NCBI GenBank assembly: GCA_016215115.1
Contig: JACRLN010000020.1
Location: 1 to 64,000 of the forward strand
Direction of reading: 5' to 3'
Length of the DNA: 64,000 nucleotides
Source: Nitrospirota bacterium
GTDB lineage: Bacteria; Nitrospirota; Thermodesulfovibrionia; UBA6902
Shown here: positions 1 through 64,000 of the stretch, one piece after another
How positions within the stretch are numbered: position 1 is the first letter of the stretch
How the letters are laid out: the number at the start of each line of letters is the position of its first letter
Position numbers and translations under genes: made by a program
Notes under the pieces: model-generated
The model's database searches: none
What the model saw: only the letters and a program-made list of their open reading frames with translations
Told to the model about the DNA's origin: nothing

Positions 1-260
1 TATCCAAGGACATTACCCTTGATCCTTCCCCCCTCTTGTTCCATAAAGATACCCCACCTCCTTAAAAAGAAGAAACCGCCCTGATTCAAAAAATAACATC
101 TGAGGCGTGTTGCTTCCACCTTTCACTGAAGGGTTACCCTCCTTTGCATTTTTTTCTGTACAAACCACTTCAGGGAAGTTTATAATTTTCTATTAGCGTT
201 TTTCGGGGTCTTTTTCTAATTCTCACGTAGTATAGATATCGTTATCTTCAAAGAAATTGC
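1..260. other. Non-coding left edge of the window
   Basis: No convincing reading frame or RNA gene is visible. GTTATCT at 241-247 matches the core box found after the gene-less cassette at 9883-9889, and the sequence before it (TTTTTCGG...CTTTTTCTA) loosely resembles that cassette's end. This could be the degenerate left border of the first cassette, but no full attC or attI can be assigned. An integron integrase, if present, would lie further left. Confidence 0.4.
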
Positions 261-296
261 TTGACATGCACATATCTTTAGTACATATTAGTACAT
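261..296 (+). promoter_or_regulatory. vapBC promoter/operator, probably leaderless mRNA
   Basis: TTGACA at 261-266, then a 17-base spacer and a CATATT -10-like hexamer at 284-289. The initiator ATG at 297 lies 8 bases after the -10, so the transcript would start at or next to the start codon. The direct repeat TTAGTACATA at about 278-296 overlaps the -10 and is a plausible VapB operator. Promoter elements are seen; autoregulation is inferred from the family. Confidence 0.5.
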
Positions 297-494
297 ATGA
301 AAACAACATTAAACATAGATGATAAAATATTAAAGAAAGCATCAAAACTTACCGGAATCACCGAGAAGACATCTTTAGTGAGATTGGGTTTGGAAGCATT
401 GATTACTCGTGAGAGTGCAAGGAGACTTGCTGAACTCGGCGGAACTGAAAAGGGACTTCGTCAGATTCCCAGAAGACGTATTACGAGCAATTAA
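297..494 (+). CDS. vapB: VapB-type antitoxin
   Basis: This 65-residue protein opens with MKTTLNIDDKILKKASKLTG, the ribbon-helix-helix start of DUF2191-type VapB antitoxins. The family binds its own promoter through the N-terminal domain and neutralises the partner PIN toxin with a basic C-terminal tail; here the tail is Arg-rich (RQIPRRRITSN). The vapC start follows two bases after the stop, the usual antitoxin-first order. There is no Shine-Dalgarno sequence, consistent with a leaderless transcript from the promoter ending at 289. It is the first gene of the cassette array. Confidence 0.85.
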   Translation: MKTTLNIDDKILKKASKLTGITEKTSLVRLGLEALITRESARRLAELGGTEKGLRQIPRRRITSN

Positions 495-496
495 CA

Positions 497-862
497 ATGA
501 TTCTTGTTGATACCTCAATCTGGATATTTCACTTCCGGGAAGGCAATTCACATCTTAAGAAATTATTATTTGATGAGCTTGTTGTTTGTCATCCATTTAT
601 AATCGGTGAGTTGGCATGCGGACATCTCAAAAATAGAGAAGAGATTATTGCATTGCTGAAGTCTCTTCCGAAAGCACGGACTGTTGAGAACGATGAGATT
701 CTGCATTTTATTGAGAACAGAAAATTAATGGGCTTAGGGATTGGGCTTATTGATGTGCATTTATTGGCGTCTTCCTTGCTGACTAATACATTATTGTGGA
801 CGGCTGATAAACAGTTAAGCACAGCCAGCTCTAAATTGAACATTCTCTATAGAGAGCAATAA
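497..862 (+). CDS. vapC: VapC PIN-domain ribonuclease toxin
   Basis: A 121-residue PIN domain. The conserved acidic residues are visible: D5 in MILVDTSIW, E38 in IIGELACG, D86 in GLIDVHLL and D104 in TADKQL, which bind divalent metal in VapC RNases. The family cleaves specific RNAs, often initiator tRNA or rRNA, when the antitoxin is degraded. The gene is downstream of and coupled to vapB. Its stop codon is six bases before the first attC, so vapBC and that attC form one cassette. The length is close to the family norm and no damage is seen. Confidence 0.87.
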   Translation: MILVDTSIWIFHFREGNSHLKKLLFDELVVCHPFIIGELACGHLKNREEIIALLKSLPKARTVENDEILHFIENRKLMGLGIGLIDVHLLASSLLTNTLLWTADKQLSTASSKLNILYREQ

Positions 863-867
863 AAAGA

Positions 868-1001
868 AGATAACCAGCTACTGCAGTGAATGCAGACCAC
901 AGGACGCTTTTTCAGACTGATTATGACTTATGTTTTTTCAAAACGGTTTTTTGCTTTTTTAAGTCATTCGGTGGTCTGCATCAGTGAGTTCGTCGTTGGG
1001 G
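868..1001 (+). other. attC site 1
   Basis: A cassette recombination site between vapC and the next gene. The left arm carries GCAGTGAATGCAGACCAC (883-900) and the right arm GTGGTCTGCATCAGTGA (971-987), forming a TGCAGACCAC/GTGGTCTGCA stem. The core box GTTGGGG is at 995-1001 (consensus GTTRRRY) and the opposite box is a degenerate AGATAAC at 868-874. It is about 80% like site 4 at 3610-3743 by eye. Confidence 0.8.
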
Positions 1002-1024
1002 CAACAAATAATAGAGGCATGAAA

Positions 1025-1444
1025 ATGCAATATTACTGTCATGAATGTGCGGACAAGCTTAGTTTGATTCCGAATCCACCCAGTGGGAAAGTTGTCCGAA
1101 CACCATATCAATACGGAAAACATTTGAAACACACGGTTCCTAATTCGACCTACCCTATTCAGTCGATTTTTTCGGATCCAAGTACATCAGTATACGCTAA
1201 TCATCTTGTCAACACTATGCTTACTGGTGCTGTCGAGATTGATGATCAAGGCAGGAGAAACATTATATGGTGTGCAGGCAGGGAGACAGGATTTCAATAC
1301 ACATCGGGCAAGCTTGTACGGCCATCAGATGCTGTCAAGGTTGTTAAGTCTTTGGATACAGACAAGGTACATGCATTTCCTGAAAACAGCACATGCTTTA
1401 GCACAGCAACATGCTGTCGTTGTGGGGAGCTGATTGTTTACTAG
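1025..1444 (+). CDS. Hypothetical Cys-pair protein of a two-gene cassette
   Basis: A 139-residue soluble protein of no family I recognise. It starts MQYYCHECADK and ends CCRCGELIVY, so one CxxC pair lies at each end; together they could form a split zinc ribbon. The middle has FSDPSTSVYANHLVNTML and IIWCAGRETGFQYTSGK. The frame is open further upstream, but that part lies inside attC site 1. I chose the ATG at 1025 because AGAGG at 1013-1017 is seven bases before it; ATG at 1019 is too close. The gene is followed after 20 bases by a PD-(D/E)XK-like gene and the two share one cassette, so a joint role is inferred. Confidence 0.6.
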   Translation: MQYYCHECADKLSLIPNPPSGKVVRTPYQYGKHLKHTVPNSTYPIQSIFSDPSTSVYANHLVNTMLTGAVEIDDQGRRNIIWCAGRETGFQYTSGKLVRPSDAVKVVKSLDTDKVHAFPENSTCFSTATCCRCGELIVY

Positions 1445-1464
1445 CCGTAAGGAGACAAAATATA

Positions 1465-1971
1465 ATGACTACCAATAACCGCAAGCGTGTTTTTGGAGAC
1501 AAAATTCACTTCAAGTCCCTTTCTTGCGCACCTGTCAACGAGCTCGGTGTCGTCTATTTATTTGGCGTACTCCATGATACATTTGATTTCAGAATCGAAT
1601 CGATACAATCAGGATTTCCAGATTGCATTGCCAGACGTAGAGTTAGCACGAATCGATGGGAAGAAGTGCGCATTGAATTTGAGTATGATAGCAAATCGTT
1701 TTTGACTCATAAACACAACCCAGACGGCGTTGACCTTATCGTCTGCTGGACACACAACTGGCGAGAATGTCCAAAGCGAATCGAGGTAATCGAACTATCT
1801 TCTTTGCTCGGTACTGCCGAACAAATCGATAGTCAGATCAAGACAAAACGACAGTTAACTGCGTGGCAGAAGTTTGCTCAGGAGAAGCGGCTGGAAGGAT
1901 TAGCTTTTAGTGAGATCGCCAAATTATGGAAGGATCAGAAAAAACCGGCCCCAACCAGGCAGTGGACTTGA
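1465..1971 (+). CDS. Predicted PD-(D/E)XK-fold nuclease-like protein
   Basis: A 168-residue protein with a motif series that fits the restriction-endonuclease-like fold: SGFPDCIARR, then RIEFEYDSKSF, then DGVDLIVCWTHNW and IEVIEL. The FPD aspartate, the E-x-E pair and the following lysine could form the metal site; this is inference from pattern. The C-terminal part (QLTAWQKFAQEKRLEGLAFSE) looks helical. Start at 1465 has TAAGGAGA ten bases upstream; the frame is open back to 1411, but that overlaps the preceding gene. The stop lies inside attC site 2, typical for cassette genes. Defence or DNA processing is possible; the function is unknown. Confidence 0.6.
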   Translation: MTTNNRKRVFGDKIHFKSLSCAPVNELGVVYLFGVLHDTFDFRIESIQSGFPDCIARRRVSTNRWEEVRIEFEYDSKSFLTHKHNPDGVDLIVCWTHNWRECPKRIEVIELSSLLGTAEQIDSQIKTKRQLTAWQKFAQEKRLEGLAFSEIAKLWKDQKKPAPTRQWT

Positions 1972-2081
1972 ACGAGTACCACAGGACGCTTTTTTAGCCT
2001 GTCTTGTTGTAAGGAGCGCAAATTGGTTTTTGGCATGCTGTTATTTTACAGTAGTACTCGTCAGTCACTTTTTCGTTGGGC
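1949..2081 (+). other. attC site 2
   Basis: The inverse core CCCCAAC is at 1949-1955 and the core box GTTGGGC, a perfect GTTRRRY, at 2075-2081. The stem arms are GAACGAGTACCAC (1970-1982) and GTAGTACTCGTCAGT (2051-2065). It overlaps the last codons of the upstream nuclease-like gene. Confidence 0.85.
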
Positions 2082-2138
2082 ATTAAAGATTCAGATAATA
2101 TTTGATTAATTTAATACCATATGTAGTATCATATTGAT

Positions 2139-2558
2139 ATGATAAAAGCCAGGGTAATTCTCGATACTAATGTATTATATGCTGGATTGTATTCCTCAAG
2201 TGGAGCATCCCATCAGATTCTTAGAGCGATTGAGCGAGGGAGAATAAAGACAGTTATATCAACTGCACTGTTATTTGAGTATGAATATATCTTGCAGCGA
2301 AACAAAACGGAATTGAGGCTATCGGAGCGGGATATTGACAAGATATTAGATAACTTATGCAGATTAAGCGAACATCAGAAAATATATTTTTTGTGGAGAC
2401 CTTACTTAGTCGATCCCGAAGACGACCATATATTAGAGGTGGCAGTTGCATCGGGAACAGAAACGATAGTAACCCACAATATCAAAGATTTTAAGGGCGT
2501 AGACAAATTCGGAATTAGAGCGATACAACCGAGAAAATTATTGGAGGAAATAAAATGA
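2139..2558 (+). CDS. PIN-domain toxin (COG1569 type), toxin-first pair
   Basis: A 139-residue PIN domain beginning MIKARVILDTNVLYAGLYSS, with D9 as the first metal ligand, acidic residues in LLFEYEYIL near 45-52, VDPEDDHILE near 91-100 and a final NIKDF near 114-118. This matches the COG1569 (PIN_3) toxin group. It is followed by an RHH antitoxin with a 4-base ATGA overlap (2555-2558), so translation is coupled and the toxin comes first. A close relative with the same layout lies at 11403-12064 in the same array. No Shine-Dalgarno sequence is visible; TATCAT and CATATT -10-like hexamers lie just upstream. Confidence 0.82.
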   Translation: MIKARVILDTNVLYAGLYSSSGASHQILRAIERGRIKTVISTALLFEYEYILQRNKTELRLSERDIDKILDNLCRLSEHQKIYFLWRPYLVDPEDDHILEVAVASGTETIVTHNIKDFKGVDKFGIRAIQPRKLLEEIK

Positions 2559-2815
2559 GCGCATTAAGTTTGAGATTGCCTGATTCGATACACAGGCATA
2601 TCAGAGAGATTGCAGGCAAAGAAGGCGTATCAATAAACCAGTTTATATCTTCGGCAGTTGCTGAAAAAATATCGGCAATCATGACTGAAGAGTATTTACA
2701 ACGGCGAGCAAAAAGGGCAAAGAAAGAAGACTTCAGAAAGATACTGGATAAAGTTCCAGACAGAAAACCTCTTCATGGAGACGAAATAAAAATGCCCAAC
2801 CATGCGCTGCAGTGA
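2555..2815 (+). CDS. RHH antitoxin partner of the PIN toxin
   Basis: An 86-residue protein beginning MSALSLRLPDSIHRHIREIA, a ribbon-helix-helix DNA-binding fold with HicB/CopG-like sequence (EGVSINQFISSAVAEKISA). It should repress the operon and neutralise the toxin encoded just upstream, with which it overlaps by four bases. The last codons (MPNHALQ) are read through the inverse core box of attC site 3, so the natural C-terminus is set by the recombination site. The paralogue at 11828-12064 has the same first 60 residues in pattern. Confidence 0.8.
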   Translation: MSALSLRLPDSIHRHIREIAGKEGVSINQFISSAVAEKISAIMTEEYLQRRAKRAKKEDFRKILDKVPDRKPLHGDEIKMPNHALQ

Positions 2816-2935
2816 AATCGAACCACAGGTCACTTTTAGGCATGTGTTCGGTTTGAGGTCAGCAAATCGTTTTTATGCATTTAGATGAGCTTCAGTGGTT
2901 CGATTCACTGAGCTTTACTACTTCCCACGTTGTCA
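2794..2935 (+). other. attC site 3 with a degenerate right end
   Basis: The inverse core GCCCAAC at 2794-2800 is perfect and the arms CAGTGAAATCGAACCAC (2810-2826) / GTGGTTCGATTCACTG (2895-2910) pair well. After GAGC at 2910-2913 the sequence departs from its siblings, and the only candidate core box is GTTGTCA at 2929-2935. The site is probably damaged. Confidence 0.6.
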
Positions 2936-3019
2936 AGTACAAAATATAAATTTTAGAAAATATTTTCATTGTTCTTTGCAAAAAACGTTGTTTTTCAGCC
3001 TGTACTTTCCCTGTTTTGA

Positions 3020-3580
3020 GACGCAGGAATCGATTACAAAAATAGTTGTTATGACTATATTGCTCTCATAGACTATGAAACTCCTAGACCAGGACTCGAA
3101 TCTACCCCTGTTGTAATAAAGAAAGGGACTCAATATCCTGCTTGTTTTCACGAACCATCGAATGAGAATTATGTATATATGAAAGGGCTACATGTCTATA
3201 ATTATATTTTACTGGGGATAGAAAAGAATGGTTTCATTGGTGAAAGAGGTGGATGGTACAACACAATGGGTGACGGAATAAGAATGTTTCAATCTTCATG
3301 GACTAAGGAACAACTATTTGCTCTCAGTGACGCCAAATTCTACCCCGGTTTTGATTCAAGAAACGAACGACTTATTTACATGGGGATGGATGATAGCAAA
3401 ATCAGACTTGGTTACAGATTAGTCAACTACAATTCATCAAAACAAAATGAATCACAGGACCTTATTTATAATCTAAAAGATGGAACCATTATCAATTTTC
3501 TTAATTACACTTTGAAGATAATAGATGCTGACAACACAAAGGTAACATTTATTATCCTTAGTGACAAAAAAGACAATTAA
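3020..3580 (+). pseudogene. 5'-broken gene for a hypothetical, possibly exported protein
   Basis: A continuous frame runs from the codon after a TGA at 3017 to the TAA at 3578-3580. It encodes about 186 residues (AGIDYKNSCYDYIALIDYE... to ...VTFIILSDKKDN) without an in-frame start near its beginning; the first ATG is at 3179, in the middle of protein-like sequence. Just upstream, another frame reads a lipobox-like CFSACTFP, so the intact gene may have been a lipoprotein cut by a frameshift near 3010-3020. I do not recognise the family. It lies between damaged attC site 3 and attC site 4. A shortened product from 3179 (133 residues) cannot be excluded. Confidence 0.5.
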
Positions 3581-3609
3581 TTGGATGACGTTAATAATAA
3601 TCAAAAAGC

Positions 3610-3743
3610 AGATAACCAGCTACTGCAGTGAATGCAGACCACAGGATACTTTTTCTGACTGATTGTGCCTTATGATATTCAAAACGGTTTCTTGGCTCTT
3701 TCAAGTCATTCGGTGGCCTGCATCAGTCAACTCTACGTTATGT
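3610..3743 (+). other. attC site 4
   Basis: The left box is AGATAAC at 3610-3616 and the core box GTTATGT at 3737-3743. The arms GCAGTGAATGCAGACCAC and GTGGCCTGCATCAGT pair around 3625-3642 and 3713-3727. This is the closest relative of site 1 in the window. Confidence 0.8.
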
Positions 3744-4042
3744 CTCACGCATGATTAACGGTTGAGAATTTTATGGCAAAAATTGATTATAAAGCATCGC
3801 TATCTGATTTGAATATGGAATATTACTCGCAATGGAATATTACTCGCAATGATGAAATGGAACGGTAGCTCGTACAGTAATCGTTGGGCGTCAGAAGAAT
3901 CGAGGTACTCATGAGGTACAAGTCGCTCTCGGCACTTTCATCTGGACGCCTCGTCGCACTGCGCAGCCCACCTGTGAGGGGATGCAAACCAGTCACTCGT
4001 GTGGTCTGTTAATCCAATTTTTATAGTAAAAGGGAGGTTAAG
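3744..4042 (+). other. Cassette remnant and lone attC right arm
   Basis: The 17-base unit TGGAATATTACTCGCAA is tandemly duplicated at 3816-3832 and 3833-3849. A 31-codon frame from ATG 3773 runs through it (MAKIDYKASLSDLNMEYYSQ then WNITRNDEMER); without the duplication it would stop after 20 codons. GTAGCTCGTACAGTAATC followed by a perfect GTTGGGC box at 3883-3889 looks like the right half of an attC with no left partner. The rest, to 4042, is leader sequence of the next gene, with AAAGGGAGG just before its ATG. Confidence 0.45.
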
Positions 4043-4513
4043 ATGAAGACTAATATTATGGCATGCGCTGTAGCGCTTCTCTGTGTGGTGTTCCCCTGGG
4101 CCGCACTGGCGGACAACGAAAGGCTGTGCACCGCAGAAACGGTTTCAGGAAAGTACGGAATTCAAACCAGCGGCTTCTCAGACTTTGTCCCGGGTCCCAA
4201 TCCTTCGAAAATCGGCGATTTCGTTCCAATTACGTCAGTGGGACTGTACGAGTTGCAGGAGGACGGAACCGCCTCTAGCAGCGAGACGGCAAACATAGGT
4301 GGCCTTGTTTTCCCCTTCACGGGAACCGGAACGTTCACAGTTAACCCCGACTGCACAGGCACGCTCACGCGAACTATCTCTATCGGCGGACCTGCCGAGG
4401 ATATGCAGTTCGTTGTCGTCCAAGACGGAGCAAAGGTCTTGCTTATGGGCACGTATCCCGGCGGGCGGTTGTTCTGGGGCCAATTGGAAAGGCTTTCCAA
4501 GAAGCACCATTGA
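4043..4513 (+). CDS. Hypothetical exported protein in a cassette
   Basis: A 156-residue protein with a clear signal peptide (MKTNIMACAVALLCVVFPWAALA, cleavage after ALA at about 23). The mature part has DNERLCTAETVSGKYGIQTSGF and alternating beta-strand-like stretches ending GGRLFWGQLERLSKKHH, and one likely disulphide (C29 and the Cys in NPDCTGTLTR). I do not recognise the family. GGGAGG lies seven bases before the ATG. The base composition is more GC-rich than in neighbouring cassettes, which supports a separate origin. The stop is one base before attC site 6. Confidence 0.65.
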   Translation: MKTNIMACAVALLCVVFPWAALADNERLCTAETVSGKYGIQTSGFSDFVPGPNPSKIGDFVPITSVGLYELQEDGTASSSETANIGGLVFPFTGTGTFTVNPDCTGTLTRTISIGGPAEDMQFVVVQDGAKVLLMGTYPGGRLFWGQLERLSKKHH

Positions 4514-4514
4514 T

Positions 4515-4588
4515 GCCCAACCCTTGCACCCGACTTGCGGAAGCGGGCTATGCCCGCTTCCGCAAGCGGCTGAACTCAAACGTTATGC
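4515..4588 (+). other. attC site 6, short hairpin type
   Basis: The inverse core GCCCAAC (4515-4521) and the core box GTTATGC (4582-4588) are only 60 bases apart. Between them is a 15-bp perfect stem, CTTGCGGAAGCGGGC / GCCCGCTTCCGCAAG (4534-4548, 4552-4566), with a 3-base loop. It is unlike the roughly 130-bp sites elsewhere in the array, so this cassette probably came from another integron. Confidence 0.75.
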
Positions 4589-4653
4589 CTAATAGATTCA
4601 GAACCGCTTAGCGGTTATGAAATAAATTCGTAATTGAAGGGAGGTAAAAAAGG

Positions 4654-5328
4654 ATGAAAAGGATATTTGTTTTAGCTGTGATCATGGCGATGGTATTAGG
4701 ATTTACTTTGCAGGCTAATGCTGCATTGGAACTCCGGGGCACGGATAACCAAGGCAATCGGCTTATCTATGACACTGATTTTAATATTACGTGGTACGAT
4801 TACTCGAAGTACAATGCTCAGTTGAACTGGGCATCTGCCTTTAACTGGGCATCTGCCTTGTCGGTGTCAGGGGGAGATTTAGTGGGGGTTTATGATGACT
4901 GGAGACTGCCCACTGCCCTGAACCAAAATGGGACAGGCCCTTGCAGTGGCCCTAACTGCACTGGAAGCGAGATGGGGCATTTGTTTTATACGGAGCTTGG
5001 GAATACTACAACCTTGGGATTAACCAAAAAAGGTGACTTTCAGAATTTGGTGTCGCCGTACTACTACTGGTTGCAGGAGTCCGCCAGTTCAGCCGCCGCG
5101 TGGAACTTCAGTACCGGCAGTGGCTATCAGAACGCCTACTCTAAGAACAACGCCTTCTACGCCATGGCCGTTCGTCCCGGAGATGTCGCCGTAGTTCCTG
5201 AACCAATAAGCTTTATTCTCTTTATCACAGGCGGAACGCTTTTAGCAGGGAGAAGATTATTAAGAAGGCATAACACTTATAAGGCCTCCGGTTGTCAAGG
5301 GCAAAAGATCACCCTTCACGGATTTTGA
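4654..5328 (+). CDS. Exported PEP-CTERM protein with a DUF1566-like domain
   Basis: A 224-residue protein with a signal peptide ([23 protein letters not shown]), then an Lcl/DUF1566-like region ([61 protein letters not shown]). A PEP-CTERM signal follows: [19 protein letters not shown] then RRLLRR, recognised by exosortase. Start at 4654 has GGGAGG upstream. The codons for HN (5269-5274) lie in the inverse core GCATAAC, and everything after them (TYKAS...LHGF) is encoded by the end of the inserted IS, so the native tail was replaced. The sorting signal is upstream of the insertion and intact. No exosortase gene is in the window. Confidence 0.78.
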
Positions 5329-5549
5329 AAAAATCCGTCATGTGAGCGATACAAATAAAACATCTTCTGACTTAATTTCAAATCAACCGGTGACAGAACA
5401 TGTCTGCACCAATTCCCCAGTTAGTTTCAGGATCGGGTAAGGGGCAGAACATGTTGTATCGCTTTATGTAATTTAAAAATCTCCCCTTTCCCCTCTTTGC
5501 CAAAGAGGGGTATTTAAGGTAGACCGGGCGTCCAATCAAGTCAAAGGCT

Positions 5550-5635
5550 GCAGGGCCTCTGATCCATGATGCTCGTAATCGCGGTCAATGCCGCAGACGA
5601 ATAGTACGTAAGAGCATTCATCAGTTTGGCTCTGC
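5550..5635 (-). ncRNA. Candidate bridge RNA of the IS110/IS1111 element
   Basis: In the 380-base gap between the transposase stop and the IS end, nested complementary segments are visible: GCAGGGCC (5550-5557) with GGCTCTGC (5628-5635, one G-U), CTGAT (5559-5563) with ATCAG (5620-5624), ATGCTC (5569-5574) with GAGCAT (5612-5617) and GCGG (5581-5584) with CCGC (5591-5594). AGACCGGGCG (5521-5530) and CGCCCGGTCT (5666-5675) close the region. In IS1111-type elements the target-guiding bridge RNA lies on the 3' side of the transposase, as here. The fold is seen; the function is inferred. Confidence 0.45.
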
Positions 5636-5658
5636 CCGTAAAGCGCTCCAGTTAGACG

Positions 5659-6726
5659 TCAGGCTCGCCCGGTCTGTATCAACTGTTTGTTTAGAAATTT
5701 CTCTATACTGAACACCTCCTGTCTTTTGAGGATATAATAAACCGCTCTTCCGATCTTGTGAGCAAGAATGGTTAATGCCTTAGCCTTGCCGTGTTTTTTT
5801 ACAAGCTTTGCCTTGTATTTCTTCACATCAGAACTTTCCCTGAGCATTATTACCGCTGCCTCTGAAAAGGCCCACTTCAGATGAGCATTGCCGATCTTCG
5901 CTCCTGAAGTGCCATATCTTTTACCTGCTGATTCCTTTGCTGATTTCACCAGCCTGCTGTAGGAGACAAAGTCCTGCACACTGGGGAACCTGTTGATGTC
6001 ATGTATTTCATAAAGAATGATTAAACTGAGGGTCTGACCGATGCCGGGCACGGACAGCAGGCGGAACAGCGCCTCCGGATCATGTGCCTTTGCTTTTTTG
6101 TTGATGTAATATTCCAGCTTCCCCAATAATTGATCATAATGGTCAATAAGTGAGATGTTGACTTCCATGCTCTTGCGCACACATTCATCACTGAACCGCT
6201 CTGCGACTCCTTCCCTGTTGCTCTTGTAGCTTATGCTTTTAAGAAATGGGGGAAGATTGTACTGATGATTGGTATTCTGGATATGGGCCAGCAGGTCGGC
6301 TCTCTTTCTCATGAGGTGATTTCTTCGCTTGAGCAAATCTCTTGTTGCTCTCATCTCCGATGGATAGACATATGCCACCGGTATCATTCCTCCTCTTAAA
6401 AGAGCAGCTATTTTATGTGAATCAATTCTGTCGTTTTTTGCCTTCCCTCCATGAATGGCTTTCATGTAAAGGGCGTGACCAAGGACAAAAGGGATATTCT
6501 CCTTTCTGCACAGATCTGATAGCCAGTACCAGGCAAACATGCATTCAACGGCTACTACAGTGTCCTCGCGGTATGGCTCAATAATCTGTAAAAATGCATC
6601 TGGTCCCGAGTCTATATTTTTTTGCTTGACTATCGCTCCCTCCTTGTCAATAATACAGACATACATGGTTCTGGCGTGGAGATCGACTCCACAATAATAC
6701 TTGTGCTGCTTAACATAGAATTTCAT
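5659..6726 (-). CDS. IS110-family DEDD transposase
   Basis: 355 residues, full length for the family. The N-terminal RuvC-like DEDD domain shows CGVDLHARTMYV (first Asp), VVAVECMFAWYWL (Glu) and KNDRIDSHKIA (Asp pair). A coiled middle follows, then the transposase_20 domain with LLSVPGIGQTLSLII and FVSYSRLVKSAKES...GTSGAKIGNAHLKW, which carries the conserved serine region. Proteins of this family recombine DNA with a bridge RNA that pairs with target and donor. Start at 6726 is preceded by a strong GAGGAGG ribosome site that can pair with the IS end. No frameshift is seen, so the enzyme is probably active. Confidence 0.9.
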   Translation of the reverse strand: MKFYVKQHKYYCGVDLHARTMYVCIIDKEGAIVKQKNIDSGPDAFLQIIEPYREDTVVAVECMFAWYWLSDLCRKENIPFVLGHALYMKAIHGGKAKNDRIDSHKIAALLRGGMIPVAYVYPSEMRATRDLLKRRNHLMRKRADLLAHIQNTNHQYNLPPFLKSISYKSNREGVAERFSDECVRKSMEVNISLIDHYDQLLGKLEYYINKKAKAHDPEALFRLLSVPGIGQTLSLIILYEIHDINRFPSVQDFVSYSRLVKSAKESAGKRYGTSGAKIGNAHLKWAFSEAAVIMLRESSDVKKYKAKLVKKHGKAKALTILAHKIGRAVYYILKRQEVFSIEKFLNKQLIQTGRA

Positions 6727-6728
6727 AT

Positions 6729-6798
6729 GGCCTCCTCCTATAAGAAAGTTTTTGTGGGTATAACATGATACTGCATTGCAGTATCATGTGAGGAGGCC
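6729..6798 (-). promoter_or_regulatory. IS-end hairpin masking the transposase ribosome site
   Basis: GGCCTCCTC (6729-6737) is complementary to GAGGAGGCC (6790-6798). On the coding (minus) strand the first-transcribed copy is the IS terminal repeat and the second is the Shine-Dalgarno sequence of the transposase. Between them is a 13-bp perfect hairpin, ACATGATACTGCA / TGCAGTATCATGT (6763-6775, 6777-6789). RNA read in from outside the IS would hide the ribosome site. The pairing is seen; the control is inferred. Confidence 0.5.
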
Positions 6799-6809
6799 TT
6801 AATTAGTAT

Positions 6810-6938
6810 CCAGTCAGTGCAGTTGAACGAGTACCACAGGACACTTTTTCAGATGAGCGATGACTTTAGATTTACTAATCGTTTTTTTTGCTTTTTAACG
6901 TCGTACAGTGGTACTCGTCACTGAATTCTACGTTGGGC
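6810..6938 (+). other. attC site 7, main part right of the IS
   Basis: CAGTCAGTGCAG, then the arm GAACGAGTACCAC (6825-6837), the arm GTGGTACTCGTCACTG and a perfect core box GTTGGGC at 6932-6938. Its inverse core is missing here but stands at 5268-5274 (GCATAAC), on the other side of the IS. Confidence 0.75.
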
Positions 6939-6957
6939 AGATAAAAAGGAGAGCGTC

Positions 6958-7695
6958 ATGATACGATTGAAGACCGTTGTATGCTGCTTTATTATTTTTT
7001 TGGCTAGTGGGTGTGTAAAGCAACAAATTGCATATCGACTTGACGATGTAGCAAGAATTCAGAGCAGCTCATTTGCTCCATTTACACTTGCAGTTGCGGA
7101 ATTTAAGGATATAAGGCAAGGGCCTATAAAAGAAAATAAATGGTATAAAGATGATCGTACAACTCTCAAAGATGGAAGAGATTATTTTTTTAATGATCCA
7201 GATTATTATAAAGACAAAGTAATCTCTCCATGGATCACTGAAATGATTGTCAAACATATAGACCAAGCAGGTCTGTTCAAGAGTACTAAATTGCTGAGTG
7301 ATAATCCGAACACCGATTTTATTTTGGAAGGCAATATTCAGAGATTTGAAGGTTTTAAGGAACCCAGCATTGGCGCCCAAATTGGACAACAATTCGGTCT
7401 AATCGGTGCGCTTATGACATTAGGGCTTAAGAGCACTTACGAAGGGACTACAATCCTCATAGATGTCCAGCTTAAGAAGCGAAGCACTGATGAAATATTA
7501 TGGACTGGAACGGCAGAGGGTAGAGTGGAGGGCGAGGACTTTGCTGATGCATATGGTTGGTCTGCATACCAGAAAGCTAATGAGTCCTTAAAGGTTGCAG
7601 TAAATGAGCTTATTGATAAGTTTATGACCGTATCTGTAGCGAACTTTGCCCAACCACACGCTGCACATGAACGAGTGCCACAGGACGCTTTTTGA
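6958..7695 (+). CDS. Hypothetical lipoprotein in a cassette
   Basis: 245 residues. Signal peptide II: MIRLKTVVCCFIIFLASGC, lipobox LASGC with the acylated Cys at about 19. The mature domain has FTLAVAEFKDIRQGP, ISPWITEMIVKHIDQAGLF, DFILEGNIQRFEGF, TILIDVQLKKRSTDEILWTGTAEG and a C-terminal helix, a layout seen in outer-membrane assembly lipoproteins of the YajG/LptE-like kind; this similarity is loose. The last 16 or so residues (AQPHAAHERVPQDAF) are encoded by attC site 8, so the tail comes from the recombination site. AAAGGAG lies upstream of the ATG. Confidence 0.65.
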   Translation: MIRLKTVVCCFIIFLASGCVKQQIAYRLDDVARIQSSSFAPFTLAVAEFKDIRQGPIKENKWYKDDRTTLKDGRDYFFNDPDYYKDKVISPWITEMIVKHIDQAGLFKSTKLLSDNPNTDFILEGNIQRFEGFKEPSIGAQIGQQFGLIGALMTLGLKSTYEGTTILIDVQLKKRSTDEILWTGTAEGRVEGEDFADAYGWSAYQKANESLKVAVNELIDKFMTVSVANFAQPHAAHERVPQDAF

Positions 7696-7782
7696 GCATG
7701 TGTTTGGTTTGAGGAAAGCAAAATAGTTTATAGGCAAATTGACGTGATTCAGTGGCACTCGTCAGTGAGCTTGCCGTTGGGC
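7648..7782 (+). other. attC site 8
   Basis: Both boxes are perfect: GCCCAAC at 7648-7654 and GTTGGGC at 7776-7782. The arms GAACGAGTGCCACAGGACGC (7669-7688) and GTGGCACTCGTCAGTGAGC (7752-7770) pair well. This is the best-preserved site of the array. Confidence 0.88.
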
Positions 7783-7801
7783 ATTAAGTTGTAATTGATA
7801 A

Positions 7802-7820
7802 TAGCATGGATTCCATGCTA
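7802..7820 (+). promoter_or_regulatory. higBA operator palindrome
   Basis: TAGCATGG (7802-7809) and CCATGCTA (7813-7820) form a palindrome with a 3-base centre, placed 10 bases before the higB start. This is the position and shape expected for autoregulation by HigA. Binding is inferred. Confidence 0.5.
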
Positions 7821-7830
7821 ACATGAACCT

Positions 7831-8124
7831 GTGATTCAGTCATTTAAAGACAAGGGAACGGAAGATGTTTTTAACGGCAGAAATTCTAAAGACGCAAGAA
7901 AAACCTGCCCTCAATCGTTATGGAAGATTGCATCAAGGAAATTGGATCAACTTGATTCTGTCGGACATATTAATGAACTGAGAGTTCCCCCGAACAATAA
8001 GTTAGAAGCCTTAACGAGAGATAGAAAAGGACAATATAGTATAAGGATAAACAATCAATATCGGATATGTTTTACATGGCATGAATCCGGACCTGAAAAG
8101 GTAGAAATTACGGATTATCATTGA
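7831..8124 (+). CDS. higB: HigB-type mRNA-interferase toxin
   Basis: 97 residues with a GTG start at 7831. It matches the HigB/RelE-like fold: MIQSFKDKGTEDVFNG, SLWKIASRKLDQLDSV, LRVPPNNKLEALTRDRKGQYSIRINNQYRICFTWHESGPEKVEITDYH. The family cleaves mRNA at the ribosome; the C-terminal basic and His residues (RICF...YH) are the usual catalytic region. Toxin-first order with an XRE antitoxin 30 bases downstream is typical of higBA. No damage is seen. Confidence 0.88.
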   Translation: MIQSFKDKGTEDVFNGRNSKDARKTCPQSLWKIASRKLDQLDSVGHINELRVPPNNKLEALTRDRKGQYSIRINNQYRICFTWHESGPEKVEITDYH

Positions 8125-8154
8125 TAAAAATTAAGATGTTTTATGGAGGTAAAT

Positions 8155-8484
8155 ATGGTTCGTATACCAACACATAGAGAGCCAACCCATCCCGGAGAGA
8201 TGCTCCTCGAAGAATTTTTAATTCCTATGGGGATCACCCAGCGGGAATTAGCAAATGAAATTCATGTCCCCTACCAGAGGATTAATGAAATTATTAACAA
8301 ACGTCGTGGTATAACACCCAGTACAGCATTGCGGCTTGCAAAATTCTTTGGGGTTTCAGAGGATTTCTGGATGAATCTACAGCTTCGATGGGATATATAT
8401 AAAGCGAAACTTAATGAGGCAAAAGAATTAAAGGCAATCAGGGCTATAAGAGTGAGTGGAGATTTGGCACATTCACATCTTTAG
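8155..8484 (+). CDS. higA: HigA-type XRE-family antitoxin
   Basis: 109 residues from the ATG at 8155. I prefer this start to ATG 8143 because GGAGG at 8145-8149 precedes it by five bases and lies after the earlier ATG. The sequence RIPTHREPTHPGEMLLEEFL, then ITQRELANEIHVPYQRINEII (helix-turn-helix), then TPSTALRLAKFFGVSEDFWM is characteristic of HigA. It binds HigB and the operon promoter. The stop at 8482-8484 lies nine bases before the inverse core of the next, damaged attC. Confidence 0.9.
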   Translation: MVRIPTHREPTHPGEMLLEEFLIPMGITQRELANEIHVPYQRINEIINKRRGITPSTALRLAKFFGVSEDFWMNLQLRWDIYKAKLNEAKELKAIRAIRVSGDLAHSHL

Positions 8485-8492
8485 ACTGACAT

Positions 8493-8691
8493 GCCCAACA
8501 CTTATAAGGCCTCCGGTTGTCAAGGGCAAAAGATCACCCTTCACGGATTTTGAAAAAATCCGTCATGTGAGCGATACAAATAAAACATCTTCTGACTTAA
8601 TTTCAAATCAACCGGTGACTTTAGATTTACAAATCGTCTTCATGCTCTTTATCGTCATACATGGCACTCGTCAGTGATCAGGGCGTTGAAG
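8493..8691 (+). other. attC site 9, chimaeric: left arm replaced by an IS end
   Basis: The inverse core GCCCAAC (8493-8499) is followed at once by IS sequence (8500-8619) and then by only the right half of an attC (TTTAGATTTAC... GGCACTCGTCAGTGATCAGGGC) with core box GTTGAAG at 8685-8691. The left stem arm is absent. The join at GGTGAC/TTTAGATT shares TGAC with intact sites, suggesting a deletion between IS and attC. Confidence 0.65.
8500..8619 (-). mobile_element. Relic of the IS1111-type element (one end only)
   Basis: Together with the AAC before it (8497-8619), this stretch is identical by eye to the 123 bases at 5272-5394, the end of the complete IS. It begins ACTTATAAGGCCTCC and contains the hairpin CGGATTTTGAAAAAATCCG. 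The transposase and the other end are missing. It sits right after the inverse core of an attC, the same place as in the full copy. Confidence 0.75.
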
Positions 8692-8846
8692 CTGTAGAAA
8701 AAGGCCTCTCTGAAAAATTGCGAGAGGTTGAGCAAAAAAACGGATACTCAGAATGCGCTGTATTGAACGATCTCGGGTGAGGCAAGGGTTTATGATTCCC
8801 AAAATCAAATTGATTTTTCGGACCGGAGACTTTTTCTACAGACTCG
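8686..8846 (+). repeat. Gene-less 161-bp cassette, copy 1
   Basis: The unit runs from TT of the preceding core box (8686) to G of the next one (8846, in CTCGTTAGCT). It is repeated at 9723-9883 with one difference (GAGCAAAA versus GAGTAAAA). Ends carry CTGTAGAAAAAG and, inverted, CTTTTTCTACAG, so the whole unit can fold back; an inner CCTCTC/GAGAGG hairpin is present. No reading frame of note is inside. Confidence 0.7.
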
Positions 8847-8886
8847 TTAGCTTTTAACAGATAGTTGTTCGCAGGTATTTTTTATG

Positions 8887-8910
8887 TGCTATAATCTTAC
8901 AGGTAAGATT
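8887..8910 (+). promoter_or_regulatory. Promoter and operator of the AbrB/PIN cassette
   Basis: An extended -10, TGCTATAAT, is at 8887-8895. The perfect palindrome AATCTTAC-AG-GTAAGATT at 8893-8910 overlaps the -10, a suitable site for an AbrB-fold dimer. AGGAG follows at 8921-8925, before the ATG at 8932. So this cassette has its own regulated promoter. Confidence 0.6.
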
Positions 8911-8931
8911 AATTTATGATAGGAGTATGAA

Positions 8932-9195
8932 ATGGCACCATTAGCGACAACAAAGATGTCTTCCAAAGGACAAATTGTTATACCAGAAGATATTAGAAGG
9001 CGACTTGGATTGAAAACGGGGGCGCAGTTTATTGTAGTAGGCAAAAATGATGTGGTCATTTTAAAGTCGATTGCTCAACCGTCTATGGCAGAATTTGACC
9101 AGTTGATTTCTGATGCCCGTAAACAAGCCAGAAAAGTTGGCATGAAGAAGTCAGATATTACGTCAGCAATTCAAAGAGTACGAAAACAAAAGTGA
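8932..9195 (+). CDS. AbrB/SpoVT-type antitoxin
   Basis: 87 residues. The swapped-hairpin AbrB fold is clear: TTKMSSKGQIVIPEDIRRRLGLKTGAQFIVVGKNDVVILKS. The C-terminal half (MAEFDQLISDARKQARKVGMKKSDITSAIQRVRKQK) is helical and basic and should wrap the toxin. It is translated with the downstream PIN toxin, whose GTG start overlaps its stop by four bases. An operator palindrome lies directly upstream. This is a VapBC-like module of a different antitoxin class from the one at 297. Confidence 0.85.
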   Translation: MAPLATTKMSSKGQIVIPEDIRRRLGLKTGAQFIVVGKNDVVILKSIAQPSMAEFDQLISDARKQARKVGMKKSDITSAIQRVRKQK

Positions 9196-9602
9196 AAATC
9201 GTACTTGATACGAATGTATTTATATCTGGGGTCTTCTTTGGTGGACCGCCATATCAGATTCTTGATGCGTGGAGGCAGGGGAAGATTGAGATTGTTTTAT
9301 CACAAGAAATATTTGATGAATACCAGCGGATTGCAGCAGAGTTATCAAAACAATTTAAAGGCATAGATATTTCAGTATTTCTTGACCTGTTAACGGTTAA
9401 CGCTATTTGGGTTTACGCACCACAAATCCGATTCAGCGTTTCTACTGATCCGGATGATGATAAGTTTATATCTTGTGCTTTAGCGAGTAGAACAAAAGTA
9501 ATTGTAAGTGGTGATAAGCATCTCTTGAATATATCGGGGTTTAGATGGGTTGAGGTATTAACGCCCCGGTTATTTATAGATACGTACCAAAGCAAAAGCT
9601 AA
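9192..9602 (+). CDS. PIN-domain toxin paired with AbrB antitoxin
   Basis: 136 residues, GTG start inside the GTGA overlap with the antitoxin stop. COG1569-type PIN: MKIVLDTNVFISGVFFGGPP (D6), EIVLSQEIFDEYQRI (acidic middle residues), STDPDDDKFISCALA and VSGDKHLLNI (last Asp). The metal-binding set is complete, so RNase activity is likely. The stop TAA at 9600-9602 is inside the inverse core box of attC site 10. It is distantly related to the two toxin-first PIN proteins of the array. Confidence 0.85.
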   Translation: MKIVLDTNVFISGVFFGGPPYQILDAWRQGKIEIVLSQEIFDEYQRIAAELSKQFKGIDISVFLDLLTVNAIWVYAPQIRFSVSTDPDDDKFISCALASRTKVIVSGDKHLLNISGFRWVEVLTPRLFIDTYQSKS

Positions 9603-9728
9603 CAACCAGATGGACGTGAACGAGTGCCACAGGACGCTTTTTGGGCTGACGATGTTTTCAGATTGCAAATCGACTTTTCCCTTTCTCATGTCTTACGGTG
9701 GCACTCGTCAGTCATCAGGGCGTTGAAG
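9597..9728 (+). other. attC site 10
   Basis: The inverse core is AGCTAAC (9597-9603), with arms GAACGAGTGCCACAGGACGC (9618-9637) and GTGGCACTCGTCAGTCATC (9698-9716). The core box is GTTGAAG (9722-9728), whose TT and later bases belong to the next, gene-less cassette. Confidence 0.8.
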
Positions 9729-9883
9729 CTGTAGAAAAAGGCCTCTCTGAAAAATTGCGAGAGGTTGAGTAAAAAAACGGATACTCAGAATGCGCTGTAT
9801 TGAACGATCTCGGGTGAGGCAAGGGTTTATGATTCCCAAAATCAAATTGATTTTTCGGACCGGAGACTTTTTCTACAGACTCG
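9723..9883 (+). repeat. Gene-less 161-bp cassette, copy 2
   Basis: The second copy of the unit at 8686-8846, the same length and one base different. It is bounded by G/TT at 9722/9723 and again at 9883/9884 (CTCGTTATCT). The sequences outside the two copies differ, which places the ends exactly at the integron crossover point. Confidence 0.7.
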
Positions 9884-10017
9884 TTATCTGCGAAAATAAT
9901 AAGGCAGATAAAGAGATAAGGCACAGTTAACGTCGTTACAAATTGCAATGAAAAAGAAAAATATTACAAATGCCATTTTATTTGTTATCATATTTGAAAA
10001 ATAATGGAGGCAAGAAA

Positions 10018-10242
10018 ATGTCACAAAAGGTAAGTGTTGTAATAGAAAAGGATGAGTTTGGATACTATGCATATTGTCCGGAGCTCGAAGGATGTCAAAC
10101 TCAGGGTGATTCGATAGAAGAAGTTATGGCGAATATTAAAGAGGCTATCGAACTCTATCTGGAAACCTTATCAGAAGAAGAAATTAAAGAGGTAACAAGC
10201 AAGGAAATTTTAACTACAACTTTAGAGGTAAAAGTTGCCTAA
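10018..10242 (+). CDS. hicB: HicB-type antitoxin
   Basis: 74 residues with the RNase-H-like HicB fold: VSVVIEKDEFGYYAYCPELEGCQTQGDSIEEVMANIKEAIELYLETL. It is short and lacks an obvious DNA-binding C-terminal domain. GGAGG lies seven bases before the ATG at 10018. The toxin gene follows with an 8-base overlap, so this is an antitoxin-first hicBA order. The HicB family binds and blocks HicA. About 130 bases between the gene-less cassette and this ATG hold its leader. Confidence 0.9.
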   Translation: MSQKVSVVIEKDEFGYYAYCPELEGCQTQGDSIEEVMANIKEAIELYLETLSEEEIKEVTSKEILTTTLEVKVA

Positions 10243-10429
10243 GCTTCCGCGAGTAACGCCTCAGGAAGCTGAATCAATGTTATTGAAAGCTGGATATGAA
10301 TTTATCAGAGGCAAGGGCAGCCATCGGATTAATATGAAGGGGACTAAACGCGTTGTGATTCCATTTCATTCCGGCAAAGTCTTACATCCCAAAATAACCA
10401 AGCAAGTTATTAAAGCAGTAGAACAATAG
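10235..10429 (+). CDS. hicA: HicA-type mRNA-interferase toxin
   Basis: 64 residues, TTG start at 10235 inside the end of hicB. The dsRBD-like HicA fold is clear: PRVTPQEAESMLLKAGYEFIRGKGSHRINMKGTKRVVIPFHSGKVLHPKITKQVIKAVEQ. The catalytic His in GKGSHRI is present. HicA cleaves mRNA independently of the ribosome. The length is normal and the gene intact. Attc site 11 begins about 18 bases after its stop. Confidence 0.9.
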   Translation: MPKLPRVTPQEAESMLLKAGYEFIRGKGSHRINMKGTKRVVIPFHSGKVLHPKITKQVIKAVEQ

Positions 10430-10447
10430 ATTAAAAAATGAACGAGG

Positions 10448-10578
10448 ACATAACCAGACAGTGGAGTGAACGAGTGCCACAGGACGCTTTTTCAGATGAG
10501 CGACGGATTATGATTTGCAAATCGTCTTTTTGCTTCACGTTTTGGCAGTGGCACTCGTCAGTCATCGGGGCGTTAGGC
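10448..10578 (+). other. attC site 11
   Basis: The inverse core is ACATAAC (10448-10454), with arms GAACGAGTGCCACAGGACGC (10468-10487) and GTGGCACTCGTCAGTCATC, and core box GTTAGGC (10572-10578), a perfect GTTRRRY. Confidence 0.83.
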
Positions 10579-10604
10579 CTCTACGTATGATAATATTCTC
10601 TTGA

Positions 10605-10721
10605 CGGTTGTTGTTTGTTGTGTTCACTGTTCGCGGGAATCAAATCCGTGTAATTTCAGCAAGAGATATGAATCGTAAAGAAAAGAAGGAGTATAAAACC
10701 TATGAAGAAGAGAATCCCTAA
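10605..10721 (+). pseudogene. brnT: Decapitated BrnT toxin remnant
   Basis: A 38-codon frame from just after a TGA (10602-10604) to TAA at 10719-10721 reads RLLFVVFTVRGNQIRVISAR then DMNRKEKKEYKTYEEENP. This is the C-terminal part of BrnT toxins (VxxTxRGxxIRVISAR motif). The N-terminal half, with part of the catalytic site, is absent; the cassette's left core box is only 27 bases upstream. Its end overlaps the antitoxin start, as in intact brnTA. The toxin is inferred to be dead. Confidence 0.7.
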
Positions 10722-10977
10722 ATTCAAAAACGAAGATAAAGAGAGAGAGTTTTGGGCAACTCATGATTCGACTGAGCATATTAACTGGAACAAAGGGAAA
10801 CGAGTCATTTTATCAAATCTAAAACCATCTATAAGGACAATATCTTTACGACTACCAGAGTCGATGATAGAGGAGCTTAAACTTCTTGCGAATAAAAGAG
10901 ACGTACCTTACCAATCTTTGCTCAAGATATTTTTAGCAGAACGAATTGATGAAGAATTAAAAATGGCTAAGGCCTAA
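10702..10977 (+). CDS. brnA: BrnA-like CopG/RHH antitoxin, now an orphan
   Basis: 91 residues: MKKRIPKFKNEDKEREFWAT, then HDSTEHINWNKGKRV, then TISLRLPESMIEELKLLANK and a helical end. This is the COG5304/BrnA-type antitoxin with a C-terminal ribbon-helix-helix. Its partner toxin upstream keeps only its last 38 codons. AAGGAG lies upstream at 10686-10691. The stop TAA falls inside the inverse core GCCTAAC (10972-10978). It may still repress DNA or buffer related BrnT toxins; that is conjecture. Confidence 0.8.
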   Translation: MKKRIPKFKNEDKEREFWATHDSTEHINWNKGKRVILSNLKPSIRTISLRLPESMIEELKLLANKRDVPYQSLLKIFLAERIDEELKMAKA

Positions 10978-10978
10978 C

Positions 10979-11190
10979 ACTTATAAGGCCTCCGGTTGTC
11001 AAGAGCAAAAAGTCACCCGTCACGGATTTTGAAAAAATCCGTCAAGTGAAGCGATATAAAACAAATTCTGACTTAATTTCAAATTAACTGGTAACAGATC
11101 ATGTTCAATAAGTATAGATTCCGGACAAGCCGGAATGACAACTCTTTGAACATGTCTGCACCAAACACTTATAGAGGTTCAATAGCCAGT
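10979..11190 (-). mobile_element. Second relic of the IS1111-type end, carrying a palindromic insert
   Basis: 10979-11095 is a diverged copy of 5275-5394 starting ACTTATAAGGCCTCC, again straight after an inverse core (GCCTAAC). The similarity continues as ACAG.(A/T)CATG...TCTGCACCAA, but about 45 bases are inserted between: CATGTTCAA...TTGAACATG enclosing ATTCCGGACAAGCCGGAAT, a palindromic repeat of the chromosomal type. After TCTGCACCAA the start AACACTTATA recurs at 11165. CCAGTC near 11190 matches the right flank of the full IS. Edges are approximate. Confidence 0.6.
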
Positions 11191-11220
11191 CGATCCCGAT
11201 GATTCGGGACATCTGACGAC

Positions 11221-11337
11221 ACATGAATGCGTACTACAGGACGCTGTTTCAGATGAGCGGTGATTTGAGATTATCAAATCATCTTATTGCTCTGTAACCT
11301 TTTACAGTGGTACGCATCAGTGGTGCTCTCGTTATGT
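11221..11337 (+). other. attC site 12, main part
   Basis: The arms are ATGAATGCGTACTACAGGACG (from 11223) and CAGTGGTACGCATCAGTGG (11305-11323), with core box GTTATGT at 11331-11337. The matching inverse core is GCCTAAC at 10972-10978, separated from this part by the IS relic. Confidence 0.7.
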
Positions 11338-11367
11338 AGCCCTAATTATTCAATTATCATCGAGAGG

Positions 11368-11396
11368 TAGACAACTGACATGGTATCATATATAAT
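11368..11396 (+). promoter_or_regulatory. Promoter of the last PIN/RHH cassette, leaderless
   Basis: TAGACA (11368-11373), a 17-base spacer and a perfect TATAAT (11391-11396). The ATG at 11403 begins seven bases after the -10, so transcription would start at the start codon. No Shine-Dalgarno sequence can fit. Confidence 0.6.
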
Positions 11397-11402
11397 ACCT
11401 CA

Positions 11403-11831
11403 ATGAAGAAACCACAAATAGTTATTGACACTAATGTTGTAGTTTCAGCTTTCCGGTCACAACGAGGTGCTTCCTACAAGTTATTGATGGAGATTGGAAA
11501 TGGTAAGTTTGATGTTAATGTTTCAGTCCCATTGGTATTAGAGTACGAAGATGCCGCAAAGAGGTTAATCGGCAAGACAAAACTTAAAAAAAGAGATATT
11601 GATGATGTAATTGACTATATATGTACGGAAGCAAAACGATGGAAGATATTTTATTTGTGGAGACCATACTTGAAAGATCCAAAAGATGATATGGTGTTGG
11701 AACTGGCAGTAACTTCAAAAAGCGATTTTATAGTTACATACAACAAACATGATTTTCAAAATATAAGAACTTTTGGTTTGCAGGTTGTAACACCAAAAGA
11801 AATATTGAAATTAATAGGGGTGATAAAATGA
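11403..11831 (+). CDS. PIN-domain toxin (COG1569 type), toxin-first pair
   Basis: 142 residues. PIN motifs: KPQIVIDTNVVVSAFRSQRG (D9), VPLVLEYEDAAKRL (acidic middle), KDPKDDMVLELAV and YNKHDFQNI. It shares FYLWRPYLxDPxDDxxLE with the protein at 2139, so the two are paralogues or independent captures of related cassettes. The antitoxin gene overlaps by four bases (ATGA, 11828-11831). The start is set by the leaderless promoter. The metal site appears complete. Confidence 0.84.
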   Translation: MKKPQIVIDTNVVVSAFRSQRGASYKLLMEIGNGKFDVNVSVPLVLEYEDAAKRLIGKTKLKKRDIDDVIDYICTEAKRWKIFYLWRPYLKDPKDDMVLELAVTSKSDFIVTYNKHDFQNIRTFGLQVVTPKEILKLIGVIK

Positions 11832-12064
11832 GCACGATTAGCCTAAGATTACCTGATTCATTGCATGAGACTGCTCGCGAGTTAGCTAAAAAAGACCATG
11901 TGTCTATTAACCAATTTGTAGCTACGGCACTTGCGGAAAAAATATCAGCATTAATTACTGGCGAGTATCTCGAAAAAAGAGCCAAAAGAGGAAGTAGAAA
12001 AAAATTTGAAAAAGCTATGTCGAAAGTAGCAGATGTAGAGCCGGAAGAATACGACAAAATATAA
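11828..12064 (+). CDS. RHH antitoxin of the last PIN pair
   Basis: 78 residues: MSTISLRLPDSLHETARELA, then KKDHVSINQFVATALAEKIS, then an acidic/basic helical tail (GSRKKFEKAMSKVADVEPEEYDKI). Ribbon-helix-helix DNA binding at the N terminus. It is clearly related to the antitoxin at 2555. Translation is coupled to the toxin through the ATGA overlap. It is the last gene of the array; its downstream attC is truncated. Confidence 0.82.
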   Translation: MSTISLRLPDSLHETARELAKKDHVSINQFVATALAEKISALITGEYLEKRAKRGSRKKFEKAMSKVADVEPEEYDKI

Positions 12065-12120
12065 AGTGAACGAATGAGGACATAGGTAACACTTTATTCC
12101 AGGTACATAGGTAACACTTT
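12061..12120 (+). other. Right end of the cassette array: truncated attC and twin repeat
   Basis: AAAGTGAACGAATGAGG (12063-12079) resembles the start of an attC left arm (GTGAACGAGTGCC) and then breaks off. It is followed by ACATAGGTAACACTTT twice, at 12080-12095 and 12105-12120. No core box or right arm follows. The repeats resemble insertion-sequence ends, but I cannot name the element. Confidence 0.5.
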
Positions 12121-12139
12121 TTGCCTATACTTTAGGGCT

Positions 12140-12676
12140 ATGAACATCCTGTTTCTCGGACATTCACTCATTGAGTTTTTTGATTGGCAGAAGCGGTTTC
12201 CTGGGTACACTGTCAGAAATCTTGGCGTCGCTGGAGAATCAGTGGAAGGTCTTCTTTCAAGACTCGATAGAATAAAAAAGACATATCCTGAGGCTGATCT
12301 GATCTTTATTATGACGGGATTAAACAATATTGCTATGGAGGACTTTGATTTCCTTGATTCTTACAGGGAGATAATTACAAAATTGTCTGTTGCTTACCCG
12401 AAGGCAAACATGTTCATTCACAGCCTGTTGCCGGTACTCGTGGATTTTATAAGCAATGAATCTATATTGAACGTGAATGATTCAATCAAAGCTCTTGCCG
12501 GAGAAATGAGAGTTGAATTTATGGATGTACATAAACTTTTTATTGATTATCAGGGTAAACCGGTTAAGGACTATTTACTCGACGACGGTGTGCATCTGAG
12601 CGATGAAGGATATAATGTGTGGTCAGGGGCGCTTGAGGCAATAATTAATCGGTATGCGGGCACATCGGGAAAATGA
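12140..12676 (+). CDS. SGNH/GDSL-type hydrolase
   Basis: 178 residues, no signal peptide. SGNH blocks are visible: MNILFLGHSLIEF (Ser9 nucleophile in GHS), NLGVAGESVEG (Gly block), MTGLNNIA (Asn63) and DDGVHLSDEGY (Asp-His near 150-156). The family hydrolyses ester bonds of lipids, acetylated sugars or acyl chains; the substrate here is unknown. The gene is just outside the cassette array. The next gene follows after about 200 bases without a feature, except an AT-rich stretch with TATAAT at 12807-12812. Confidence 0.82.
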   Translation: MNILFLGHSLIEFFDWQKRFPGYTVRNLGVAGESVEGLLSRLDRIKKTYPEADLIFIMTGLNNIAMEDFDFLDSYREIITKLSVAYPKANMFIHSLLPVLVDFISNESILNVNDSIKALAGEMRVEFMDVHKLFIDYQGKPVKDYLLDDGVHLSDEGYNVWSGALEAIINRYAGTSGK

Positions 12677-12880
12677 GTCCATCAAAAAATCGTCATCAAA
12701 TTGCCTTTTACCATTTCAATAATAGATTGTTTCTTTTTGTGCTTTATTACAAAAAGACTTAAGCTTTCCTTCCAGCCCTTTCAACTGCTTTTTAAAACTG
12801 TTAATATATAATTCTTATCTAATCGGTTATATTTTCCGATAAGAAATAACAAGAACAAATTTCGAGGAGATGTTGCTGAT

Positions 12881-13918
12881 ATGAGGGATCTTCATTTTAC
12901 AAGAACAAACGGCCCGGTTGATGACGCCATTGATGAATTAATTAAACTTGCGGACGGCATCAAACATCTGGACATCATAAGGGAAATGATTCTGGCTGCT
13001 TTAAAAGCCGGGCAAGAGGAGAATGGCAGGGCGGATCTGAAGTTTATGAATACAACCATGAAGGAAATGAGGTTTACCGGTAAAGTATTTGGTCCGTACC
13101 GTACTGTTCGAAAGATTACGGTTTTTGGGTCTGCCCGCACACAGCCTGACGAACCGATATATAAAATAGCACAACAGTTTGGGAAGAAACTTGCCGATGC
13201 AGGATACATGGTTATTACCGGAGGGGGAGGCGGCATCATGCAGGCGGTTAATGAAGGAGCCGGGTCTGAACATTCTTTTGGTGTTAACATTGCCCTCCCT
13301 TTTGAACAGAAACCAAATCCTGTTCTGAAGGGGAATCCCCGGCTTATAACATACAAATATTTTTTTAACCGGAAAGTGGCTTTTCTTAAGGAAGCTGATG
13401 CGATTGCGCTTTTTCCCGGCGGCTTCGGCACGCTTGATGAGGCCATGGAAACACTTACCCTTTTACAGACAGGAAAACATAATCCGCTGCCGCTGGTACT
13501 TATTGACGAACCGGGGGAAGGAACTTACTGGAAACGTTTTCTTGCATTTCTTGAAAAAGAACTGCTGGGCCAGGGTTATATCAGCAATACCGACTTTAAC
13601 TTGTTTGAATGTGTTGATTCCGTGGATGAAGCGGTTAAAAGGATAAATCTTTTTTACAGACGCTACCACAGCTTGCGGTATACACGTAAAAAGATGGTTA
13701 TACGGCTTTTATCAGAGATAGAGGCTTCAAGTATTAAAGAACTGAATAAACAATTTTCTGATATCCTGGTGCCTCACGGTAAGATTTATTCTTCGGCTCC
13801 ACTGCCTGAAGAAGCGGATGAAATAGAAATCGCTCACCTGCCGAGACTTATTGTGGATTTTGACCTCAAAGACTTTGCAAGACTGAGAACCCTTATTGAT
13901 GCAATTAACAGGTTTTAA
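12881..13918 (+). CDS. LOG-family protein (lysine-decarboxylase-like, TIGR00730-related)
   Basis: 345 residues. An N-terminal helical extension (about 1-80) precedes a Rossmann-like LOG domain: ITVFGSARTQPDEPIYKIA, VITGGGGGIMQAVNEGA and the signature PGGFGTLDEAMETLTLLQTG. The family includes cytokinin-type nucleotide phosphoribohydrolases (LOG) and PpnN-like nucleosidases. The extra N- and C-terminal regions suggest a PpnN-like bacterial form rather than plant-type LOG. GAGGAGAT lies upstream of the ATG. A regulator gene follows 23 bases later on the same strand. Confidence 0.8.
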   Translation: MRDLHFTRTNGPVDDAIDELIKLADGIKHLDIIREMILAALKAGQEENGRADLKFMNTTMKEMRFTGKVFGPYRTVRKITVFGSARTQPDEPIYKIAQQFGKKLADAGYMVITGGGGGIMQAVNEGAGSEHSFGVNIALPFEQKPNPVLKGNPRLITYKYFFNRKVAFLKEADAIALFPGGFGTLDEAMETLTLLQTGKHNPLPLVLIDEPGEGTYWKRFLAFLEKELLGQGYISNTDFNLFECVDSVDEAVKRINLFYRRYHSLRYTRKKMVIRLLSEIEASSIKELNKQFSDILVPHGKIYSSAPLPEEADEIEIAHLPRLIVDFDLKDFARLRTLIDAINRF

Positions 13919-13941
13919 TTTGTGTATAATTTGGGCTAAGG

Positions 13942-14661
13942 ATGAACAAACTTAAAATATTAATAGCTGATAGTACCGCATCTGTAAGACAATTTATCAA
14001 ATATACGCTTGAAGATCATTTCCCGGGAGTCGTCATTGAAATGGCAAACAGCGGAAAGAACATTCAACAGAGGCTGGAGAGCACCCGCTACGACCTTATA
14101 CTTTATGAAAAAGAGATGTCGATGCTTGATGGGAATATTCTGCTGGAGTGGTTAAGAAAACATGAAATATTAAAGAAAATCCCTTTAATATTAATGTCTG
14201 CCGACAGTGACGAGGAAAGTCTGAAAAAAGCAGTACAGTTTGGGGCCGATGCCTATCTTCTGAAACCATTCAAGATTGATAATCTTGTCAATAAGGTAAC
14301 CTCCGTAGTTAACAGGTTAAACAGAAGAAAGGCTGAAAGGTATGTGGTGGAAGGGGGAATTATTCTTAAGACTAATTCACAAAATTTCAGAGGTAACATT
14401 GTTGACATGGCAAAGGAGGGCTTGTCCGGCGTGATTGACAGACAGGACCAACTCCCGCATATACTCGAAAAAGTTGAAGCCTGTATAGAACTTGGGAATA
14501 AACACAAAATTGAAGGGATTGCGGGATTCATTATCAGGATGGAGGCAGTTAACTCAGCTCATGATATAAAGCAGATAAAGGTCGCGGTTAAATTTATTGA
14601 GGAGCTTATTCCTGACAAGAAAAAGGAGCTTGAACAGTTTTTATCTTTGTTAGCGCCTTGA
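13942..14661 (+). CDS. Degenerate receiver plus PilZ-like protein
   Basis: 239 residues. Residues 1-125 are a receiver domain (KILIADSTASVRQFIKYTLE ... GADAYLLKPF) but the phospho-accepting Asp is replaced by Glu56 in DLILYEKEMSMLDG and only one of the usual acidic pair remains (D10). K109 and the Ser of LMSAD are kept. Residues about 130-225 look like PilZ: NRRKAERY (RxxxR) and IVDMAKEGLSG (DxAxxG), the c-di-GMP-binding signature. The protein may be constitutively 'on' or respond only to c-di-GMP; that is inference. An HDOD-GGDEF protein at 25724 could supply c-di-GMP. Confidence 0.75.
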   Translation: MNKLKILIADSTASVRQFIKYTLEDHFPGVVIEMANSGKNIQQRLESTRYDLILYEKEMSMLDGNILLEWLRKHEILKKIPLILMSADSDEESLKKAVQFGADAYLLKPFKIDNLVNKVTSVVNRLNRRKAERYVVEGGIILKTNSQNFRGNIVDMAKEGLSGVIDRQDQLPHILEKVEACIELGNKHKIEGIAGFIIRMEAVNSAHDIKQIKVAVKFIEELIPDKKKELEQFLSLLAP

Positions 14662-14665
14662 TTTT

Positions 14666-16165
14666 TTATCCCCTTCCGTGAATCCTGGTCATTTCCGTCA
14701 GTTTTTTTATAAGGGAAGGAGAGATCTGATCAGAGGTCAACCTCCATTCCCAGTTGCCGCTTGTGCTCGCAGGCAGATTCATCCTGTCTGTTTCTCCGAG
14801 ACCCAGGATATCCTGCATGGGAATTATTACCATGTCAGCGACTGACATCATTGCAAGCCGTATTAATTCCCAATGCACTGTTTTATCTGAAACCTCCCGG
14901 CCTAAATATTCAAAAAGCCTTTTTTTGCCTTCGTGATCCAGCTCCCGTTTAAACCATCCTTTTATCGTGTTATTATCATGTGTTCCGGTATACACCACGC
15001 AGTTATTAATATGGTTATGCGGGGCATAGGGATTGGTTGGGAGATCTTCGGAAAAAGCAAAGAGAAGCACTTTCATACCCGGGAATCCGAATTTTTTCAT
15101 GATTTCTTTTACGTCAGGGGTAATGACCCCGAGATCTTCAGCAATTATTGAAATATGAGGAAAAATTTTCAGGATCGTTTTAAAGAAATCTTCTGCAGGC
15201 GCCTTTACCCATTTTCCGTTTATGGCTGTTTTTTCGCTTGCAGGCACTTCCCAGTATCCGACAAACCCCCGGAAATGGTCCAGCCTGAACAGGTGAAAAA
15301 GTTTAAGGTTATGTTCAATGCGTCTTATCCACCACGCATATCCGCTTTTTTTGAGAATATCCCAGTTGTAAACGGGATGCCCCCACAACTGGCCTGTAGT
15401 ACTGAAATAGTCAGGCGGCACTCCGGAAACAAAGACAGGTCTCTTATCCCTGTCTAAACTGAATATGTCGGGATGCGCCCATACATCGGAGCTGTCGTAA
15501 TTAACATAGATGGGAATGTCGCCAAATATTTTTATGTTGATACTGTCGCAATAATTTTTTAGTGAATACCATTGATTAAAAAATATATATTGCAGGAATT
15601 TTTCGTGTAATATATGGTCTCGCAAGTTTTCTGTCCATTCTTTTATAGCGCTTTCTTGCCGGTCTCTCAACTCATTAGGCCAATGGCTCCATTCAGCGCC
15701 TTTAAAGTGCTTTTTTAAGGAGATAAAAAGACTGAAGTCGTTAAGCCAGTGTGAATTCTCGTTGCAGAATTTTTGAAAATCATGGTGATTTGTCAGGTTA
15801 TCTATATTTTTCTTATAAGCCAAACGAAAAAGCTTTTCTTTGTATTTGGTAACTGCTGTATAGTCAACCATTTTTTTGTGGAATTCGGGAAATGACTGTA
15901 TATCAGCTTTCAATAAAAAACCGTCTTTCACCATGCGCTCGGGACTTATCATAAGATGACTTCCTGCAAAGGCTGAAAAACTGCTGTAAGGGGAGTTCCC
16001 GTATGCAGCACAGGTCAGGTTTAAAGGGAGTATCTGCCAGAATCTTTGATGCGTTTCGGCAAGAAAATCGGCAAATTTGTACGCTTCAGACCCAAAGTCT
16101 CCTATGCCGTAAGGAGATGGGAGTGATGTTATGTGAAGAAGGATTCCGCTGCTTCTTTTTTGCAA
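14666..16165 (-). CDS. malQ: 4-alpha-glucanotransferase
   Basis: 499 residues, the normal bacterial MalQ length (GH77). Starts MQKRSSGILLHITSLPSPYG and contains WQILPLNLT, YGNSPYSSFSAFAG, FGDIPIYVNYDSSDVWAHP, FRLDHFRGFVGYWEVPA (nucleophile region), IIAEDLGVITPDV (acid/base region) and YTGTHDNNTIKGW. It transfers alpha-1,4-glucan chains and works with glycogen enzymes encoded nearby. The gene converges on the receiver-PilZ gene and lies 55 bases downstream of the GH57 gene on the same strand; the gap contains a perfect palindrome. Confidence 0.95.
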   Translation of the reverse strand: MQKRSSGILLHITSLPSPYGIGDFGSEAYKFADFLAETHQRFWQILPLNLTCAAYGNSPYSSFSAFAGSHLMISPERMVKDGFLLKADIQSFPEFHKKMVDYTAVTKYKEKLFRLAYKKNIDNLTNHHDFQKFCNENSHWLNDFSLFISLKKHFKGAEWSHWPNELRDRQESAIKEWTENLRDHILHEKFLQYIFFNQWYSLKNYCDSINIKIFGDIPIYVNYDSSDVWAHPDIFSLDRDKRPVFVSGVPPDYFSTTGQLWGHPVYNWDILKKSGYAWWIRRIEHNLKLFHLFRLDHFRGFVGYWEVPASEKTAINGKWVKAPAEDFFKTILKIFPHISIIAEDLGVITPDVKEIMKKFGFPGMKVLLFAFSEDLPTNPYAPHNHINNCVVYTGTHDNNTIKGWFKRELDHEGKKRLFEYLGREVSDKTVHWELIRLAMMSVADMVIIPMQDILGLGETDRMNLPASTSGNWEWRLTSDQISPSLIKKLTEMTRIHGRG

Positions 16166-16183
16166 AAGTACTCCTGAAATTTT

Positions 16184-16212
16184 GTAGGGGCGGGTTTAAA
16201 ACCCGCCCCTAC
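16184..16212. repeat. GGGGCGGGTTT palindrome
   Basis: Perfect 14-bp arms around one base (GTAGGGGCGGGTTT / AAACCCGCCCCTAC). It lies between the GH57 stop and the malQ start. A near-identical palindrome is at 29878-29908. It could form an RNA hairpin, but no T-run follows, so I class it as a dispersed repeat. Confidence 0.75.
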
Positions 16213-16220
16213 TTTTATTG

Positions 16221-18641
16221 TTAAACCTTCACGTGCAAATAATACCCTAATTTGGAAAAACCTTCCACCCATTTCTGAGCCGTGCCATCACCTTTATTAG
16301 CACGATCCTTCATCATGGTGAAAATGTTTTTCCCGATTGAAAAGTAGATATTCTGGGCATTCCAGAGATTTAAAGGGAGAGACAGAGGTTTTAACAGCTC
16401 AAGAGTTGCATCAAGCTTCTCAAAAAGCCTTATATCTTCCTGGTGTTCGCTCAGTCTCTGCATTATGTAATTAACCCATGAACTTGCAATAAATCCAATT
16501 GTGACCGAGTCAATTTTAATGGACCATCTTCTGATTTCATCTATTAATTTTTTAAGTTTTTCTATATCCAGATCTTCTTTTTCAAAAATTCTTTTCATAT
16601 CAGTATTAATGATATATTCGGCTGCTGAGAGAAAAGGCCTTGGTATTCTATGCTGCAGGTTCTGGTAGAAATTCATTATGGTAGAGTTGTTCTCGTATAT
16701 CTGACGATAAGAAGATTCGACGCTCTCGTAGGTGAATTTAAGCACCATATCAAGGACTTTCCTCTGCTCATCCCTGAACAGATGCCATAGAGAAAAAATG
16801 TTGCCGTTGAAATGCTTGTCCATAAGCCTTATTACTTCGGGGATGTCGCCTTTTTCAAAGGCATCTATCATCTCTTCCTGCATGGCATAGAAATCCTTAT
16901 CTGTCTGAAAATCTTTAACGCCGGCGTTTATGTTGTGATCCCCAAGATGCAGGACTGTAAAACTTATGGTTTTTTCATCCCACGTTATGTCAGAACTGAT
17001 ATTCAGCTTTCCTGTGGCAAGCTTGAACTTTCCTGCTTCTCTCTTGATGTATATTTCGGTTTTTGTACTGTAGCAGTAAATTTTCAGATTTTCCGGATAT
17101 TCTTCGAAGATAGAAGATATGCAAAAATGCGCTCCAACCCGGTGCAGGTTGCTTTTTACATTTTTAACAAACAGCTCATAAGGTTCTAAGGCATTTTTAA
17201 ATACATTGCTTGGGGCTTTTTCAAGATGTTTTAAATATTCTGTTTCAAACGCTGACTCCCTGAGTTCTTCCATATATTGAATGGCCTTTGATGCATATTG
17301 CATAATCTGCACTGTTTCAATGCCTGAAACTTCGTCAAAAAACCAACCACAGCTAGTGTACATCAACATGACGTTTCTTTGCGTCTCGAGGAGTTTCAAT
17401 ACTGTCATTTTTTCTTTCTTTGAAAGTTCCCTGATCGCATGTTTTGCAAAGAACTTTTCTATATTTTCATGTGATCTGTCAAGTACAATTTCAATATAGT
17501 CGTTTCTTGTATCCCATGGATTATGAAAGTATCTTGCTGCTTCAGTTCCATAAACGGGGATAAGTTTGTCTCTAAGCCAGTCCATTGCTTCCCTCAGGGA
17601 TTTTCTCCAGGCCTGATTCCATCCGGGGTGGGTTCCTGAATGACATCCGCAGTCACCCCGCCATCTTTCCACACCGTGAACACAGCTCCATGATGAGTTC
17701 TCAAAAATATCAACTACTTGTGTTGGAGGATGTTTTTCAAGGTACTCGCCGTAATTGGTGATATGTGCAAGTTTGTTGGCTTCAATGTAATGCAGGGCAT
17801 AGGAAAGCGCCATATCTCCAAACCGGTGATGGTGGCCGAAAGTTTCTCCGTCAGTAGCAATATGCACAAGCTGCGGCCAATTTCTATTTTCGTTGAATGC
17901 AGAAAGCAGTTTTCTTGCAAAGCCTTCCCCATTGTTTAACAGGCCTCCAAAAGAAATTTCCTGTGAAATCGGGCCGTCATAGAAAAAAAGATTTATGGAC
18001 CTTCCCGAAGGCAGCTCGCAACGATAGGCCCTTGTCGGGTCAATTTTTTCCCCTCTCACATCATGCCAGTTGATGGTTTCTCCTATTTTGCGAATCCTTT
18101 GCGCCTGCCGCGGTGCGAGTATCGTGAACTTTATTCCGAGACTTACAAGCACCTCAAGGGTTTCCTTATCAACGGCAGCTTCCGGAAGCCACATTCCCTC
18201 AGGGAATCTCTTGAATCTTTCTTCGAAATCTTTTATACCCCATATAATTTGTGTATATTTGTCCCTTCTGTTTGCAAGGGGCAGTATCATGTGATTATAT
18301 GCATGTGCAAGGGCTGAGCCATGTCCTGAGAATCTTTTCATACTGAGCCTGTCGGCTTCAAGTATCGATTTGTATACATCAGGTTTATGTTTTTCCAGCC
18401 ATGATAATAGAGTAGGACCGAAATCAAAACTGATCTTTGTATAGATGTTTACGATGTCAATGATTTTACCTTCTGTATCAAGGATACGTGAAGCTGCGTT
18501 CGGGGCATAACACTCTGCGGTTATTCGTTCGTTCCAGTCATGATAGGGGTAAGCGCTGTCCTGAAATTCTATCTCTTCCAGCCAGGGATTTTCTCTCGGC
18601 GGCTGATAAAAGTGTCCATGAACGCAAATGTATTTATCCAT
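16221..18641 (-). CDS. Glycoside hydrolase family 57 / DUF3536 protein
   Basis: 806 residues, cytoplasmic. Starts MDKYICVHGHFYQPPRENPW, the GH57 opening (HxHxYQPPR). Further GH57 features: SGHGSALAHAYNHMILPLA, FPEGMWLPEAAVD, HIATDGETFGHHHRFGDMAL (acid residue region), and WSCVHGVERWRGDCGCHSGT. Residues from about 430 on match the DUF3536 C-terminal half. GH57 enzymes are amylase-, branching- or glucanotransferase-like; the exact activity of DUF3536 members is not settled. The place next to malQ supports an alpha-glucan role. Confidence 0.85.
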   Translation of the reverse strand: MDKYICVHGHFYQPPRENPWLEEIEFQDSAYPYHDWNERITAECYAPNAASRILDTEGKIIDIVNIYTKISFDFGPTLLSWLEKHKPDVYKSILEADRLSMKRFSGHGSALAHAYNHMILPLANRRDKYTQIIWGIKDFEERFKRFPEGMWLPEAAVDKETLEVLVSLGIKFTILAPRQAQRIRKIGETINWHDVRGEKIDPTRAYRCELPSGRSINLFFYDGPISQEISFGGLLNNGEGFARKLLSAFNENRNWPQLVHIATDGETFGHHHRFGDMALSYALHYIEANKLAHITNYGEYLEKHPPTQVVDIFENSSWSCVHGVERWRGDCGCHSGTHPGWNQAWRKSLREAMDWLRDKLIPVYGTEAARYFHNPWDTRNDYIEIVLDRSHENIEKFFAKHAIRELSKKEKMTVLKLLETQRNVMLMYTSCGWFFDEVSGIETVQIMQYASKAIQYMEELRESAFETEYLKHLEKAPSNVFKNALEPYELFVKNVKSNLHRVGAHFCISSIFEEYPENLKIYCYSTKTEIYIKREAGKFKLATGKLNISSDITWDEKTISFTVLHLGDHNINAGVKDFQTDKDFYAMQEEMIDAFEKGDIPEVIRLMDKHFNGNIFSLWHLFRDEQRKVLDMVLKFTYESVESSYRQIYENNSTIMNFYQNLQHRIPRPFLSAAEYIINTDMKRIFEKEDLDIEKLKKLIDEIRRWSIKIDSVTIGFIASSWVNYIMQRLSEHQEDIRLFEKLDATLELLKPLSLPLNLWNAQNIYFSIGKNIFTMMKDRANKGDGTAQKWVEGFSKLGYYLHVKV

Positions 18642-18720
18642 ATATTAACTTACCGACATATATAAAAAAATCTTTAAGACAAAAAGTCTCTTGCAAAAGT
18701 TTTTCAAAATGATTTGGGAC

Positions 18721-18800
18721 GTCATACCCGTGAAAACGGGTATCCAGAAGCCTTTGTTTTGCAAAGAAACTGGATTCCCGATTACTACCTCGGGAATGAC
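18721..18800. repeat. Palindromic repeat (GTCATACCCG ... CGGGAATGAC)
   Basis: GTCATACCCGTGAAAACGGG at the left and CTCGGGAATGAC at the right enclose CCAGAAGCC...CTGGATTCCC. The flanks CTTGCAAAAGT and ACTTTTACAAACG are roughly inverted. This belongs to the chromosomal repeat family seen throughout the window. It lies upstream of the GH57 gene. Confidence 0.7.
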
Positions 18801-19396
18801 AAAACAAGACTTTTACAAACGCCTCAACAGATAATGATTATAGTAAAAAACGCAAAAATTTGTAATATCCCGGATTCTTATGTCTGCCAGCCGGCTTCTG
18901 AGCTTCGATATGTGACATGACACATTGTTGTGATGTGCAACTTCTGTGTCAAGACATACTTTAAAGCTTATTAAATAGCAGAGCACTCACGTTAACTGCT
19001 TAATTATAAATAAAAAATAATAATATTATTTTCTCTTAATCTTGGGTATAAATTTTGCAACTTAATTAAGCGGATGCAGAGGTGATTAGCCCGGAAGTAA
19101 AAGGCATCTATGCATCTGTTCTATTTATCCTAACAAATCTGTTTTACAGGAAACCAGGTGGCTTTAAATTTACTGGAATCCTGACTGTGCGTGATGTTTT
19201 ATACATCTCGTCATAAATAATTGCGCACAAATCGTCATTCCCGCAGTTCTTAAGCGGGAATCCAGAAACAGTTGATTTGAAAGAATACTGAATTCGTCCC
19301 AGAAGGTCTTTATCGGGGATAAAAAACTTCGGGAATGACAACACAGAAATGAAACGAGAGAGTGCATTATTTTAATCAAAATATTTGGGGGGTATT
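18801..19396. other. Long intergenic region between two divergent genes
   Basis: Contains AT-rich sequence at about 18990-19060, a candidate sigma-54 promoter (19042-19060, separate entry) and a palindromic repeat at 19234-19339 (GTCATTCCCGCAGTTCTTAA ... CTTCGGGAATGAC). No gene is supported; frames on either strand here are repeat-derived. Confidence 0.5.
19042..19060 (+). promoter_or_regulatory. Candidate sigma-54 promoter of the large PEP-CTERM gene
   Basis: TTGGGTATAAATTTTGCAA has GG at 19045-19046 and GC at 19057-19058 with exactly ten bases between, as in -24/-12 promoters, and ends with TTGCAA. It points at the gene starting at 19397, about 340 bases away with a repeat in between. The match is seen; use is inferred. 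Confidence 0.35.
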
Positions 19397-22300
19397 ATGA
19401 AAACAAGACGAAACAATAAGGGGCTGATAATAGCAACTTTAGTATTGACTGTTTTTTTAGCATTAACTCAGTCTCATGCTCAGGATAACCAATGGATCGG
19501 TTCAGACGGTGATTCCTGGGACGATGGCACAAAATGGGATCAGGGACATCAACCGGCTGATGGAGAAAATGCATTTCTAACCCATTCTGATTCCTCAGAC
19601 CAGACGGTGACTTATCAAAGCGCAGATAATCCAAATATAAACTCTGTTTTGATTGAAGGCACGGGAGGCGGGGCTATGACCCTTTCTCAGGGGCAGGATT
19701 TGCTTACAACACGATGGCTAACTATCGGAGACACAGGACTCGGCGTTTATTCTCAAACAGGAGGCAACATTACTATCGGCGGTTTATCCCCTGACGATGG
19801 TACATTGACGCTCGGCAATGAGTCAACCGGTGTGGGTACTTACAATCTGCAAAACGGTGATCTCATCATGCTTGGCAATGAAGAATACATTGGTAATTGG
19901 GGTCAGGGATACTTTAATCAGTCAGGTGGAACTCATATGTTTAACGGCACTATGTACTTAGGAGTGAATAGTACGGGCTACGGTCTATATACCATGACAG
20001 GTGGAACCCTGCAGGTTGGCACTGACGGCGGCGCAATTGTCCTTGGAGAATGGGGTGGAACCGGAGAATTCGTTCACAGTGGCGGGGATATTACTGTTGA
20101 CGATCTGACTCTTGCACGGCAGAGCAACAGCACAGGTAATTATAATTTGAGCGATACTGATGGACCAAGCACGCTGACCGTAAATAACGGCCTGGTGGTT
20201 GGCGGCATCAGCACAGGCACTTTCGTGCATAGTGGCGGGACTGTCAATGCAGACTGGATGACCGTTGGAAACGATTCCGGATTTGATGGAGGAGGTATTC
20301 CGGGCACAGGCATTGGTTTATACACGCAGTCAGGGGGCTCTGTTGCTGTTGCCTCTGATCTGGTTCTCGGAAATGTTGATGGCAGCCAGGGAACATATTT
20401 ATTAGAATATGGAACGCTGTCGGTCGGCAGTTGGGAAAATGTCGGCCTCTGGGGCAGCGGCTCTTTCACACAATCCGGAGGAACACATACAATCTCAGAT
20501 CATCTTTTACTTGGCAACGGCACTGGCAGCGAGGGCACGTATAATTTAATCAGCGGCGATCTCTCTGCCGCATGGGAATCAATCGGAGTTTTCGGTATCG
20601 GAACGTTTACTCAGGACGGCGGGACTAATACAATCACAAACGGACTTCATATCGGCTGGGGCACTGGCGGCACCGGCACATACAATCTTAATGACGGCGC
20701 CCTCTCGGCCGGTTGGGAAACCATCGGCGATGAAGGCACCGGTACATTTGCACAGATAGGCGGTACTAATACGGTTTATGGTGATCTGAACGTTGGTGGG
20801 CAATCAACCAGCAGCGGAACTTATGATATTAATGGTGGGGACCTCTTAGTCGGTTCTGTACTGCGCATTGGAGACGGCGGCACCGGGGCGTTTAACCATT
20901 CGGGCGGGACAGCCGCAACTAACCTGCTTGTAATCGGTGAAAATGCTGGTGTAACCGGAACCTATGATTTAAGCGGCACGGGTGTCCTCAATGCCAATTG
21001 GGAATCCATCGGCGATGACGGTATAGGTGAATTTTACCAGTCAGGAGGAACACACACTGTCACAGACGGTTTTAACGTTGGTCTTTACACCGACAGCTAT
21101 GGGACTTATGAATTGAGCGGCACGGGTATCCTCGAAGTCGGCGGTTGGGCGATTATTGGGAACTCAGGCACCGGCTACTTCACTCAAACAGGAGGAGACT
21201 TCACGCTCACAGGCGGCAGTGCCGATCTTTATATTGGCTACTCTTCCGGTAGTTATGGAGAATATAACCTTTATGATGGAACGCTATATACCGGCTGGCA
21301 GTATGTAGGCGGTGAATGGGGCACAGGTGTTTTTAACCAGTTTGGAGGAATAAATACAGCATATTGGGAATTCAACGTCGGAGCCCAAGATGGCTCAAAC
21401 GGCGCATATAATCTGGTAAATGGTGAACTTAATACAAAAAACGCTTATATAGGTCAATTGGCAGGGAGTACCGGCACGTTCACACAAACCGGCGGAACTC
21501 ATAATGTTCAGGAAAATCTAATTGTAGGCAACCAGGATACCAGTAATGGCACCTATAATCTTAGCGAATCAGGCGTTCTATACTCTGCTTATGAAATAAT
21601 CGGTAGCCAGGGCACTGGCACATTTACGCAGACAGGCGGGACAAATACAGTGACTTATGACCTTAATCTTGGTCAGACATCGACCGGCATTGGAAGCTAT
21701 GATCTTAGCGGCACAGGCATCCTTTCTGCCGGACGTAATCTGAATGTTGGTATTGAAAGTACAAACGCTTCTTTTGTGCAAGACGGCGGTCAAGTTTCAG
21801 TAACAGAAGGGCTTATCCTTGGCATGATATCAGGCAGCAAGGGACAATATGAATTAATCTCCGGCGATGTCTCAAGCGGCTGGGTGCATGTCGGCAGTTC
21901 AGGTGAAGGCACATTTAACCAGAGCGGAGGTTCGAATACTACCGACTATCTTGTTTTGGGTGTTGTCGCAGGCAGTAACGGCACATACAATCTCAGCGAT
22001 ACAGGAGTTCTGAACGTCAATTACGATGTTACTATAGGCAGCGCAGGGACAGGCACTTTCAATCAGTTCGGTGGCACGCACAATGTCGGAGGCGATGTCT
22101 ATGTGGATATGGGTTTTGCAAGCAACGGGACCTATAACCTTTTTGACGGACTGCTGGACGTTGTTAACTCAGTGTTTGTAGGCAATGCTGATAAAGGAGA
22201 TTTCAATCACAGCGGAGGCACACACAATGTCGGCGGCAATTTTGTTATTGGTAACGAGCCTACCGGTAACGGCGTTTATAATCTCAGCGGCACAGGAGTA

Positions 22301-23476
22301 CTAAATGTCTCAGGCTACACAACGGTCGGATATAATGGCAAAGGCAAATTCACTCAGGACGGCGGAGAGCATAACACAAACGTCCTTACTGTAGGCGGCG
22401 GTCCCTACTCTGACCCAACGGCAGATAAAAACGGCGAGTATATACTGAATGACGGAAAATTATCTGCTAATAATGAAAGCATTGGTTTTGATGGAAAAGG
22501 CACCATGACTCAGAATGGCGGAACGAATACAGTGACAGGCAGCATCGGCATCGGCACTTACGACACTGGCGATGGCAACTATATTCTAAACAATAATGGA
22601 AGTGTGTCATCAGCAGACATGACCGTAGGAGACAGCGGCAAGGGTATATTTACACAAAACCACGCGGCATCTTCTGTAATAGTATCGGGGACGCTTTTTA
22701 TTGCGCGAGGTTATTCAGGAAGCAATGCCGGAGATGGCACTTATAATCTTAATAACGGCTCTCTTCATACTGTACACACGTGGATAAGTCCGGGCGGAAC
22801 AGGCACCTTCAACCAGAACGACGGAACACATACGGTCGATAATACATTAACTATTGACTCAACTGAGAAAGGCAGCGGAACTTACAGCATGTCAGGTGGA
22901 ACTCTGACTGCGGGTAACGTCATCAACAAAGGAGATTTCAATTTCACCGGCGGCGATATCTTTGCCAATATGGAAAACCATGGAACATTTTCCGGCAAAG
23001 GCACATTTACAGGTAATATTACTAACCACGGTAAAGTTAAACCCGGCTCTTCCCCCGGAACATTAATTATCGCAGGTGATTATCTTCAGGGTTCATCGGG
23101 CATTCTATTTATTGAACTTGCAGGCTATACGCAAGGGAGTGAATATGACTTTCTGAGTATCACAGGCAATGCAACTTTGAACGGAACCTTAGATGTCAGT
23201 TTACTCGACAGCTTTGATCCGGTTTCAGGAAGCAGCTTTAATATTCTGTTTGCCGGGAATGGACTTAACGGCACCCGATTTTCCAGTCTAAACCTGCCGG
23301 TATTTAATGACGGAAGGGTATGGAATTTAACCTATGGTACTAATACGGTAGACCTGAATGTTTCAGTTGTGCCGGAGCCAATTAGTTCCCTTCTTTTTAT
23401 TACTGGCGGGGCAATACTTGCAGTGCGGCGTTACTTTAAGAAGAAAAAATTGAAGATTAACATAAGACATTATTAA
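19397..23476 (+). CDS. Giant repeat-built PEP-CTERM surface protein
   Basis: 1,359 residues from ATG 19397, which follows GGGGGG at a good distance; a TTG at 19385 would lie in the ribosome site. Signal peptide: MKTRRNNKGLIIATLVLTVF then LALTQSHAQ. The body is roughly thirty imperfect units of about 35-40 residues of the type GTYNLSGTGVLNV...IGxxGTGTFTQTGGTNTV, rich in Gly, Thr and Asn, expected to form a beta-solenoid like autotransporter passenger domains. A non-repeat part (about 1200-1310) precedes the sorting signal VPEPISSLLFITGGAILAV then RRYFKKKK. Exosortase should cut it at PEP. A role in the outer matrix or exopolysaccharide layer is inferred. Confidence 0.85.
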   Translation: MKTRRNNKGLIIATLVLTVFLALTQSHAQDNQWIGSDGDSWDDGTKWDQGHQPADGENAFLTHSDSSDQTVTYQSADNPNINSVLIEGTGGGAMTLSQGQDLLTTRWLTIGDTGLGVYSQTGGNITIGGLSPDDGTLTLGNESTGVGTYNLQNGDLIMLGNEEYIGNWGQGYFNQSGGTHMFNGTMYLGVNSTGYGLYTMTGGTLQVGTDGGAIVLGEWGGTGEFVHSGGDITVDDLTLARQSNSTGNYNLSDTDGPSTLTVNNGLVVGGISTGTFVHSGGTVNADWMTVGNDSGFDGGGIPGTGIGLYTQSGGSVAVASDLVLGNVDGSQGTYLLEYGTLSVGSWENVGLWGSGSFTQSGGTHTISDHLLLGNGTGSEGTYNLISGDLSAAWESIGVFGIGTFTQDGGTNTITNGLHIGWGTGGTGTYNLNDGALSAGWETIGDEGTGTFAQIGGTNTVYGDLNVGGQSTSSGTYDINGGDLLVGSVLRIGDGGTGAFNHSGGTAATNLLVIGENAGVTGTYDLSGTGVLNANWESIGDDGIGEFYQSGGTHTVTDGFNVGLYTDSYGTYELSGTGILEVGGWAIIGNSGTGYFTQTGGDFTLTGGSADLYIGYSSGSYGEYNLYDGTLYTGWQYVGGEWGTGVFNQFGGINTAYWEFNVGAQDGSNGAYNLVNGELNTKNAYIGQLAGSTGTFTQTGGTHNVQENLIVGNQDTSNGTYNLSESGVLYSAYEIIGSQGTGTFTQTGGTNTVTYDLNLGQTSTGIGSYDLSGTGILSAGRNLNVGIESTNASFVQDGGQVSVTEGLILGMISGSKGQYELISGDVSSGWVHVGSSGEGTFNQSGGSNTTDYLVLGVVAGSNGTYNLSDTGVLNVNYDVTIGSAGTGTFNQFGGTHNVGGDVYVDMGFASNGTYNLFDGLLDVVNSVFVGNADKGDFNHSGGTHNVGGNFVIGNEPTGNGVYNLSGTGVLNVSGYTTVGYNGKGKFTQDGGEHNTNVLTVGGGPYSDPTADKNGEYILNDGKLSANNESIGFDGKGTMTQNGGTNTVTGSIGIGTYDTGDGNYILNNNGSVSSADMTVGDSGKGIFTQNHAASSVIVSGTLFIARGYSGSNAGDGTYNLNNGSLHTVHTWISPGGTGTFNQNDGTHTVDNTLTIDSTEKGSGTYSMSGGTLTAGNVINKGDFNFTGGDIFANMENHGTFSGKGTFTGNITNHGKVKPGSSPGTLIIAGDYLQGSSGILFIELAGYTQGSEYDFLSITGNATLNGTLDVSLLDSFDPVSGSSFNILFAGNGLNGTRFSSLNLPVFNDGRVWNLTYGTNTVDLNVSVVPEPISSLLFITGGAILAVRRYFKKKKLKINIRHY

Positions 23477-23533
23477 GGTTCTCATAATAGTCTGTACATT
23501 ATTAAAAGCGTCATTCCCGCTAAAAATCCTTTT

Positions 23534-25480
23534 TTACCCCTTAAAAAACAAGACCCCAAGGGGAGGGAGTGTAAGTGAAAGGGAAAAGCTTCTTCCCTGC
23601 ACAGGTATTGAATCGGCCTCAACGCCTCCGGCATTGCCACGACCGCTCCCGCCGTATATTCTTGCATCACTGTTTAAAAGCTCTCTCCAGTACCCTCCGC
23701 GGGGGATGCCAACTCTGTAATTATATCTCGGAATGCTCGTGAAATTACAGACAACAAGCACTGTTTCACCTGCAGATTTACCCTTTCTTAAAAAACTTAT
23801 TGTGCTTTGTTCCCAATCGTGAAAGTCTATCCATTCAAACCCGTCATTTGAGAAATCAAGTTCATACAACGCGGGTTCATTCCTGTATAAATGGTTTAAA
23901 TCACGGACCCATTTGTTTATACCTTTCTGAAAAGAATAATTCAGGGAATGCCATTCCAGGCTCTCATCATGATTCCATTCCTTCCACTGGCTGAGTTCCC
24001 CGCCCATGAAAAAAAGTTTTTTACCGGGGTGGCTGTACATATATCCGAATAAAAGCCTCAAATTTGCAGACCGTTGCCACTCATCTCCCGGCATTTTTCC
24101 GATAAGTGCTCCCTTGCCGTGAACGACTTCATCGTGAGAAAGGGGGAGCATAAAATTCTCCGAGAAAGCATACCATATGCTGAACGTAAGCTGGTCGTGA
24201 TGATACTTTCTGAAAATAGGGTCTTTTGAAAAATATTTCAGCGTGTCATGCATCCAGCCCATATTCCACTTCATTCCAAAACCTAACCCTCCGACATGTG
24301 TCGGTCTTGAGACCATGGGCCAGGCTGTTGACTCTTCAGCAATAGTTTGAACGTCAGGATGTGTGCTGTAGACGGCTTCGTTGAATCTTTTGAGAAAGCT
24401 TATTGCTTCCAGATCTTCTTTCCCACCGTATATATTTGGTATCCAGTCGCCACTTTGTCTTGCATAGTCCAGATAAAGCATGGACGCTACTGCATCCACC
24501 CTGATACCGTCAATATGATATTTATCAAGCCAGAAAAGGGCGCTGCTGATAAGAAAGTTTCTAACTTCGTTCCTGCCGTAATTGAATATGTAGCTGTTCC
24601 ATTCGGGATGGTATCCTTTTTTGGGATCCTGATGTTCATAGAGATACGAGCCGTCAAAATATGCGAGTCCATGTTCATCAGAGGGGAAATGAGAAGGCAC
24701 CCAGTCTATGATAACGCCGATGCCGTTTTGATGGAGATGGTCAATCATGTACATGAAATCCTGGGGGGTTCCATACCTGCTTGTCGGCGCAAAATAGCCC
24801 ACGGTCTGATATCCCCATGATCCGTAGAAGGGATGCTCCATTACCGGCAGCAGCTCAACATGCGTAAATCCCATTTCCTTCACATAATCTGCAAGGTAAT
24901 GGGCTATTTCCCTGTAATTCAGGAATCTGTTGCCTTCTTCAGGGACCCGTCTCCATGAGCCGAGATGAACTTCGTATATGGAAAAAGGCGCATTCAGGGA
25001 ATTATTTTTATGTCTGCCTGCCATCCATCCGGTATCTTCCCATGTATAATCCAGGTTCCATACTATTGAAGCGGTTTTTGGAGGCATTTCCCAGTAAAAT
25101 GCATAGGGATCACCTTTATCAACACTATAATTATGGTATCTTGAAACTATGTGGAATTTATATCTATCCCCATTCTTGATGCCGGGGATAAATCCCTCCC
25201 AGATGCCGGAACCGTCCCATCTTGGCATAATCTTATGAGATCCTTTATTCCATCCGTTAAAATCACCTGTAACTGAAACCTGTTCTGCATTTGGCGCCCA
25301 AACGGCGAAATAGGTCCCTTCAACCCCGTCAACGGTCATGGGATGCGAACCGAGTTTATCGTAAAGCCTGAAATGGTTGCCTTCTTTGAAGAGGTATATA
25401 TCGTGCTCGGAAAAGAGGCTTACATCATGTCTTACCATCTGTTCTCCTTCCATCGGATGGTTTATTTTGTCCATTTTCAT
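23534..25480 (-). CDS. glgB: 1,4-alpha-glucan branching enzyme
   Basis: 648 residues, full length for GlgB. An N-terminal CBM48 ([29 protein letters not shown]) and a GH13 barrel follow: [50 protein letters not shown] (catalytic Asp), [16 protein letters not shown] (catalytic Glu), [13 protein letters not shown]. It makes alpha-1,6 branches in glycogen. The start codon may be one of several near 25480; ATG at 25474 (MDKINHP) is also possible. No second glycogen gene is adjacent; malQ is 7 kb away and glgC 33 kb away. Confidence 0.96.
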
Positions 25481-25723
25481 ATAAATAATATAGTAAAAGG
25501 TTTGGGCAGTTATAGATTATACAAAAAATCAATACAAACAGGAAATTGCACTCAAATACAAATTTTATAATAATTGTTTAACAAATTGGAAATCCCGAAC
25601 CTTTGGTCAAATTGTCTGAAATATATTGACCTGGTTAAAGTTGTTTTCATACTGAACCGATTTAGAAGTAATATATACGAAAAAGGATTTTTTTAAAACA
25701 GACTTACAAATGGATAATAATTA

Positions 25724-27241
25724 ATGGAAACTCTGAATTCTCTCCTCATGGATGTTGCAACACTTCCTTCGCTGCCGGCTATTGCCATAAAGATAATTCA
25801 GGAAATAAGGAAAGACAAATCATCAGTCAATGAACTTGCAGATATTATCTCGTTTGACCCGGCCCTCACTGCAAAGGTATTAAAAGTTGCCAACTCGTCA
25901 TTCTATGGGCTTTCCTACAAAGTTGATTCCATCGATAAGGCGGTAAATATTTTAGGCTTGGAGGTTCTTAAGAATATTGCGCTGTCTTTTATAATTGTCA
26001 GGGGATTTAAGAGAAATTCAGTCGACGAGTTTAACCAGGAGCTTTTCTGGAAAAGATCAATCACTGCCGCTGTGTGTGCCGATTTAATGGCATCGAGGCT
26101 GAAAAAAAGACGTGATGATACATTTGTTACAGCGCTTCTTATGGATATAGGGGTCCTTGTTATGTACCTGAGCAGACCTGATGATTATTTGAAGGTTATT
26201 GACGAAAAAATGATTTCCAAAGCGTCTACTACAGATGTGGAAAAATCTGTTTTCGGCCTGGACCATCAGGAAGTGGGCAGTGAAATATTAAAGGCATGGG
26301 GTATACCGGAGAATATATATACGCCGATTGCATACCACCATAAAATACATGAGGCTGCACCTGAATTCGGGGATACATCGGAAGTTCTTATGCTTTCTGA
26401 TATGGCATCTTCGGTCTACTACGGGAAAAAAAGCGCCGAAAAATTGAGGATGCTAAATCAACTGCTGCAGAACAAGTTGAATATATCGGAATCTGATGTA
26501 AATCAACTTATTGATTCAATAGCAGAGAAGACCGTTGAAATACTTTCAACCTTTGATATAGACGCTAATAATGTGAAGCCGATTTCAGAGATCGTCCAGG
26601 ATGCACATGAAGATTTTGGCAATCTTAATCTGTCGTATGAGCAGCTTGTAGTGGAACTCAAACAGGAAAGAACGAAGACTGAAGGTCTCGCAAGAGAACT
26701 CAAAAATGCAAATGAAAAACTGAGAACACTCACCTTTCAGGACAGTCTTACCGGGATATATAATCACAGGTATTTTCAGGAGATATTAGACAAGGAACTG
26801 GAAAGGGCTGAAAGATATTCACGCAGTTTATCTCTTATTATGCTCGATATTGATAATTTCAAGAAGATTAACGATACATATGGTCACCAGCAGGGGGATG
26901 TTGTATTATGTGCTGTCGCGGAACTCTTCAAGCAAATCATCAGGAGACCTGACACTGCAGCGAGATATGGCGGGGAGGAATTTGCTGTTATCCTGCCAGA
27001 AGCCGATATAAGGGGAGCCGTGATTTTAGCAGAGAGGATCAGACAGATGGTGGAGAGAATGGAAATAAAATCTGATAATCAGGTCGTCAAGATTACAGTC
27101 AGCGCCGGTATTACAATGTATGAACCCATAAAGAACATAACAAATAAGATGAAATTGATTGAAACAGCAAATAAGGCCTTATATTATTCAAAAATGACCG
27201 GAAGGAACAAGCTGAGCGTAGTGCCGATACAAAGCAGTTGA
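25724..27241 (+). CDS. HDOD-GGDEF diguanylate cyclase
   Basis: 505 residues. An N-terminal HDOD domain (about 10-210: LPSLPAIAIKIIQEIRKDKS, LTAKVLKVANSSFYGL, VDSIDKAVNILGLEVLKNIAL) precedes a coiled coil near 290-330 (YEQLVVELKQERTKTEGLAR). The C-terminal GGDEF domain has DSLTGIYNHRYFQ and the active motif RYGGEEF. An inhibitory I-site RRPD lies exactly five residues before GGEEF, so product feedback is likely. The protein makes c-di-GMP; candidate receptors in the window include the PilZ-like protein at 13942. No operon partner. Confidence 0.88.
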   Translation: METLNSLLMDVATLPSLPAIAIKIIQEIRKDKSSVNELADIISFDPALTAKVLKVANSSFYGLSYKVDSIDKAVNILGLEVLKNIALSFIIVRGFKRNSVDEFNQELFWKRSITAAVCADLMASRLKKRRDDTFVTALLMDIGVLVMYLSRPDDYLKVIDEKMISKASTTDVEKSVFGLDHQEVGSEILKAWGIPENIYTPIAYHHKIHEAAPEFGDTSEVLMLSDMASSVYYGKKSAEKLRMLNQLLQNKLNISESDVNQLIDSIAEKTVEILSTFDIDANNVKPISEIVQDAHEDFGNLNLSYEQLVVELKQERTKTEGLARELKNANEKLRTLTFQDSLTGIYNHRYFQEILDKELERAERYSRSLSLIMLDIDNFKKINDTYGHQQGDVVLCAVAELFKQIIRRPDTAARYGGEEFAVILPEADIRGAVILAERIRQMVERMEIKSDNQVVKITVSAGITMYEPIKNITNKMKLIETANKALYYSKMTGRNKLSVVPIQSS

Positions 27242-27408
27242 TCCATAAAAAAGCATTGGGCTACAGATAAACGCAGATTAACACCGATAGAACAAAAACT
27301 TATACTTATTTCATGATTAACCAAAAAGGTGAAATCAGTACTTCTTTTAACTCATTGAAAAATCCGCGTCAATCTGGGCAAATCAGCGGCTAACTGCCGT
27401 ATTTATGT

Positions 27409-28803
27409 CTACCTATGCAGATGGTCCGTACAGTTTCCCCAGTTTGTACTTGGGTAATTGGCAGTCCATGTTGAGGTCTTAGTCCCTTTGCCATTCTTGC
27501 TCAGAACGAACGTGCCGCTTTCAGTCTCGTCAGGATCATTGCGATTAAATTTAAAGACATCGCCGCATACGGTTCCCTCATATTTATCTCCTCCGTCATC
27601 AATGTATTGGGCCCGATTTCCGATCTGTGTTATAGTGAGGGTAATCGGCTGATCAACATCATTATGATAGCCGTGATTTATACATGTATAGGTGCCTTTC
27701 CAGGTTCCGCTAATATCCGCAGGCGGTTGATTGCATTGTGTCACATCAATTGAAGGAGTACCGACGTCTATAGCTGCGTCTGTCTGTGAATAGATCTGAA
27801 TGCACATAGCAAAAGAACCGGAATTGATGATGTTGATTGTTGACGGCTCCGCCGATGCAGTAGGAGGATTGATCGCCGGACTTGAAGAGCTCCCTGTAAT
27901 GGCGTATGGCCCGTAAAGCAAGCCCTCCTGACAGACGGTGCTGGCAAAAGCTCCGATGCGTACGAACATGCTCATGTTTACCGCTGATTGTGCTTCTGCA
28001 GAAGATATGAACATATTAAGCAGCTTCATCATACTGCTCACAGGTGGTCCGGGTGTTATAGTGACAGAATTAGACAGAATATCCTGCAGATTCAATGAGA
28101 TGTTATTGTAGTTAGCCGGCCCAGCAGAAAGACTGACAGAGAAGCTGCTCTCATAAGGTAATCCTTGGGTAACTTGAAAATTGTAATTTAAAGGCAAGGG
28201 AACCTGAACACTGTTATTAATCACTTGTACAGTTGTTTTCGATGCCTTGCAATTGTTATTTTCATTATTCTCTATTATATTTTTCTTGTCATCTGCGCAG
28301 GAAATTAAATAGTACTTTCCTGGGGGTGTTGCAGATGGAATAGTTAACTTCGTACTCCCTATGGAAGTTTTTTTGGATTGCATTATCGGCACAGTTCTAC
28401 TGCCGATAAGCAGTATATCTTCGCTGCTGTACGAGTTATTCGCTGAAAGATAGTACTGTACTATAGAATAGAAATATGCCTGGCCCTTCCCCTTATTTTT
28501 TATTTTGGTAATAACGGTAAAACTGCTGCCGCTCTCTATGCTTGCAGGCAAAGCAGGGAAGCCACTGATTGATTTTACTATCAGATCAGGTTGAGATGCT
28601 GCAGATGTATTCAAAAAGTCTTTTACAGAAGTCCCGGAGGTGTCACCCTGAATGAGGGGAAGGGGGTTGAAGCCCCTGGATTGCGACAGATTCGTCGTTT
28701 TGCTTGAAGTAATATAACTGATTTGTTCTGGTGGTTTTGCGCAAGTGAGTGCCAAAGATAAAAAATAAAGCACAACAAATATTATTATTTTGAATCTATT
28801 CAT
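27409..28803 (-). CDS. Exported protein with a CARDB domain
   Basis: 464 residues. N-terminal signal segment MNRFKIIIFVVLYFLSLALT followed by CAKPPEQ, which could be a weak lipobox. Residues about 70-195 match CARDB: QPDLIVKSISGFPALPASIE, FTVITKIKNKGKGQA, YYLSANNSYSSEDILLIGSR, and ISCADDKKNIIENNENNNCK. The rest has no family I know; near the end TWKGTYTCINHGYHNDVDQP and TLTITQIGNRAQYIDDGGDK look like a lipocalin-like beta domain. It probably sits on the cell surface or in the periplasm. The gene is isolated, with over 350 bases free upstream. Confidence 0.65.
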   Translation of the reverse strand: MNRFKIIIFVVLYFLSLALTCAKPPEQISYITSSKTTNLSQSRGFNPLPLIQGDTSGTSVKDFLNTSAASQPDLIVKSISGFPALPASIESGSSFTVITKIKNKGKGQAYFYSIVQYYLSANNSYSSEDILLIGSRTVPIMQSKKTSIGSTKLTIPSATPPGKYYLISCADDKKNIIENNENNNCKASKTTVQVINNSVQVPLPLNYNFQVTQGLPYESSFSVSLSAGPANYNNISLNLQDILSNSVTITPGPPVSSMMKLLNMFISSAEAQSAVNMSMFVRIGAFASTVCQEGLLYGPYAITGSSSSPAINPPTASAEPSTINIINSGSFAMCIQIYSQTDAAIDVGTPSIDVTQCNQPPADISGTWKGTYTCINHGYHNDVDQPITLTITQIGNRAQYIDDGGDKYEGTVCGDVFKFNRNDPDETESGTFVLSKNGKGTKTSTWTANYPSTNWGNCTDHLHR

Positions 28804-29175
28804 CTCGCTCCTCCTTTAAGGCTGCTTTTAGAAACAGATGGCCTTTGATGTTTAAATATTTCAATTGAAAAAAGACTCAAGATTGAACTGATTTGTATTT
28901 AAATTTAAACAGGTATTTTTTTGAATGTCAATATGCTTATAGGGATTATAAAAATTATTTATTTACGAGATGATGCAAATATCAAACTTGAAGATTAACT
29001 TTTGCAAGGCGGCGCGTAGGGGGAGGTTTTGTATTCTGAAAATATGTGTTCTTCGGTATTCAGTATTAGGGTAATGATAATAAAAGCATGGAGGATGTTG
29101 CAATTATGGAATTTAGAGGTACAATTGTTCTATAGGAACAGCAGATCATTTTACGTTTAATAAGGGAGGAATATT
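28804..29175. other. Intergenic region without a supported gene
   Basis: AT-rich and not repetitive. A 15-codon frame (MEDVAIMEFRGTIVL) preceded by no clear ribosome site lies near 29090-29138. Nothing else of note besides the GGGAGG ribosome site just before 29176. Confidence 0.4.
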
Positions 29176-29616
29176 ATGAGCACAATAATAATTACGGTTG
29201 ATTTAGGACATTTTAAAGCATATAGAGTCACCATGGATCCTGTTGCAAGCCCCAAAATTGATTTGTTCGTAAGTTATGATTCTATTGAAGGACACGGTAA
29301 ATTAGGAGAAAAATTAAGTGATATTTCAGGGAGATTCGTGGGAGGAGGCGGTGAAGGTGAAGTTGCAAAGGGATACGGAGAACCTCACCATCTTGAATCG
29401 GAAATCAGAAAAAAACTGGTTAAATTGATCTCGCAGGATATCAACGCGTTAATAAAAAAAGAAGATTGTGAAAACTGGTATTTGGCAGCCAGCGCAAAGA
29501 TCAACAAAGATATCATTGAAAAATTAGATCCGGAGGTAAAATCCAAACTGGATAAAAGCATCACTCTTGATTTGACAAAAACCCACAAGTCTGAAATCTT
29601 AAGTCATTTTACATAA
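29176..29616 (+). CDS. Host-attachment-family (PF10116-like) protein
   Basis: 146 residues, soluble. MSTIIITVDLGHFKAYRVTM at the N terminus, GEGEVAKGYGEPHHLESEIR in the middle and WYLAASAKINKDIIEKLDPE then VKSKLDKSITLDLTKTHKSEILSHF at the end match 'protein required for attachment to host cells' family members, which are related to archaeal release-factor-like baeRF proteins. The family name comes from Agrobacterium; its molecular role is unknown. AAGGGAGG precedes the start. No partner gene is adjacent. Confidence 0.65.
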   Translation: MSTIIITVDLGHFKAYRVTMDPVASPKIDLFVSYDSIEGHGKLGEKLSDISGRFVGGGGEGEVAKGYGEPHHLESEIRKKLVKLISQDINALIKKEDCENWYLAASAKINKDIIEKLDPEVKSKLDKSITLDLTKTHKSEILSHFT

Positions 29617-29877
29617 ACCCTGTTTCCGGCTTGCCAATTGGCCAGAAAATTATTCAAGATCTTTCAGCCGCCATGGAAGTCTGTTCCAGAATTTCTATAA
29701 TCGACAAGATATTTTAATTATTGTTTAAGTGCAATTCTTATCTTTTTTTATACCATAACCCATAATCCATACCCCATATCTCTCTTTCAGCGGTGTCGTA
29801 TAGAGATTCTTCCACAGCCTTCCATGTCTGAAAAGGTTGTTACTTGAAACAATAAAGTTGTAAAATGTCTCTGAATT

Positions 29878-29908
29878 TGCAGGGGCGGGTTTTAAACCCG
29901 CCCCTGCA
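29878..29908. repeat. GGGGCGGGTTT palindrome, second copy
   Basis: Perfect 15-bp arms, TGCAGGGGCGGGTTT / AAACCCGCCCCTGCA, around one T. It is only about ten bases before the gatA ribosome site. In this 311-base gap (29617-29927) nothing else is notable. Confidence 0.75.
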
Positions 29909-29927
29909 CTGATTGACCGGAGGTTAT

Positions 29928-31382
29928 GTGGAGCTTTACAGTCTCAGCATCGAGGAAGCGCTAACAGCTATTGACAAGGGCGAGATCAGTCCTGTTGAAC
30001 TGACAGAAGCGATATTCAAAAGGATTGAAGCTGTTGAAGATAAAATACATTCCTTTGTAACTCTCGATAAAGAAAATTCCCTGATTCAGGCAAGAAGTGC
30101 AGAAGACAATATCAGGAGAAATATTAAACAGCCGCTTGGAGGGATACCTATTGCCATAAAAGATAATATTTGCACAGAGGGCGTAAGGACTACGTGTTCG
30201 TCAAAAATGCTTGAGAACTTTATCCCGCCTTATGACAGTACCATTGTGAAAAAACTTAAGGAACAGCGCTGCATATTGATTGGGAAAACCAATCTTGATG
30301 AATTTGCAATGGGTTCATCTACTGAAAATTCTTCCTTTGGGTCTACAAGGAATCCATGGGATGTTGCAAGGGTACCCGGAGGTTCAAGCGGCGGTTCGGC
30401 TGCTGCTGTTGCTGCGGATATGTGCATTGCAGCGCTTGGTTCTGACACTGGAGGCTCGATACGCCAGCCGGCGGCATTTTGCGGAGTTGTGGGATTAAAG
30501 CCGACATATGGAAGAGTATCGCGTTATGGCCTTGTTGCCTTTGCATCATCACTTGATCAGATAGGCCCGATTACAAAAAACGTGAAAGACTCAGCAATCC
30601 TTTTGAATATCATCAGCGGGTATGATCTTCGTGATTCAACATCAGCCGATCTGACAGTGCCTGATTTTACATCTGCTATCGGGCAGGATATAAAAGGAAT
30701 GAAATTGGGAGTTCCCAAAGAATACTTCATAAAAGGTATTGATAAAGAAGTGGCGGAATCAGTAAATGCGGCGATTAATAAGCTTGAATCGCTTGGCGCA
30801 ATCCCTCTTGAGATATCGCTCCCGCATACAGGCTATGCAGTAGCAACTTATTACATACTTGCCACTTCTGAGGCTTCATCCAACCTTGCACGTTACGACG
30901 GTGTGAAATACGGATTGAGAGCAGCAGGGGGAGACCTCATTGATATGTATATGAAGACAAGGGAGGCAGGGTTTGGAGCAGAAGTAAAAAGAAGGATAAT
31001 CTTAGGGACTTATACCCTGTCTTCCGGGTACTATGATGCGTATTACAAAAAAGCCCAGCAGGTGAGGACCCTGGTAAAACAGGATTTTGAGAAGGCCTTT
31101 GAAAAAGTTGACGTCATTGTTACGCCGACAACTCCATCGCCTGCATTTAAAGCCGGTGAAAAGACAGACGATCCGCTGCAGATGTATCTTGCGGATATCT
31201 TTACCATATCCGTAAATCTTGCGGGAGTGCCCGGTATTTCGATCCCCTGCGGTTTTACTTCACAGAATTTACCAGTGGGATTACAGATAATAGGAAAGCA
31301 TTTTGATGAAGAAACTTTATTAAAAACTGCATATGCTTATGAGCAGGCAACGGATTGGCATAAGAGGAAACCGAAGCTGTAA
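29928..31382 (+). CDS. gatA: Glutamyl-tRNA(Gln)/aspartyl-tRNA(Asn) amidotransferase subunit A
   Basis: 484 residues from GTG 29928 (CCGGAGG four bases upstream); the TTG at 29913 lies before the ribosome site and is unlikely. Amidase signature with the Ser-cisSer-Lys triad: [14 protein letters not shown] (Lys), [18 protein letters not shown] (cisSer) and [20 protein letters not shown] (nucleophile Ser). It releases ammonia from glutamine for GatB. gatB follows after ten bases. No gatC is found next to the pair; it may lie elsewhere. Confidence 0.95.
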
Positions 31383-31392
31383 AAGGATATAA

Positions 31393-32829
31393 ATGCAATA
31401 CGAAGCGGTCATAGGTCTTGAGATACATGCTCAACTTTTAACAGAGTCCAAAATGTTCTGCGGATGTTCGACGAAATTCGGCTCGGAGCCGAATACGCAG
31501 ACATGTCCCGTATGCATCGGGATGCCGGGGGTTCTGCCCGTGGCAAACAAAAGGGCGATTGAGTGTGTGATAAAGACAGGGCTTGCCGTGAATTGTAAAA
31601 TCGCTCCTTTCAGCAGGTTTGCAAGAAAGAACTATTTTTATCCGGACCTCCCGAAAGGTTACCAGATAAGCCAGTACGAGCTCCCGATATGCGAGCATGG
31701 TCTTGTGGAGATTATCGTTAATGGCAGTACAAAAAAAATAGGGCTTACAAGGATTCATCTGGAGGAAGACGCCGGCAAAAATATTCACGAAGGCGCCGGA
31801 GATTACAGTTTTGTTGACTTAAACAGGGCGGGGACCCCTTTGATGGAGATTGTTACAGAGCCTGACATCCGCAGTCCGCAGGAGGCCGCGGAGTTCGTGA
31901 AGAAGTTGAGGGCCATTGTCCGCTATCTCGGTGTTTGTGACGGAAATATGGAACAGGGTTCCTTGAGATGCGATGCGAACGTTTCTATCAGACCTGTCGG
32001 GCAGGAAGAATTGGGCACAAAGACAGAAATAAAAAATATGAATTCTTTCAAATTTATTGAAAAAGCTCTTGATTATGAGATAAAGCGGCAGATAAAGATT
32101 TTGAATGAAGGAGGAAGGATTGTTCAGGAGACACGGCTGTGGCATTCAAACAGGGGTATTACGGAATCCATGCGTTCAAAGGAAGAAGCACACGATTACA
32201 GGTATTTCCCCGACCCTGATCTCGTGCCTGTTGATGTTGATAATGCATGGATTGAACAGATAAGGTTGCAGATTGTCGAACTGCCTGATTCCAGAAGGCA
32301 GCGATTTATTACTCAATACGGTCTTCCTGAGCAGGATGCTGATTTGCTTACTTCTGAAAGGGCAATGGCAGAGTGGTTTGAGGAGGCTGTTAAACTCGGC
32401 GGAGACCCCAAAAGCGTGAGCAACTGGATGATGGGCGAACTCATGAAGATGCTCAATGAGGAAAATAAACTGATTGAAGAGTGCGCTCTGAAGCCTGAAC
32501 AGCTTGTCGGTCTGATAAAATTAATAGATAAAGGTGTAATCAGCGGAAAGATTGCAAAGACGGTTTTTGAAGAGATGTATAAGACAGGCAAGGACGCTGA
32601 CAGGATCGTGAAGGAAAAAGGGCTTGTCCAGGTAAGCGATGAATCTGAAATTGAAAAAGTTGTGGATGATATACTTCAGAAAAATCCGAAAGAGATGGAG
32701 CGTTTCAGGGCAGGGGAAGAGAAACTTCTCGGATTCTTTGCAGGACAGATAATGAAGGCAACAAAGGGTAAGGCAAATCCGAAGATAGTGAATGAGTTGT
32801 TGAGGAAGAAGCTGTCAGGAACAAGTTGA
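31393..32829 (+). CDS. gatB: Glutamyl-tRNA(Gln)/aspartyl-tRNA(Asn) amidotransferase subunit B
   Basis: 478 residues, full length. [40 protein letters not shown] (zinc Cys), [56 protein letters not shown] and a C-terminal YqeY-like tRNA-binding part. It phosphorylates and amidates Glu-tRNA(Gln) with ammonia from GatA. It is co-transcribed with gatA. The downstream gap has a palindromic repeat before the NtrC-type gene. Confidence 0.96.
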
Positions 32830-32844
32830 AACAAAAAATATTAA

Positions 32845-32928
32845 AAAATCCCCCTACATCCCCCTTTTTCAAAGTGGGACTTATTTGATTCCCCTCTTTG
32901 GAAAAGAGGGGTTAGGGGAGATTTTTTA
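32845..32928. repeat. AT-flanked C/G-run palindromic repeat
   Basis: AAAAAATCCCCC at the left and GGGGAGATTTTTT at the right, with CCCCTCTTTGGAAAAGAGGGG inside. A shorter relative, CTCCCCTTTCCCCTCTTTGC then CAAAGAGGGG, lies at 5481-5510 inside the IS non-coding part. Likely a MITE-type unit. Confidence 0.6.
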
Positions 32929-32939
32929 ATTAATAAATT

Positions 32940-34310
32940 ATGGAAACAATCCTTATTGTAGAAGACAAAGAGTCAATGGCTCAGATGCTGAAAGAGACCC
33001 TTGAGCTGGAGGGGTATGAAATTATTGTGGCCCGTGATGGATCAGAAGGGATTAAAATTATCAGGGAGAATAAAGCAGATGTTGTTCTAACTGATTTAAA
33101 ATTACCGAAAAAAGACGGCATGGAAGTTCTCAAGGCATCAAAAGATGAAAACCCTCTGATCCCTGTGATTGTCATGACGGCATTCGGCTCTGTTGAAACC
33201 GCTGTCAATGCCATGAAATCAGGCGCATATGATTTTATTACAAAACCACTTGATACCGACTATTTACTTTTGCTTATAAAAAGATCTCTCAAAAACCGGA
33301 GGCTTGTTACTGAAAACCTGCTTCTGAAAGATACACTGTCGCATTATATTGGAGCGCCCAATATTGTCGGAAAAAGTCCCTCGATGATAAAAGTTGCAGA
33401 GAATATACAGAAGGTATCGCCGACAAAGACAACAGTTTTACTTCTCGGTGAGTCCGGCACAGGGAAAGAGCTCTTTGCAAAGGCGATACATGATTTAAGC
33501 CCAAGGAAGGAACATCCTTTTGTTGCGATAAATTGTGCGGCAATACCGGGGGAATTACTTGAGTCTGAACTTTTTGGTTATGAAAAAGGGTCGTTTACCG
33601 GAGCAGCGGAAAGGAAGCTTGGCAAGTTCGAGCTTGCAAATAAAGGCACCGTGTTTCTTGATGAAATCGGCGAAATGGATATAACACTTCAGACAAAGGT
33701 TTTAAGGGCGTTACAGGAAGGAGAAATAGACAGGGTCGGCGGAATAAATCCCATTAAAGTTGACATAAGAATTATTGCTGCAAGCAACAGGGACCTTGAA
33801 GCGGCCGTGGCTGATAATACCTTCAGACAGGACCTTTATTACAGATTAAGCGTATTTCCGATTGCCGTCCCGCCCCTGCGGGAGAGAAAAGATGACATAC
33901 CGGCGCTGGTTGAATACTTTATATCCAGGCATTCCGCCATAATGAATATTCTGCATAAAAATATAACTCAGGATGCAATGGATATGCTGAAAAACTATTC
34001 ATGGAAAGGCAATGTCAGGGAACTGGAAAATGTCATAGAAAGGGCGATGATACTCTGTGAAGGAGATACCATAATGCAGGAACATCTGAGGTTAAATCCA
34101 CCTGTTGCTCCTGAGGCAATTCTTCTGAATATCCCGTTTGACGGAACTCTTGAGGACGCTTCAGGTGCAGCTCTGAGAGCGGCTGAGACATTGAGGATTA
34201 AAAAGGCGCTTGACAACACTCACGGCAACAAAACCCGGGCCGCGGAGATACTTAAGGTAAGTTACAAGACACTGCTGACGAAGATTAAGGAATACGGGAT
34301 AGAAAAGTAA
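32940..34310 (+). CDS. NtrC-family sigma-54 response regulator
   Basis: 456 residues. Receiver (1-120) with ILIVEDKESMAQML, phospho-acceptor D52 in VVLTDLKLPKKDGME and YDFITKPLD. The AAA+ domain has Walker A GESGTGKELFA, the sigma-54 contact loop as GSFTGA (variant of GAFTGA), Walker B VFLDEIGEMD and RQDLYYRLSVFPIAVPPLRE. A Fis-type helix-turn-helix closes it: HGNKTRAAEILKVSYKTLLT. No histidine kinase gene is adjacent. It could act at the sigma-54-like promoter before the PEP-CTERM gene; this is only a suggestion. Confidence 0.93.
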   Translation: METILIVEDKESMAQMLKETLELEGYEIIVARDGSEGIKIIRENKADVVLTDLKLPKKDGMEVLKASKDENPLIPVIVMTAFGSVETAVNAMKSGAYDFITKPLDTDYLLLLIKRSLKNRRLVTENLLLKDTLSHYIGAPNIVGKSPSMIKVAENIQKVSPTKTTVLLLGESGTGKELFAKAIHDLSPRKEHPFVAINCAAIPGELLESELFGYEKGSFTGAAERKLGKFELANKGTVFLDEIGEMDITLQTKVLRALQEGEIDRVGGINPIKVDIRIIAASNRDLEAAVADNTFRQDLYYRLSVFPIAVPPLRERKDDIPALVEYFISRHSAIMNILHKNITQDAMDMLKNYSWKGNVRELENVIERAMILCEGDTIMQEHLRLNPPVAPEAILLNIPFDGTLEDASGAALRAAETLRIKKALDNTHGNKTRAAEILKVSYKTLLTKIKEYGIEK

Positions 34311-34354
34311 TGATAATACTCAATAGAAACTTGCAGCGGACCAGGAAAGTGAAT

Positions 34355-34400
34355 CGTGTCCGTGAATCGTGACCGTAACGGGTCACGGACAACGGACACG
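34355..34400. repeat. Nested palindrome before the EamA gene
   Basis: CGTGTCCGT (34355-34363) pairs with ACGGACACG (34392-34400), and inside it CGTGACCGT pairs with ACGGGTCACG. The flanks GAATCGTG and CGATCAACGAATC extend it. It ends about ten bases before the start codon and could form a strong mRNA hairpin or be a repeat unit. Confidence 0.6.
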
Positions 34401-34411
34401 ATCAACGAATC

Positions 34412-35275
34412 ATGTGGATTATATACGCCCTCTTGACTGCTATCTTGCTTGCCACAAGTGATGCCTTAACCAAGCGCGCCCTTGCCGCGCGAGATGAGTA
34501 TTTTATTGCATGGGCAAGATTGCTGTTTGCTCTGCCTGTGTTTTTTGCAAGTTTACTGTTTATTGAGATACCTCATCTCAATAAAGATTTCTGGATGGCA
34601 ACTTTAATTGCCCTGCCGTTTGAGATAGTCGCCATGATTTTATACACAAAAGCGCTGAAAGTTTCTCCTATCAGCCTGACGATGCCTTTTCTTGCCTTAA
34701 CGCCGCTTTTTTTAATTTTGGTGTCATATTTTATCCTCGGCGAAAAAGTCTCCGTTATCGGCGGTATCGGTATTTTCCTCATTGCATCAGGCAGCTACAC
34801 TTTAAATATTCATAAAATGAGACATTCGCTTATAGAGCCTGTAAAAGCAGTATTCAGGGAAAAAGGTTCTGTCATGATGATTGCTGTTGCTTTACTATAC
34901 AGCATTACATCATCGCTCGGAAAAATGGCAATAACGAATTCATCTCCGGTTTTTTTCGGCAGTTTTTATTTTATACTTATGACAATTTTATTTACCCCGA
35001 TCGCATTAAATAAAAACAAAGGCAAACTCGTAATCACCAGAAAAGATTTAGTCCCGCTTGCAGCCATCGGCATTACTTATTCCCTGATGATAATGTTCCA
35101 CATGCTTGCAATGAGCCTCACAAAGGTTGCATATATGATTTCTGTAAAACGGATGAGTCTGCTTTTCAGTATCCTTTACGGGCATTTTCTGTTCAAAGAA
35201 GAAAAAATTGCTGAAAGAGTAATCGGTGGAATAATCATGTTCATTGGTTTTGTGCTGGTAGTATTGAGCAGGTAG
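34412..35275 (+). CDS. EamA/DMT-family transporter
   Basis: 287 residues, about ten hydrophobic segments in two EamA halves (about 3-135 and 155-285). MWIIYALLTAILLATSDALT, KALKVSPISLTMPFLALTPL, SYFILGEKVSVIGGIGIFLI and the second-half FKEEKIAERVIGGIIMFIGF are typical. The substrate cannot be told from sequence. There is no good Shine-Dalgarno sequence; a palindrome occupies that place. The gene stands alone on the + strand. Confidence 0.82.
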   Translation: MWIIYALLTAILLATSDALTKRALAARDEYFIAWARLLFALPVFFASLLFIEIPHLNKDFWMATLIALPFEIVAMILYTKALKVSPISLTMPFLALTPLFLILVSYFILGEKVSVIGGIGIFLIASGSYTLNIHKMRHSLIEPVKAVFREKGSVMMIAVALLYSITSSLGKMAITNSSPVFFGSFYFILMTILFTPIALNKNKGKLVITRKDLVPLAAIGITYSLMIMFHMLAMSLTKVAYMISVKRMSLLFSILYGHFLFKEEKIAERVIGGIIMFIGFVLVVLSR

Positions 35276-35328
35276 CGTAGTGCGTCTTAAATCCCTTTAC
35301 ATTGAAGCTCTTGAAAAAACTCAATTAT

Positions 35329-35414
35329 TGTCATTCCCGAGGTAGTAATCGGGAATCCAGTGTCTTCAAGAAACAAAGAACTCTGGATTCCCGCCTAAGG
35401 ACTGCGGGAATGAC
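35329..35414. repeat. Palindromic repeat
   Basis: TGTCATTCCCGAGGTAGTAA, inner CCAGTG...CTCTGGATTCCCGCC and CTGCGGGAATGACGG. The same two-hairpin design as the copies at 57990 and 61015. It lies between the EamA gene and ftsH. Confidence 0.75.
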
Positions 35415-35549
35415 GGCTCAAAACTCTCGAAATATATGTAAAGAAGCGTTGGCCGCACTACAGTAAATGTTGTTTTATAAGTCAACTTATTGGAAATACA
35501 AAAGGAAATATGTTAATCTTAGTTCTATAACATTCAGGAGGGACGCGAT

Positions 35550-37406
35550 TTGTATAAAAGTATAGTCATATGGGTTTTATTCGGTTTGATGATGATTCTC
35601 GTTTTTAATCTTCTCGAGACATCCAAACCTGACGATGAAATGGTTTTTACTGATTTCATCACGAAACTGCAGCAGGATGAAGTCTCAGAAGTAACCATAA
35701 AGAAACCGGAAAACTTAATCGTCGGGACACTCAAGAGCGGAGCAAAATTTAAAAGCTATGCGCCGGACTATCCGGATCTCATAAAAGAGTTAAGAGAGAA
35801 AAACGTAAAAATTTCTGCAAAGCCCGACCACACGCCGTGGTACATGAATTTACTCTTTAATTTCGGGCCTGTCATCCTTCTTGTTTTTCTGTGGGTATTT
35901 TTTATGAGGCAGATGCAGACCGGCGGAAATAAAGCGCTCTCTTTCGGCAGGAGCAGGGCCAAACTTATATCTGAAAAAGGCATAAAAATTACTTTTGCAG
36001 ATGTGGCAGGAATTGAAGAGGCTAAAGAAGAAGTGCAGGAAATAATCGCCTTTTTGAAGGACCCGCAGAGGTTTCAGAAACTGGGCGGAAAGATACCAAA
36101 AGGCGTTATGCTTGTGGGCCCCCCGGGTTCAGGCAAGACCCTGCTTGCAAGGGCCATCGCAGGTGAAGCCGGCGTTCCGTTCTTCTCCATCAGCGGCTCT
36201 GATTTTGTAGAGATGTTTGTAGGTGTGGGAGCTTCAAGGGTGCGAGACCTTTTTGAACAGGCAAAAAAGAGTTCGCCATGCATTATTTTCATTGATGAAA
36301 TAGACGCCGTGGGCCGCCACAGGGGGGCAGGACTTGGAGGCGGACATGATGAACGCGAGCAGACATTAAACCAGTTACTGGTTGAACTTGACGGCTTTGA
36401 TCCAAATGAAGGAATTATCGTGCTTGCATCAACAAACAGGCCTGATGTTCTAGACCCTGCGCTTTTAAGGCCCGGAAGATTTGACAGGCAGGTTGTTGTT
36501 CCGCATCCGGACGTAAAAGGCAGATTGGAAATAATCAAAGTTCATATAAAGAAGATCCCGCTTGACGATAATGTAAAGCTTGAGGTGCTTGCAAGAGGAA
36601 CGCCCGGCTTTTCAGGGGCAGACCTTGCCAATCTTATCAATGAAGCCGCATTAAATGCGGCAAGGCAGTCCAAGACCAAGGTTGAAATGATCGATTTTGA
36701 GGATGCGAAAGACAAGGTCATGATGGGCAAGGAAAGAAAGAGCATGATTCTTTCTGAAGATGAAAAGAATAACACAGCACACCATGAAGCAGGACATGCC
36801 CTTGTTGCAAAGCTGACACCTGGAACGGACCCTCTGCACAAGGTCAGCATTATCCCGCGCGGGATGGCGCTCGGCATTACTCAGCAGCTTCCGATTGATG
36901 ACAGATACACATATTCAAGGGAATACATCCTGAATACGCTGGCTGTTCTTTTAGGCGGGAGAGCCGCGGAAGAAATTGCCCTCGGGCACATGACCACAGG
37001 CGCCGGCAATGACCTTCAAAGGGCCACCGACCTGGCGAGAAAAATGGTCTGCGAATGGGGGATGAGTGATAGATTAGGCCCTATTACATTCGGGAAACGG
37101 GAGGAACAGATTTTCCTCGGCAAGGACATAATGAAGCACAAGGATTATTCAGAAAAGACTGCTGAAGATATAGATGAAGAAGTTAAAGTGATCATTACTG
37201 AAAGATTTAATTATTCAAAACAGCTCCTCCTTGATAATAAGGCAACTCTCCTGAAACTCGCACAGGCCCTGCGTGACAAAGAAACCCTCGATGGCGTTGA
37301 GATAGAGGCTATTATTCAGGGCACCAACGGTGATATGTTGCAAACAACAGCAATTGAGGTAGCAAATGAAACAAAAGTTGTCTCAGAGACGCCCCTCGAA
37401 GCATAA
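35550..37406 (+). CDS. ftsH: ATP-dependent zinc metalloprotease FtsH
   Basis: 618 residues, TTG start with AGGAGGG at 35536-35542. Two N-terminal membrane segments (about 4-22 and 100-120) flank a periplasmic domain. AAA+ module: [15 protein letters not shown] (Walker A), [16 protein letters not shown] (Walker B), RPGRFDRQV (second region of homology). The zinc site [10 protein letters not shown] is followed by downstream Asp in [15 protein letters not shown]. It degrades misassembled membrane proteins and short-lived regulators. folP follows 151 bases later, a common pairing in bacteria. Confidence 0.97.
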
Positions 37407-37467
37407 GCTCCTGAATTCTAAATTTCAAATTAATAGTGTCCGGTAAAAAAATAATTAAATATTAACT

Positions 37468-37544
37468 GGTTGTCATTCCGGCTTGTCCGGAATCTTTTCC
37501 TGATAAATAAAAAGAAGGATTCCCGACAAGCGGGAATGACAACC
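37468..37544. repeat. Palindromic repeat before folP
   Basis: GGTTGTCATTCC (37468-37479) and GGAATGACAACC (37533-37544) are exact inverted ends. They enclose GGCTTGTCCGGAATC and GGATTCCCGACAAGC. The folP ribosome site follows four bases later. Confidence 0.75.
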
Positions 37545-37557
37545 AACTGGAGGCTTC

Positions 37558-38397
37558 TTGAAACTCACCTTTAAAAATCACACATTTGACTTTTCCCAAC
37601 GAACATATATCATGGGAATATTAAACGTAACCCCTGATTCATTTTCTGACGGCGGCAAGTATTTCGACAAAGACAGCGCTGTTGAGCAGGCCCTCCGTAT
37701 GCAGGATGAAGGGGCGGATATAATTGATATCGGCGGAGAGTCCACGAGGCCCGGCGCTGAGAAGATTTCCGTAAAAGAAGAAATCAATCGGGTTGTGCCT
37801 GTCATAGAGGCTCTTGCAAATAAGGTTAACATCCCCATATCAATAGATACATATAAATCAGTTGTTGCTGAGGCAGCCATATTATCAGGCGCTTCAATTA
37901 TCAATGACATAAGCGGATTGAGGTTTGATCCTGAAATGCCGCATGTTGCAGCAAGACATAATGTGCCTGTTGTAATCATGCATATTAAAGGCACGCCAAA
38001 AAACATGCAGAAAAAACCGGTTTACAAATCCCTTATGCCCGAGATAACAGATTATCTGAGAGAGGGAGTTGAAATTGCCAGAAATGCAGGAGTTGCCGAT
38101 GATAAGATCGTCATAGACCCCGGAATAGGTTTTGGAAAAACAATTGAGCACAATCTTGAAATAATAAAAAAGCTGAATGAGTTTTCAGGCCTTGAAAAGC
38201 CTATACTCATAGGTCCTTCAAGGAAGTCATTTATCGGCAGGATACTTGGCGATCTACCTGTTACGGAAAGGCTTGAAGGGACCGCGGCAGCCGTTGCCAT
38301 CGGGATATTCAACGGCGCTAACATTATCAGGGTGCATGATATTAAAGCAATGGCTCATGTGGCAAGGATTGCAGATGCGATAAAACGAGGCTTTTGA
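37558..38397 (+). CDS. folP: Dihydropteroate synthase
   Basis: 279 residues, TTG start with CTGGAGG upstream. Signature motifs: IMGILNVTPDSFSDGGKYFD, ADIIDIGGESTRPGAEKISV, PISIDTYKSVVAEAA, IDPGIGFGKTIEHNLEII, GPSRKSFIGRILG, VRVHDIK-like end (IIRVHDIKAMAHV). It joins p-aminobenzoate to the pterin in folate synthesis. It follows ftsH on the same strand, but a repeat with hairpin potential lies between, so separate transcription is possible. Confidence 0.96.
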   Translation: MKLTFKNHTFDFSQRTYIMGILNVTPDSFSDGGKYFDKDSAVEQALRMQDEGADIIDIGGESTRPGAEKISVKEEINRVVPVIEALANKVNIPISIDTYKSVVAEAAILSGASIINDISGLRFDPEMPHVAARHNVPVVIMHIKGTPKNMQKKPVYKSLMPEITDYLREGVEIARNAGVADDKIVIDPGIGFGKTIEHNLEIIKKLNEFSGLEKPILIGPSRKSFIGRILGDLPVTERLEGTAAAVAIGIFNGANIIRVHDIKAMAHVARIADAIKRGF

Positions 38398-38768
38398 TTT
38401 TCCTGCCTTATTACTTCTTCGCCTTACTCTCCACATTAAATTATTACTAATCAGTTCATTAGTATGAAGACACGTTTGTCATGCCCGCAGGTAGTAAGCG
38501 GGCATCCAGTGCCTTTCTGCATTCCCGCTCAACAGACTGCGGGAATGACGACCAAGGGTTATTTTCATGCTCTTTTGACAAAGAGTGGGGACTCTCCCCC
38601 TTTGTCACCTCAGGCGACTCGCCGAGGCGAGAAAAAGAGGGATGAAGGGGGATTTTTTAATATTACTAAAGTTTTTCAAATTTGTTTCCGATATATAGAT
38701 TAACGAGTTCAATAAAAACATTATTTACTTGATAACTTAATCAAGTTAAACAGAGCAAGGAGGCAAGA
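38398..38768. other. Intergenic region with two repeat units
   Basis: A palindromic repeat spans about 38478-38549 (GTCATGCCCGCAGGTAGTAA ... GACTGCGGGAATGAC). A second G/C-run repeat, AGTGGGGACTCTCCCCC ... GAAGGGGGATTTTTTAA, spans about 38582-38662. A reading frame across this region is repeat-derived and rejected. AGGAGG lies just before the pilin-like gene. Confidence 0.55.
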
Positions 38769-39341
38769 ATGAAAAAAGAAATAAGACAGAAAGGGTTTAC
38801 ACTCGTCGAGCTGGCGATAGTGATGGTGATCATCGGTTTATTGATTGGTGCTGTTCTGAAGGGACAGGCGATGATTGATGACGCAAAACAGAAAAGAATG
38901 TTTAATGACCTTCAGGGGATAAGCGCAGCTTATTTTACTTATTTCGACAGGTACGGGGCGGTACCAGGCGATGATCCAAACACAAATGCTCGCTGGGGCA
39001 TTGCTGATGGCACTGGTACCGGTTTTATTGCTGGTGCAGAAGCAACAATAGCATGGCAGGGGCTGCGGTATGCAGGATTACTTTCAGGCGACCCTGCTTC
39101 GGCCGGTGCTGCGGCGCCACCCAGACATCCTTATGGCGGGCAATATGGTTTTGGAAATGCAGCTTTTGCAGGATTTGGGACAGGAACTGTGACAAGAAAC
39201 TTTATTGTTGTTAATGCTATATCCGGCAGTGTTGCCGAGGCTGCTGATAGAAAGTTTGATGATGGGATTTTTGACACAGGCACTGTTCGTGGGAGTGCAG
39301 CTTATACGACTGCATCAGTTGATTTGCAATATATTCTGTAA
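38769..39341 (+). CDS. Type IV pilin-like / pseudopilin protein
   Basis: 190 residues with a class III signal: short leader MKKEIRQKG, cleavage before FTLVELAIVMVIIGLLIGAV, Glu5 of the mature protein present. The C-terminal part has AAYFTYFDRYGAVPGDDPNT, a motif of prepilin-like proteins with the GDDP sequence, and Gly/Ala-rich loops. It needs a prepilin peptidase encoded elsewhere. A small membrane protein and a second, larger prepilin-like gene follow on the same strand, so this is probably one minor-pilin operon. AAGGAGG is the ribosome site. Confidence 0.85.
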   Translation: MKKEIRQKGFTLVELAIVMVIIGLLIGAVLKGQAMIDDAKQKRMFNDLQGISAAYFTYFDRYGAVPGDDPNTNARWGIADGTGTGFIAGAEATIAWQGLRYAGLLSGDPASAGAAAPPRHPYGGQYGFGNAAFAGFGTGTVTRNFIVVNAISGSVAEAADRKFDDGIFDTGTVRGSAAYTTASVDLQYIL

Positions 39342-39433
39342 TACAAGAAAAGTTAAAATGCGTAATATAAAAGGGGCGAAAAATCGTCCCCTTTTTGCTT
39401 TGAGCGCTTGTTTTGATTTAAAATTAGCCTGTA

Positions 39434-39625
39434 ATGTATAAAGTATTGTTCATAAGATTGACTGGAATAATAGGGCTGGCGCTTGTATTATGCGGATATT
39501 ATCTCTTCTGGATCTCGCCTGATACGGAAATAAGTAAAGTGATAATGAGAACGAGAATCGCAATAATTGTTAATTTGCTGGGGAATATAATGGTTGTATT
39601 TTATCTTTATAAGAGGCAGTCGTGA
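39434..39625 (+). CDS. Small hypothetical membrane protein
   Basis: 63 residues: MYKVLFIRLTGIIGLALVLC then GYYLFWISPD and a second hydrophobic stretch IAIIVNLLGNIMVVFYLY. Two membrane helices are predicted by eye. Its stop overlaps the GTG start of the following prepilin-like gene by four bases (39622-39625), supporting translation. I do not recognise a family. It may help assemble the neighbouring pilin-like proteins. Confidence 0.55.
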   Translation: MYKVLFIRLTGIIGLALVLCGYYLFWISPDTEISKVIMRTRIAIIVNLLGNIMVVFYLYKRQS

Positions 39626-41361
39626 AAGAGGAAATAATAAAACGAAAAGCAGTTACATTGAAAAACCCGAAATCCGAAACTCAAAACTCAAAACTCAGAA
39701 CTAAAAACTTAAAAGGCTTCACCCTCGTAGAGATTGCGATTGTGCTTGTAATTGTGGGTTTGCTGATTGGAATGGGAGCAACGTTAATAGGTCCTTTAAC
39801 GAGAAGGGTGAAATATAATGAGACAAAAAATACTGTTGAAAAGGTTCTTGAAGCCATCAATGGATTTGCTATAGCGAACAAGAGGCTGCCTGCTTTACTG
39901 ACAGATCTTAGTGTAAAAAATACAGATTCTTACAATGGAGGTTTGCAGTATTATTTTGCAGGTGGCTTAACTACATCCAATCTTTGCACCACTCAGGGGA
40001 CCTATCTGACAGTTAACGACGGGGCAGCTCCGCCCAAAACAAATGTGGCGTTTATCATATTTAGTCAAGGTGAGAATTTGTGCAACCAGACCGGAGATGC
40101 TTCCACTTCCCCTCTGTTTAATATTATAAATACAGGCGTGCAGACTGCATGTATAGGGGGTGCAGGCACTCCTGGTTATGACGACATTGTAATGTATCAG
40201 GACATAAATACACTGAGGCAGCAAATCTGCAATTCATTCAAGATAGTGACGGACAGCCTGCCGACAGGGACGGAGGAAGTAGCTTATTCGTCCACGACAC
40301 TGGATGCAACGGATGGAACGATTCCTTACACATGGTCTTTAGCCACTGGTTCTTCTATGCCTCCGGGATTGAATTTGGCGAGTAATGGCGCTATTTCAGG
40401 GACACCTACTACAGACGGCAGTTATAATTTTACAGTTCAGGTATGTGATAACGATGATCCCAATTTGCCGAATGATTGTCCGCCTACTACTAATAAAGAC
40501 AGAGTCGCTACAAAAAGCCTTTCAATTACGATAAACCCAAATGACCCGAGAATAACCACGGAGTTCCTGACTTATGGCACGGTTAATCAGGCGTATCCCA
40601 GCACCATATTAAGTGCTACAGGCGGAAAAACTACCCCTCCACCACCATATACATGGGCAATCGTAGGTTTGCCGGCGGGCTTAAGTTACAATGCAGGCAC
40701 AGGTGAAATATCAGGGACCCCAACTGCGGAAGGGACATATCCAATTACTGTAACGGTTACAGATAATGGTTCAAGAACTGCATCAAAAACTCTTTCCATT
40801 ACAATTAATCCCTCAGGTACCGGCGGAGGCGGCGGAGGAGGTGGTGGGGGTAGCGCTCCAACATGCAGTGTGTCTGCGAGTCCTGATGTAATATTATCAG
40901 GCAGGACTACAACATTAAGCTTCAGTATTTCAAATGGCCCTGCATATGCGAGTTTTTCGCCTCAAAACGGCACCTGCACAACTTTTTCAGGTTCAACTGG
41001 AGGTTCATGTACAACCGGATCGCTTTCTTCAAAGACCACATATGTCCTTTCAGTCAGCAATGCTAACGGAAGCGCTTCATGTTCGACAGTAGTATTTATA
41101 GGACAAGCCGCTTACAGGGTATGGAATAATACAGGTTCACGGTATGATTTCAATGTTGACGGCACATGCTTGAGGGTAAATAATGGAATTGAAATTACAA
41201 CCGGAGCCTTACGACTCAACTCAGGAGAAACAATTTATCGTTATTCAACGAATAACGGTTCCTGCGGCGGAGCCGCACAGGCGCTATTAACTTACAATTC
41301 TGCAGTTTATGCTGACAGCAACAATAATGGTTTGGTGAATTTTACCGGAACTGACAGGTAG
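39622..41361 (+). CDS. Large prepilin-like protein with Ig-like (He_PIG) domains
   Basis: 579 residues from GTG 39622. The leader of about 31 residues is unusually long and comes from repetitive DNA (AAACTCAAAACTCAAAACTC at 39677-39696, read as SETQNSKLRTKN). Then G-FTLVEIAIVLVIVGLLIGMG, the type III signal. After a pilin-like stalk, two putative Ig/He_PIG domains (IPYTWSLATGSSMPPGLNLA ... GAISGTPTTDGSYNFTV; PYTWAIVGLPAGLSYNAGTG ... ISGTPTAEGTYPITV) and a linker of ten glycines follow, then a Cys-rich end. It looks like a tip or adhesive minor pilin. Confidence 0.78.
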   Translation: MKEEIIKRKAVTLKNPKSETQNSKLRTKNLKGFTLVEIAIVLVIVGLLIGMGATLIGPLTRRVKYNETKNTVEKVLEAINGFAIANKRLPALLTDLSVKNTDSYNGGLQYYFAGGLTTSNLCTTQGTYLTVNDGAAPPKTNVAFIIFSQGENLCNQTGDASTSPLFNIINTGVQTACIGGAGTPGYDDIVMYQDINTLRQQICNSFKIVTDSLPTGTEEVAYSSTTLDATDGTIPYTWSLATGSSMPPGLNLASNGAISGTPTTDGSYNFTVQVCDNDDPNLPNDCPPTTNKDRVATKSLSITINPNDPRITTEFLTYGTVNQAYPSTILSATGGKTTPPPPYTWAIVGLPAGLSYNAGTGEISGTPTAEGTYPITVTVTDNGSRTASKTLSITINPSGTGGGGGGGGGGSAPTCSVSASPDVILSGRTTTLSFSISNGPAYASFSPQNGTCTTFSGSTGGSCTTGSLSSKTTYVLSVSNANGSASCSTVVFIGQAAYRVWNNTGSRYDFNVDGTCLRVNNGIEITTGALRLNSGETIYRYSTNNGSCGGAAQALLTYNSAVYADSNNNGLVNFTGTDR

Positions 41362-41401
41362 AGAGTTAGGAGTTAGGGGATAGGTGATAGGTGATTTTGC
41401 T

Positions 41402-42562
41402 TTATACGAGCCCTAACGATATTTCCCTATCTTCGATATTAACCCGCTCTATCCGTACATTTACTTCTTTTCCAATTGTAAATGTTTTATTTTTACGTCT
41501 GCCGATCAGACGGTAATTCTTTTCATCAAACCTGTAGTAGTCATCAGGCATGTATGAAACATGCAGAAAACCTTCCACAAAAAAGTCCTTCAATTGTATC
41601 TTCAGGCCGTGTGAAGAAATGTTTGAGACGATACCTTCATATTCATCTCCGATCTTGTCTTTCATAAACCACACTCTCATTGCATTGATTATCTCCCTTT
41701 CGGCTTCATCAGCAGCCCTCTCCGTCTTTGAAGAATGCGCGGCTATTTCCGGCAAAAGTTTTTCAAAATACTCACGTTTTTCTTTTGAGAATTTACTTTT
41801 CACCAGGGAATCCCTGAGTATTCTGTGGACGACAAGATCGGGATATCTTCTTATCGGCGATGTGAAATGAGTATAACTTTCAGATGCAAGACCAAAATGC
41901 CCTGAGTTTTCCGTGGAGTATTTTGCCTGTTTAAGTGAACGCAGGAGGAGTATATTCAGCAGGGATTCCTCAACAGATCCTTTAATTTTATTTATAAGGG
42001 ACTGAAAGGTTCCCGCATCTGATTTTTTATAATGCAGACCGAAGGAATTAAAAATGGGTTTAAGTTCATCAAGCTTATAGGGATCAGGTTTTTCATGTAC
42101 TCTGTAAATTGACGGGAGCCCGATATTCTCAAGATGTGACGCAACTGCTTCGTTGGCTGCTATCATAAACTCCTCAATAACCATATGTGCAAGGTTCCGC
42201 TCAGCTTTGATGATTGCACCGGGTCTTCCCTGTATGTCAAGGAGCACTTCAGGTTCCGGCAGATCAAAATCAAGACTGCCGCGCTTTATTCTTTTATCTC
42301 TTAAAATTTCGCAAAGCTCCTCCATGTTCTCAAGACTCTCAAGCAGGTAATCGTATTTTCCCCTCTCATCGCGGTCCTTATCAACAAGAATCTTTCTTAC
42401 CGAAGTATATGTCATTCTCTCGTTGCTGTTTATGAGGCTGGGATAAAAGTCCTTCCTGATCATCTGTCCTTTTTTATCAAAGTGCATCTCGACGGTGAAT
42501 GTCGGCCGGTCCTGTCCCGGTACAAGACTGCACAGGTCATTTGAAAGTTTTTCAGGCAGCAT
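41402..42562 (-). CDS. rnr: Ribonuclease R, C-terminal part of a frameshifted gene
   Basis: 386 residues beginning MLPEKLSNDLCSLVPGQDRP, which in intact RNase R follows directly after YFPxxVxP. It contains the rest of the RNB domain (FMIAANEAVASHLENIGLPS, YRVHEKPDPYKL, YTHFTSPIRRYPDLVVHRIL) and a C-terminal S1 domain (GDEYEGIVSNISSHGLKIQL). It is one base out of frame with the N-terminal part at 42552-43502. The ATG at 42562 could restart translation. Whether the break is real, programmed or a sequence error cannot be told here. Confidence 0.8.
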   Translation of the reverse strand: MLPEKLSNDLCSLVPGQDRPTFTVEMHFDKKGQMIRKDFYPSLINSNERMTYTSVRKILVDKDRDERGKYDYLLESLENMEELCEILRDKRIKRGSLDFDLPEPEVLLDIQGRPGAIIKAERNLAHMVIEEFMIAANEAVASHLENIGLPSIYRVHEKPDPYKLDELKPIFNSFGLHYKKSDAGTFQSLINKIKGSVEESLLNILLLRSLKQAKYSTENSGHFGLASESYTHFTSPIRRYPDLVVHRILRDSLVKSKFSKEKREYFEKLLPEIAAHSSKTERAADEAEREIINAMRVWFMKDKIGDEYEGIVSNISSHGLKIQLKDFFVEGFLHVSYMPDDYYRFDEKNYRLIGRRKNKTFTIGKEVNVRIERVNIEDREISLGLV

Positions 42563-43502
42563 CGGGGACTACGTTTCCCGGAAAATAAACGCTTGTGCCT
42601 CTGCGCCTTGCTTCAAGGTCAATTACTGAATCCCACAGTACATAATGACTTACATCCGCAATATGAACAAAAAGTATAAAACCGTCATTTGTTTTTTTGA
42701 TAGATACGGCATCATCAAAATCTTTTGCCGTCTCGCCGTCAATTGTTACGGTCAAAAGGCTTCGGCAATTAATCCTCTTTTGCAGAGATATTTCTCCGGT
42801 AAGTTCTTTAACTTCAGAGAGTACTGCAGAGGGAAATTTGCGGGAAAGGGAATATTCTTCAATAATAGTATCAATTTCATCAGCCGGTTCAGTAATATCA
42901 GTGAGGATTTTCAAGACCCTTCCTTCAGCGGGTTTAATAGCAGTCGGATAAGAAGTAAGTTCAATAACTACATTATCACCGTCTTTTGCGCCGGACTTAT
43001 TGCCGGGACTGACCAATATGCCGAAAGGTATTTTTCTGCTTTTTGGTTTCACGTAGAAAATGTCTCCCTCACGATAACACATCCCCACAATTTTCTTCTG
43101 AGCCCGCTCAAGGATTTTTATGATACTGCCTTCTCTTCTTGCCATACTTTCAATACGGGCTACTACCCTGTCACCTGACATGGCACCGGAAGTCTTTCGA
43201 GGAGGAATGAAAAGATCTCTTTCCCCGGATTTGTCAGGAATCAGAAACCCATATCCGTCTCTATGCGCCTCAAAAGACCCTGTGACGAGATTCATCTTGT
43301 CAGCCAGACCGTAGAAACCTGATCTTGTCTTGAAAATATCACCTGACTTTATTAAAGATTCCATAATTCGCTTAAGAGGGCGCATTTCTTTTTTATAAAT
43401 GCCGAGCGTTTTTGCAATTTCCTTGAGGTTTACAGGCCTGTCGGTTTTTGTCCTGAGGAAATTCAGGACGGCTTCTTTGTTATTGAGATCTTTTGGAATC
43501 AT
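42552..43502 (-). CDS. rnr: Ribonuclease R, N-terminal part of a frameshifted gene
   Basis: 316 residues. A winged-helix-like start (MIPKDLNNKEAVLNFLRTKT), two cold-shock domains (SFEAHRDGYGFLIPDKSGER; EGDIFYVKPKSRKIPFGILV) and the beginning of the RNB domain with its catalytic Asp cluster (LLTVTIDGETAKDFDDAVSI). The frame ends VYFPGNVVPDAA* instead of continuing VVP-MLPEKLSN. Around 42563-42567 the run GTCCCCGATG has one base too many for the normal frame. RNase R removes structured RNA 3' to 5'. It overlaps the end of the CobA-HemD gene upstream by 23 bases. Confidence 0.82.
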   Translation of the reverse strand: MIPKDLNNKEAVLNFLRTKTDRPVNLKEIAKTLGIYKKEMRPLKRIMESLIKSGDIFKTRSGFYGLADKMNLVTGSFEAHRDGYGFLIPDKSGERDLFIPPRKTSGAMSGDRVVARIESMARREGSIIKILERAQKKIVGMCYREGDIFYVKPKSRKIPFGILVSPGNKSGAKDGDNVVIELTSYPTAIKPAEGRVLKILTDITEPADEIDTIIEEYSLSRKFPSAVLSEVKELTGEISLQKRINCRSLLTVTIDGETAKDFDDAVSIKKTNDGFILFVHIADVSHYVLWDSVIDLEARRRGTSVYFPGNVVPDAA

Positions 43503-45063
43503 GAAGTTTTTTCGCCCACTTTATTATTTCATTCACCATTGCATCGATCGTTGCTTCCTTTGGCATTATGCTGACTTTCAATCCTGCCTTCTCCACGGCT
43601 TTTGCAGTGACCGGGCCGATTACTGCAATCGCAACATCTTTCAGCAGACCCTCTGCATCCTCTCCTGCTATATCCATAAAATTATTAAAAGTCGCTGCGC
43701 TTGTAAATGTTGCTATGGTGATTTTACCTTCTTTTAAAAACCGTTTTAATCTTTTGCCGTGTGTTTCAGGTTTTACAGCCCTGTATGCAGTGACGACGTC
43801 AATCTCTCCGCCGAGTTCTTTTATCTTCTCAGGGAGGATTTCCCGTCCAACCTCTGCCCTTGGAAGAAGAAATCTTACCCCTCTTAGCGCGGAAGTGCGG
43901 AAGTGCGGAAGTGCGGAAGTTTTATCTTCATTACTTTTGCACTTTTGCACTATTGCACTTATCAGTCCTTCCGCATTAAATTCCTCAGGCACCAGGTCTA
44001 CTTTTATTCCGTAATTATTAATTGCTGCTGCGGTCTTTGAACCAACCGCGCATATTTTTATTCCCTTCAAATCCCTTATATCCCTGCCTCTGTCAAATAA
44101 TCGCTTAAAGAAATATTTCACGCCGTTTGCGCTTGTGAGTATCAGCCAGTTGTAGAATTCAATTTTATCTATTGCATTATCGAGCTCTGTCCAGTCTTCA
44201 GGTGGTACAATCTCTATGGTATTAAATTCGATAATTTCCGCCCCAAGTTCTTCCAATGGTTCAAACCCCTCCGAATGTTCTCTTGTGACAAGAATACGCT
44301 GCCCGAAGAGAGGTTTCTTTTCATACCATTTGAGAACTTCTCTCAGCTTCACAACATCTCCGACTACCATAACTGCAGGTGGTTTAATTTCATTTTCTTT
44401 AACCAAATCGGATATATTTTTCAAATTACCTACAAGAGTTGTCTGATCAGCTCTTGTGCCCCAGCGTATTACAGCCACAGGGGTCTCAGAACTCCTGCCG
44501 TTGTCAATCAGCTTCTGACAGACAAGAGCGATGTTCTTAACGGTCATAAGAAACACAATTGTCCCTACGCCTGTTGCAAGCTTGGCCCAGTCAATGGAAC
44601 TTTCTTCCTTGGAAGCATCTTCATAACCCGGGACAATCGCAAGTGAAGATGAATAAAGTCTGTGCGTAAGTGGAATTCCTGCGTATGCAGGCGCTGCAAT
44701 TGCGGAGCTGACGCCGGGAACGATTTCAAATTCAATATCTTCTTTCGCTAATGCTTCCGCCTCTTCACCGCCTCTGCCGAATACAAACGGATCGCCGCCT
44801 TTTAACCGGCAGATAATTTTTCCTTCCTTTGCCTTTTCAACAAGAGTCAGATTTATCTCATCCTGCGTCATCGTGTGCTGTCCGCCCCGCTTGCCTGCGT
44901 AGATGAATTCAGCGTCATGATTGATGTAGTTCAGGACCTGCGCATTCAGGTGGAAATCATAAACCACCACCTCTGCCTTTTGAAGACATTTCAGACCTTT
45001 TACTGTAAGAAGACTTACATCCCCAGGCCCGGCGCCGACTATGTAGACTTTACCTTTTTGCAT
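43480..45063 (-). CDS. cobA-hemD: Uroporphyrinogen-III C-methyltransferase / synthase fusion (CobA-HemD)
   Basis: 527 residues. Residues 1-250 are SUMT: KVYIVGAGPGDVSLLTVKGL, CRLKGGDPFVFGRGGEEAEA, PGVSSAIAAPAYAGIPLTHR. From about 255 the HemD part starts: QRILVTREHSEGFEPLEELG, WLILTSANGVKYFFKRL, ICAVGSKTAAAINNYGI, LLPRAEVGREILPEKI, ATFTSAATFNNFMDIAGEDA. It closes the tetrapyrrole ring and makes precorrin-2 for sirohaem or B12. An insertion of about 18 residues, QKCKSNEDKTSALPHFRTSA, lies in HemD and is encoded by octamer tandem repeats. Confidence 0.93.
   Translation of the reverse strand: MQKGKVYIVGAGPGDVSLLTVKGLKCLQKAEVVVYDFHLNAQVLNYINHDAEFIYAGKRGGQHTMTQDEINLTLVEKAKEGKIICRLKGGDPFVFGRGGEEAEALAKEDIEFEIVPGVSSAIAAPAYAGIPLTHRLYSSSLAIVPGYEDASKEESSIDWAKLATGVGTIVFLMTVKNIALVCQKLIDNGRSSETPVAVIRWGTRADQTTLVGNLKNISDLVKENEIKPPAVMVVGDVVKLREVLKWYEKKPLFGQRILVTREHSEGFEPLEELGAEIIEFNTIEIVPPEDWTELDNAIDKIEFYNWLILTSANGVKYFFKRLFDRGRDIRDLKGIKICAVGSKTAAAINNYGIKVDLVPEEFNAEGLISAIVQKCKSNEDKTSALPHFRTSALRGVRFLLPRAEVGREILPEKIKELGGEIDVVTAYRAVKPETHGKRLKRFLKEGKITIATFTSAATFNNFMDIAGEDAEGLLKDVAIAVIGPVTAKAVEKAGLKVSIMPKEATIDAMVNEIIKWAKKLHDSKRSQ
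43889..43957. repeat. Octamer tandem repeats translated within hemD
   Basis: GCGGAAGT occurs four times in a row (43889-43920). A second array of CTTTTGCA, CTTTTGCA, CTATTGCA follows at 43934-43957. Both units are 8 bp, so gain or loss of one unit would shift the frame; the present total keeps it open. Confidence 0.85.
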
Positions 45064-45230
45064 GTGTTGATTTGTTTATTGTGAGTATATACCGGTTTAA
45101 CTTTGCAGAAAGGTGTCGGAACCCTTACCGAACCCCACAGCAATAAAGTCGACCGACATAATTTCAGAATCAAGAAGAAAATTGAAAATTTGAAATTTAA
45201 AATTTTAAATTTCAAATTAAAATGCGTTCC

Positions 45231-45512
45231 CTAAGCCTTGTTCACCATCTCCCGCAATTCTTTGCCGACCTTGAAGAAGGGGACCTTTTTTGGCGGCACA
45301 CTGACAGAGTCGCCGGTTTTTGGATTTCTGGCTTTTCTTGCATTCCTGTTGCGGAGTCTGAAATTGCCAAAACCCCTGATTTCAACTTTCCCGCCTTTTG
45401 CAAGCGCTTCCTTGATGCTCTCAAAAACGGTCTCAACGATAACTTCTACCTGCTTTTTTGAGAGACCTTCCACTTTCTCTGCAATTTTTTCAATAAGAAC
45501 CGACTTTGTCAT
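45231..45512 (-). CDS. HU/IHF-family DNA-binding protein
   Basis: 93 residues: MTKSVLIEKIAEKVEGLSKK, EALAKGGKVEIRGFGNFRLR, NARKARNPKTGDSVSVPPKK, VPFFKVGKELREMVNK. RNPKTG and the Pro at the arm tip are the DNA-bending signature; the sequence is closer to IHF-beta-like proteins than to HU. GGAGGAAATT precedes the ATG. Distance to sppA is 61 bases, and both flanks are AT repeats of the kind AAATTTGAAATTTGAAATTT. In this lineage it commonly ends the rpsA-sppA operon. It would bend DNA and, like IHF elsewhere, could help sigma-54 promoters. Confidence 0.92.
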   Translation of the reverse strand: MTKSVLIEKIAEKVEGLSKKQVEVIVETVFESIKEALAKGGKVEIRGFGNFRLRNRNARKARNPKTGDSVSVPPKKVPFFKVGKELREMVNKA

Positions 45513-45573
45513 AATTTCCTCCGAATAAAAAATTTGAAATTTGAAATTTGAGATTTGAGATTTAAAATTTCCA

Positions 45574-46437
45574 TTACGGTATCATCAAGTATTTTAAACT
45601 GATGCCATGAAAGACGTTTTCCATCAGTTTTCCAGGAAATTCCCCTTTCAGTATATCAAAAAAGCTGAATTTTTCTTTTTTCTGAATAACCTGGGGCTCA
45701 CCCTTGATGCCGGTCAACTTGCCTGCAAGCATGATTGCGTCCTGAAGATTTCCCAATTCATCAACAAGTCCAAGTTCTTTTGCCATTCTGCCGGTGAATA
45801 TTCTCCCGTCAGCAAGTTTTTTAATCTCCTCAAATTTCTTCTTTCTGCCCTCAGATACAGCCATAATAAACTGATTGTGCACATCATCGAGTACGTTCTG
45901 CAAAATCTGTTTCTCTTCTGGTTTCAGTGATTTAAAAATTGATGCGATATCTTTATGCTCCCCGCTTTTTATAACTTGGGTTTCCACACCTATTTTTTGC
46001 ATAAGACCTGAAATATTCGGGATTTCCATAATTACACCTATGGAACCTGTAAGCGTTCCGGCATTTGCCACAATTTTATCAGCAGGGGCGGCAATATAAT
46101 ATCCCCCGGAAGCTGCTACCGTACCCATTGAAACAACAACCTTTTTCTTTTCTTTAAACTTTAAGATTTCTTCATATATTTCCTGAGATGGGGCCACGGC
46201 TCCGCCGGGACTGTCAATCCTTATAATAACGGCTTTTATAGAATTATTTTTTTCGTATTCCCTTAATTCTTCAATAATATCGGTTGAATCAAGAATAACA
46301 CCTGTAACGCGTACGAGTGCAACTTTTTCTCCTAATGGACCCTTATGGGTAAAAGTAAGCATAAGACTCAGTACTAAAATGAGTGCTAAAATAACAGCTA
46401 AAATAATCAGAACCTTTTTCAAGTTAAAGTTCTCCAT
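45574..46437 (-). CDS. sppA: Signal peptide peptidase SppA
   Basis: 287 residues, one N-terminal membrane helix (about 8-28, VLIILAVILALILVLSLMLT). S49 peptidase: VIIRIDSPGGAVAPSQEIYE, VVVSMGTVAASGGYYIAAPA (catalytic Ser region), ANAGTLTGSIGVIMEIPNI and VDELGNLQDAIMLA. This is the short SppA form of about 290-300 residues with one catalytic domain. It degrades leftover signal peptides in the membrane. The start is seven bases after the rpsA stop, so the two genes are one transcript. Confidence 0.93.
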   Translation of the reverse strand: MENFNLKKVLIILAVILALILVLSLMLTFTHKGPLGEKVALVRVTGVILDSTDIIEELREYEKNNSIKAVIIRIDSPGGAVAPSQEIYEEILKFKEKKKVVVSMGTVAASGGYYIAAPADKIVANAGTLTGSIGVIMEIPNISGLMQKIGVETQVIKSGEHKDIASIFKSLKPEEKQILQNVLDDVHNQFIMAVSEGRKKKFEEIKKLADGRIFTGRMAKELGLVDELGNLQDAIMLAGKLTGIKGEPQVIQKKEKFSFFDILKGEFPGKLMENVFHGISLKYLMIP

Positions 46438-46444
46438 CCCGATT

Positions 46445-48022
46445 TCAGCCTATCATCGTTTTCAGGCTGAGGTCCATCTTTCTCTCGGCGGGATTGATAT
46501 TTATTACCCTTGCAGTTAATTCTATCCCTGGCCTGAAGAGGTCTTCGATCTTTTCCTCGGGCTTTTTTTCTATTTCAGATTTGTGTATTAAACCTTCTAC
46601 TCCGTCCTCAAGCTCCAAAAAGATACCGAAATCGGTAATGTTTGCTACCTTGCCGGTTACTGTATCACCCATCTTGTATTTACCGGGTATTTCGTTAATC
46701 CATGGATCGGGAGTCAGTTCCTTGAGCCCTACTGAAATGCGCTCCTTTTCAGGTTCGAAGTTCAGAACCACAACCTCAATCTGCTGTCCTTTCTTGAGTA
46801 CATCTGAGGGATGTTTTATGCGTTTCAACCATGAAATGTCAGATATATGGAGGAGTGCATCGATCCCTTCATCGAGGGCAATAAAGGCTCCGAAATCAGC
46901 AAAGCTTTTTACCCTTCCGGTTATTTTCTGCCCCACAACATATGTATTTTTTAAGATTTCCCACGGATTTTGTTTGAGTTGTTTTATGCTTAAGGATACT
47001 TTTTTATCTTCTTTGTTCACTTTCAGTATAACTGCTTCAACCTTGTCTCCCACAGAGAAATATTTTGAAGGTTTTATAGACTTTTCCACCCAGTCGATCT
47101 CACTTACATGTATAAGGCCTTCAAGCCCTTCTTCGAGTTCAATAAATATACCGTAATCAGTAGTGGTAATCACTTTTCCCAGCACTTTTTTCCCAACAGG
47201 ATATTTTTCTTCCACCGAAGTCCACGGATCGGCTTTTTTCTGTTTATAACCGAGTGTCACCTTTCCTGTTTCAGGATTGAATGTAAGAACAACCACTTCA
47301 ACAGTATCACCGATACTGAATAATTCACCGGGGTGACTGATCCTTCCCCATGACATGTCAGATATATGCAGCAGACCGTCTATTCCCCCAAGATCAATAA
47401 ACGCTCCATAGTCAGTAAGATTCTTAATGATGCCTTTAACAAGAGCTCCTTCTTTAAGCTGATGCACCGTCTGCTCCCTGAGTTTATTCCGTTGCTCTTC
47501 AAGGAGTACACGTCTTGAGACTATTACATTGGAACCTTTATGATTTATGTTAATCACCTTGAAGGCACAATTTTGTCCGATGAGATAATCCGGATTTTTT
47601 GTAGCCTTCAAATCAATCTGGGAACCTGGCAGAAAGGCGCTTATCCCGCCAATAGTAACAGTCATGCCGCCTTTGACCTTTCCGGTGATCTTCCCGTCTA
47701 CTGCAAGTCCTTTATTAAAGGCATTCTCAAGCATATCCCAGGTCCTAATCCCTTCAGCCTTTTGCCTTGATAGCTTCACGAAGCCGTCAGAATCATTCAG
47801 GTTAACAACAAACACCTCAATATTGTCTCCTGCTTTTAAATGATTGATATCATCCTCCAAGAGTTCTCCCAGAGGGATAAAACCTTCACACTTGGTTCCT
47901 ACGTCTACAATGACACCGTCCGGCTTTACCTGCAAAACATTGCCTTTGACGATGGCTCTTTCTTTTAATCCCTTAAAAGTATTGGCATAAAGTTTTTCCA
48001 AATCGTTCATTTGAGTTTCCAT
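46445..48022 (-). CDS. rpsA: 30S ribosomal protein S1
   Basis: 525 residues with six S1 motifs, for example GNVLQVKPDGVIVDVGTKCE, GKVKGGMTVTIGGISAFLPG, GIIKNLTDYGAFIDLGGIDG, GKVITTTDYGIFIELEEGLE, GRVKSFADFGAFIALDEGID and GKVANITDFGIFLELEDGVE. It brings mRNA to the ribosome. The ATG at 48022 is far from GGGAGGT in the end of ispH; ATG 48010 (MNDLEKLY) is an alternative. It is flanked by ispH and sppA on the same strand, 14 and 7 bases away. Confidence 0.96.
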   Translation of the reverse strand: METQMNDLEKLYANTFKGLKERAIVKGNVLQVKPDGVIVDVGTKCEGFIPLGELLEDDINHLKAGDNIEVFVVNLNDSDGFVKLSRQKAEGIRTWDMLENAFNKGLAVDGKITGKVKGGMTVTIGGISAFLPGSQIDLKATKNPDYLIGQNCAFKVININHKGSNVIVSRRVLLEEQRNKLREQTVHQLKEGALVKGIIKNLTDYGAFIDLGGIDGLLHISDMSWGRISHPGELFSIGDTVEVVVLTFNPETGKVTLGYKQKKADPWTSVEEKYPVGKKVLGKVITTTDYGIFIELEEGLEGLIHVSEIDWVEKSIKPSKYFSVGDKVEAVILKVNKEDKKVSLSIKQLKQNPWEILKNTYVVGQKITGRVKSFADFGAFIALDEGIDALLHISDISWLKRIKHPSDVLKKGQQIEVVVLNFEPEKERISVGLKELTPDPWINEIPGKYKMGDTVTGKVANITDFGIFLELEDGVEGLIHKSEIEKKPEEKIEDLFRPGIELTARVININPAERKMDLSLKTMIG

Positions 48023-48036
48023 AGTTATATATTATA

Positions 48037-48876
48037 TTACCTCCCGACAGAAATTTCTTTAATTTTTTTTACAACATCATTAATTATCCGTTGTGGTGTT
48101 GAAGCGCCTCCTGATATGCCGACTTTTTCTACCTTGTTCAACCATTTTTTTACGATCTCTCCAGCCGTTTCTATGTGATATACTTTGGAGCATACTTCCC
48201 TTGAAAGTTTAACAAGCTGGTTTGTATTGGCGCTGTTTTTGCCTCCAACGATTATCATAAGGTCTACTTTTTTTGCAAGTTCTTTTGTCTCCTTGACTCT
48301 TTGTGCAGTTGAATCGCATATTGTATTGTAAATTTTTATTTCCCTCGCTGTGCTGATTACCTGAAGGATAATTTTTTTTAAAGTTTCAAATGATTGAGTT
48401 GTCTGAACGATTATACCAACCTTCTTTTTTATGTTGGTCAGAGTTTCAGCCTCACTTGCAACGATTACATCACTGCCGGCAAAACCAATTAATCCCTGCA
48501 CTTCCGGATGATGTTTATCCCCGATTATAAGCACCTGATAGCCTTCGTCTCTCAGTTTCTTTGTAAAGTTCTGCGCTTTTTTGACAAAGGGACAGGTAGC
48601 ATCGATGAGATTATATCTCATTTTTGATGTTTCAGCATACACCTCAGGTGATACCCCGTGGGTTCTGATAATAAGGGTTTTAATATCCGTGGAGTGGAGG
48701 GCCTCCGTTGTATTTATTCCTTTCTGTTTCAGTTCGCTGACCACCTGGGGGTTATGAATCAGCGGCCCGTAAGTGTATATGCCTTTCTTAGATTCTTTTG
48801 CAAGATTAAAAGCAATATCAATGGCGCGTTTAACCCCGAAACAAAAACCTGCTTTTTTACCGACTATAATATCCAT
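48037..48876 (-). CDS. ispH: 4-hydroxy-3-methylbut-2-enyl diphosphate reductase
   Basis: 279 residues. MDIIVGKKAGFCFGVKRAID (first Fe-S Cys), IIRTHGVSPEVYAETSKMRY, LIDATCPFVKKAQ (second Cys), IGDKHHPEVQGLIGFAG, TTQSFETLKKI, YNTICDSTAQRVKETKELA (third Cys), VGGKNSANTNQLVKLS and KVGISGGASTPQRIINDV. The Fe4S4 enzyme makes IPP and DMAPP in the MEP pathway. Its ATG shares the A of the plsC stop (TAATG). The ispH-rpsA neighbourhood is widespread in this part of the bacterial tree. Confidence 0.96.
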   Translation of the reverse strand: MDIIVGKKAGFCFGVKRAIDIAFNLAKESKKGIYTYGPLIHNPQVVSELKQKGINTTEALHSTDIKTLIIRTHGVSPEVYAETSKMRYNLIDATCPFVKKAQNFTKKLRDEGYQVLIIGDKHHPEVQGLIGFAGSDVIVASEAETLTNIKKKVGIIVQTTQSFETLKKIILQVISTAREIKIYNTICDSTAQRVKETKELAKKVDLMIIVGGKNSANTNQLVKLSREVCSKVYHIETAGEIVKKWLNKVEKVGISGGASTPQRIINDVVKKIKEISVGR

Positions 48877-49496
48877 TATGTTTTTTTCAACGCTCTTATT
48901 GCAGCCATTACTTCTTTGCTGATATCCTCATAAATAAGATGAGGGGAATAATTTATTTTGTGTATAGAAGTATAATATATCGGTTTGTCAAATACTACTG
49001 TTATCTTCGCCCTCTTGAGCCATTTGGCATTAACCGGCAGCGCCATGTCAGTTCCTGTTATGAAAGCAGGAACAACCGGTGAGTTACTTAGACTAATAAG
49101 CATGCCTACGCCACGTTTGACTTCGAGGAAATCGCCGGTTTCACTCCTTCTCCCTTCAGGGAACAGAACAATAACCTCTCCTTTTTTAAGTCTCCTGACG
49201 GCCTCCTTTATAGTCGAGGGTTGGGTTTTTTGCCTGTCAACAGGAATTGCGGTTTGTCTCATTCCCCAGCTTAATATGGGTATTTCAAATAACCCCTTTC
49301 TCGCCATGAATGTGGCCCTTCTTGGAAGGACAGCGCCTAACAGAGGAGGATCTATATAGCTAATATGATTTGCAGCAATGATTACGCCTCCTTCCAAAGG
49401 AATATTCTCTTTGCCCTTAACAACCACTCCGCCATTGATCCAGAGGATAAAACGTATCAAGATTTGCGTAAGCTTGTACAGGAAATCTATTAACAT
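48876..49496 (-). CDS. plsC: 1-acyl-sn-glycerol-3-phosphate acyltransferase
   Basis: 206 residues from ATG 49496 (MLIDFLYKLTQILIRFILW). Motif I NHISYID (NHxxxxD), then GVIIAANHISYIDPPLLGAV, motif III FPEGRRSETGD. It makes phosphatidic acid at the membrane. An ATG at 49517 adds MTKWWNT, but these codons come from the end of a palindromic repeat (CGGGAATGACGAAATGG), so I reject it. The stop overlaps the ispH start by one base. cmk lies upstream, after the repeat. Confidence 0.9.
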   Translation of the reverse strand: MLIDFLYKLTQILIRFILWINGGVVVKGKENIPLEGGVIIAANHISYIDPPLLGAVLPRRATFMARKGLFEIPILSWGMRQTAIPVDRQKTQPSTIKEAVRRLKKGEVIVLFPEGRRSETGDFLEVKRGVGMLISLSNSPVVPAFITGTDMALPVNAKWLKRAKITVVFDKPIYYTSIHKINYSPHLIYEDISKEVMAAIRALKKT

Positions 49497-49509
49497 TGTA
49501 TTCCACCAT

Positions 49510-49578
49510 TTCGTCATTCCCGCTTAAAAAACTTCGGGCATGACGACTAATTTATGTGTCTCTACTTATGACCGCATT
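49510..49578. repeat. Shortened palindromic MITE-like copy between cmk and plsC
   Basis: GTCATTCCCGCTTAAAAAAC and CTTCGGGCATGAC are followed by TAATTTATGTGTCTCTACTT and ATGAC. Read on the minus strand this matches the left end of the element at 57967 (CATAAGTAAAGACACATAAA). Its middle is missing. Confidence 0.65.
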
Positions 49579-49587
49579 AGTAACAAC

Positions 49588-50235
49588 TTATTTTTTCAAA
49601 CTCTCAATTATCTTTTCAACAACCTCATCGATACTCAAATTTGTTGAATCTATATAAATCATATCATCGGTTCTTTTTAGAGGGGAGGTTTTTCGGGATG
49701 AGTCCCTTAAGTCCCTCCTTCTGATATCTTCAATGGTTGTTTCACGAGTAATACTTGGGTCTTTTAATTTCATTTCTTCGTATCTTCTTCTGGCCCTTTC
49801 TTCAACACCTGCGTCGAGGTAGAATTTGTTCCCCGATTCAGGGAAAATGGTTGTTCCGGTGTCTCTGCCCTCGATCACAACTTTGCCCTGAAGGCATATG
49901 TTTCTCTGTATGGAAAATAAGCCTTGCCTCACAACAGGTATTGCCGAGACCTGAGAACTTAATTCCCCGATTTCGGCTGTTCTGATTTCCGAAGTAATAT
50001 CTATACCGTCAACAGTAATCATGTCTCCATTAAAAGCGATATCTGTTTTGTCCAGTAACTTCTTCAATGTTTCTTCATCATCAAGTTTGATTTTTGCTTT
50101 CATCACCTTCCATGCAACTGCCCTGTACAGGGCGCCTGTATCAAGGTATCTATATCCCAGTTTTTTAGCAAGGAGTCTGGCAATCGTGCCTTTGCCGGCG
50201 CCCGAGGGCCCGTCTATGGTTATTACGCTTTTCAT
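49588..50235 (-). CDS. cmk: Cytidylate kinase
   Basis: 215 residues: VITIDGPSGAGKGTIARLLA (P-loop), YRYLDTGALYRAVAWKVM, VVIEGRDTGTTIFPES (RDTGTTIFP variant of RDIGTVVFP), FYLDAGVEERARRRYEEM, RDSSRKTSPLKRTDDMIYID. It phosphorylates CMP and dCMP. The aroA-cmk-plsC-ispH-rpsA order is a well-known conserved run. About 215 bases with a direct-repeat-rich C/G element separate it from aroA. Confidence 0.95.
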   Translation of the reverse strand: MKSVITIDGPSGAGKGTIARLLAKKLGYRYLDTGALYRAVAWKVMKAKIKLDDEETLKKLLDKTDIAFNGDMITVDGIDITSEIRTAEIGELSSQVSAIPVVRQGLFSIQRNICLQGKVVIEGRDTGTTIFPESGNKFYLDAGVEERARRRYEEMKLKDPSITRETTIEDIRRRDLRDSSRKTSPLKRTDDMIYIDSTNLSIDEVVEKIIESLKK

Positions 50236-50244
50236 AGATAATAT

Positions 50245-50370
50245 TTAAATCCCCCTCACCCTGACCCTCTCCCGCAAGGGGAGAGGGGATTTGAGAGCAA
50301 TATTTTCCCCTTGTTGAAGTTTCTCCTCAGCCTCTCCCCTCCCTTGACGGGAGGGGATGAAGGGGAGGGT
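50245..50370. repeat. C/G-run repeat between aroA and cmk
   Basis: CCCTCACCCTGACCCTCTCC, GCAAGGGGAGAGGGG, then CTCTCCCCTCCCTTGACGGG and AGGGGATGAAGGGGAGGGTG. These form two potential hairpins. It resembles a widespread 'CCCTCACCCTAACCCTCTCCC' repeat class. No gene is present. Confidence 0.6.
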
Positions 50371-50452
50371 GTAAGGGAATAGTTCAAAATGAAGTCTATA
50401 TTAACAAAATCTGAGATTCTAAGCTATGCTGGGTTTTTTGGGCAGGGTTATC

Positions 50453-51802
50453 CTATTTTGCCTGCTGCAGTTTATTTAATATCCCCATAAACCCCGGGAA
50501 AGATGTATTGATGCAGTCGGTATCTGAAATTGTGGTCTCGCCATCAGTCATCAGCGCGGCTATTGCCATGGACATTGCAATCCTATGGTCGCCATAGCTT
50601 TGAATGAGAGCGGGTCGCAGTTTCTCCTGCCCCTCGATTATCAAACCGTCTTCAAGTTCTTCTACATTGACCCCCATCTTTCTTAGTTCAGCAGCTATGG
50701 CAGTTATCCTGTCTGACTCTTTTACTCTCAATTCCTTTGCGCCTGTTATCTTTGTTTTCCCCTGTGCCAATGAAGCAGCTACACATAAGATCGGGAACTC
50801 ATCAATTGTTTTGGGAACCATATCTCCGGCGATATCTATGCCTGAAAGGCCTGAATGCTTCACATGTATGTCAGCTACCGGCTCTCCTGAAACTTCCCTT
50901 TTGTGCTCAAGTTTGATGTTCGCACCCATGGACTGAAGGATTTTCAATAAACCGGTTCTGGTTGGATTGATCCCTGTATTTTTAATTAATAACTCTGAAC
51001 CGGGAACAATGATTCCTGCTACTATAAAAAACGCAGCCGATGAAAAGTCATTGGGAACGATTATATCAAAGGGCTTCAGCGCCGCCCTGCCTTGAACACT
51101 GACTGTCAGTCCTTTGATACTTAAATCCACCCCTGCCGCTCTCAGCATGCGTTCAGTATGATCTCTCGATTTCTCAGGTTCACTGACGGTAGTAACCCCG
51201 TCGCAGTAAAGCCCTGCAAGAAGTATTGCGGATTTCACCTGAGCGCTTGCAACAGGGGAACTGAAACTGATTGGTTTGAGTTTTCCTCCAGTTATATTTA
51301 AAGGCGGACAACTATTTTCTGATTTTATAATTGCGCCCATTTGTGTGAGAGGTTCGATAACCCTTTTCATGGGCCTGCGGGTTAATGACGCATCTCCTTT
51401 CAATGTGGCTGAAAACGGCTGTCCTGAAAGAACTCCGCAGAGAAGCCTCATAGTGGTCCCGGAGTTCCCGCAGTCTATTGCACCTTTGGGCTCCTTCAGC
51501 CCCGTCAGCCCTTTGCCGTGGATGGTTATTTCTGTCTCAGGATTCCTGTCCTCTGTAAGGGCGAGTGGCCGCTCGCCCCTACTGACTGCTGATGGCTGAT
51601 GGCTGATAGCTATTTCCACTCCCATTTGCTTAAATGCACCAATAGTGCTCAGGGGGTCTTCAGCATAGAGAAAGTTTCTGATAATGCTTTTGCCCTCTGC
51701 AAGAGATGAAAGTATTATTGCGCGATGGGAGATTGATTTATCCGGCGGGGGAATGAGTTCGCCGCGCAAGGACCCTGTATTTTTAATGCTAATTTGACTC
51801 AA
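50453..51802 (-). CDS. aroA: 3-phosphoshikimate 1-carboxyvinyltransferase (EPSP synthase)
   Basis: 449 residues. GELIPPPDKSISHRAIILSS (substrate loop), AIDCGNSGTTMRLLCGVLSG, GDASLTRRPMKRVIEPLTQM, VPNDFSSAAFFIVAG, KESDRITAIAAELRKMGVNV, SYGDHRIAMSMAIAAL. It is about 20-25 residues longer than usual because IAISHQPSAVSRGERPLALT then EDRNPE is inserted after KQMGVE (residues near 56-90). The inserted DNA is a palindrome and heptad repeat (51555-51612). The region is a surface loop in known structures, so activity may persist. It overlaps tyrA by 14 bases. Confidence 0.95.
   Translation of the reverse strand: MSQISIKNTGSLRGELIPPPDKSISHRAIILSSLAEGKSIIRNFLYAEDPLSTIGAFKQMGVEIAISHQPSAVSRGERPLALTEDRNPETEITIHGKGLTGLKEPKGAIDCGNSGTTMRLLCGVLSGQPFSATLKGDASLTRRPMKRVIEPLTQMGAIIKSENSCPPLNITGGKLKPISFSSPVASAQVKSAILLAGLYCDGVTTVSEPEKSRDHTERMLRAAGVDLSIKGLTVSVQGRAALKPFDIIVPNDFSSAAFFIVAGIIVPGSELLIKNTGINPTRTGLLKILQSMGANIKLEHKREVSGEPVADIHVKHSGLSGIDIAGDMVPKTIDEFPILCVAASLAQGKTKITGAKELRVKESDRITAIAAELRKMGVNVEELEDGLIIEGQEKLRPALIQSYGDHRIAMSMAIAALMTDGETTISDTDCINTSFPGFMGILNKLQQAK
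51555..51612. repeat. Palindrome plus TGATGGC repeats inside aroA
   Basis: GTAAGGGCGAGTGG / CCGCTCGCCCCTAC (51555-51582) is a near-perfect 28-base palindrome. It is followed by CTGCTGATGGCTGATGGCTG and ATAGCTAT, heptad-type repeats. Both are translated in frame in aroA. The palindrome type GTAGGGGCGA...TCGCCCCTAC is normally intergenic. Confidence 0.8.
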
Positions 51803-52649
51803 GGGGCTGACGTGCCTCCCTGGCTTTTATAAATTCTTTTTCAAGTCCCTTCCAGTCTGATCTTTCAATAAGCTTTGTAATATTTGAAATAGAGGATGAA
51901 AACATTTTAAGGGATTTCAGAATATTCTTTTTATTGTGAGAGCAGATATCCCGCCAGAGTTCTGCAGGACTTTTCGCGATCCTTGTCATGTCTCTCAATC
52001 CCTTGCCTCCATGATGAAGTATAGCTTCGTCAACTTTAATAATGCCGTTTACCAGTGCGTATGCAACTACATGCGGAAGGTGGCTTACGGCAGCAAAGAT
52101 CACGTCGTGCTCTTCAGGTTCCATGAGCATTGTTTTTGCGCCGACAGTCTTCCATAGGTTGATAATTTTTTTAAGGGCTGTATTGTTTGTATCCGGACCG
52201 GGAGTAATTATGCATCTGGCATTTTGGTAGAGATCGGCAGAGGCACAAGTGACCCCTGAACATTCTTTTCCTGCGATCGGATGAGCGCCCACAAAGTATA
52301 CGTCTTTCGGCATGAGCGGCCCAAGTTTTTTGACAATTTGTGCCTTTACACTGCCGACATCTGTAACTATGGCACCCTTTTTTAAATTTCGGCGTATATT
52401 TTTCATAATGGTTTCAAACTGTCCTACAGGAACGGCAAGCATAATCAGGTCCGCATCTTTTATACCCTCAGTAAATTCAGTCGTATAGTTGTCAATAATT
52501 CCCAGTTTTTTAGCTTTGCTCAGATTCTTTTTATTCCTGCCCATACCGGTTATTTTTCCTTTAAAACCTTGCTGTTTAAGGGCAAGCGCAAATGAGCCGC
52601 CTATCAAACCAACTCCGATAATAGCGATGTGTTTGAAATCTATTTTCAT
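51789..52649 (-). CDS. tyrA: Prephenate dehydrogenase
   Basis: 286 residues. NAD-binding start HIAIIGVGLIGGSFALALKQ, then DLIMLAVPVGQFETIM, TDVGSVKAQIVKKLGPLM, FVGAHPIAGKECSGVTCASA, LPHVVAYALVNGI, GGKGLRDMTRIAKSPAELWR. It makes 4-hydroxyphenylpyruvate for tyrosine. No fused ACT domain. The aroA start lies inside its end, so the genes are translationally coupled. Upstream is aroF, with a palindromic repeat in the gap. Confidence 0.95.
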   Translation of the reverse strand: MKIDFKHIAIIGVGLIGGSFALALKQQGFKGKITGMGRNKKNLSKAKKLGIIDNYTTEFTEGIKDADLIMLAVPVGQFETIMKNIRRNLKKGAIVTDVGSVKAQIVKKLGPLMPKDVYFVGAHPIAGKECSGVTCASADLYQNARCIITPGPDTNNTALKKIINLWKTVGAKTMLMEPEEHDVIFAAVSHLPHVVAYALVNGIIKVDEAILHHGGKGLRDMTRIAKSPAELWRDICSHNKKNILKSLKMFSSSISNITKLIERSDWKGLEKEFIKAREARQPLESN

Positions 52650-52677
52650 AGCTAACTCTGTTCCAATGAATCCATGC

Positions 52678-52768
52678 CGTCATTCCAGCTTGTCTGGAAT
52701 CTTTTCCCAAGAAGGATTCCCGACGCGCGGAGCCTGTCCCGGCTTGTTCGGGGCTTGCGGGAATGACA
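52678..52768. repeat. Palindromic repeat between tyrA and aroF
   Basis: CGTCATTCCAGCTTGTCTGG, GAAGGATTCCCGACGCGCGG, GGGCTTGCGGGAATGACAG. The same family as the copy at 37468. Confidence 0.65.
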
Positions 52769-52810
52769 GAAAAAAATCAAGTTTGTCTCCTTAACTCATA
52801 ACTCATAATT

Positions 52811-53836
52811 TTATATCTCCCTCCCAACCGCCTTTGCAACTGCTTTCAGTTCTTTCATAAGTGTATTGAATTTGGTTGGTTTTAAGGATTGTTCTCCGTC
52901 TGACAAAGCCTCTTCCGGATTTGTATGGACCTCAATCATCAGGCCGTCGGCGCCCGCTGCGATTGCAGCTTTTGACATCGGGGCCACGAGTTTCCACTGA
53001 CCTGCACCGTGACTGGGATCAACAATGACAGGAAGATGTGAAAGGCTTTTTAAAACGGGAATTGCGTTTAAATCGAGTGTATTCCTTGTTGCTGTCTCAA
53101 AGGTCCTTATGCCTCTTTCACACAGGATAACATTGTTATTCCCCTGAGCCATGATATATTCAGCAGCCATGAGAAGCTCTTTTATGGTTGCTGAAAGTCC
53201 TCTCTTCAGAACTATTGGTTTATTGTGGGAGCCGACTTCCTGAAGGAGCCTGAAATTTTGCATATTTCTTGCGCCTATCTGGATAACATCGGCATATTTA
53301 AGAATAATGTCTATATCTCTCGGATCCATGATTTCTGTAACAACAGGCAGTCCCGTTTTCTCGCGTGCCTCTGCGAGTATTTTTAATCCTTCCTCTCCAA
53401 GCCCCTGAAAAGAGTAGGGTGAAGTTCTGGGTTTGAAAGCGCCTCCTCTTATAAATGTTGCGCCTCCTTTTTTGACTTCTTTTGCAATTCTTAGAAGCGT
53501 GGGCAGATCTTCAACTGCACATGGTCCAGCTATAACGTGTATTTTTTTACCTCCAATTGCATTTTTGCCGATTTTAATAACCGTGTCCTGCTTTTGAAAA
53601 TCCCTGCTTGCAAGCCTGAACGGCTGGATAATCCTGTGGATTTTCTCAACGCCTGACATCGAAGCAAAGGCATTTGCCTCATCCTCTGTAATCTTTGAAG
53701 TGTCGCCAATAACGCCGACGACGGTTCTCTCTGTTCCCTTAGATATATTGGCCTTAAACCCTTTGCTTTCAAGTTTCTTGATAATATGACGAAGTTCTTT
53801 TTGAGTAATACTTTTTCTCAGAACTATAATATCCAT
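52811..53836 (-). CDS. aroF: 3-deoxy-7-phosphoheptulonate synthase, class I-beta
   Basis: 341 residues. Residues 1-70 are a ferredoxin-like regulatory domain ([20 protein letters not shown]), as in the Thermotoga-type enzyme. Catalytic part: [120 protein letters not shown]. It makes DAHP, the first shikimate-pathway step; the N-terminal domain suggests feedback control by aromatic amino acids. hisC is ten bases upstream. Confidence 0.95.
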
Positions 53837-53846
53837 ACCAGTCTCC

Positions 53847-54935
53847 CTATCTCATCTCCTTGACTATTATTTTTAACGCTTCAATCAATCTCCTGTTCTC
53901 TTTCGGAAGACCTATTGTAACACGTATTGCATTATCACCCATAGGTCTTACAATTATCCCTTTTTTCAGAAAAGAAGTGTATATTGGAAGAGCTGTTTTA
54001 TCTTCCAAATGTATATAAATAAAATTCGCCTCTGTCGGCACATAATTAATTTTCATGGCATCGAGGCTTTTATAAAGATACTTTTTTCCTTTTTCATTTA
54101 TCAGTTTTGTTTTTGCAAGATGTTTTTCGTCGCCCATTGCTGCAACAGCGGCCTTCTGCGCCAGAGAATTTATATTAAAGGGTTGACGCACTTTATTCAT
54201 CTCTGCAATTATTTCAGCTCTTGCCATGCCGTATCCAATCCTTAATCCTGCAAGGCCGTATATTTTAGAAAAAGTCCTGAGAATAAGTATATCCCTGCCT
54301 TCTCTGAAATATTTCATGCTGTCTGCATAATCTGATGAAGCAACGTATTCATAATACGCTTCATCAATAACAACCAGCACTCCTTCGGGGATTCTTTCTA
54401 TGAATGCGCTCATCTCTGTCTTTGTGTTTATTGTGCCTGTCGGGTTATTTGGATTTGCTATGAAAATAATCCTTGTCTTTTCTGATATTCTCGAAGCCAT
54501 TTCCTGAAGATTATGACGCCACTCACGCAGAGGTACAATAATATTGTTGCCCTGTACCGCCTGTACAATCGTTGAATACACGACAAAAGAAGGGTGCGCC
54601 ATTATCGCCTCATCCCCGGGCCTGAGAAAGGTCCTGACGGCCAGCTCGATAATTTCATTGGAACCGTTGCCAAATATTATTTCTTCAGGTTGGACCCGCA
54701 ATCTTTCTGACAATGTCTGTCTGAGATAATAGCAGCTTCCGTCAGGATATCTGTTCAAATTGTCCAGTCCTTTACGAAGAGCCTTAATCGCGAGAGGTGA
54801 AGGGCCTAAAGGATTTTCATTGGAGGCAAGCTTGATGGAGCCGGTAATTCCAAGTTCCCTTTCAAGTTCCTCTATCGGTTTTCCCGGGACGTACGGCTTG
54901 ATGCTTTTTATGTGTTCTGGGGCGTGTATCATCAT
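53847..54935 (-). CDS. hisC: Histidinol-phosphate / aromatic aminotransferase
   Basis: 362 residues, PLP fold type [109 protein letters not shown] (Schiff-base Lys in FSK), [20 protein letters not shown]. The family name is HisC, but in this aromatic operon the enzyme probably also transaminates phenylpyruvate and 4-hydroxyphenylpyruvate; that is inference from place. Confidence 0.93.
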
Positions 54936-54977
54936 TATTCTAATAAAAGCTAATAGCTAACAGCTGTAAGCTTTCAG

Positions 54978-56045
54978 CTATTCTGCAGATGGGTAGGAGC
55001 CCAGCACTTTCAGATAGAGGCATTCCTTTTTTACATCATTAATCGCTTTTTTTACTCCCTTATCTTCTATATGGCCTTCCATATCAACAAAGAATATGTA
55101 TTCCCAGGCCTTTCTCCTAGATGGTCTTGATTCGATCTTTGTGAGGTTGAGTTTGTGTTTTGCAAAGGCCCTCAGAATCAGAAAAAGAGCGCCGGGTTTA
55201 TCTTTTATTGTCAACATTACCGATGTTTTGTCCTTTCCTGTTTTGGGCGGTGATTCTTTTGCAATTACTAAAAACCGGGTAAAGTTATTTTTATAGTCTT
55301 CGATACCTTTTTCAATAAACTGAAGATTGTATACAGAAGCGGCAAGCTCGCTTGCAACAGCGGCGGCATTTGGGTCCTTTGAAACACGCTTAGCTGCTGC
55401 TGCAGTGCTCATTTCTTCTATTACAGGTATTCCGGGAAAATTTTTTTCCAGCCATTCACGGCATTGAGCCCGGGCCTGCGGATGGGAATAAATTTTTCTG
55501 ACGTCGTCCCGGTTGCCTGTTTTTGAAAGCAGGTTATGTCTTATTTCAAGCATTATTTCAAAGGCGATTTTCAGATCAGAATCAATGAACATGTCGAGAG
55601 TGGAATTGACTACCCCTTCTGTTGAATTTTCAATTGGTACCACACCATACTGCGCCTTATCTCTTGTAACAGCTTCAAAAACTCCTTTGATGGTGCTTTC
55701 GGATATGTATTCAGCAGAAGAGCCGAATTTTCTGCTCGATGCAAGATGAGTAAAGGTTGCAGAAGGGCCTAAGTATGCAACCTTTAAAGGTTGCTGCAGG
55801 GAAAGAGATGCAGACAGGATTTCTTCATAGATCAATTTAAGGACATTATTAGGGAAAGGTCCCGGATTTATTTCTGTAAGTCTTCTGAGAATCTCTTTCT
55901 CTCTTTCAGGCGAATGTATGCTTAAATTTTTGTCCTGTTTTGCCTTTCCGATTTCAATGGCAATCGCAGCTCTCTTGTTCAGCAGTTCGAGTATACGAAG
56001 ATCGAAAGCGTCAATTTTCTTTCTTAGTTCATTGAGATCAGACAT
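54978..56045 (-). CDS. pheA: Chorismate mutase / prephenate dehydratase (P-protein)
   Basis: 355 residues. Chorismate mutase AroQ-type at 1-80 (LNELRKKIDAFDLRILELLN), prephenate dehydratase at about 90-270 (VAYLGPSATFTHLASSRKFG, YGVVPIENSTEGVVNSTLDM, NNFTRFLVIAKESPP) and ACT at about 280-355 (KTSVMLTIKDKPGALFLILR, ESRPSRRKAWEYIFFVDMEG). It leads to phenylpyruvate; the ACT ESRP motif binds phenylalanine for feedback. First gene of the aromatic block. The 42-base gap to hisC contains AGCTAATAGCTAACAGCTG-type repeats. Confidence 0.96.
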   Translation of the reverse strand: MSDLNELRKKIDAFDLRILELLNKRAAIAIEIGKAKQDKNLSIHSPEREKEILRRLTEINPGPFPNNVLKLIYEEILSASLSLQQPLKVAYLGPSATFTHLASSRKFGSSAEYISESTIKGVFEAVTRDKAQYGVVPIENSTEGVVNSTLDMFIDSDLKIAFEIMLEIRHNLLSKTGNRDDVRKIYSHPQARAQCREWLEKNFPGIPVIEEMSTAAAAKRVSKDPNAAAVASELAASVYNLQFIEKGIEDYKNNFTRFLVIAKESPPKTGKDKTSVMLTIKDKPGALFLILRAFAKHKLNLTKIESRPSRRKAWEYIFFVDMEGHIEDKGVKKAINDVKKECLYLKVLGSYPSAE

Positions 56046-56061
56046 AATATTTTCACATTAT

Positions 56062-56147
56062 TGTCATTCCCGCCCAGTCGGGAATCCTTCCCAAAAAAAG
56101 ATTCTCGTAGCGAGTCTCCGCGAAGAGTCGCTCCGACCGGAATGACC
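56062..56147. repeat. Palindromic repeat before pheA
   Basis: TGTCATTCCCGCCCAGTCGG, CGAGTCTCCGCGAAGAGTCG, CGACCGGAATGACC. It lies in the promoter region between divergent pheA and cstA. Confidence 0.65.
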
Positions 56148-56260
56148 TTTCCGGGTCCATAACAATAAAGCAATTTATTGCAATTATTGAATGTTAATTT
56201 ATCAATTACACTAAGTTTTTTCAAGGGTTGAATGTCTTTTTGTTGTATAATGAATGAATT

Positions 56261-57949
56261 ATGATCAGTCAGGTAGTTATTTTTTCAACGTTGATATTAA
56301 TAGCAGGCTATCTGTTTTACGGCAGATATCTTTCAAGGCAAATGGACCTGGACGGTTCCCGGCAAACTCCTGCGTGTCAGGTAAATGATGGAGTTGACTT
56401 TGTACCTGCAAAACCTTCCCTGCTTTTAGGTCAGCATTTTTCAGCAATTGCGGCTGCAGGTCCGATAGTGGGACCGATCCTCGCAGGTATATGGTTTGGC
56501 TGGATGCCTGCACTATTATGGATACTATTCGGTTCTATATTTATTGGCGGTGTACATGATTTGACAAGTTTAACTGCGTCAATAAGACACAAGGCTGCAT
56601 CAATAGGTGAGATTGTAAAAGTGTATATGTCCCGCACTTCGTATATTCTTTTTCTAATCTTCATATGGCTGGCCCTGATTTACGTTATTATTGCATTCAC
56701 GGATATTACTGCCCAGACTTTCAAAACCGTAACAGGTGATATGGCTTACGGGCCTGGAGTAGCAGCGTCTTCCATACTTTATCTTCTTCTTGGGGTAATT
56801 ATGGGAGTTTTTTTGTACAAGTTCAAAATTAAATTGTGGTTTGCTACCTCAATATTTTTGCCGGTAGTCTTTTTTATTATATGGATAGGGCCGAGCCTTC
56901 CTAAGTCGGTAATTTCTTTGCTGTCAGGTATCACGGTAAAGCAGTGGGATTTCATTTTATTGATATATTGTTTTGTTGCATCTGTGATACCGGTATGGTT
57001 ACTGCTTCAGCCGCGCGGTTATCTCGGAGGATGGCTATTATATATGACCATTATTATTGGTTTGATTGGCGCCATGTTTGGCGGAATGAATATAGAATAC
57101 CCGGCCTTTAATCTTGCCGGATTGAAAAGTCTGGATAACGGGAAATTGATCTTCCCCATTTTATTCATTACCGTTGCATGCGGTGCATGTTCAGGATTTC
57201 ACGGAATAGTGAGTTCCGGCACCACATCAAAACAGCTCATAAAGGAAACGGATGCACGAATTGTCGGTTACGGCGGGATGCTTCTTGAAGGGTTGGTTGG
57301 CGTGCTTGCATTGGCAACACTTATGATGATACCAAAGGGCTCCCAGAGCCTGACAAGTGATCCGAACCTTATTTATGCGCAGGGACTTGCCGGTTACCTG
57401 GGGCTTGCAGGTGTGGATTTTCATATTGCTTTTCCGTTTGCACTGCTTGCTTTCTCCACCTTTGTGTATGACACACTTGATGTTACAACGAGACTTGCAA
57501 GATATATATTTCAGGAGCTGACAGGATGGCAGACCAAAACAGGAGGGTTTTTTGCTGCCTTGATTACCCTGCTTGTACCGTTTTTATTTCTTATGTTTAC
57601 AAAAGAGAAAGGATATTTAGTTGCCTGGCCTATTTTTGGAACAAGCAATCAACTGCTTGCAAGCCTGATACTCCTTTCAATTTCAGTATGGTTAATCAAA
57701 AGCGGTAAAAATGCCGTATATGCAATTATCCCGATGATATTCATGATGACCATGACTTTGTGGTCCCTGGCGCTTTTAATTATGCCTTTCCTGAAGGCGC
57801 TATCTGAACCTTTACAGATTTTGGCTCTTAAACCCGATGCCATGATTTCGAGCATTTTTGGAATTATCCTGCTTTCACTGAGCTTAATGTTGATCTTCGA
57901 GGCGATAAGGATGTTGATATTAAAGCCGGTTGAAATCGGAAAGGTTTAA
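56261..57949 (+). CDS. cstA: CstA-family carbon-starvation / peptide transporter
   Basis: 562 residues with about 15 hydrophobic segments. Signature: DGVDFVPAKPSLLLGQHFSA, IAAAGPIVGPILAGIWFGWM, IFIGGVHDLTSLTASIRHKA, ACGACSGFHGIVSSGTTSKQ, LLEGLVGVLALATLMMIPKG, DTLDVTTRLARYIFQEL, FGTSNQLLASLILLSISVWL. CstA proteins import pyruvate or peptides. The length matches the shorter bacterial form (about 550-600) rather than the 700-residue E. coli one. A single gene, divergent from pheA. Confidence 0.93.
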   Translation: MISQVVIFSTLILIAGYLFYGRYLSRQMDLDGSRQTPACQVNDGVDFVPAKPSLLLGQHFSAIAAAGPIVGPILAGIWFGWMPALLWILFGSIFIGGVHDLTSLTASIRHKAASIGEIVKVYMSRTSYILFLIFIWLALIYVIIAFTDITAQTFKTVTGDMAYGPGVAASSILYLLLGVIMGVFLYKFKIKLWFATSIFLPVVFFIIWIGPSLPKSVISLLSGITVKQWDFILLIYCFVASVIPVWLLLQPRGYLGGWLLYMTIIIGLIGAMFGGMNIEYPAFNLAGLKSLDNGKLIFPILFITVACGACSGFHGIVSSGTTSKQLIKETDARIVGYGGMLLEGLVGVLALATLMMIPKGSQSLTSDPNLIYAQGLAGYLGLAGVDFHIAFPFALLAFSTFVYDTLDVTTRLARYIFQELTGWQTKTGGFFAALITLLVPFLFLMFTKEKGYLVAWPIFGTSNQLLASLILLSISVWLIKSGKNAVYAIIPMIFMMTMTLWSLALLIMPFLKALSEPLQILALKPDAMISSIFGIILLSLSLMLIFEAIRMLILKPVEIGKV

Positions 57950-57966
57950 ATTATTTAGCTACTAAG

Positions 57967-58102
57967 GAGTTCATAAGTAAAGACACATAAATTAGCGTCA
58001 TGCCCGAAGTTCTTAATCGGGCATCCAGTTCTTTTAATTCTCTCTGGATTCCCGCTTACTGACTGCGGGAATGACGAGCTATGGAGCCTTACTTATGAAC
58101 TC
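57967..58102. repeat. MITE-like element with 14-bp inverted ends
   Basis: GAGTTCATAAGTAA (57967-57980) and TTACTTATGAACTC (58089-58102) are exact inverted repeats. Inside lies the two-hairpin core GTCATGCCCGAAGTTCTTAA ... CTGACTGCGGGAATGAC. A further palindromic repeat, GTCATACCCGCGAAGGCGGG to TTTCACGGGAATGACG, is at 58138-58208. Together they fill most of the 380-base gap before glgC. Confidence 0.75.
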
Positions 58103-58329
58103 ATTAATACAAACGAAATTAATAATGTTACATTTGCTGTCATACCCGCGAAGGCGGGTATCCAGAAGTCCTTAAAAACACTGGATTCCCGTTTTCACGG
58201 GAATGACGACACTAATTGTTAATGTCAATTTATTTAATGCGTTTGCAATTTTATAAACCTTTTGTTTATCTTAATCATCTGTATTACAGCACCCGGAAAA
58301 TAGATTTAAATTAATTAAAATAAAAGAAT

Positions 58330-59550
58330 ATGGCTTATCCAAAAATTCTTGCAATGATCATGGCCGGTGGAAGGGGAGAAAGGCTTTTCCCCCTGACCTT
58401 TGAGCGTTCCAAACCCGCGGTTCCGTTTGGCGGTCGTTATCGCATTATTGATTTTGTCCTCAGCAATTTTATCAACTCGCAGATTTTCTCTATCTATCTC
58501 CTTGTGCAATACAAATCCCAGTCACTAATTGAGCATGTCAGGGAGAACTGGGGTCTTTCTGCAGTTATGAGCGACCATTTTGTTACGGTTGTTCCGCCGC
58601 AAATGAGGTATGGACCTGACTGGTTTCAGGGAACAGCTAACGCCGTGTTTCAAAATCTTAACCTGATACGGCAGCACAAACCCGAGCTCGTAATTGTTTT
58701 TGGAGCTGACCATATATACCGTATGGATATACGTAAGATAATAGATTTTCATCTCGAACGGAATGCCAATGCAACAGTAGCTGCAAGGCCTGTTCCCATC
58801 AGTGAAGCCAGTTCATTCGGTATAATTGATGCAGACAGTGAGTGCAGGATAAAAGGGTTTGTCGAGAAGCCAAAGAACCCGCCTTCTATGCCCAATGATC
58901 CAACCAGGGCATATTGTTCAATGGGGAATTATATTTTTAATACAGATATCCTGATCAATGCGCTTATACAGGCAGAGCGGAATAAGGAATATGATTTTGG
59001 CAAGCAAGTAATACCGAATATGTTGAATGCCGGAAAAAAGTTGTTCGCGTATGATTTTGAAAAAAACATAATTCCCGGCACCAGGCCTTATGAAGAATTG
59101 GGCTACTGGAGGGACGTCGGCACAATAAAAGCATTTTGGGATGCACATCAGGATATGCTTGGAGAAAAGCCGTTGTTTGAGATCAAAAATGAGCTGTGGC
59201 CTATCCGTCCGTCAAGAAATGAGCTGCCTGCGATGAAGATATTGGGCGGAGAAATAACCAACAGCATAATTGCAGAGGGAACAGTCATAAACAAATCAAA
59301 AATAATAAATTCTGTTATCCGCCGGGGCGTTGTTATCGAAGAGGATGTTGAAGTCAGGGACTCGATAATCATGGATTATGTTGTTCTGAAAAAAGGGTGC
59401 ACTTTAAACAAAGTAATTGTTGACGCCTACAACGTCATTGAAGAAAATGTCCATATAGGATACGACGTCAAAAAACCTTACTGGCGTGCCCATTTAGATC
59501 CTTCCGGGATAACGGTAATTGCGACTGAGAAGCAGACCGCAAGGCTTTAA
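58330..59550 (+). CDS. glgC: Glucose-1-phosphate adenylyltransferase
   Basis: 406 residues. Nucleotidyltransferase start AMIMAGGRGERLFPLTFERS, KPAVPFGGRYRIIDFVLSNF, WFQGTANAVFQNL, IVFGADHIYRMD, FGIIDADSECRIKGFVEKPK, YSMGNYIF-like YCSMGNYIFNTDIL, GYWRDVGTIKAFWDAHQDML. A left-handed beta-helix C-terminal domain follows (VINKSKIINSVIRRGVVIEE). It makes ADP-glucose for glycogen. It is far from glgB (23.5 kb) and malQ (14.7 kb), so the pathway is not one operon here. Confidence 0.96.
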   Translation: MAYPKILAMIMAGGRGERLFPLTFERSKPAVPFGGRYRIIDFVLSNFINSQIFSIYLLVQYKSQSLIEHVRENWGLSAVMSDHFVTVVPPQMRYGPDWFQGTANAVFQNLNLIRQHKPELVIVFGADHIYRMDIRKIIDFHLERNANATVAARPVPISEASSFGIIDADSECRIKGFVEKPKNPPSMPNDPTRAYCSMGNYIFNTDILINALIQAERNKEYDFGKQVIPNMLNAGKKLFAYDFEKNIIPGTRPYEELGYWRDVGTIKAFWDAHQDMLGEKPLFEIKNELWPIRPSRNELPAMKILGGEITNSIIAEGTVINKSKIINSVIRRGVVIEEDVEVRDSIIMDYVVLKKGCTLNKVIVDAYNVIEENVHIGYDVKKPYWRAHLDPSGITVIATEKQTARL

Positions 59551-59575
59551 TCGAAAGAACTCACCGAAGCCCTGT

Positions 59576-60778
59576 TCATTTCTCAAAAACAACTTTTTGT
59601 GCGGATTCTCCTATAGTAAATATCTCGTCACGGGAATATAAGTATTTTACATTCACTTCAACATCCACAGATTTTGTATCAGTTTTAAGGGGAATGATAA
59701 AGGTGCTTGTATCAGGCTCATCCGTTTTAATTCCTAAATCAAAATGTTCTGTAGCTGTTACATCCCACTCAGCCATTGCTACCTGCTTGCCGCCCTTAAA
59801 ATAGAGGTCGCCTACTGTGAACTCTTTTTGTCTCGAAAATAGTTCTTTACTGTCCTGATTTTTTACGGTCAAATTCATGACTATTTTGGGAGAAAATATA
59901 CAACCATGAGGAATTACATGTCCTGCATTGTTCTTAAGTTCGATTTTTATGACCACTGCGGACGTTTTTTTGTTTTCATAGATATTTATATAGTTCGTCG
60001 GCCTTGCGTTTACAGAGAGGCTTATTGATGATTTCAGAAAGTCGGGATTATTGGGCCCAAAGAACTTATGGATTGCTTTTGCTCCCTTCATGTGGCAGTC
60101 CTGACAGGTCTCCTTGTGCCCTTTATTGATAAAATCTTCTATGTACGTGGTGTAAAGAGTGGGACACTCCTTCCATGGGACATCAGGCGGACAGTGATGA
60201 CATTCAGCGCAGAATTCAGAGGTGTCTATGAGATCAGATTTCTTTGTCTGAAAACCAATGCTTTCATGAGGGTTATCTTTTATGCTCTCCGGGCCGTAGA
60301 TAACCTTTTCTTCCGGTTTGACATTAAACCCCGTTGCCTTTAAATTATGACAGCCGAGACAGTTAAGATTAAGTTTCGAAAGTTCCTTTTTCGCGGCCTC
60401 CCTCTTAATCTCATCTTTGTCTTCAACGGCTGTTAATATAAGATCGCCAATATGTATAACAAGTTCCGGCGCTGCATCTTTTATTTGCGGGACATGACAG
60501 TTCAAACATATTGTCAGATCTTCCCTTTTTAATGACTTTTCCTCGTCAATTGCCAATCTTATAAAGGTTCTCATTCCCATCAGCACGCGGGGATCAACAA
60601 CAGAGTTGCCCATGGTTGAAGTTTTCCAGTCTTCGTACTTGTCCGCGTGGCATTCCACACACGGTTTGATATTGTACATTTCCACCAGCTCGTCAATTGT
60701 TGCAGCTTTTTTTGCGGATGCCGGATATGGGAGAATAGCTATAGATAAAAGCAGGATACAGATAAAAGTCAGGCGCAT
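59576..60778 (-). CDS. Periplasmic five-haem c-type cytochrome
   Basis: 400 residues from ATG 60778, which follows GGGAGGC; an upstream ATG at 60826 lies before that site. Signal peptide MRLTFICILLLSIAILPYPA then SA. Five CxxCH haem sites: CVECH, CLNCH, CLGCH, CAECH and CQDCH, all in the first 250 residues. An extra Cys pair, HCPPDVPWKECP, follows the fourth. The remaining 150 residues are a beta-rich domain (NAGHVIPHGCIFSPKIVMNL). The order resembles multihaem cytochromes of the c554/NrfB-like kind; the exact role is unknown. It suggests anaerobic electron transfer. Confidence 0.85.
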   Translation of the reverse strand: MRLTFICILLLSIAILPYPASAKKAATIDELVEMYNIKPCVECHADKYEDWKTSTMGNSVVDPRVLMGMRTFIRLAIDEEKSLKREDLTICLNCHVPQIKDAAPELVIHIGDLILTAVEDKDEIKREAAKKELSKLNLNCLGCHNLKATGFNVKPEEKVIYGPESIKDNPHESIGFQTKKSDLIDTSEFCAECHHCPPDVPWKECPTLYTTYIEDFINKGHKETCQDCHMKGAKAIHKFFGPNNPDFLKSSISLSVNARPTNYINIYENKKTSAVVIKIELKNNAGHVIPHGCIFSPKIVMNLTVKNQDSKELFSRQKEFTVGDLYFKGGKQVAMAEWDVTATEHFDLGIKTDEPDTSTFIIPLKTDTKSVDVEVNVKYLYSRDEIFTIGESAQKVVFEK

Positions 60779-60820
60779 AATTGCCTCCCTGTTTAGTATC
60801 AGTTTATAAACTTTGTTGTC

Positions 60821-60930
60821 TGTCATTCCCGCAGTCTTTTGAGCGGGAATCCACCCTTCGACAGGCTCAGGGTGACATTTGTCATGGTGAGCTTGCCGAA
60901 CTATGGATTCCCGTTTTCACGGGAATGACG
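60821..60930. repeat. Palindromic repeat before the cytochrome gene
   Basis: TGTCATTCCCGCAGTCTTTT to CACGGGAATGACG, with CCCTTCGACAGGCTCAGGGT as an inner palindrome. The outer flanks AGTTTATAAAC and GTTATAAAC are similar. With the MITE at 60980 it fills the 347-base gap to murJ. Confidence 0.7.
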
Positions 60931-60979
60931 AATCTGTAAGTTATAAACAGATTCTATTTATTATTATACTCGCTAACTA

Positions 60980-61121
60980 GTGTTTGTCCATAAATTGCTA
61001 TTTTTTATTTTTGTCATGCCCGAAGTTTTTAATCGGGCATCCAGAACTTACTGAAAAGACTGGATTCCCGCTCAACAGACTGCGGGAATGACGCTTCAGT
61101 ATTTGACTTTATGGACAGACT
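60980..61121. repeat. MITE-like element at the murJ stop codon
   Basis: Ends TTTGTCCATAAA (60983-60994) and TTTATGGACAGACT (61108-61121) are inverted repeats with few mismatches. The core is the two-hairpin GTCATGCCCGAAG ... GCGGGAATGAC unit. CTAACTA flanks it on both sides (60973-60979 and 61122-61128) and may be a 7-bp target duplication; the right copy includes the murJ stop codon. The inverse-orientation twin is at 62757-62902. Confidence 0.75.
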
Positions 61122-61125
61122 CTAA

Positions 61126-62682
61126 CTATCTCTTCTTTCGCATATTTATCAGATACTTCAACTCTTCGCTTCCAAGCAGATGCATAATAAAAATATATAC
61201 AGCAATATAAAGTGCGATTACACCAGTCAGAATTTCTGCCTTTTCAATTGTTTTGCCGCCATGTGTCCACATGTCTCCTCTGATTATGAACCAGCTTATT
61301 AATCCCGTAACAGCGGAAGCAAGAGATATCTTAATAAAAGACACGGTTATATTCTTTCCATCAACATTGCCAAGTTTTTTCCTCAGCATAAAAAAGAGGA
61401 TGCTGAAGTTTACTGACGAGGCAACGGCATTGGCGAGTGCAAGTCCGCTGTGCTTCAGCGGGTTCATCAAAAACAGGCTCAGTATAATGTTTGTTGTCAT
61501 TGCAATAACGGCGATCTTCACCGGTGTCTTTGTATCCTGCATGGAATAAAAACTTGCCGTAACAACTCTCACACCGACAATGGCCCAAATCCCCAGAGAA
61601 TAAAAGAGCAGAGCCTGTGATGTACCGATTGTTGCGGCATAGTCCCATTTGCCTCTCTGAAAAAGTATATTCACAACCGGCTCTCTCAGAAAAATCAACC
61701 CCGCCATCGAAGGAACTGTTATAAAGAACAGCAGCCTTAATGCAAATGAAAAATCATCCCTTAATTTGTCAAGCTCTCCTCTCGCTGCATGCTCCGAAAG
61801 CGTTGGAAGGACAGCCATGCCCATTGCAACGCCGAATATACCGATTGGGAACTGTATCAACCGCATGGAATAAAAAAGATATGTAATGCTTCCGGGTGGA
61901 AGATATGAAGCAAGTATGTTGCTGACAACGATATTAATCTGGCTCACTGATAAAGCAAGCGTTGCCGGGATAAGTAAAATTGATATTCTTTTAAGACCCG
62001 GGTGACTGAATTTTGTGTCAAAGCCGAGTTTGTATTTATTTTTAAAGAATGCCGGGAGTTGAAAGGCAAACTGAACAAAACCGCCGATCATGACTCCTAT
62101 TGCGGCCGCCATTATAGGCTGTCTGGCCCTTGATTCAAAAAAGACTATACTCAGGATTAAGGTAATATTCAGCATAGCAGGGGCCAGTGCAGGGATAAAG
62201 AAAACCTTTTTTGTATTCAGCGCTCCCATTATCAATGCGGCGAGACTTATGAATAAAAGGAATGGGAACATAATCCTTGTCAAAAGCACTGTCAAAGAAA
62301 ATTTTTCCGGCGAACTCAAAAAGCCAGGCGCAATAACTGTTACAATGGCTGGAGAAAAGACAATGCCTATAAGGCATATGATTGACACAAAAATACTGAT
62401 AAATGTAAAAGCTATTCTTACAAGACGGTTAGCTTCTTCCTCGCCGTGCTTTTCACGGTATTCGGTTAATACCGGAATAAATGCAGAGGACATTGATCCT
62501 TCAGCAAAAAGTTCTCTTAGCAGGTTCGGGATTCTGAATGCCGCAAAAAACGTATCGGAAAGCCCTGTGGCGCCGAAATACAACGCAAATATCATGTCCC
62601 TCACAAACCCGAGTATCCGGCTGATAAATGTGGCTATGGACATCTTCCCTGCGGCTTTAGCGACTCTTTTCTTTTCATCCAT
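61126..62682 (-). CDS. murJ: Lipid II flippase MurJ
   Basis: 518 residues with about 14 membrane segments. AGKMSIATFISRILGFVRDM, FAALYFGATGLSDTFFAAFR-like IFALYFGATGLSDTFFAAFR, IPNLLRELFAEGSMSSAFIP, LFLALAALIMGALNTKKVF-like region, QFPIGIFGVAMGMAVLPTLS, FQRGKWDYAATIGTSQALLF. It moves lipid II across the membrane for cell-wall synthesis. The gene is bracketed by two inverted MITE-like copies; the left one touches its stop codon. No damage to the frame is seen. Confidence 0.94.
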   Translation of the reverse strand: MDEKKRVAKAAGKMSIATFISRILGFVRDMIFALYFGATGLSDTFFAAFRIPNLLRELFAEGSMSSAFIPVLTEYREKHGEEEANRLVRIAFTFISIFVSIICLIGIVFSPAIVTVIAPGFLSSPEKFSLTVLLTRIMFPFLLFISLAALIMGALNTKKVFFIPALAPAMLNITLILSIVFFESRARQPIMAAAIGVMIGGFVQFAFQLPAFFKNKYKLGFDTKFSHPGLKRISILLIPATLALSVSQINIVVSNILASYLPPGSITYLFYSMRLIQFPIGIFGVAMGMAVLPTLSEHAARGELDKLRDDFSFALRLLFFITVPSMAGLIFLREPVVNILFQRGKWDYAATIGTSQALLFYSLGIWAIVGVRVVTASFYSMQDTKTPVKIAVIAMTTNIILSLFLMNPLKHSGLALANAVASSVNFSILFFMLRKKLGNVDGKNITVSFIKISLASAVTGLISWFIIRGDMWTHGGKTIEKAEILTGVIALYIAVYIFIMHLLGSEELKYLINMRKKR

Positions 62683-62756
62683 GAGTTTAATAATGAATAA
62701 TTAATGAAATAAGGTCAATTCTTCTATTGTTCATGGTTAATTACACAATACTAATT

Positions 62757-62902
62757 AGAGTCTGTTTATAAACTCAAACATTGGACCGTCATTCCCGCAG
62801 TCTGTTGAGCGGGAATCCAGTCTTTTCAGTAAGTTCTGGATGCCCGATTAAAGACTTCGGGCATGACAAAAATAAAAAATAGCAATTTATGGGACAGACT
62901 CT
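62757..62902. repeat. MITE-like element upstream of murJ, inverted twin
   Basis: AGAGTCTGTTTATAAA (62757-62772) and TTTATGGGACAGACTCT (62886-62902) are the ends. Read in reverse it matches 60980-61121 over most of its length. Flanks CTAATTA (left) and CTATTTA (right) resemble the CTAACTA flanks of the twin. The rest of the 322-base gap to rpsT is AT-rich, with AAGGAGGG at its end. Confidence 0.75.
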
Positions 62903-63004
62903 ATTTAGTTTCCACAGTTGACTTTAACATGCTGTTAATGTTAAAAAATATAACATTTTTACAGAAATAAATTTTAATTTTCAAAATATAAGGAGGGCAA
63001 TCAA

Positions 63005-63301
63005 TTGCCGGCAAAAGCAGCACCCAAAAAAAGCAAATCGGTTCTTAAAAGGGCGCGACAGACAAAAGAATTAACTCTGAAGAACAGAGCAGCAAAGAAT
63101 ACCCTGAAGACACTTTCAAAAAATGTTGAGAAAGAGGTCTCAGGCAAAAATGCTGAAGCCGCACAGGCTGCTTTGAAAAAAGTAATTTCAGAAATTGATA
63201 AAGCGGCACGGAAGAACTTAATACACAGAAACACTGCCTCAAGGAATATTTCACGTCTCACAAGGCTTGTCAATTCAATACTTCCTTCTGCAGCAGCTTA
63301 A
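63005..63301 (+). CDS. rpsT: 30S ribosomal protein S20
   Basis: 98 residues, TTG start with AAGGAGGG upstream (62990-62997). Lys/Ala-rich: AAPKKSKSVLKRARQTKELT, LKNRAAKNTLKTLSKNVEK, VISEIDKAARKNLIHRNTAS, RNISRLTRLVNSILPSAAA. It binds 16S rRNA in 30S assembly. A TTG start is common for S20, which is often controlled by its own product. Its last 32 bases overlap the end of holA on the other strand. Confidence 0.95.
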   Translation: MPAKAAPKKSKSVLKRARQTKELTLKNRAAKNTLKTLSKNVEKEVSGKNAEAAQAALKKVISEIDKAARKNLIHRNTASRNISRLTRLVNSILPSAAA

Positions 63302-64000
63302 TAAGCAAAACATCAAGCACAAGCTCAGGTCTTCCTGAAGATTTTACACCTAAATCCGCTTCATGCAGGCTTTGAAAAATACGGGAAAAATCTTCTTCAC
63401 TAAAGGAAGGCACATATTTTATAAGCGCTCTGTATGTCTTTTCCCGCATCTTTGCCGGTCGTTTGCCTTTGTTTACCCACAGAGAATAAAATTGTTTATA
63501 ATGCCAGTTTAAGGTCCCGATAATAGCAGGGGAGTCACTTCTGCCGGAAAACAGAGTCTTCAAAATTCTGAAGGCCCTTGTACTCTGACCTGCTACCAGG
63601 GAATCTACAAGATCGAAAGTTGTATATTCCCGCGTCATGCTGATTGTTTCAATGATGTCCTTGCCTGTTATTAATTTATTTCCCGTGAAAGACAGTTTTT
63701 CTATCTCTGTCATCAAAAGTCCTATATCATTTCCGATATAATCTATAAGATAATCAGCAGCTTCATCGGTTAATCTGATTCCTTTCTTCGCTACGGCCTG
63801 TTTAACCCATGCCGGAATTTCGTTTTCCTTTATATCTATCTGGAAAATTTTCCAGGCAACTTCCAAAGATTTTTGCGGGGCCTTTTGAGAAAGAATTGCC
63901 ATGCATGCTGTTTCAGCAGGCTCTTTAAAATAAGGGGTTAAAGCCTTAATACTTGAGGCAGTGAACAGATGAAAATCCTTAATAACTACTAAACGCCTCG
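63270..64000 (-). CDS. holA: DNA polymerase III delta subunit, partial
   Basis: The C-terminal 243 or so residues; the frame runs off the right edge with RLVVIKDFHLFTASSIKALT, so the start is outside the window. PAWVKQAVAKKGIRLTDEAA, LIDYIGNDIGLLMTEIEKLS, LVAGQSTRAFRILKTLFSG, LHEADLGVKSSGRPELVLDV are typical of HolA domains II-III. It opens the beta clamp in the clamp loader. The ATG at 63902 is internal. rpsT converges on it with a 32-base overlap, a common neighbour pair. Confidence 0.93.
   Translation of the reverse strand, partial: RRLVVIKDFHLFTASSIKALTPYFKEPAETACMAILSQKAPQKSLEVAWKIFQIDIKENEIPAWVKQAVAKKGIRLTDEAADYLIDYIGNDIGLLMTEIEKLSFTGNKLITGKDIIETISMTREYTTFDLVDSLVAGQSTRAFRILKTLFSGRSDSPAIIGTLNWHYKQFYSLWVNKGKRPAKMREKTYRALIKYVPSFSEEDFSRIFQSLHEADLGVKSSGRPELVLDVLLIKLLQKEVLN

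What the first reader, a model, noticed from the sequence alone, without database searches (positions are those of the whole stretch)
5268..6815. IS1111-type element inserted exactly after the attC inverse core
The attC halves are at 5268-5274 (GCATAAC) and 6810-6938 (CAGTCAGTG... to GTTGGGC); the element fits between AAC and CAG. It has TAAGGCCTCC inverted ends and an IS110-family DEDD transposase running against the cassette direction. This matches the behaviour of the IS1111-attC group, which targets cassette recombination sites.
Basis: partly seen in the sequence, partly recalled or inferred. Interest (0 to 1): 0.75.

Follow-up and report, generated by a model that had tools for sequence, protein, structure and literature searches.

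The report
RNA-guided jumping gene in integron attC
A 1.5-kb jumping gene sits at one fixed base inside the recombination site of a bacterial gene cassette; it belongs to a widespread family whose guide RNA copies that site's sequence, although this particular copy has lost part of its guide.

Summary
A 1536-bp DEDD-transposase element (window 5275-6810) lies between AAC (5274) and CAG (6811) of an attC site. Congeners carry the same cassette end and attC joined with no insert. Relics of the element follow RYYYAAC boxes at two more attC sites in this array.

The anatomy is IS1111-like, but the transposase is about 20% identical to ISPa21, an IS1111-attC yardstick; it lies in another clade, lacks the GL-P----SG motif, and enters attC 6-7 bp from ISPa21's point. 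It works like an IS1111-attC element but belongs to a separate clade, found in several phyla.

New evidence: in 47 relatives the non-coding region carries a copy of the attC spacer each element sits beside (0 of 20,000 shuffles match; register-specific). It also carries an RYYYAAC motif complementary to the flanking GTTRRRY (0 of 5,000) and a copy of the element's own right end. This is the natural covariation expected of RNA-guided attC targeting.

The window copy keeps the target guide but has lost about 125 nt, including the donor guide, so it is probably immobile unless helped in trans.

The parts
5268..5274 (+). left part of the interrupted attC: inverse core box GCATAAC
   Evidence: empty sites GGCATAAC|CAGTC in congeners
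5275..6810 (-). complete element, 1536 bp (transposase orientation GATACT...TAAGT), no target duplication
5275..5298 (-). right end: TTGACA (-35 half of the junction promoter), sTIR GGAGGCCTTA, 3' extension to TAAGT
5299..5658 (-). non-coding region downstream of the transposase: guide-RNA region
5413..5416 (-). deletion scar (GGAA): about 125 nt of module 2 and the donor guide present in intact relatives are missing between ACTAACTGG (5417-5425) and TTGGTGCAG (5404-5412)
   Evidence: guide absent from the rest of the genome except one relic
5538..5545 (-). target guide, copy of the left attC flank (RNA TTTGACTT|GATTGG; DNA flank ACTGACTG|GATACT)
5651..5657 (-). target guide, RYYYAAC motif GTCTAAC complementary to the GTTRRRY box
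5659..6726 (-). DEDD transposase, 355 aa; D15, E61, D99, D102 aligned with ISPa21 DEDD positions
6792..6810 (-). left end GATACTAATTAAGGCCTCC: -10 half of the junction promoter (GATACT) and sTIR
6811..6938 (+). remainder of the interrupted attC, ending GTTGGGC
8500..8619 (-). relic 2: right end and part of the non-coding region, 100% identical to this element, directly after attC box GCCCAAC (8493-8499); the rest of the element and the 5' arm of that attC are deleted at a TGAC microhomology
10979..11219 (-). relic 3: right end through the donor guide ATAAGTGTTTGGTGCAG (11156-11172), about 88% identical over its right-end part, directly after attC box GCCTAAC (10972-10978)

Best explanation
This is a member of a clade of IS110/IS1111-superfamily elements specialised on integron attC sites, which I could not file under a published group. 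The transposase is proposed to be guided by an RNA made from the non-coding region downstream of its gene. [quoted passage not shown] A later segment (AUANGUG) copies the element's right end and serves as donor guide. The element inserts between the RYYYAAC box and the spacer, here with the transposase gene against the cassette. A circle joining right end to left end would create a promoter (TTGACN-18 bp-GATACT). Shown: the anatomy, ends, empty sites, and the covariation of guides with flanks and ends. Inferred: that the RNA is made, bound and used, and that circles form. In the window copy about 125 nt, including the donor guide, are deleted, so it is predicted to be immobile unless RNA is supplied in trans.
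For: Exact empty sites in congeners. Most relatives with both ends found abut GTT, 53 of 55 GTTR, with attC-like joined sites for many (24 of 42 at rank 2 or better of 40 shuffles). Spacer guide versus left flank: 197 matches in 47 elements against 136 shuffled, 0 of 20,000; shifted registers show nothing; within-clade shuffles also 0 of 20,000; 32 distinct guides 128 against 85. RYYYAAC guide versus right flank: 112 against 92, 0 of 5,000. Donor guide versus right end: the variable base agrees in 50 of 56 and the other 6 are G/A, a possible wobble; the guide base changes at least 9 times on the tree and the end base at least 7. Junction promoter in 57 elements, spacer 18 bp in 54. Only one transposase copy in the genome, and the donor guide survives there only in relic 3. 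A congener carries the same left end in the same kind of attC.
Against: No experiment. The RNA was not detected, only inferred. Elements share ancestry, so the permutation p-values overstate independence, although within-clade and de-duplicated tests agree; the independent-pairs test had too few pairs to be decisive. Not all joined sites pass the attC fold test, and L012 is not flanked by GTT. The window copy's own guides match its site imperfectly (GTCTAAC against GCATAAC; TGACTT against TGACTG). The consensus fold of module 2 has few compensatory pairs. The window deletion could in principle be an assembly error.
Confidence: 0.82

Rival explanations
1. It is an ordinary member of the published IS1111-attC group (ISPa21, ISKpn4, ISPst6 type).
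For: Same general behaviour: DEDD transposase, sTIR, downstream non-coding region, insertion in attC with the transposase opposed to the cassettes, seen also for ISPa21.
Against: Transposase 19.8% identical to ISPa21; separate branch from ISPa21+IS4321 (99/99); motif RLVKxxxESAGK instead of GL-P----SG; inserts directly at AAC| whereas ISPa21 inserts at AACAATTCA(T)|, 6-7 bp further in; non-coding region 480-570 nt in relatives against about 240 nt by eye in ISPa21.
Confidence: 0.1
2. The element recognises the folded attC hairpin rather than a base-paired guide.
For: attC sites form hairpins and the joined site folds.
Against: The RNA segment tracks the particular spacer sequence beside each element, register-specifically, and the box motif tracks the particular GTTRRRY; hairpin recognition does not predict this.
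Confidence: 0.06
3. The element came here by integrase-mediated cassette capture or by chance, not by its own targeting.
For: It lies in a cassette array and the genome has integron integrases.
Against: It interrupts an attC at one base rather than carrying one of its own, and the same junction recurs in two relics here and in many relatives across phyla.
Confidence: 0.02

Closest known systems
IS1111-attC group (Tetu and Holmes 2008; Post and Hall 2009; yardstick ISPa21 in plasmid pME-1a)
   Same: DEDD transposase, subterminal inverted repeats, downstream non-coding region, insertion inside attC opposed to the cassette
   Different: transposase about 20% identical and in another branch; insertion at the box boundary rather than 6-7 bp further in; different C-terminal motif; longer non-coding region
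IS1111 family seekRNA elements (Siddiquee et al. 2024, PMC11187229)
   Same: downstream non-coding region; 12-bp repeat zone with 7- and 3-bp extensions; top-strand complement precedes bottom-strand match; junction promoter
   Different: no GL-P----S(t)G motif; conserved RNA region of several hundred nt with two similar modules rather than 70-100 nt seekRNAs
IS110 bridge RNA elements such as IS621 (Durrant et al. 2024, PMC11208160)
   Same: guides for both target and donor in one RNA, each matching one side of the junction
   Different: RNA is at the other end of the element, long sTIR here, transposase only distantly similar

Membership tests
IS110/IS1111 superfamily | DEDD (RuvC-like) transposase with PF01548 and PF02371 | tested here: met
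   D15, E61, D99, D102 by alignment
IS1111 family | subterminal inverted repeats of 11-13 bp with 7-bp and 3-bp extensions | tested here: met
   10 bp perfect (TAAGGCCTCC), 12-bp zone when 7/3 extensions are used with ends fixed by empty sites
IS1111 family | long non-coding region downstream of the transposase gene | tested here: met
IS1111 family | GL-P----S(t)G motif and transposase grouping with IS1111 members | tested here: not met
   RLVKxxxESAGK in the clade; separate from ISPa21+IS4321 in a tree with long branches
IS1111-attC group | insertion in attC | tested here: met
IS1111-attC group | same insertion point in attC as ISPa21 | tested here: not met
   AAC| here; AACAATTCA(T)| for ISPa21
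IS1111-attC group | transposase related to ISKpn4/ISPst6/ISPa25 | not tested
   those sequences were not at hand; ISPa21 used instead; the best-60 list of the plasmid tblastn shows nothing between 44.8% and 31.9% identity
seekRNA / bridge RNA elements | RNA segments complementary to both strands of the target, covarying with it | tested here: met
seekRNA / bridge RNA elements | RNA bound by the transposase and required for movement | not testable with these tools
   needs experiment

The most novel reading that the evidence does not exclude
attC targeting arose at least twice among RNA-guided DEDD elements. This clade, spread over several phyla, is a dedicated integron parasite whose unusually long guide RNA carries copies of both the RYYYAAC box and the neighbouring spacer of the attC it uses, and retunes them as it moves between integrons.
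Probability: 0.6. Interest if true: 0.68.

Novelty: new variant of a known kind. Interest (0 to 1): 0.56.

Why it matters
It links two fields, integrons and RNA-guided transposition. A whole clade can be scored for guide-target matches from genomes alone because each element still sits beside its target. It gives natural covariation data for guide and target positions and suggests repeated evolution of attC targeting. It also offers a test of how such insertions freeze or break cassette arrays: the relics here show that insertion followed by deletion can destroy attC sites.

Tried and rejected
Strict RYYYAAC search upstream of relatives was weak (18 of 70 against 7.8 expected), and unconstrained folding of joined sites was too strict; constrained folding was used instead. 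Module 2's 3' side was tested as a second spacer guide: the first extraction looked positive but with better anchoring it was not convincing (0.088 on the rows shared with module 1), so it is not claimed. No Rfam family matches the RNA. The predicted perfect target GTCTAACAAGTCA occurs once in ten congeneric genomes, at an attC, but one-mismatch controls are frequent, so this is only illustrative. Tetu and Holmes 2008 and Post and Hall 2009 were not held. Three accession look-ups failed. Capture as a cassette and chance insertion were considered and rejected.

Full report
Observation. The window holds a cassette array. An attC is split: GCATAAC at 5268-5274 and the remainder at 6811-6938 ending GTTGGGC. 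Between them is a 1536-bp element with a 355-aa DEDD transposase on the minus strand. Congeners give the empty site. In G030:C306 the homologous cassette end stops at 5710 and the attC starts at 5711 (GGCATAAC|CAGTCATTGG), and G031:C70 is alike. The ends are therefore AAC|5275...6810|CAG with no target duplication. In transposase orientation the element is GATACTAAT-TAAGGCCTCC...GGAGGCCTTA-TAAGT, which agrees with the 7- and 3-bp extensions reported for IS1111 elements (PMC11187229). The joined site folds as an attC-like hairpin.

More insertions of the same element. The right end recurs directly after GCCCAAC at 8493-8499 (120 bp, 100% identical) and after GCCTAAC at 10972-10978 (88% over the right-end part). 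Both are decayed. At 8619 the element breaks off at TGAC and continues in the inner part of the attC, so its 5' arm is gone. A further right-end scrap follows GTCTAAC on contig C56. Congener G025 carries the left end in an attC with the same flank CAGTCAGTGCAGTTGAACGAG. The genome has one transposase copy and two integron integrases above cut-off on other contigs.

Relatives. 80 loci from one scan include Nitrospirota (the nearest, 79%), Desulfobacterota/Thermodesulfobacteriota, Planctomycetota, Krumholzibacteria, Acidobacteria, Spirochaetota and marine Gammaproteobacteria. Where both ends are found, the element abuts GTT in 55 of 55, GTTR in 53, and the left end is (T/G)GATACT. The search pattern required GTT, so this count describes those elements and is not an independent test; L012, for example, is flanked by GATAACC. 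57 elements have TTGACN and GATA[CA]T across the right-left junction, spaced 18 bp in 54, the layout of the circle-junction promoter described for this superfamily.

Guide RNA. The region downstream of the transposase is about 480-570 nt in relatives and strongly conserved in places, with no Rfam match. Three segments match DNA. (a) NNNNAAC in module 1 is complementary to the flanking GTTNNNN: 112 exact matches at the four variable positions against 92 shuffled, 0 of 5,000. (b) The bases before GATT on the 3' side of module 1 copy the attC spacer beside the left end: 197 matches over six positions in 47 elements against 136, 0 of 20,000; registers shifted by 1-3 give nothing; within-clade shuffles 0 of 20,000; 32 distinct guides 128 against 85. 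(c) ATANGTGTTTG copies the right end ATANG: the variable base agrees in 50 of 56, the rest G/A. The order, top-strand complement then bottom-strand match, is that of IS1111 seekRNAs (PMC11187229). These are computed correlations among related elements; the RNA itself was not seen.

The window copy. Compared with L012 it lacks about 125 nt between ACTAACTGG (5417-5425) and TTGGTGCAG (5404-5412), with GGAA between. This removes half of module 2 and the donor guide; module 1 with GTCTAAC (5651-5657) and TTTGACTT (5538-5545) remains. The only donor guide left in the genome is in relic 3 at 11156-11172. The copy is predicted to be immobile in cis; the non-coding region supplied in trans works for ISEc11 (PMC11187229), so rescue is possible.

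Is it an IS1111-attC element? ISPa21, described as an IS1111-group element in attC sites (PMC11616780) and named in the In416-type integron shared with pME-1a (PMC7232449), was read from plasmid pME-1a; its identification there rests on its position between smr and qacEdelta1. Its transposase is 19.8% identical, groups with IS4321 away from this clade (99/99, with long branches), has GMTPNEYSSG where this clade has RLVKxxxESAGK, and inserts at AACAATTCA(T)| (closely similar uninterrupted attC sites are common). So the two work alike but differ in lineage and insertion point. ISKpn4, ISPst6 and ISPa25 were not compared.

Verdict. New variant of a known kind, with strong natural evidence for RNA-guided attC targeting in a separate clade. 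I found no description of this clade in the papers searched, but the two founding papers were not available, so novelty is provisional. Host: the nearest named relatives place the genome in Nitrospirota, an inference.

Noticed in passing
window 5463-5515: A REP-like palindromic repeat lies inside the element's non-coding region and occurs about 30 times across the genome; whether it disturbs the RNA is unknown.
   Followed up: partly
window 8680-8860 and 9705-9885: Nearly identical direct repeat of about 180 bp (CAGGGCGTTGAAGCTGTAGAAAAAGGCC...) downstream of two attC sites, possibly a duplicated ORF-less cassette.
   Followed up: no
window 497-862, 2139-2558, 7831-8484, 9192-9602, 11403-12064: Cassettes encode several small toxin-antitoxin-like pairs (PIN-domain-like and HigBA-like by eye); no PADLOC match for the three PIN-like proteins tested.
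   Followed up: partly
G000:C56:66409-66443 (L009): Short right-end scrap of the element after GTCTAAC outside the window; whether that site is an attC was not established.
   Followed up: partly
G000:C46:24075-25010 and G000:C20:2105-3040: Two integron integrase genes above the family cut-off lie on other contigs, none in the window array.
   Followed up: no
window 11090-11150: Relic 3 contains a hairpin sequence (GATTCCGGACAAGCCGGAATGAC) inserted in its non-coding part, resembling another dispersed palindrome.
   Followed up: no

Follow-up and report, generated by a model that had tools for sequence, protein, structure and literature searches.

The stretch directly 3' of the IS110/IS1111-type transposase gene in the analysed DNA (64,000 nucleotides in all, hereafter the window) is, with a probability that we put at about 0.9 from sequence comparisons, the target-binding module of a seekRNA/bridge RNA of an IS1111-type insertion sequence (IS) inserting at the R'' box of attC sites. 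RNAs of such a type have been described before, and that of the window seems to be one more member, apparently without the half that reads the element's ends. The proposal of the initial annotation, namely an RNA-guided recombinase aimed at integron sites, is supported by the conservation of the structure and by guides that covary with the attC flanks. The features concerned are listed in Table 1.

Table 1. Positions in the window of the insertion sequence, its putative guide RNA and its insertion site
Feature	Position	Strand	Remarks
Whole insertion sequence	5275..6810	-	1536 bp; 7-nt and 3-nt extensions and 12-bp sTIR (10/12), abutting GTTATGC
IS110/IS1111-type transposase	5659..6726	-	355 aa, intact; PF01548 1.8e-14, PF02371 1e-17
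Right sTIR GGAGGCCTTATA	5278..5289	-	Read with the IS ends
Module 1, putative target-binding half of seekRNA/bridge RNA	5520..5675	-	Covariance model 113.8 bits; covariation 0/500 shuffles
Closing stem, 5' strand	5666..5675	-	Inside the last transposase codons
Closing stem, 3' strand	5521..5530	-	Pairs with 5666-5675
Inner hairpin GCGG/CCGC	5580..5595	-	93.3% of cells paired, 4/5 pairs compensated in 12 sequences
Putative right-target guide GUCUAAC, reading the top strand of the attC box GTTRRRY	5651..5657	-	Permutation 1/20,000; own match 5/7
Putative left-target guide CUUUGACUUG, reading the bottom strand of the left flank	5537..5546	-	Permutation 0/20,000; own match 7/10
Module 2, 5' remnant, conserved block CTGCCCCTTACCCGATCCTGAAACTAACTGGGGAA	5413..5450	-	Conserved in relatives
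Join with about 160 nt (donor guide) missing	5412..5413		Compared with the same-genus copy L120
Target box GCATAAC (IS strand: GTTATGC), the R'' box of the attC split by the IS	5268..5274	+	Abuts the IS
Rest of the interrupted attC, terminating GTTGGGC	6811..6939	+	Direct sequence reading; arms repeat neighbouring attC sites

The transposase carries both domains characteristic of IS1111 elements (DEDD/RuvC-like and Tnp; PF01548 and PF02371) above their cut-offs and is present as a single copy in the genome (2.8 Mb, 99.4% complete). Its DEDD and Ser motifs read VDLH14, VECM60, NDRIDSHK98 and GTSGAKIGN272, within which we take the catalytic residues to lie by analogy with IS621; the IS621 protein in the PDB gives a weak sequence match with the transposase (E 6.7e-5). 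Among the best 60 plasmid records, the range of transposase identity from 31.9% to 44.8% is empty. On the transposase strand, the left end of the IS reads ctgactg/GATACTA-ATTAAGGCCTCC and the right end GGAGGCCTTATA-AGT/GTTATGC (slashes mark the junctions). The subterminal inverted repeats (sTIR) ATTAAGGCCTCC and GGAGGCCTTATA are complementary at 10 of 12 positions and are followed by extensions of 7 and 3 nt, in agreement with the sTIR of 11-13 bp and the extensions of 7 and 3 nt that PMC11187229 gives as a mark of IS1111 elements. A long non-coding region 3' of the transposase, a further trait of IS1111 elements, covers 384 nt (5275-5658); it runs well beyond the stretch delimited in the initial annotation, the IS reaching 5275.

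The interrupted attC is that of the cassette with the ORF 4654-5328, and GCATAAC is its first box, directly against the IS, so the element sits at an end box of an attC in one orientation, as is typical of attC targeting. A strict attC finder returned a single site in the window (4582), being too strict to be useful. The comparison covered 82 loci, that is 80 related loci from bacterial genomes, the window copy (L091) and L094, and ends were accepted in 63 of them. Of the loci whose right flank lacks GTT, only L011 and L074 were retained; they carry GATAACC and ATTAGGC, respectively, in place of GTTRRRY. Four further loci (L017, L028, L029 and L075), with a truncated element or an apparently misassigned right end, were dropped from the final counts, with which the first guide counts, including these four, agree. 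The right flanks of the relatives are GTTRRRY-like, but the ends were picked with a bonus for GTT, so that the count of GTT is not independent; a GTC box is found in 33 of 57 left flanks and an upstream arm in 13 of 54 (3 in shuffled sequences). The attC location of the relatives' insertions is thus only partly shown.

The initial annotation had proposed a multi-stem RNA with nested helices in this place. The stretch folds at -56.5 kcal/mol, to be compared with a mean of -45.7 (sd 3.75) for dinucleotide shuffles (z -2.9, 0/200 as low), and the pairings were largely conserved. Among 12 close relatives including the window, 86.5% of the cells of the whole proposed structure are paired, against 33.5-40.6% with the partners slid. 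The closing stem (5521-5530 with 5666-5675) is paired at 10/10 positions in the window and in 96.5% of cells in this set, the helix 5581/5594 in 93.3%, the helix 5559/5624 in 91.3%, though most of its cells are gapped, and the helix 5569/5617 in 81.9%, with compensatory changes. The helix 5550/5635 is the exception, as it is paired in 52.1% of cells and unsupported; the consensus instead pairs 5644-5649 with 5547-5552. The 5' strand of the closing stem (5666-5675) doubles as the last transposase codons (..QTGRA stop), and in several relatives the stop codon precedes the stem.

For the larger structure counts, near-identical copies (at least 90%) were removed and 42 of 54 elements kept. In these 42 elements, the closing stem and one hairpin are paired in 82.7% of cells, against 38.0-47.0% with the partners slid by up to three columns, and their covariation score is 0.772, against 0.240 in shuffled alignments (0/500). 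An RNAalifold consensus of the window copy and the 11 usable relatives nearest to it contains 24 pairs, 14 of them changed on both sides, with 93.8% of cells paired. A lack of conserved structure in related copies, named in the initial annotation as a sign against its proposal, did not occur, the structure being kept with compensatory changes. Furthermore, a covariance model built from 17 relatives, with the window left out, finds exactly the place of the candidate bridge RNA predicted directly 3' of the transposase (5520-5674, 113.8 bits, E 3.3e-25) and has no second match anywhere in the 2.8-Mb genome. In 55 further sources, a few of which had contributed to building the model, it gave 49 matches in total at E values up to 1: 48 sources contain a match immediately 3' of the transposase, and one of these has a second, weak one. 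No match of the window to Rfam was obtained at the gathering score. A Pseudomonas aeruginosa element (L136, 31.5% identity) was considered as an element of the same kind; the RNA model does not match it and the kinship is not supported.

Two guides occupy an internal loop between the closing and the inner stem, the arrangement of the target loop of a bridge RNA. The 5' side of the loop reads RYYYAAC-UGG in almost all relatives, the RYYYAAC being the complement of the GTTRRRY box to the right of each IS, and its 3' side reads NNNNUUG-AUURG in the relatives and repeats the left-flanking bases of each IS. The heptamer GTTAGAC, singled out earlier as a possible part of the attC-selecting guide, does occupy 5651-5657, with the stop codon (5659) on one side and the remaining non-coding region on the other; the RNA itself carries the complement, GUCUAAC.

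The guides were compared with the flanks by dealing the flanks out anew among the elements (20,000 permutations). The left guide agrees with the left flank at 179 of 245 positions in 49 elements (null 131.2, sd 5.4; 0/20,000), at 138 of 195 when one element per guide is kept, and at 87 of 147 for the three most variable positions alone, where 49.0 are expected. It is significant in both identity classes (0 and 2 of 20,000), and six shift controls (flank moved by -3 to +3) gave no signal above chance. The right guide agrees with the right flank at 128 of 232 positions in 58 elements (null 110.1; 1/20,000), which bears out the role proposed for the heptamer, and at 58 of 92 when each guide is represented by a single element (0/20,000). 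It covaries in the closer identity class (5/20,000); no covariation was found in the less similar class (32 elements, <57.6% identity; 4,040/20,000), because almost all guides there are UCUAAC. The possible outcome of no loop complementary to target or donor, which would have weakened the initial proposal, was therefore not encountered.

The guides of the window itself are imperfect, with 5/7 matches for the right heptamer and 7/10 for the left guide (GACUUG at 5537-5542, the flank being GACTGG). Identical left guides are found at different flanks, whose agreement is largely confined to the bases nearest the junction; the guide therefore appears to select its site and not to be a copy of it. 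The sharing of one left guide by elements in differing, yet similar, attC sites suggests a role of the RNA in restricting the choice of attC.

In the relatives, module 1 is followed downstream by a second conserved module ending in GATARGNGTTTGG. Within this end, the guide ATA[AGT]GN matches the right end of the IS: over 56 elements, its three variable positions give 152 of 168 matches (null 117.4; 0/20,000). It is carried by 56 of the 63 elements examined, and is therefore, together with its covariation with the right end, under selection; judging by these matches, the ATA[AGT]G guide corresponds to the donor guide that a bridge RNA should have. An open scan of the downstream module for identity and complementarity with the ends and flanks in 53 elements gave this right-end guide and one weak signal at the left sTIR, and no donor-loop arm reading the left IS end was found in it. 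In relatives such as L011 (3771-3898), L018 and L023, the second module shows the pattern YAACTGG ... TTTGATTRGG, the same as in the target loop, and in L075 it contains a second weak match to the target model (13.9 bits, E 0.24). From these patterns, modules 1 and 2 may be an old duplication.

The window copy has no donor-binding loop matching the element's ends. The intact same-genus copy L120 has 160 nt more at the join 5412/5413; the sequence missing from the window copy would follow ...CTAACTGGGGAA, whose last base is 5413, and precede TTGGTGCAG, whose first base is 5412. The donor-guide string ATAAGTGTTTGG is absent from the IS of the window and is found in the window only at 11161-11172, inside an IS remnant (11149-11221) that is 99% identical to L120. 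Of the loops matching attC and the IS ends that the initial annotation advised looking for, both attC guides were thus found and the donor guide is missing; the description as a bridge RNA holds for the target half, the donor-guide part of the relatives being lost in this copy. In principle, the missing donor stretch might also result from faulty assembly.

By analogy with ISEc11, ISKpn4, ISPst6 and IS621, we infer that the RNA is transcribed and bound by the transposase, and that it guides both the excision and the insertion of the element. Circle formation would join the ends of the IS into a junction promoter (TTGACA-N18-GATACT), which is predicted in 58 of 59 elements; a junction promoter made from joined ends has been shown for ISEc11 according to PMC11187229. 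Its transcript would give both the transposase and the RNA. In the right half of the target (GTTRRRY), the top strand would pair with the 5' arm of the loop (GUCUAAC); in the left half, the bottom strand would pair with the 3' arm (NNNNUUG, here GACUUG) as far as the shared G. Bound in the transposase, the RNA would read both attC strands and direct insertion to the position after RYYYAAC. Module 2 would have been deleted from the window copy, whose RNA is therefore, judged from the sequence, most likely target-only; this copy is probably either no longer mobile or in the course of being lost.

The window copy might also be read as mobile, module 1 alone being a sufficient seekRNA and module 2 dispensable. 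Its transposase and both its ends are intact, module 1 (about 155 nt) is similar in length to the long seekRNA of 145-170 nt, and ISEc11 moved with an RNA of 82 nt for which only target matches are described in PMC11187229. We consider this reading unlikely, however, since the donor guide is present in 56/63 elements and covaries with the right end, and since the window copy is the sole one in its genome. Even less likely is a natural separation of function in an element that is still moving, either because the target loop suffices or because the remnant at 11149-11221, which lies 5 kb off and retains the donor guide, supplies the donor half in trans.

Two other explanations dispense with a guide altogether. 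The structure overlaps the last transposase codons and comes directly after the stop, and could on that account serve stability or termination of the transposase mRNA, the guide matches being by-products; this is strongly disfavoured and very improbable, because two loop arms covary with external flanks while the shift controls are null, which is unexpected of a terminator or stability hairpin. The stretch could also be a REP-like or attC-derived palindrome outside any IS, as a genome-wide REP-like palindrome adjoins it (about 5472-5516) and the array is rich in attC repeats. However, the REP-like sequence falls outside the covarying stretch, the module 1 model matches the genome once, and module 1 lies directly 3' of the transposase in the relatives; the covariance-model searches of the window, the genome and the relatives refute this reading, to which we give a negligible probability. 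The target-binding module of a seekRNA/bridge RNA remains the preferred explanation.

The IS1111-attC group of insertion sequences was reportedly described by Tetu and Holmes in 2008 and by Post and Hall in 2009. As far as this group is known from citations, it shares with the IS of the window the insertion at an attC box, the sTIR and an IS1111-type transposase, whereas the present hosts, according to record titles, are Nitrospirota and several other phyla. RNA-guided insertion into attC is in print for ISKpn4 and ISPst6 (PMC11187229). As described in that paper, the seekRNA of ISKpn4, ISPst6 and ISPa25, like the putative one of the window, lies downstream of the transposase and has a segment for each attC strand, the top-strand guide coming first. 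The order found here, with guides for the top and then the bottom target strand, is the segment order of a seekRNA and matches the guide order published for IS1111 elements in the same paper. Unlike in these three elements, the RNA of the window has a downstream deletion, and whereas their target matches are described there as identical, the left guide of the present group varies and tracks the flank. With the IS621 bridge RNA, as described in PMC11208160 and PMC11208158, the present RNA shares an internal target loop, two guides for opposite strands, a donor guide (in the relatives) and a junction promoter. In contrast to IS621, the RNA lies 3' and not 5' of the recombinase gene, its two target guides are in reversed order (PMC11208160, PMC11208158), and the window copy has lost its donor part.

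In the mostly open-access literature covered, at the level of titles and listed abstracts, neither guide/target covariation across this group nor a natural loss of the donor module was found described. The comparison extends a known idea, that RNA steers IS1111 elements into attC, to a resolved anatomy for a large multi-phylum group, in which the loop, the two target guides and the right-end donor guide have each been tested statistically. As a natural deletion of the donor part, the window copy makes testable a disagreement in the literature, that is whether a donor loop is needed (the bridge-RNA view) or a target-reading seekRNA only; for the elements compared here, the covariation speaks for a donor guide. 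In plasmids examined with a view to ISKpn4, ISPst6 and ISPa21, no IS110/IS1111 gene is annotated, either in the first 50 kb of NC_009650 or in NZ_CP073313, the latter being named in PMC11616780.

Several minor observations concern the surroundings of the element. Solo 3' ends of the same IS occur in the window at 8500-8619 and 10979-11221, each directly after an attC box (CCCAAC and CCTAAC, respectively); the former is identical to the 3' end of the IS and the latter retains the donor guide. Similar solo 3' ends are found in genomes of the same genus. Among those listed, 13 copies all start after an AAC box and break off at different points, so that a uniform mini-element was rejected and they look like decayed remnants. 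The REP-like palindrome CCCCTCTTTGCCAAAGAGGGG (5472-5516), located within the non-coding region of the IS, is common in related genomes, and accounts for 32 of the 43 own-genome matches listed; L120 carries a related insert in the corresponding position. The genome also encodes two integron integrases scoring above the TIGR02249 cut-off, on contigs other than that of the window (C46:24075-25010 and C20:2105-3040). Finally, a Vibrio campbellii plasmid (L137) carries two IS110-family transposase genes in tandem at 68-2544.
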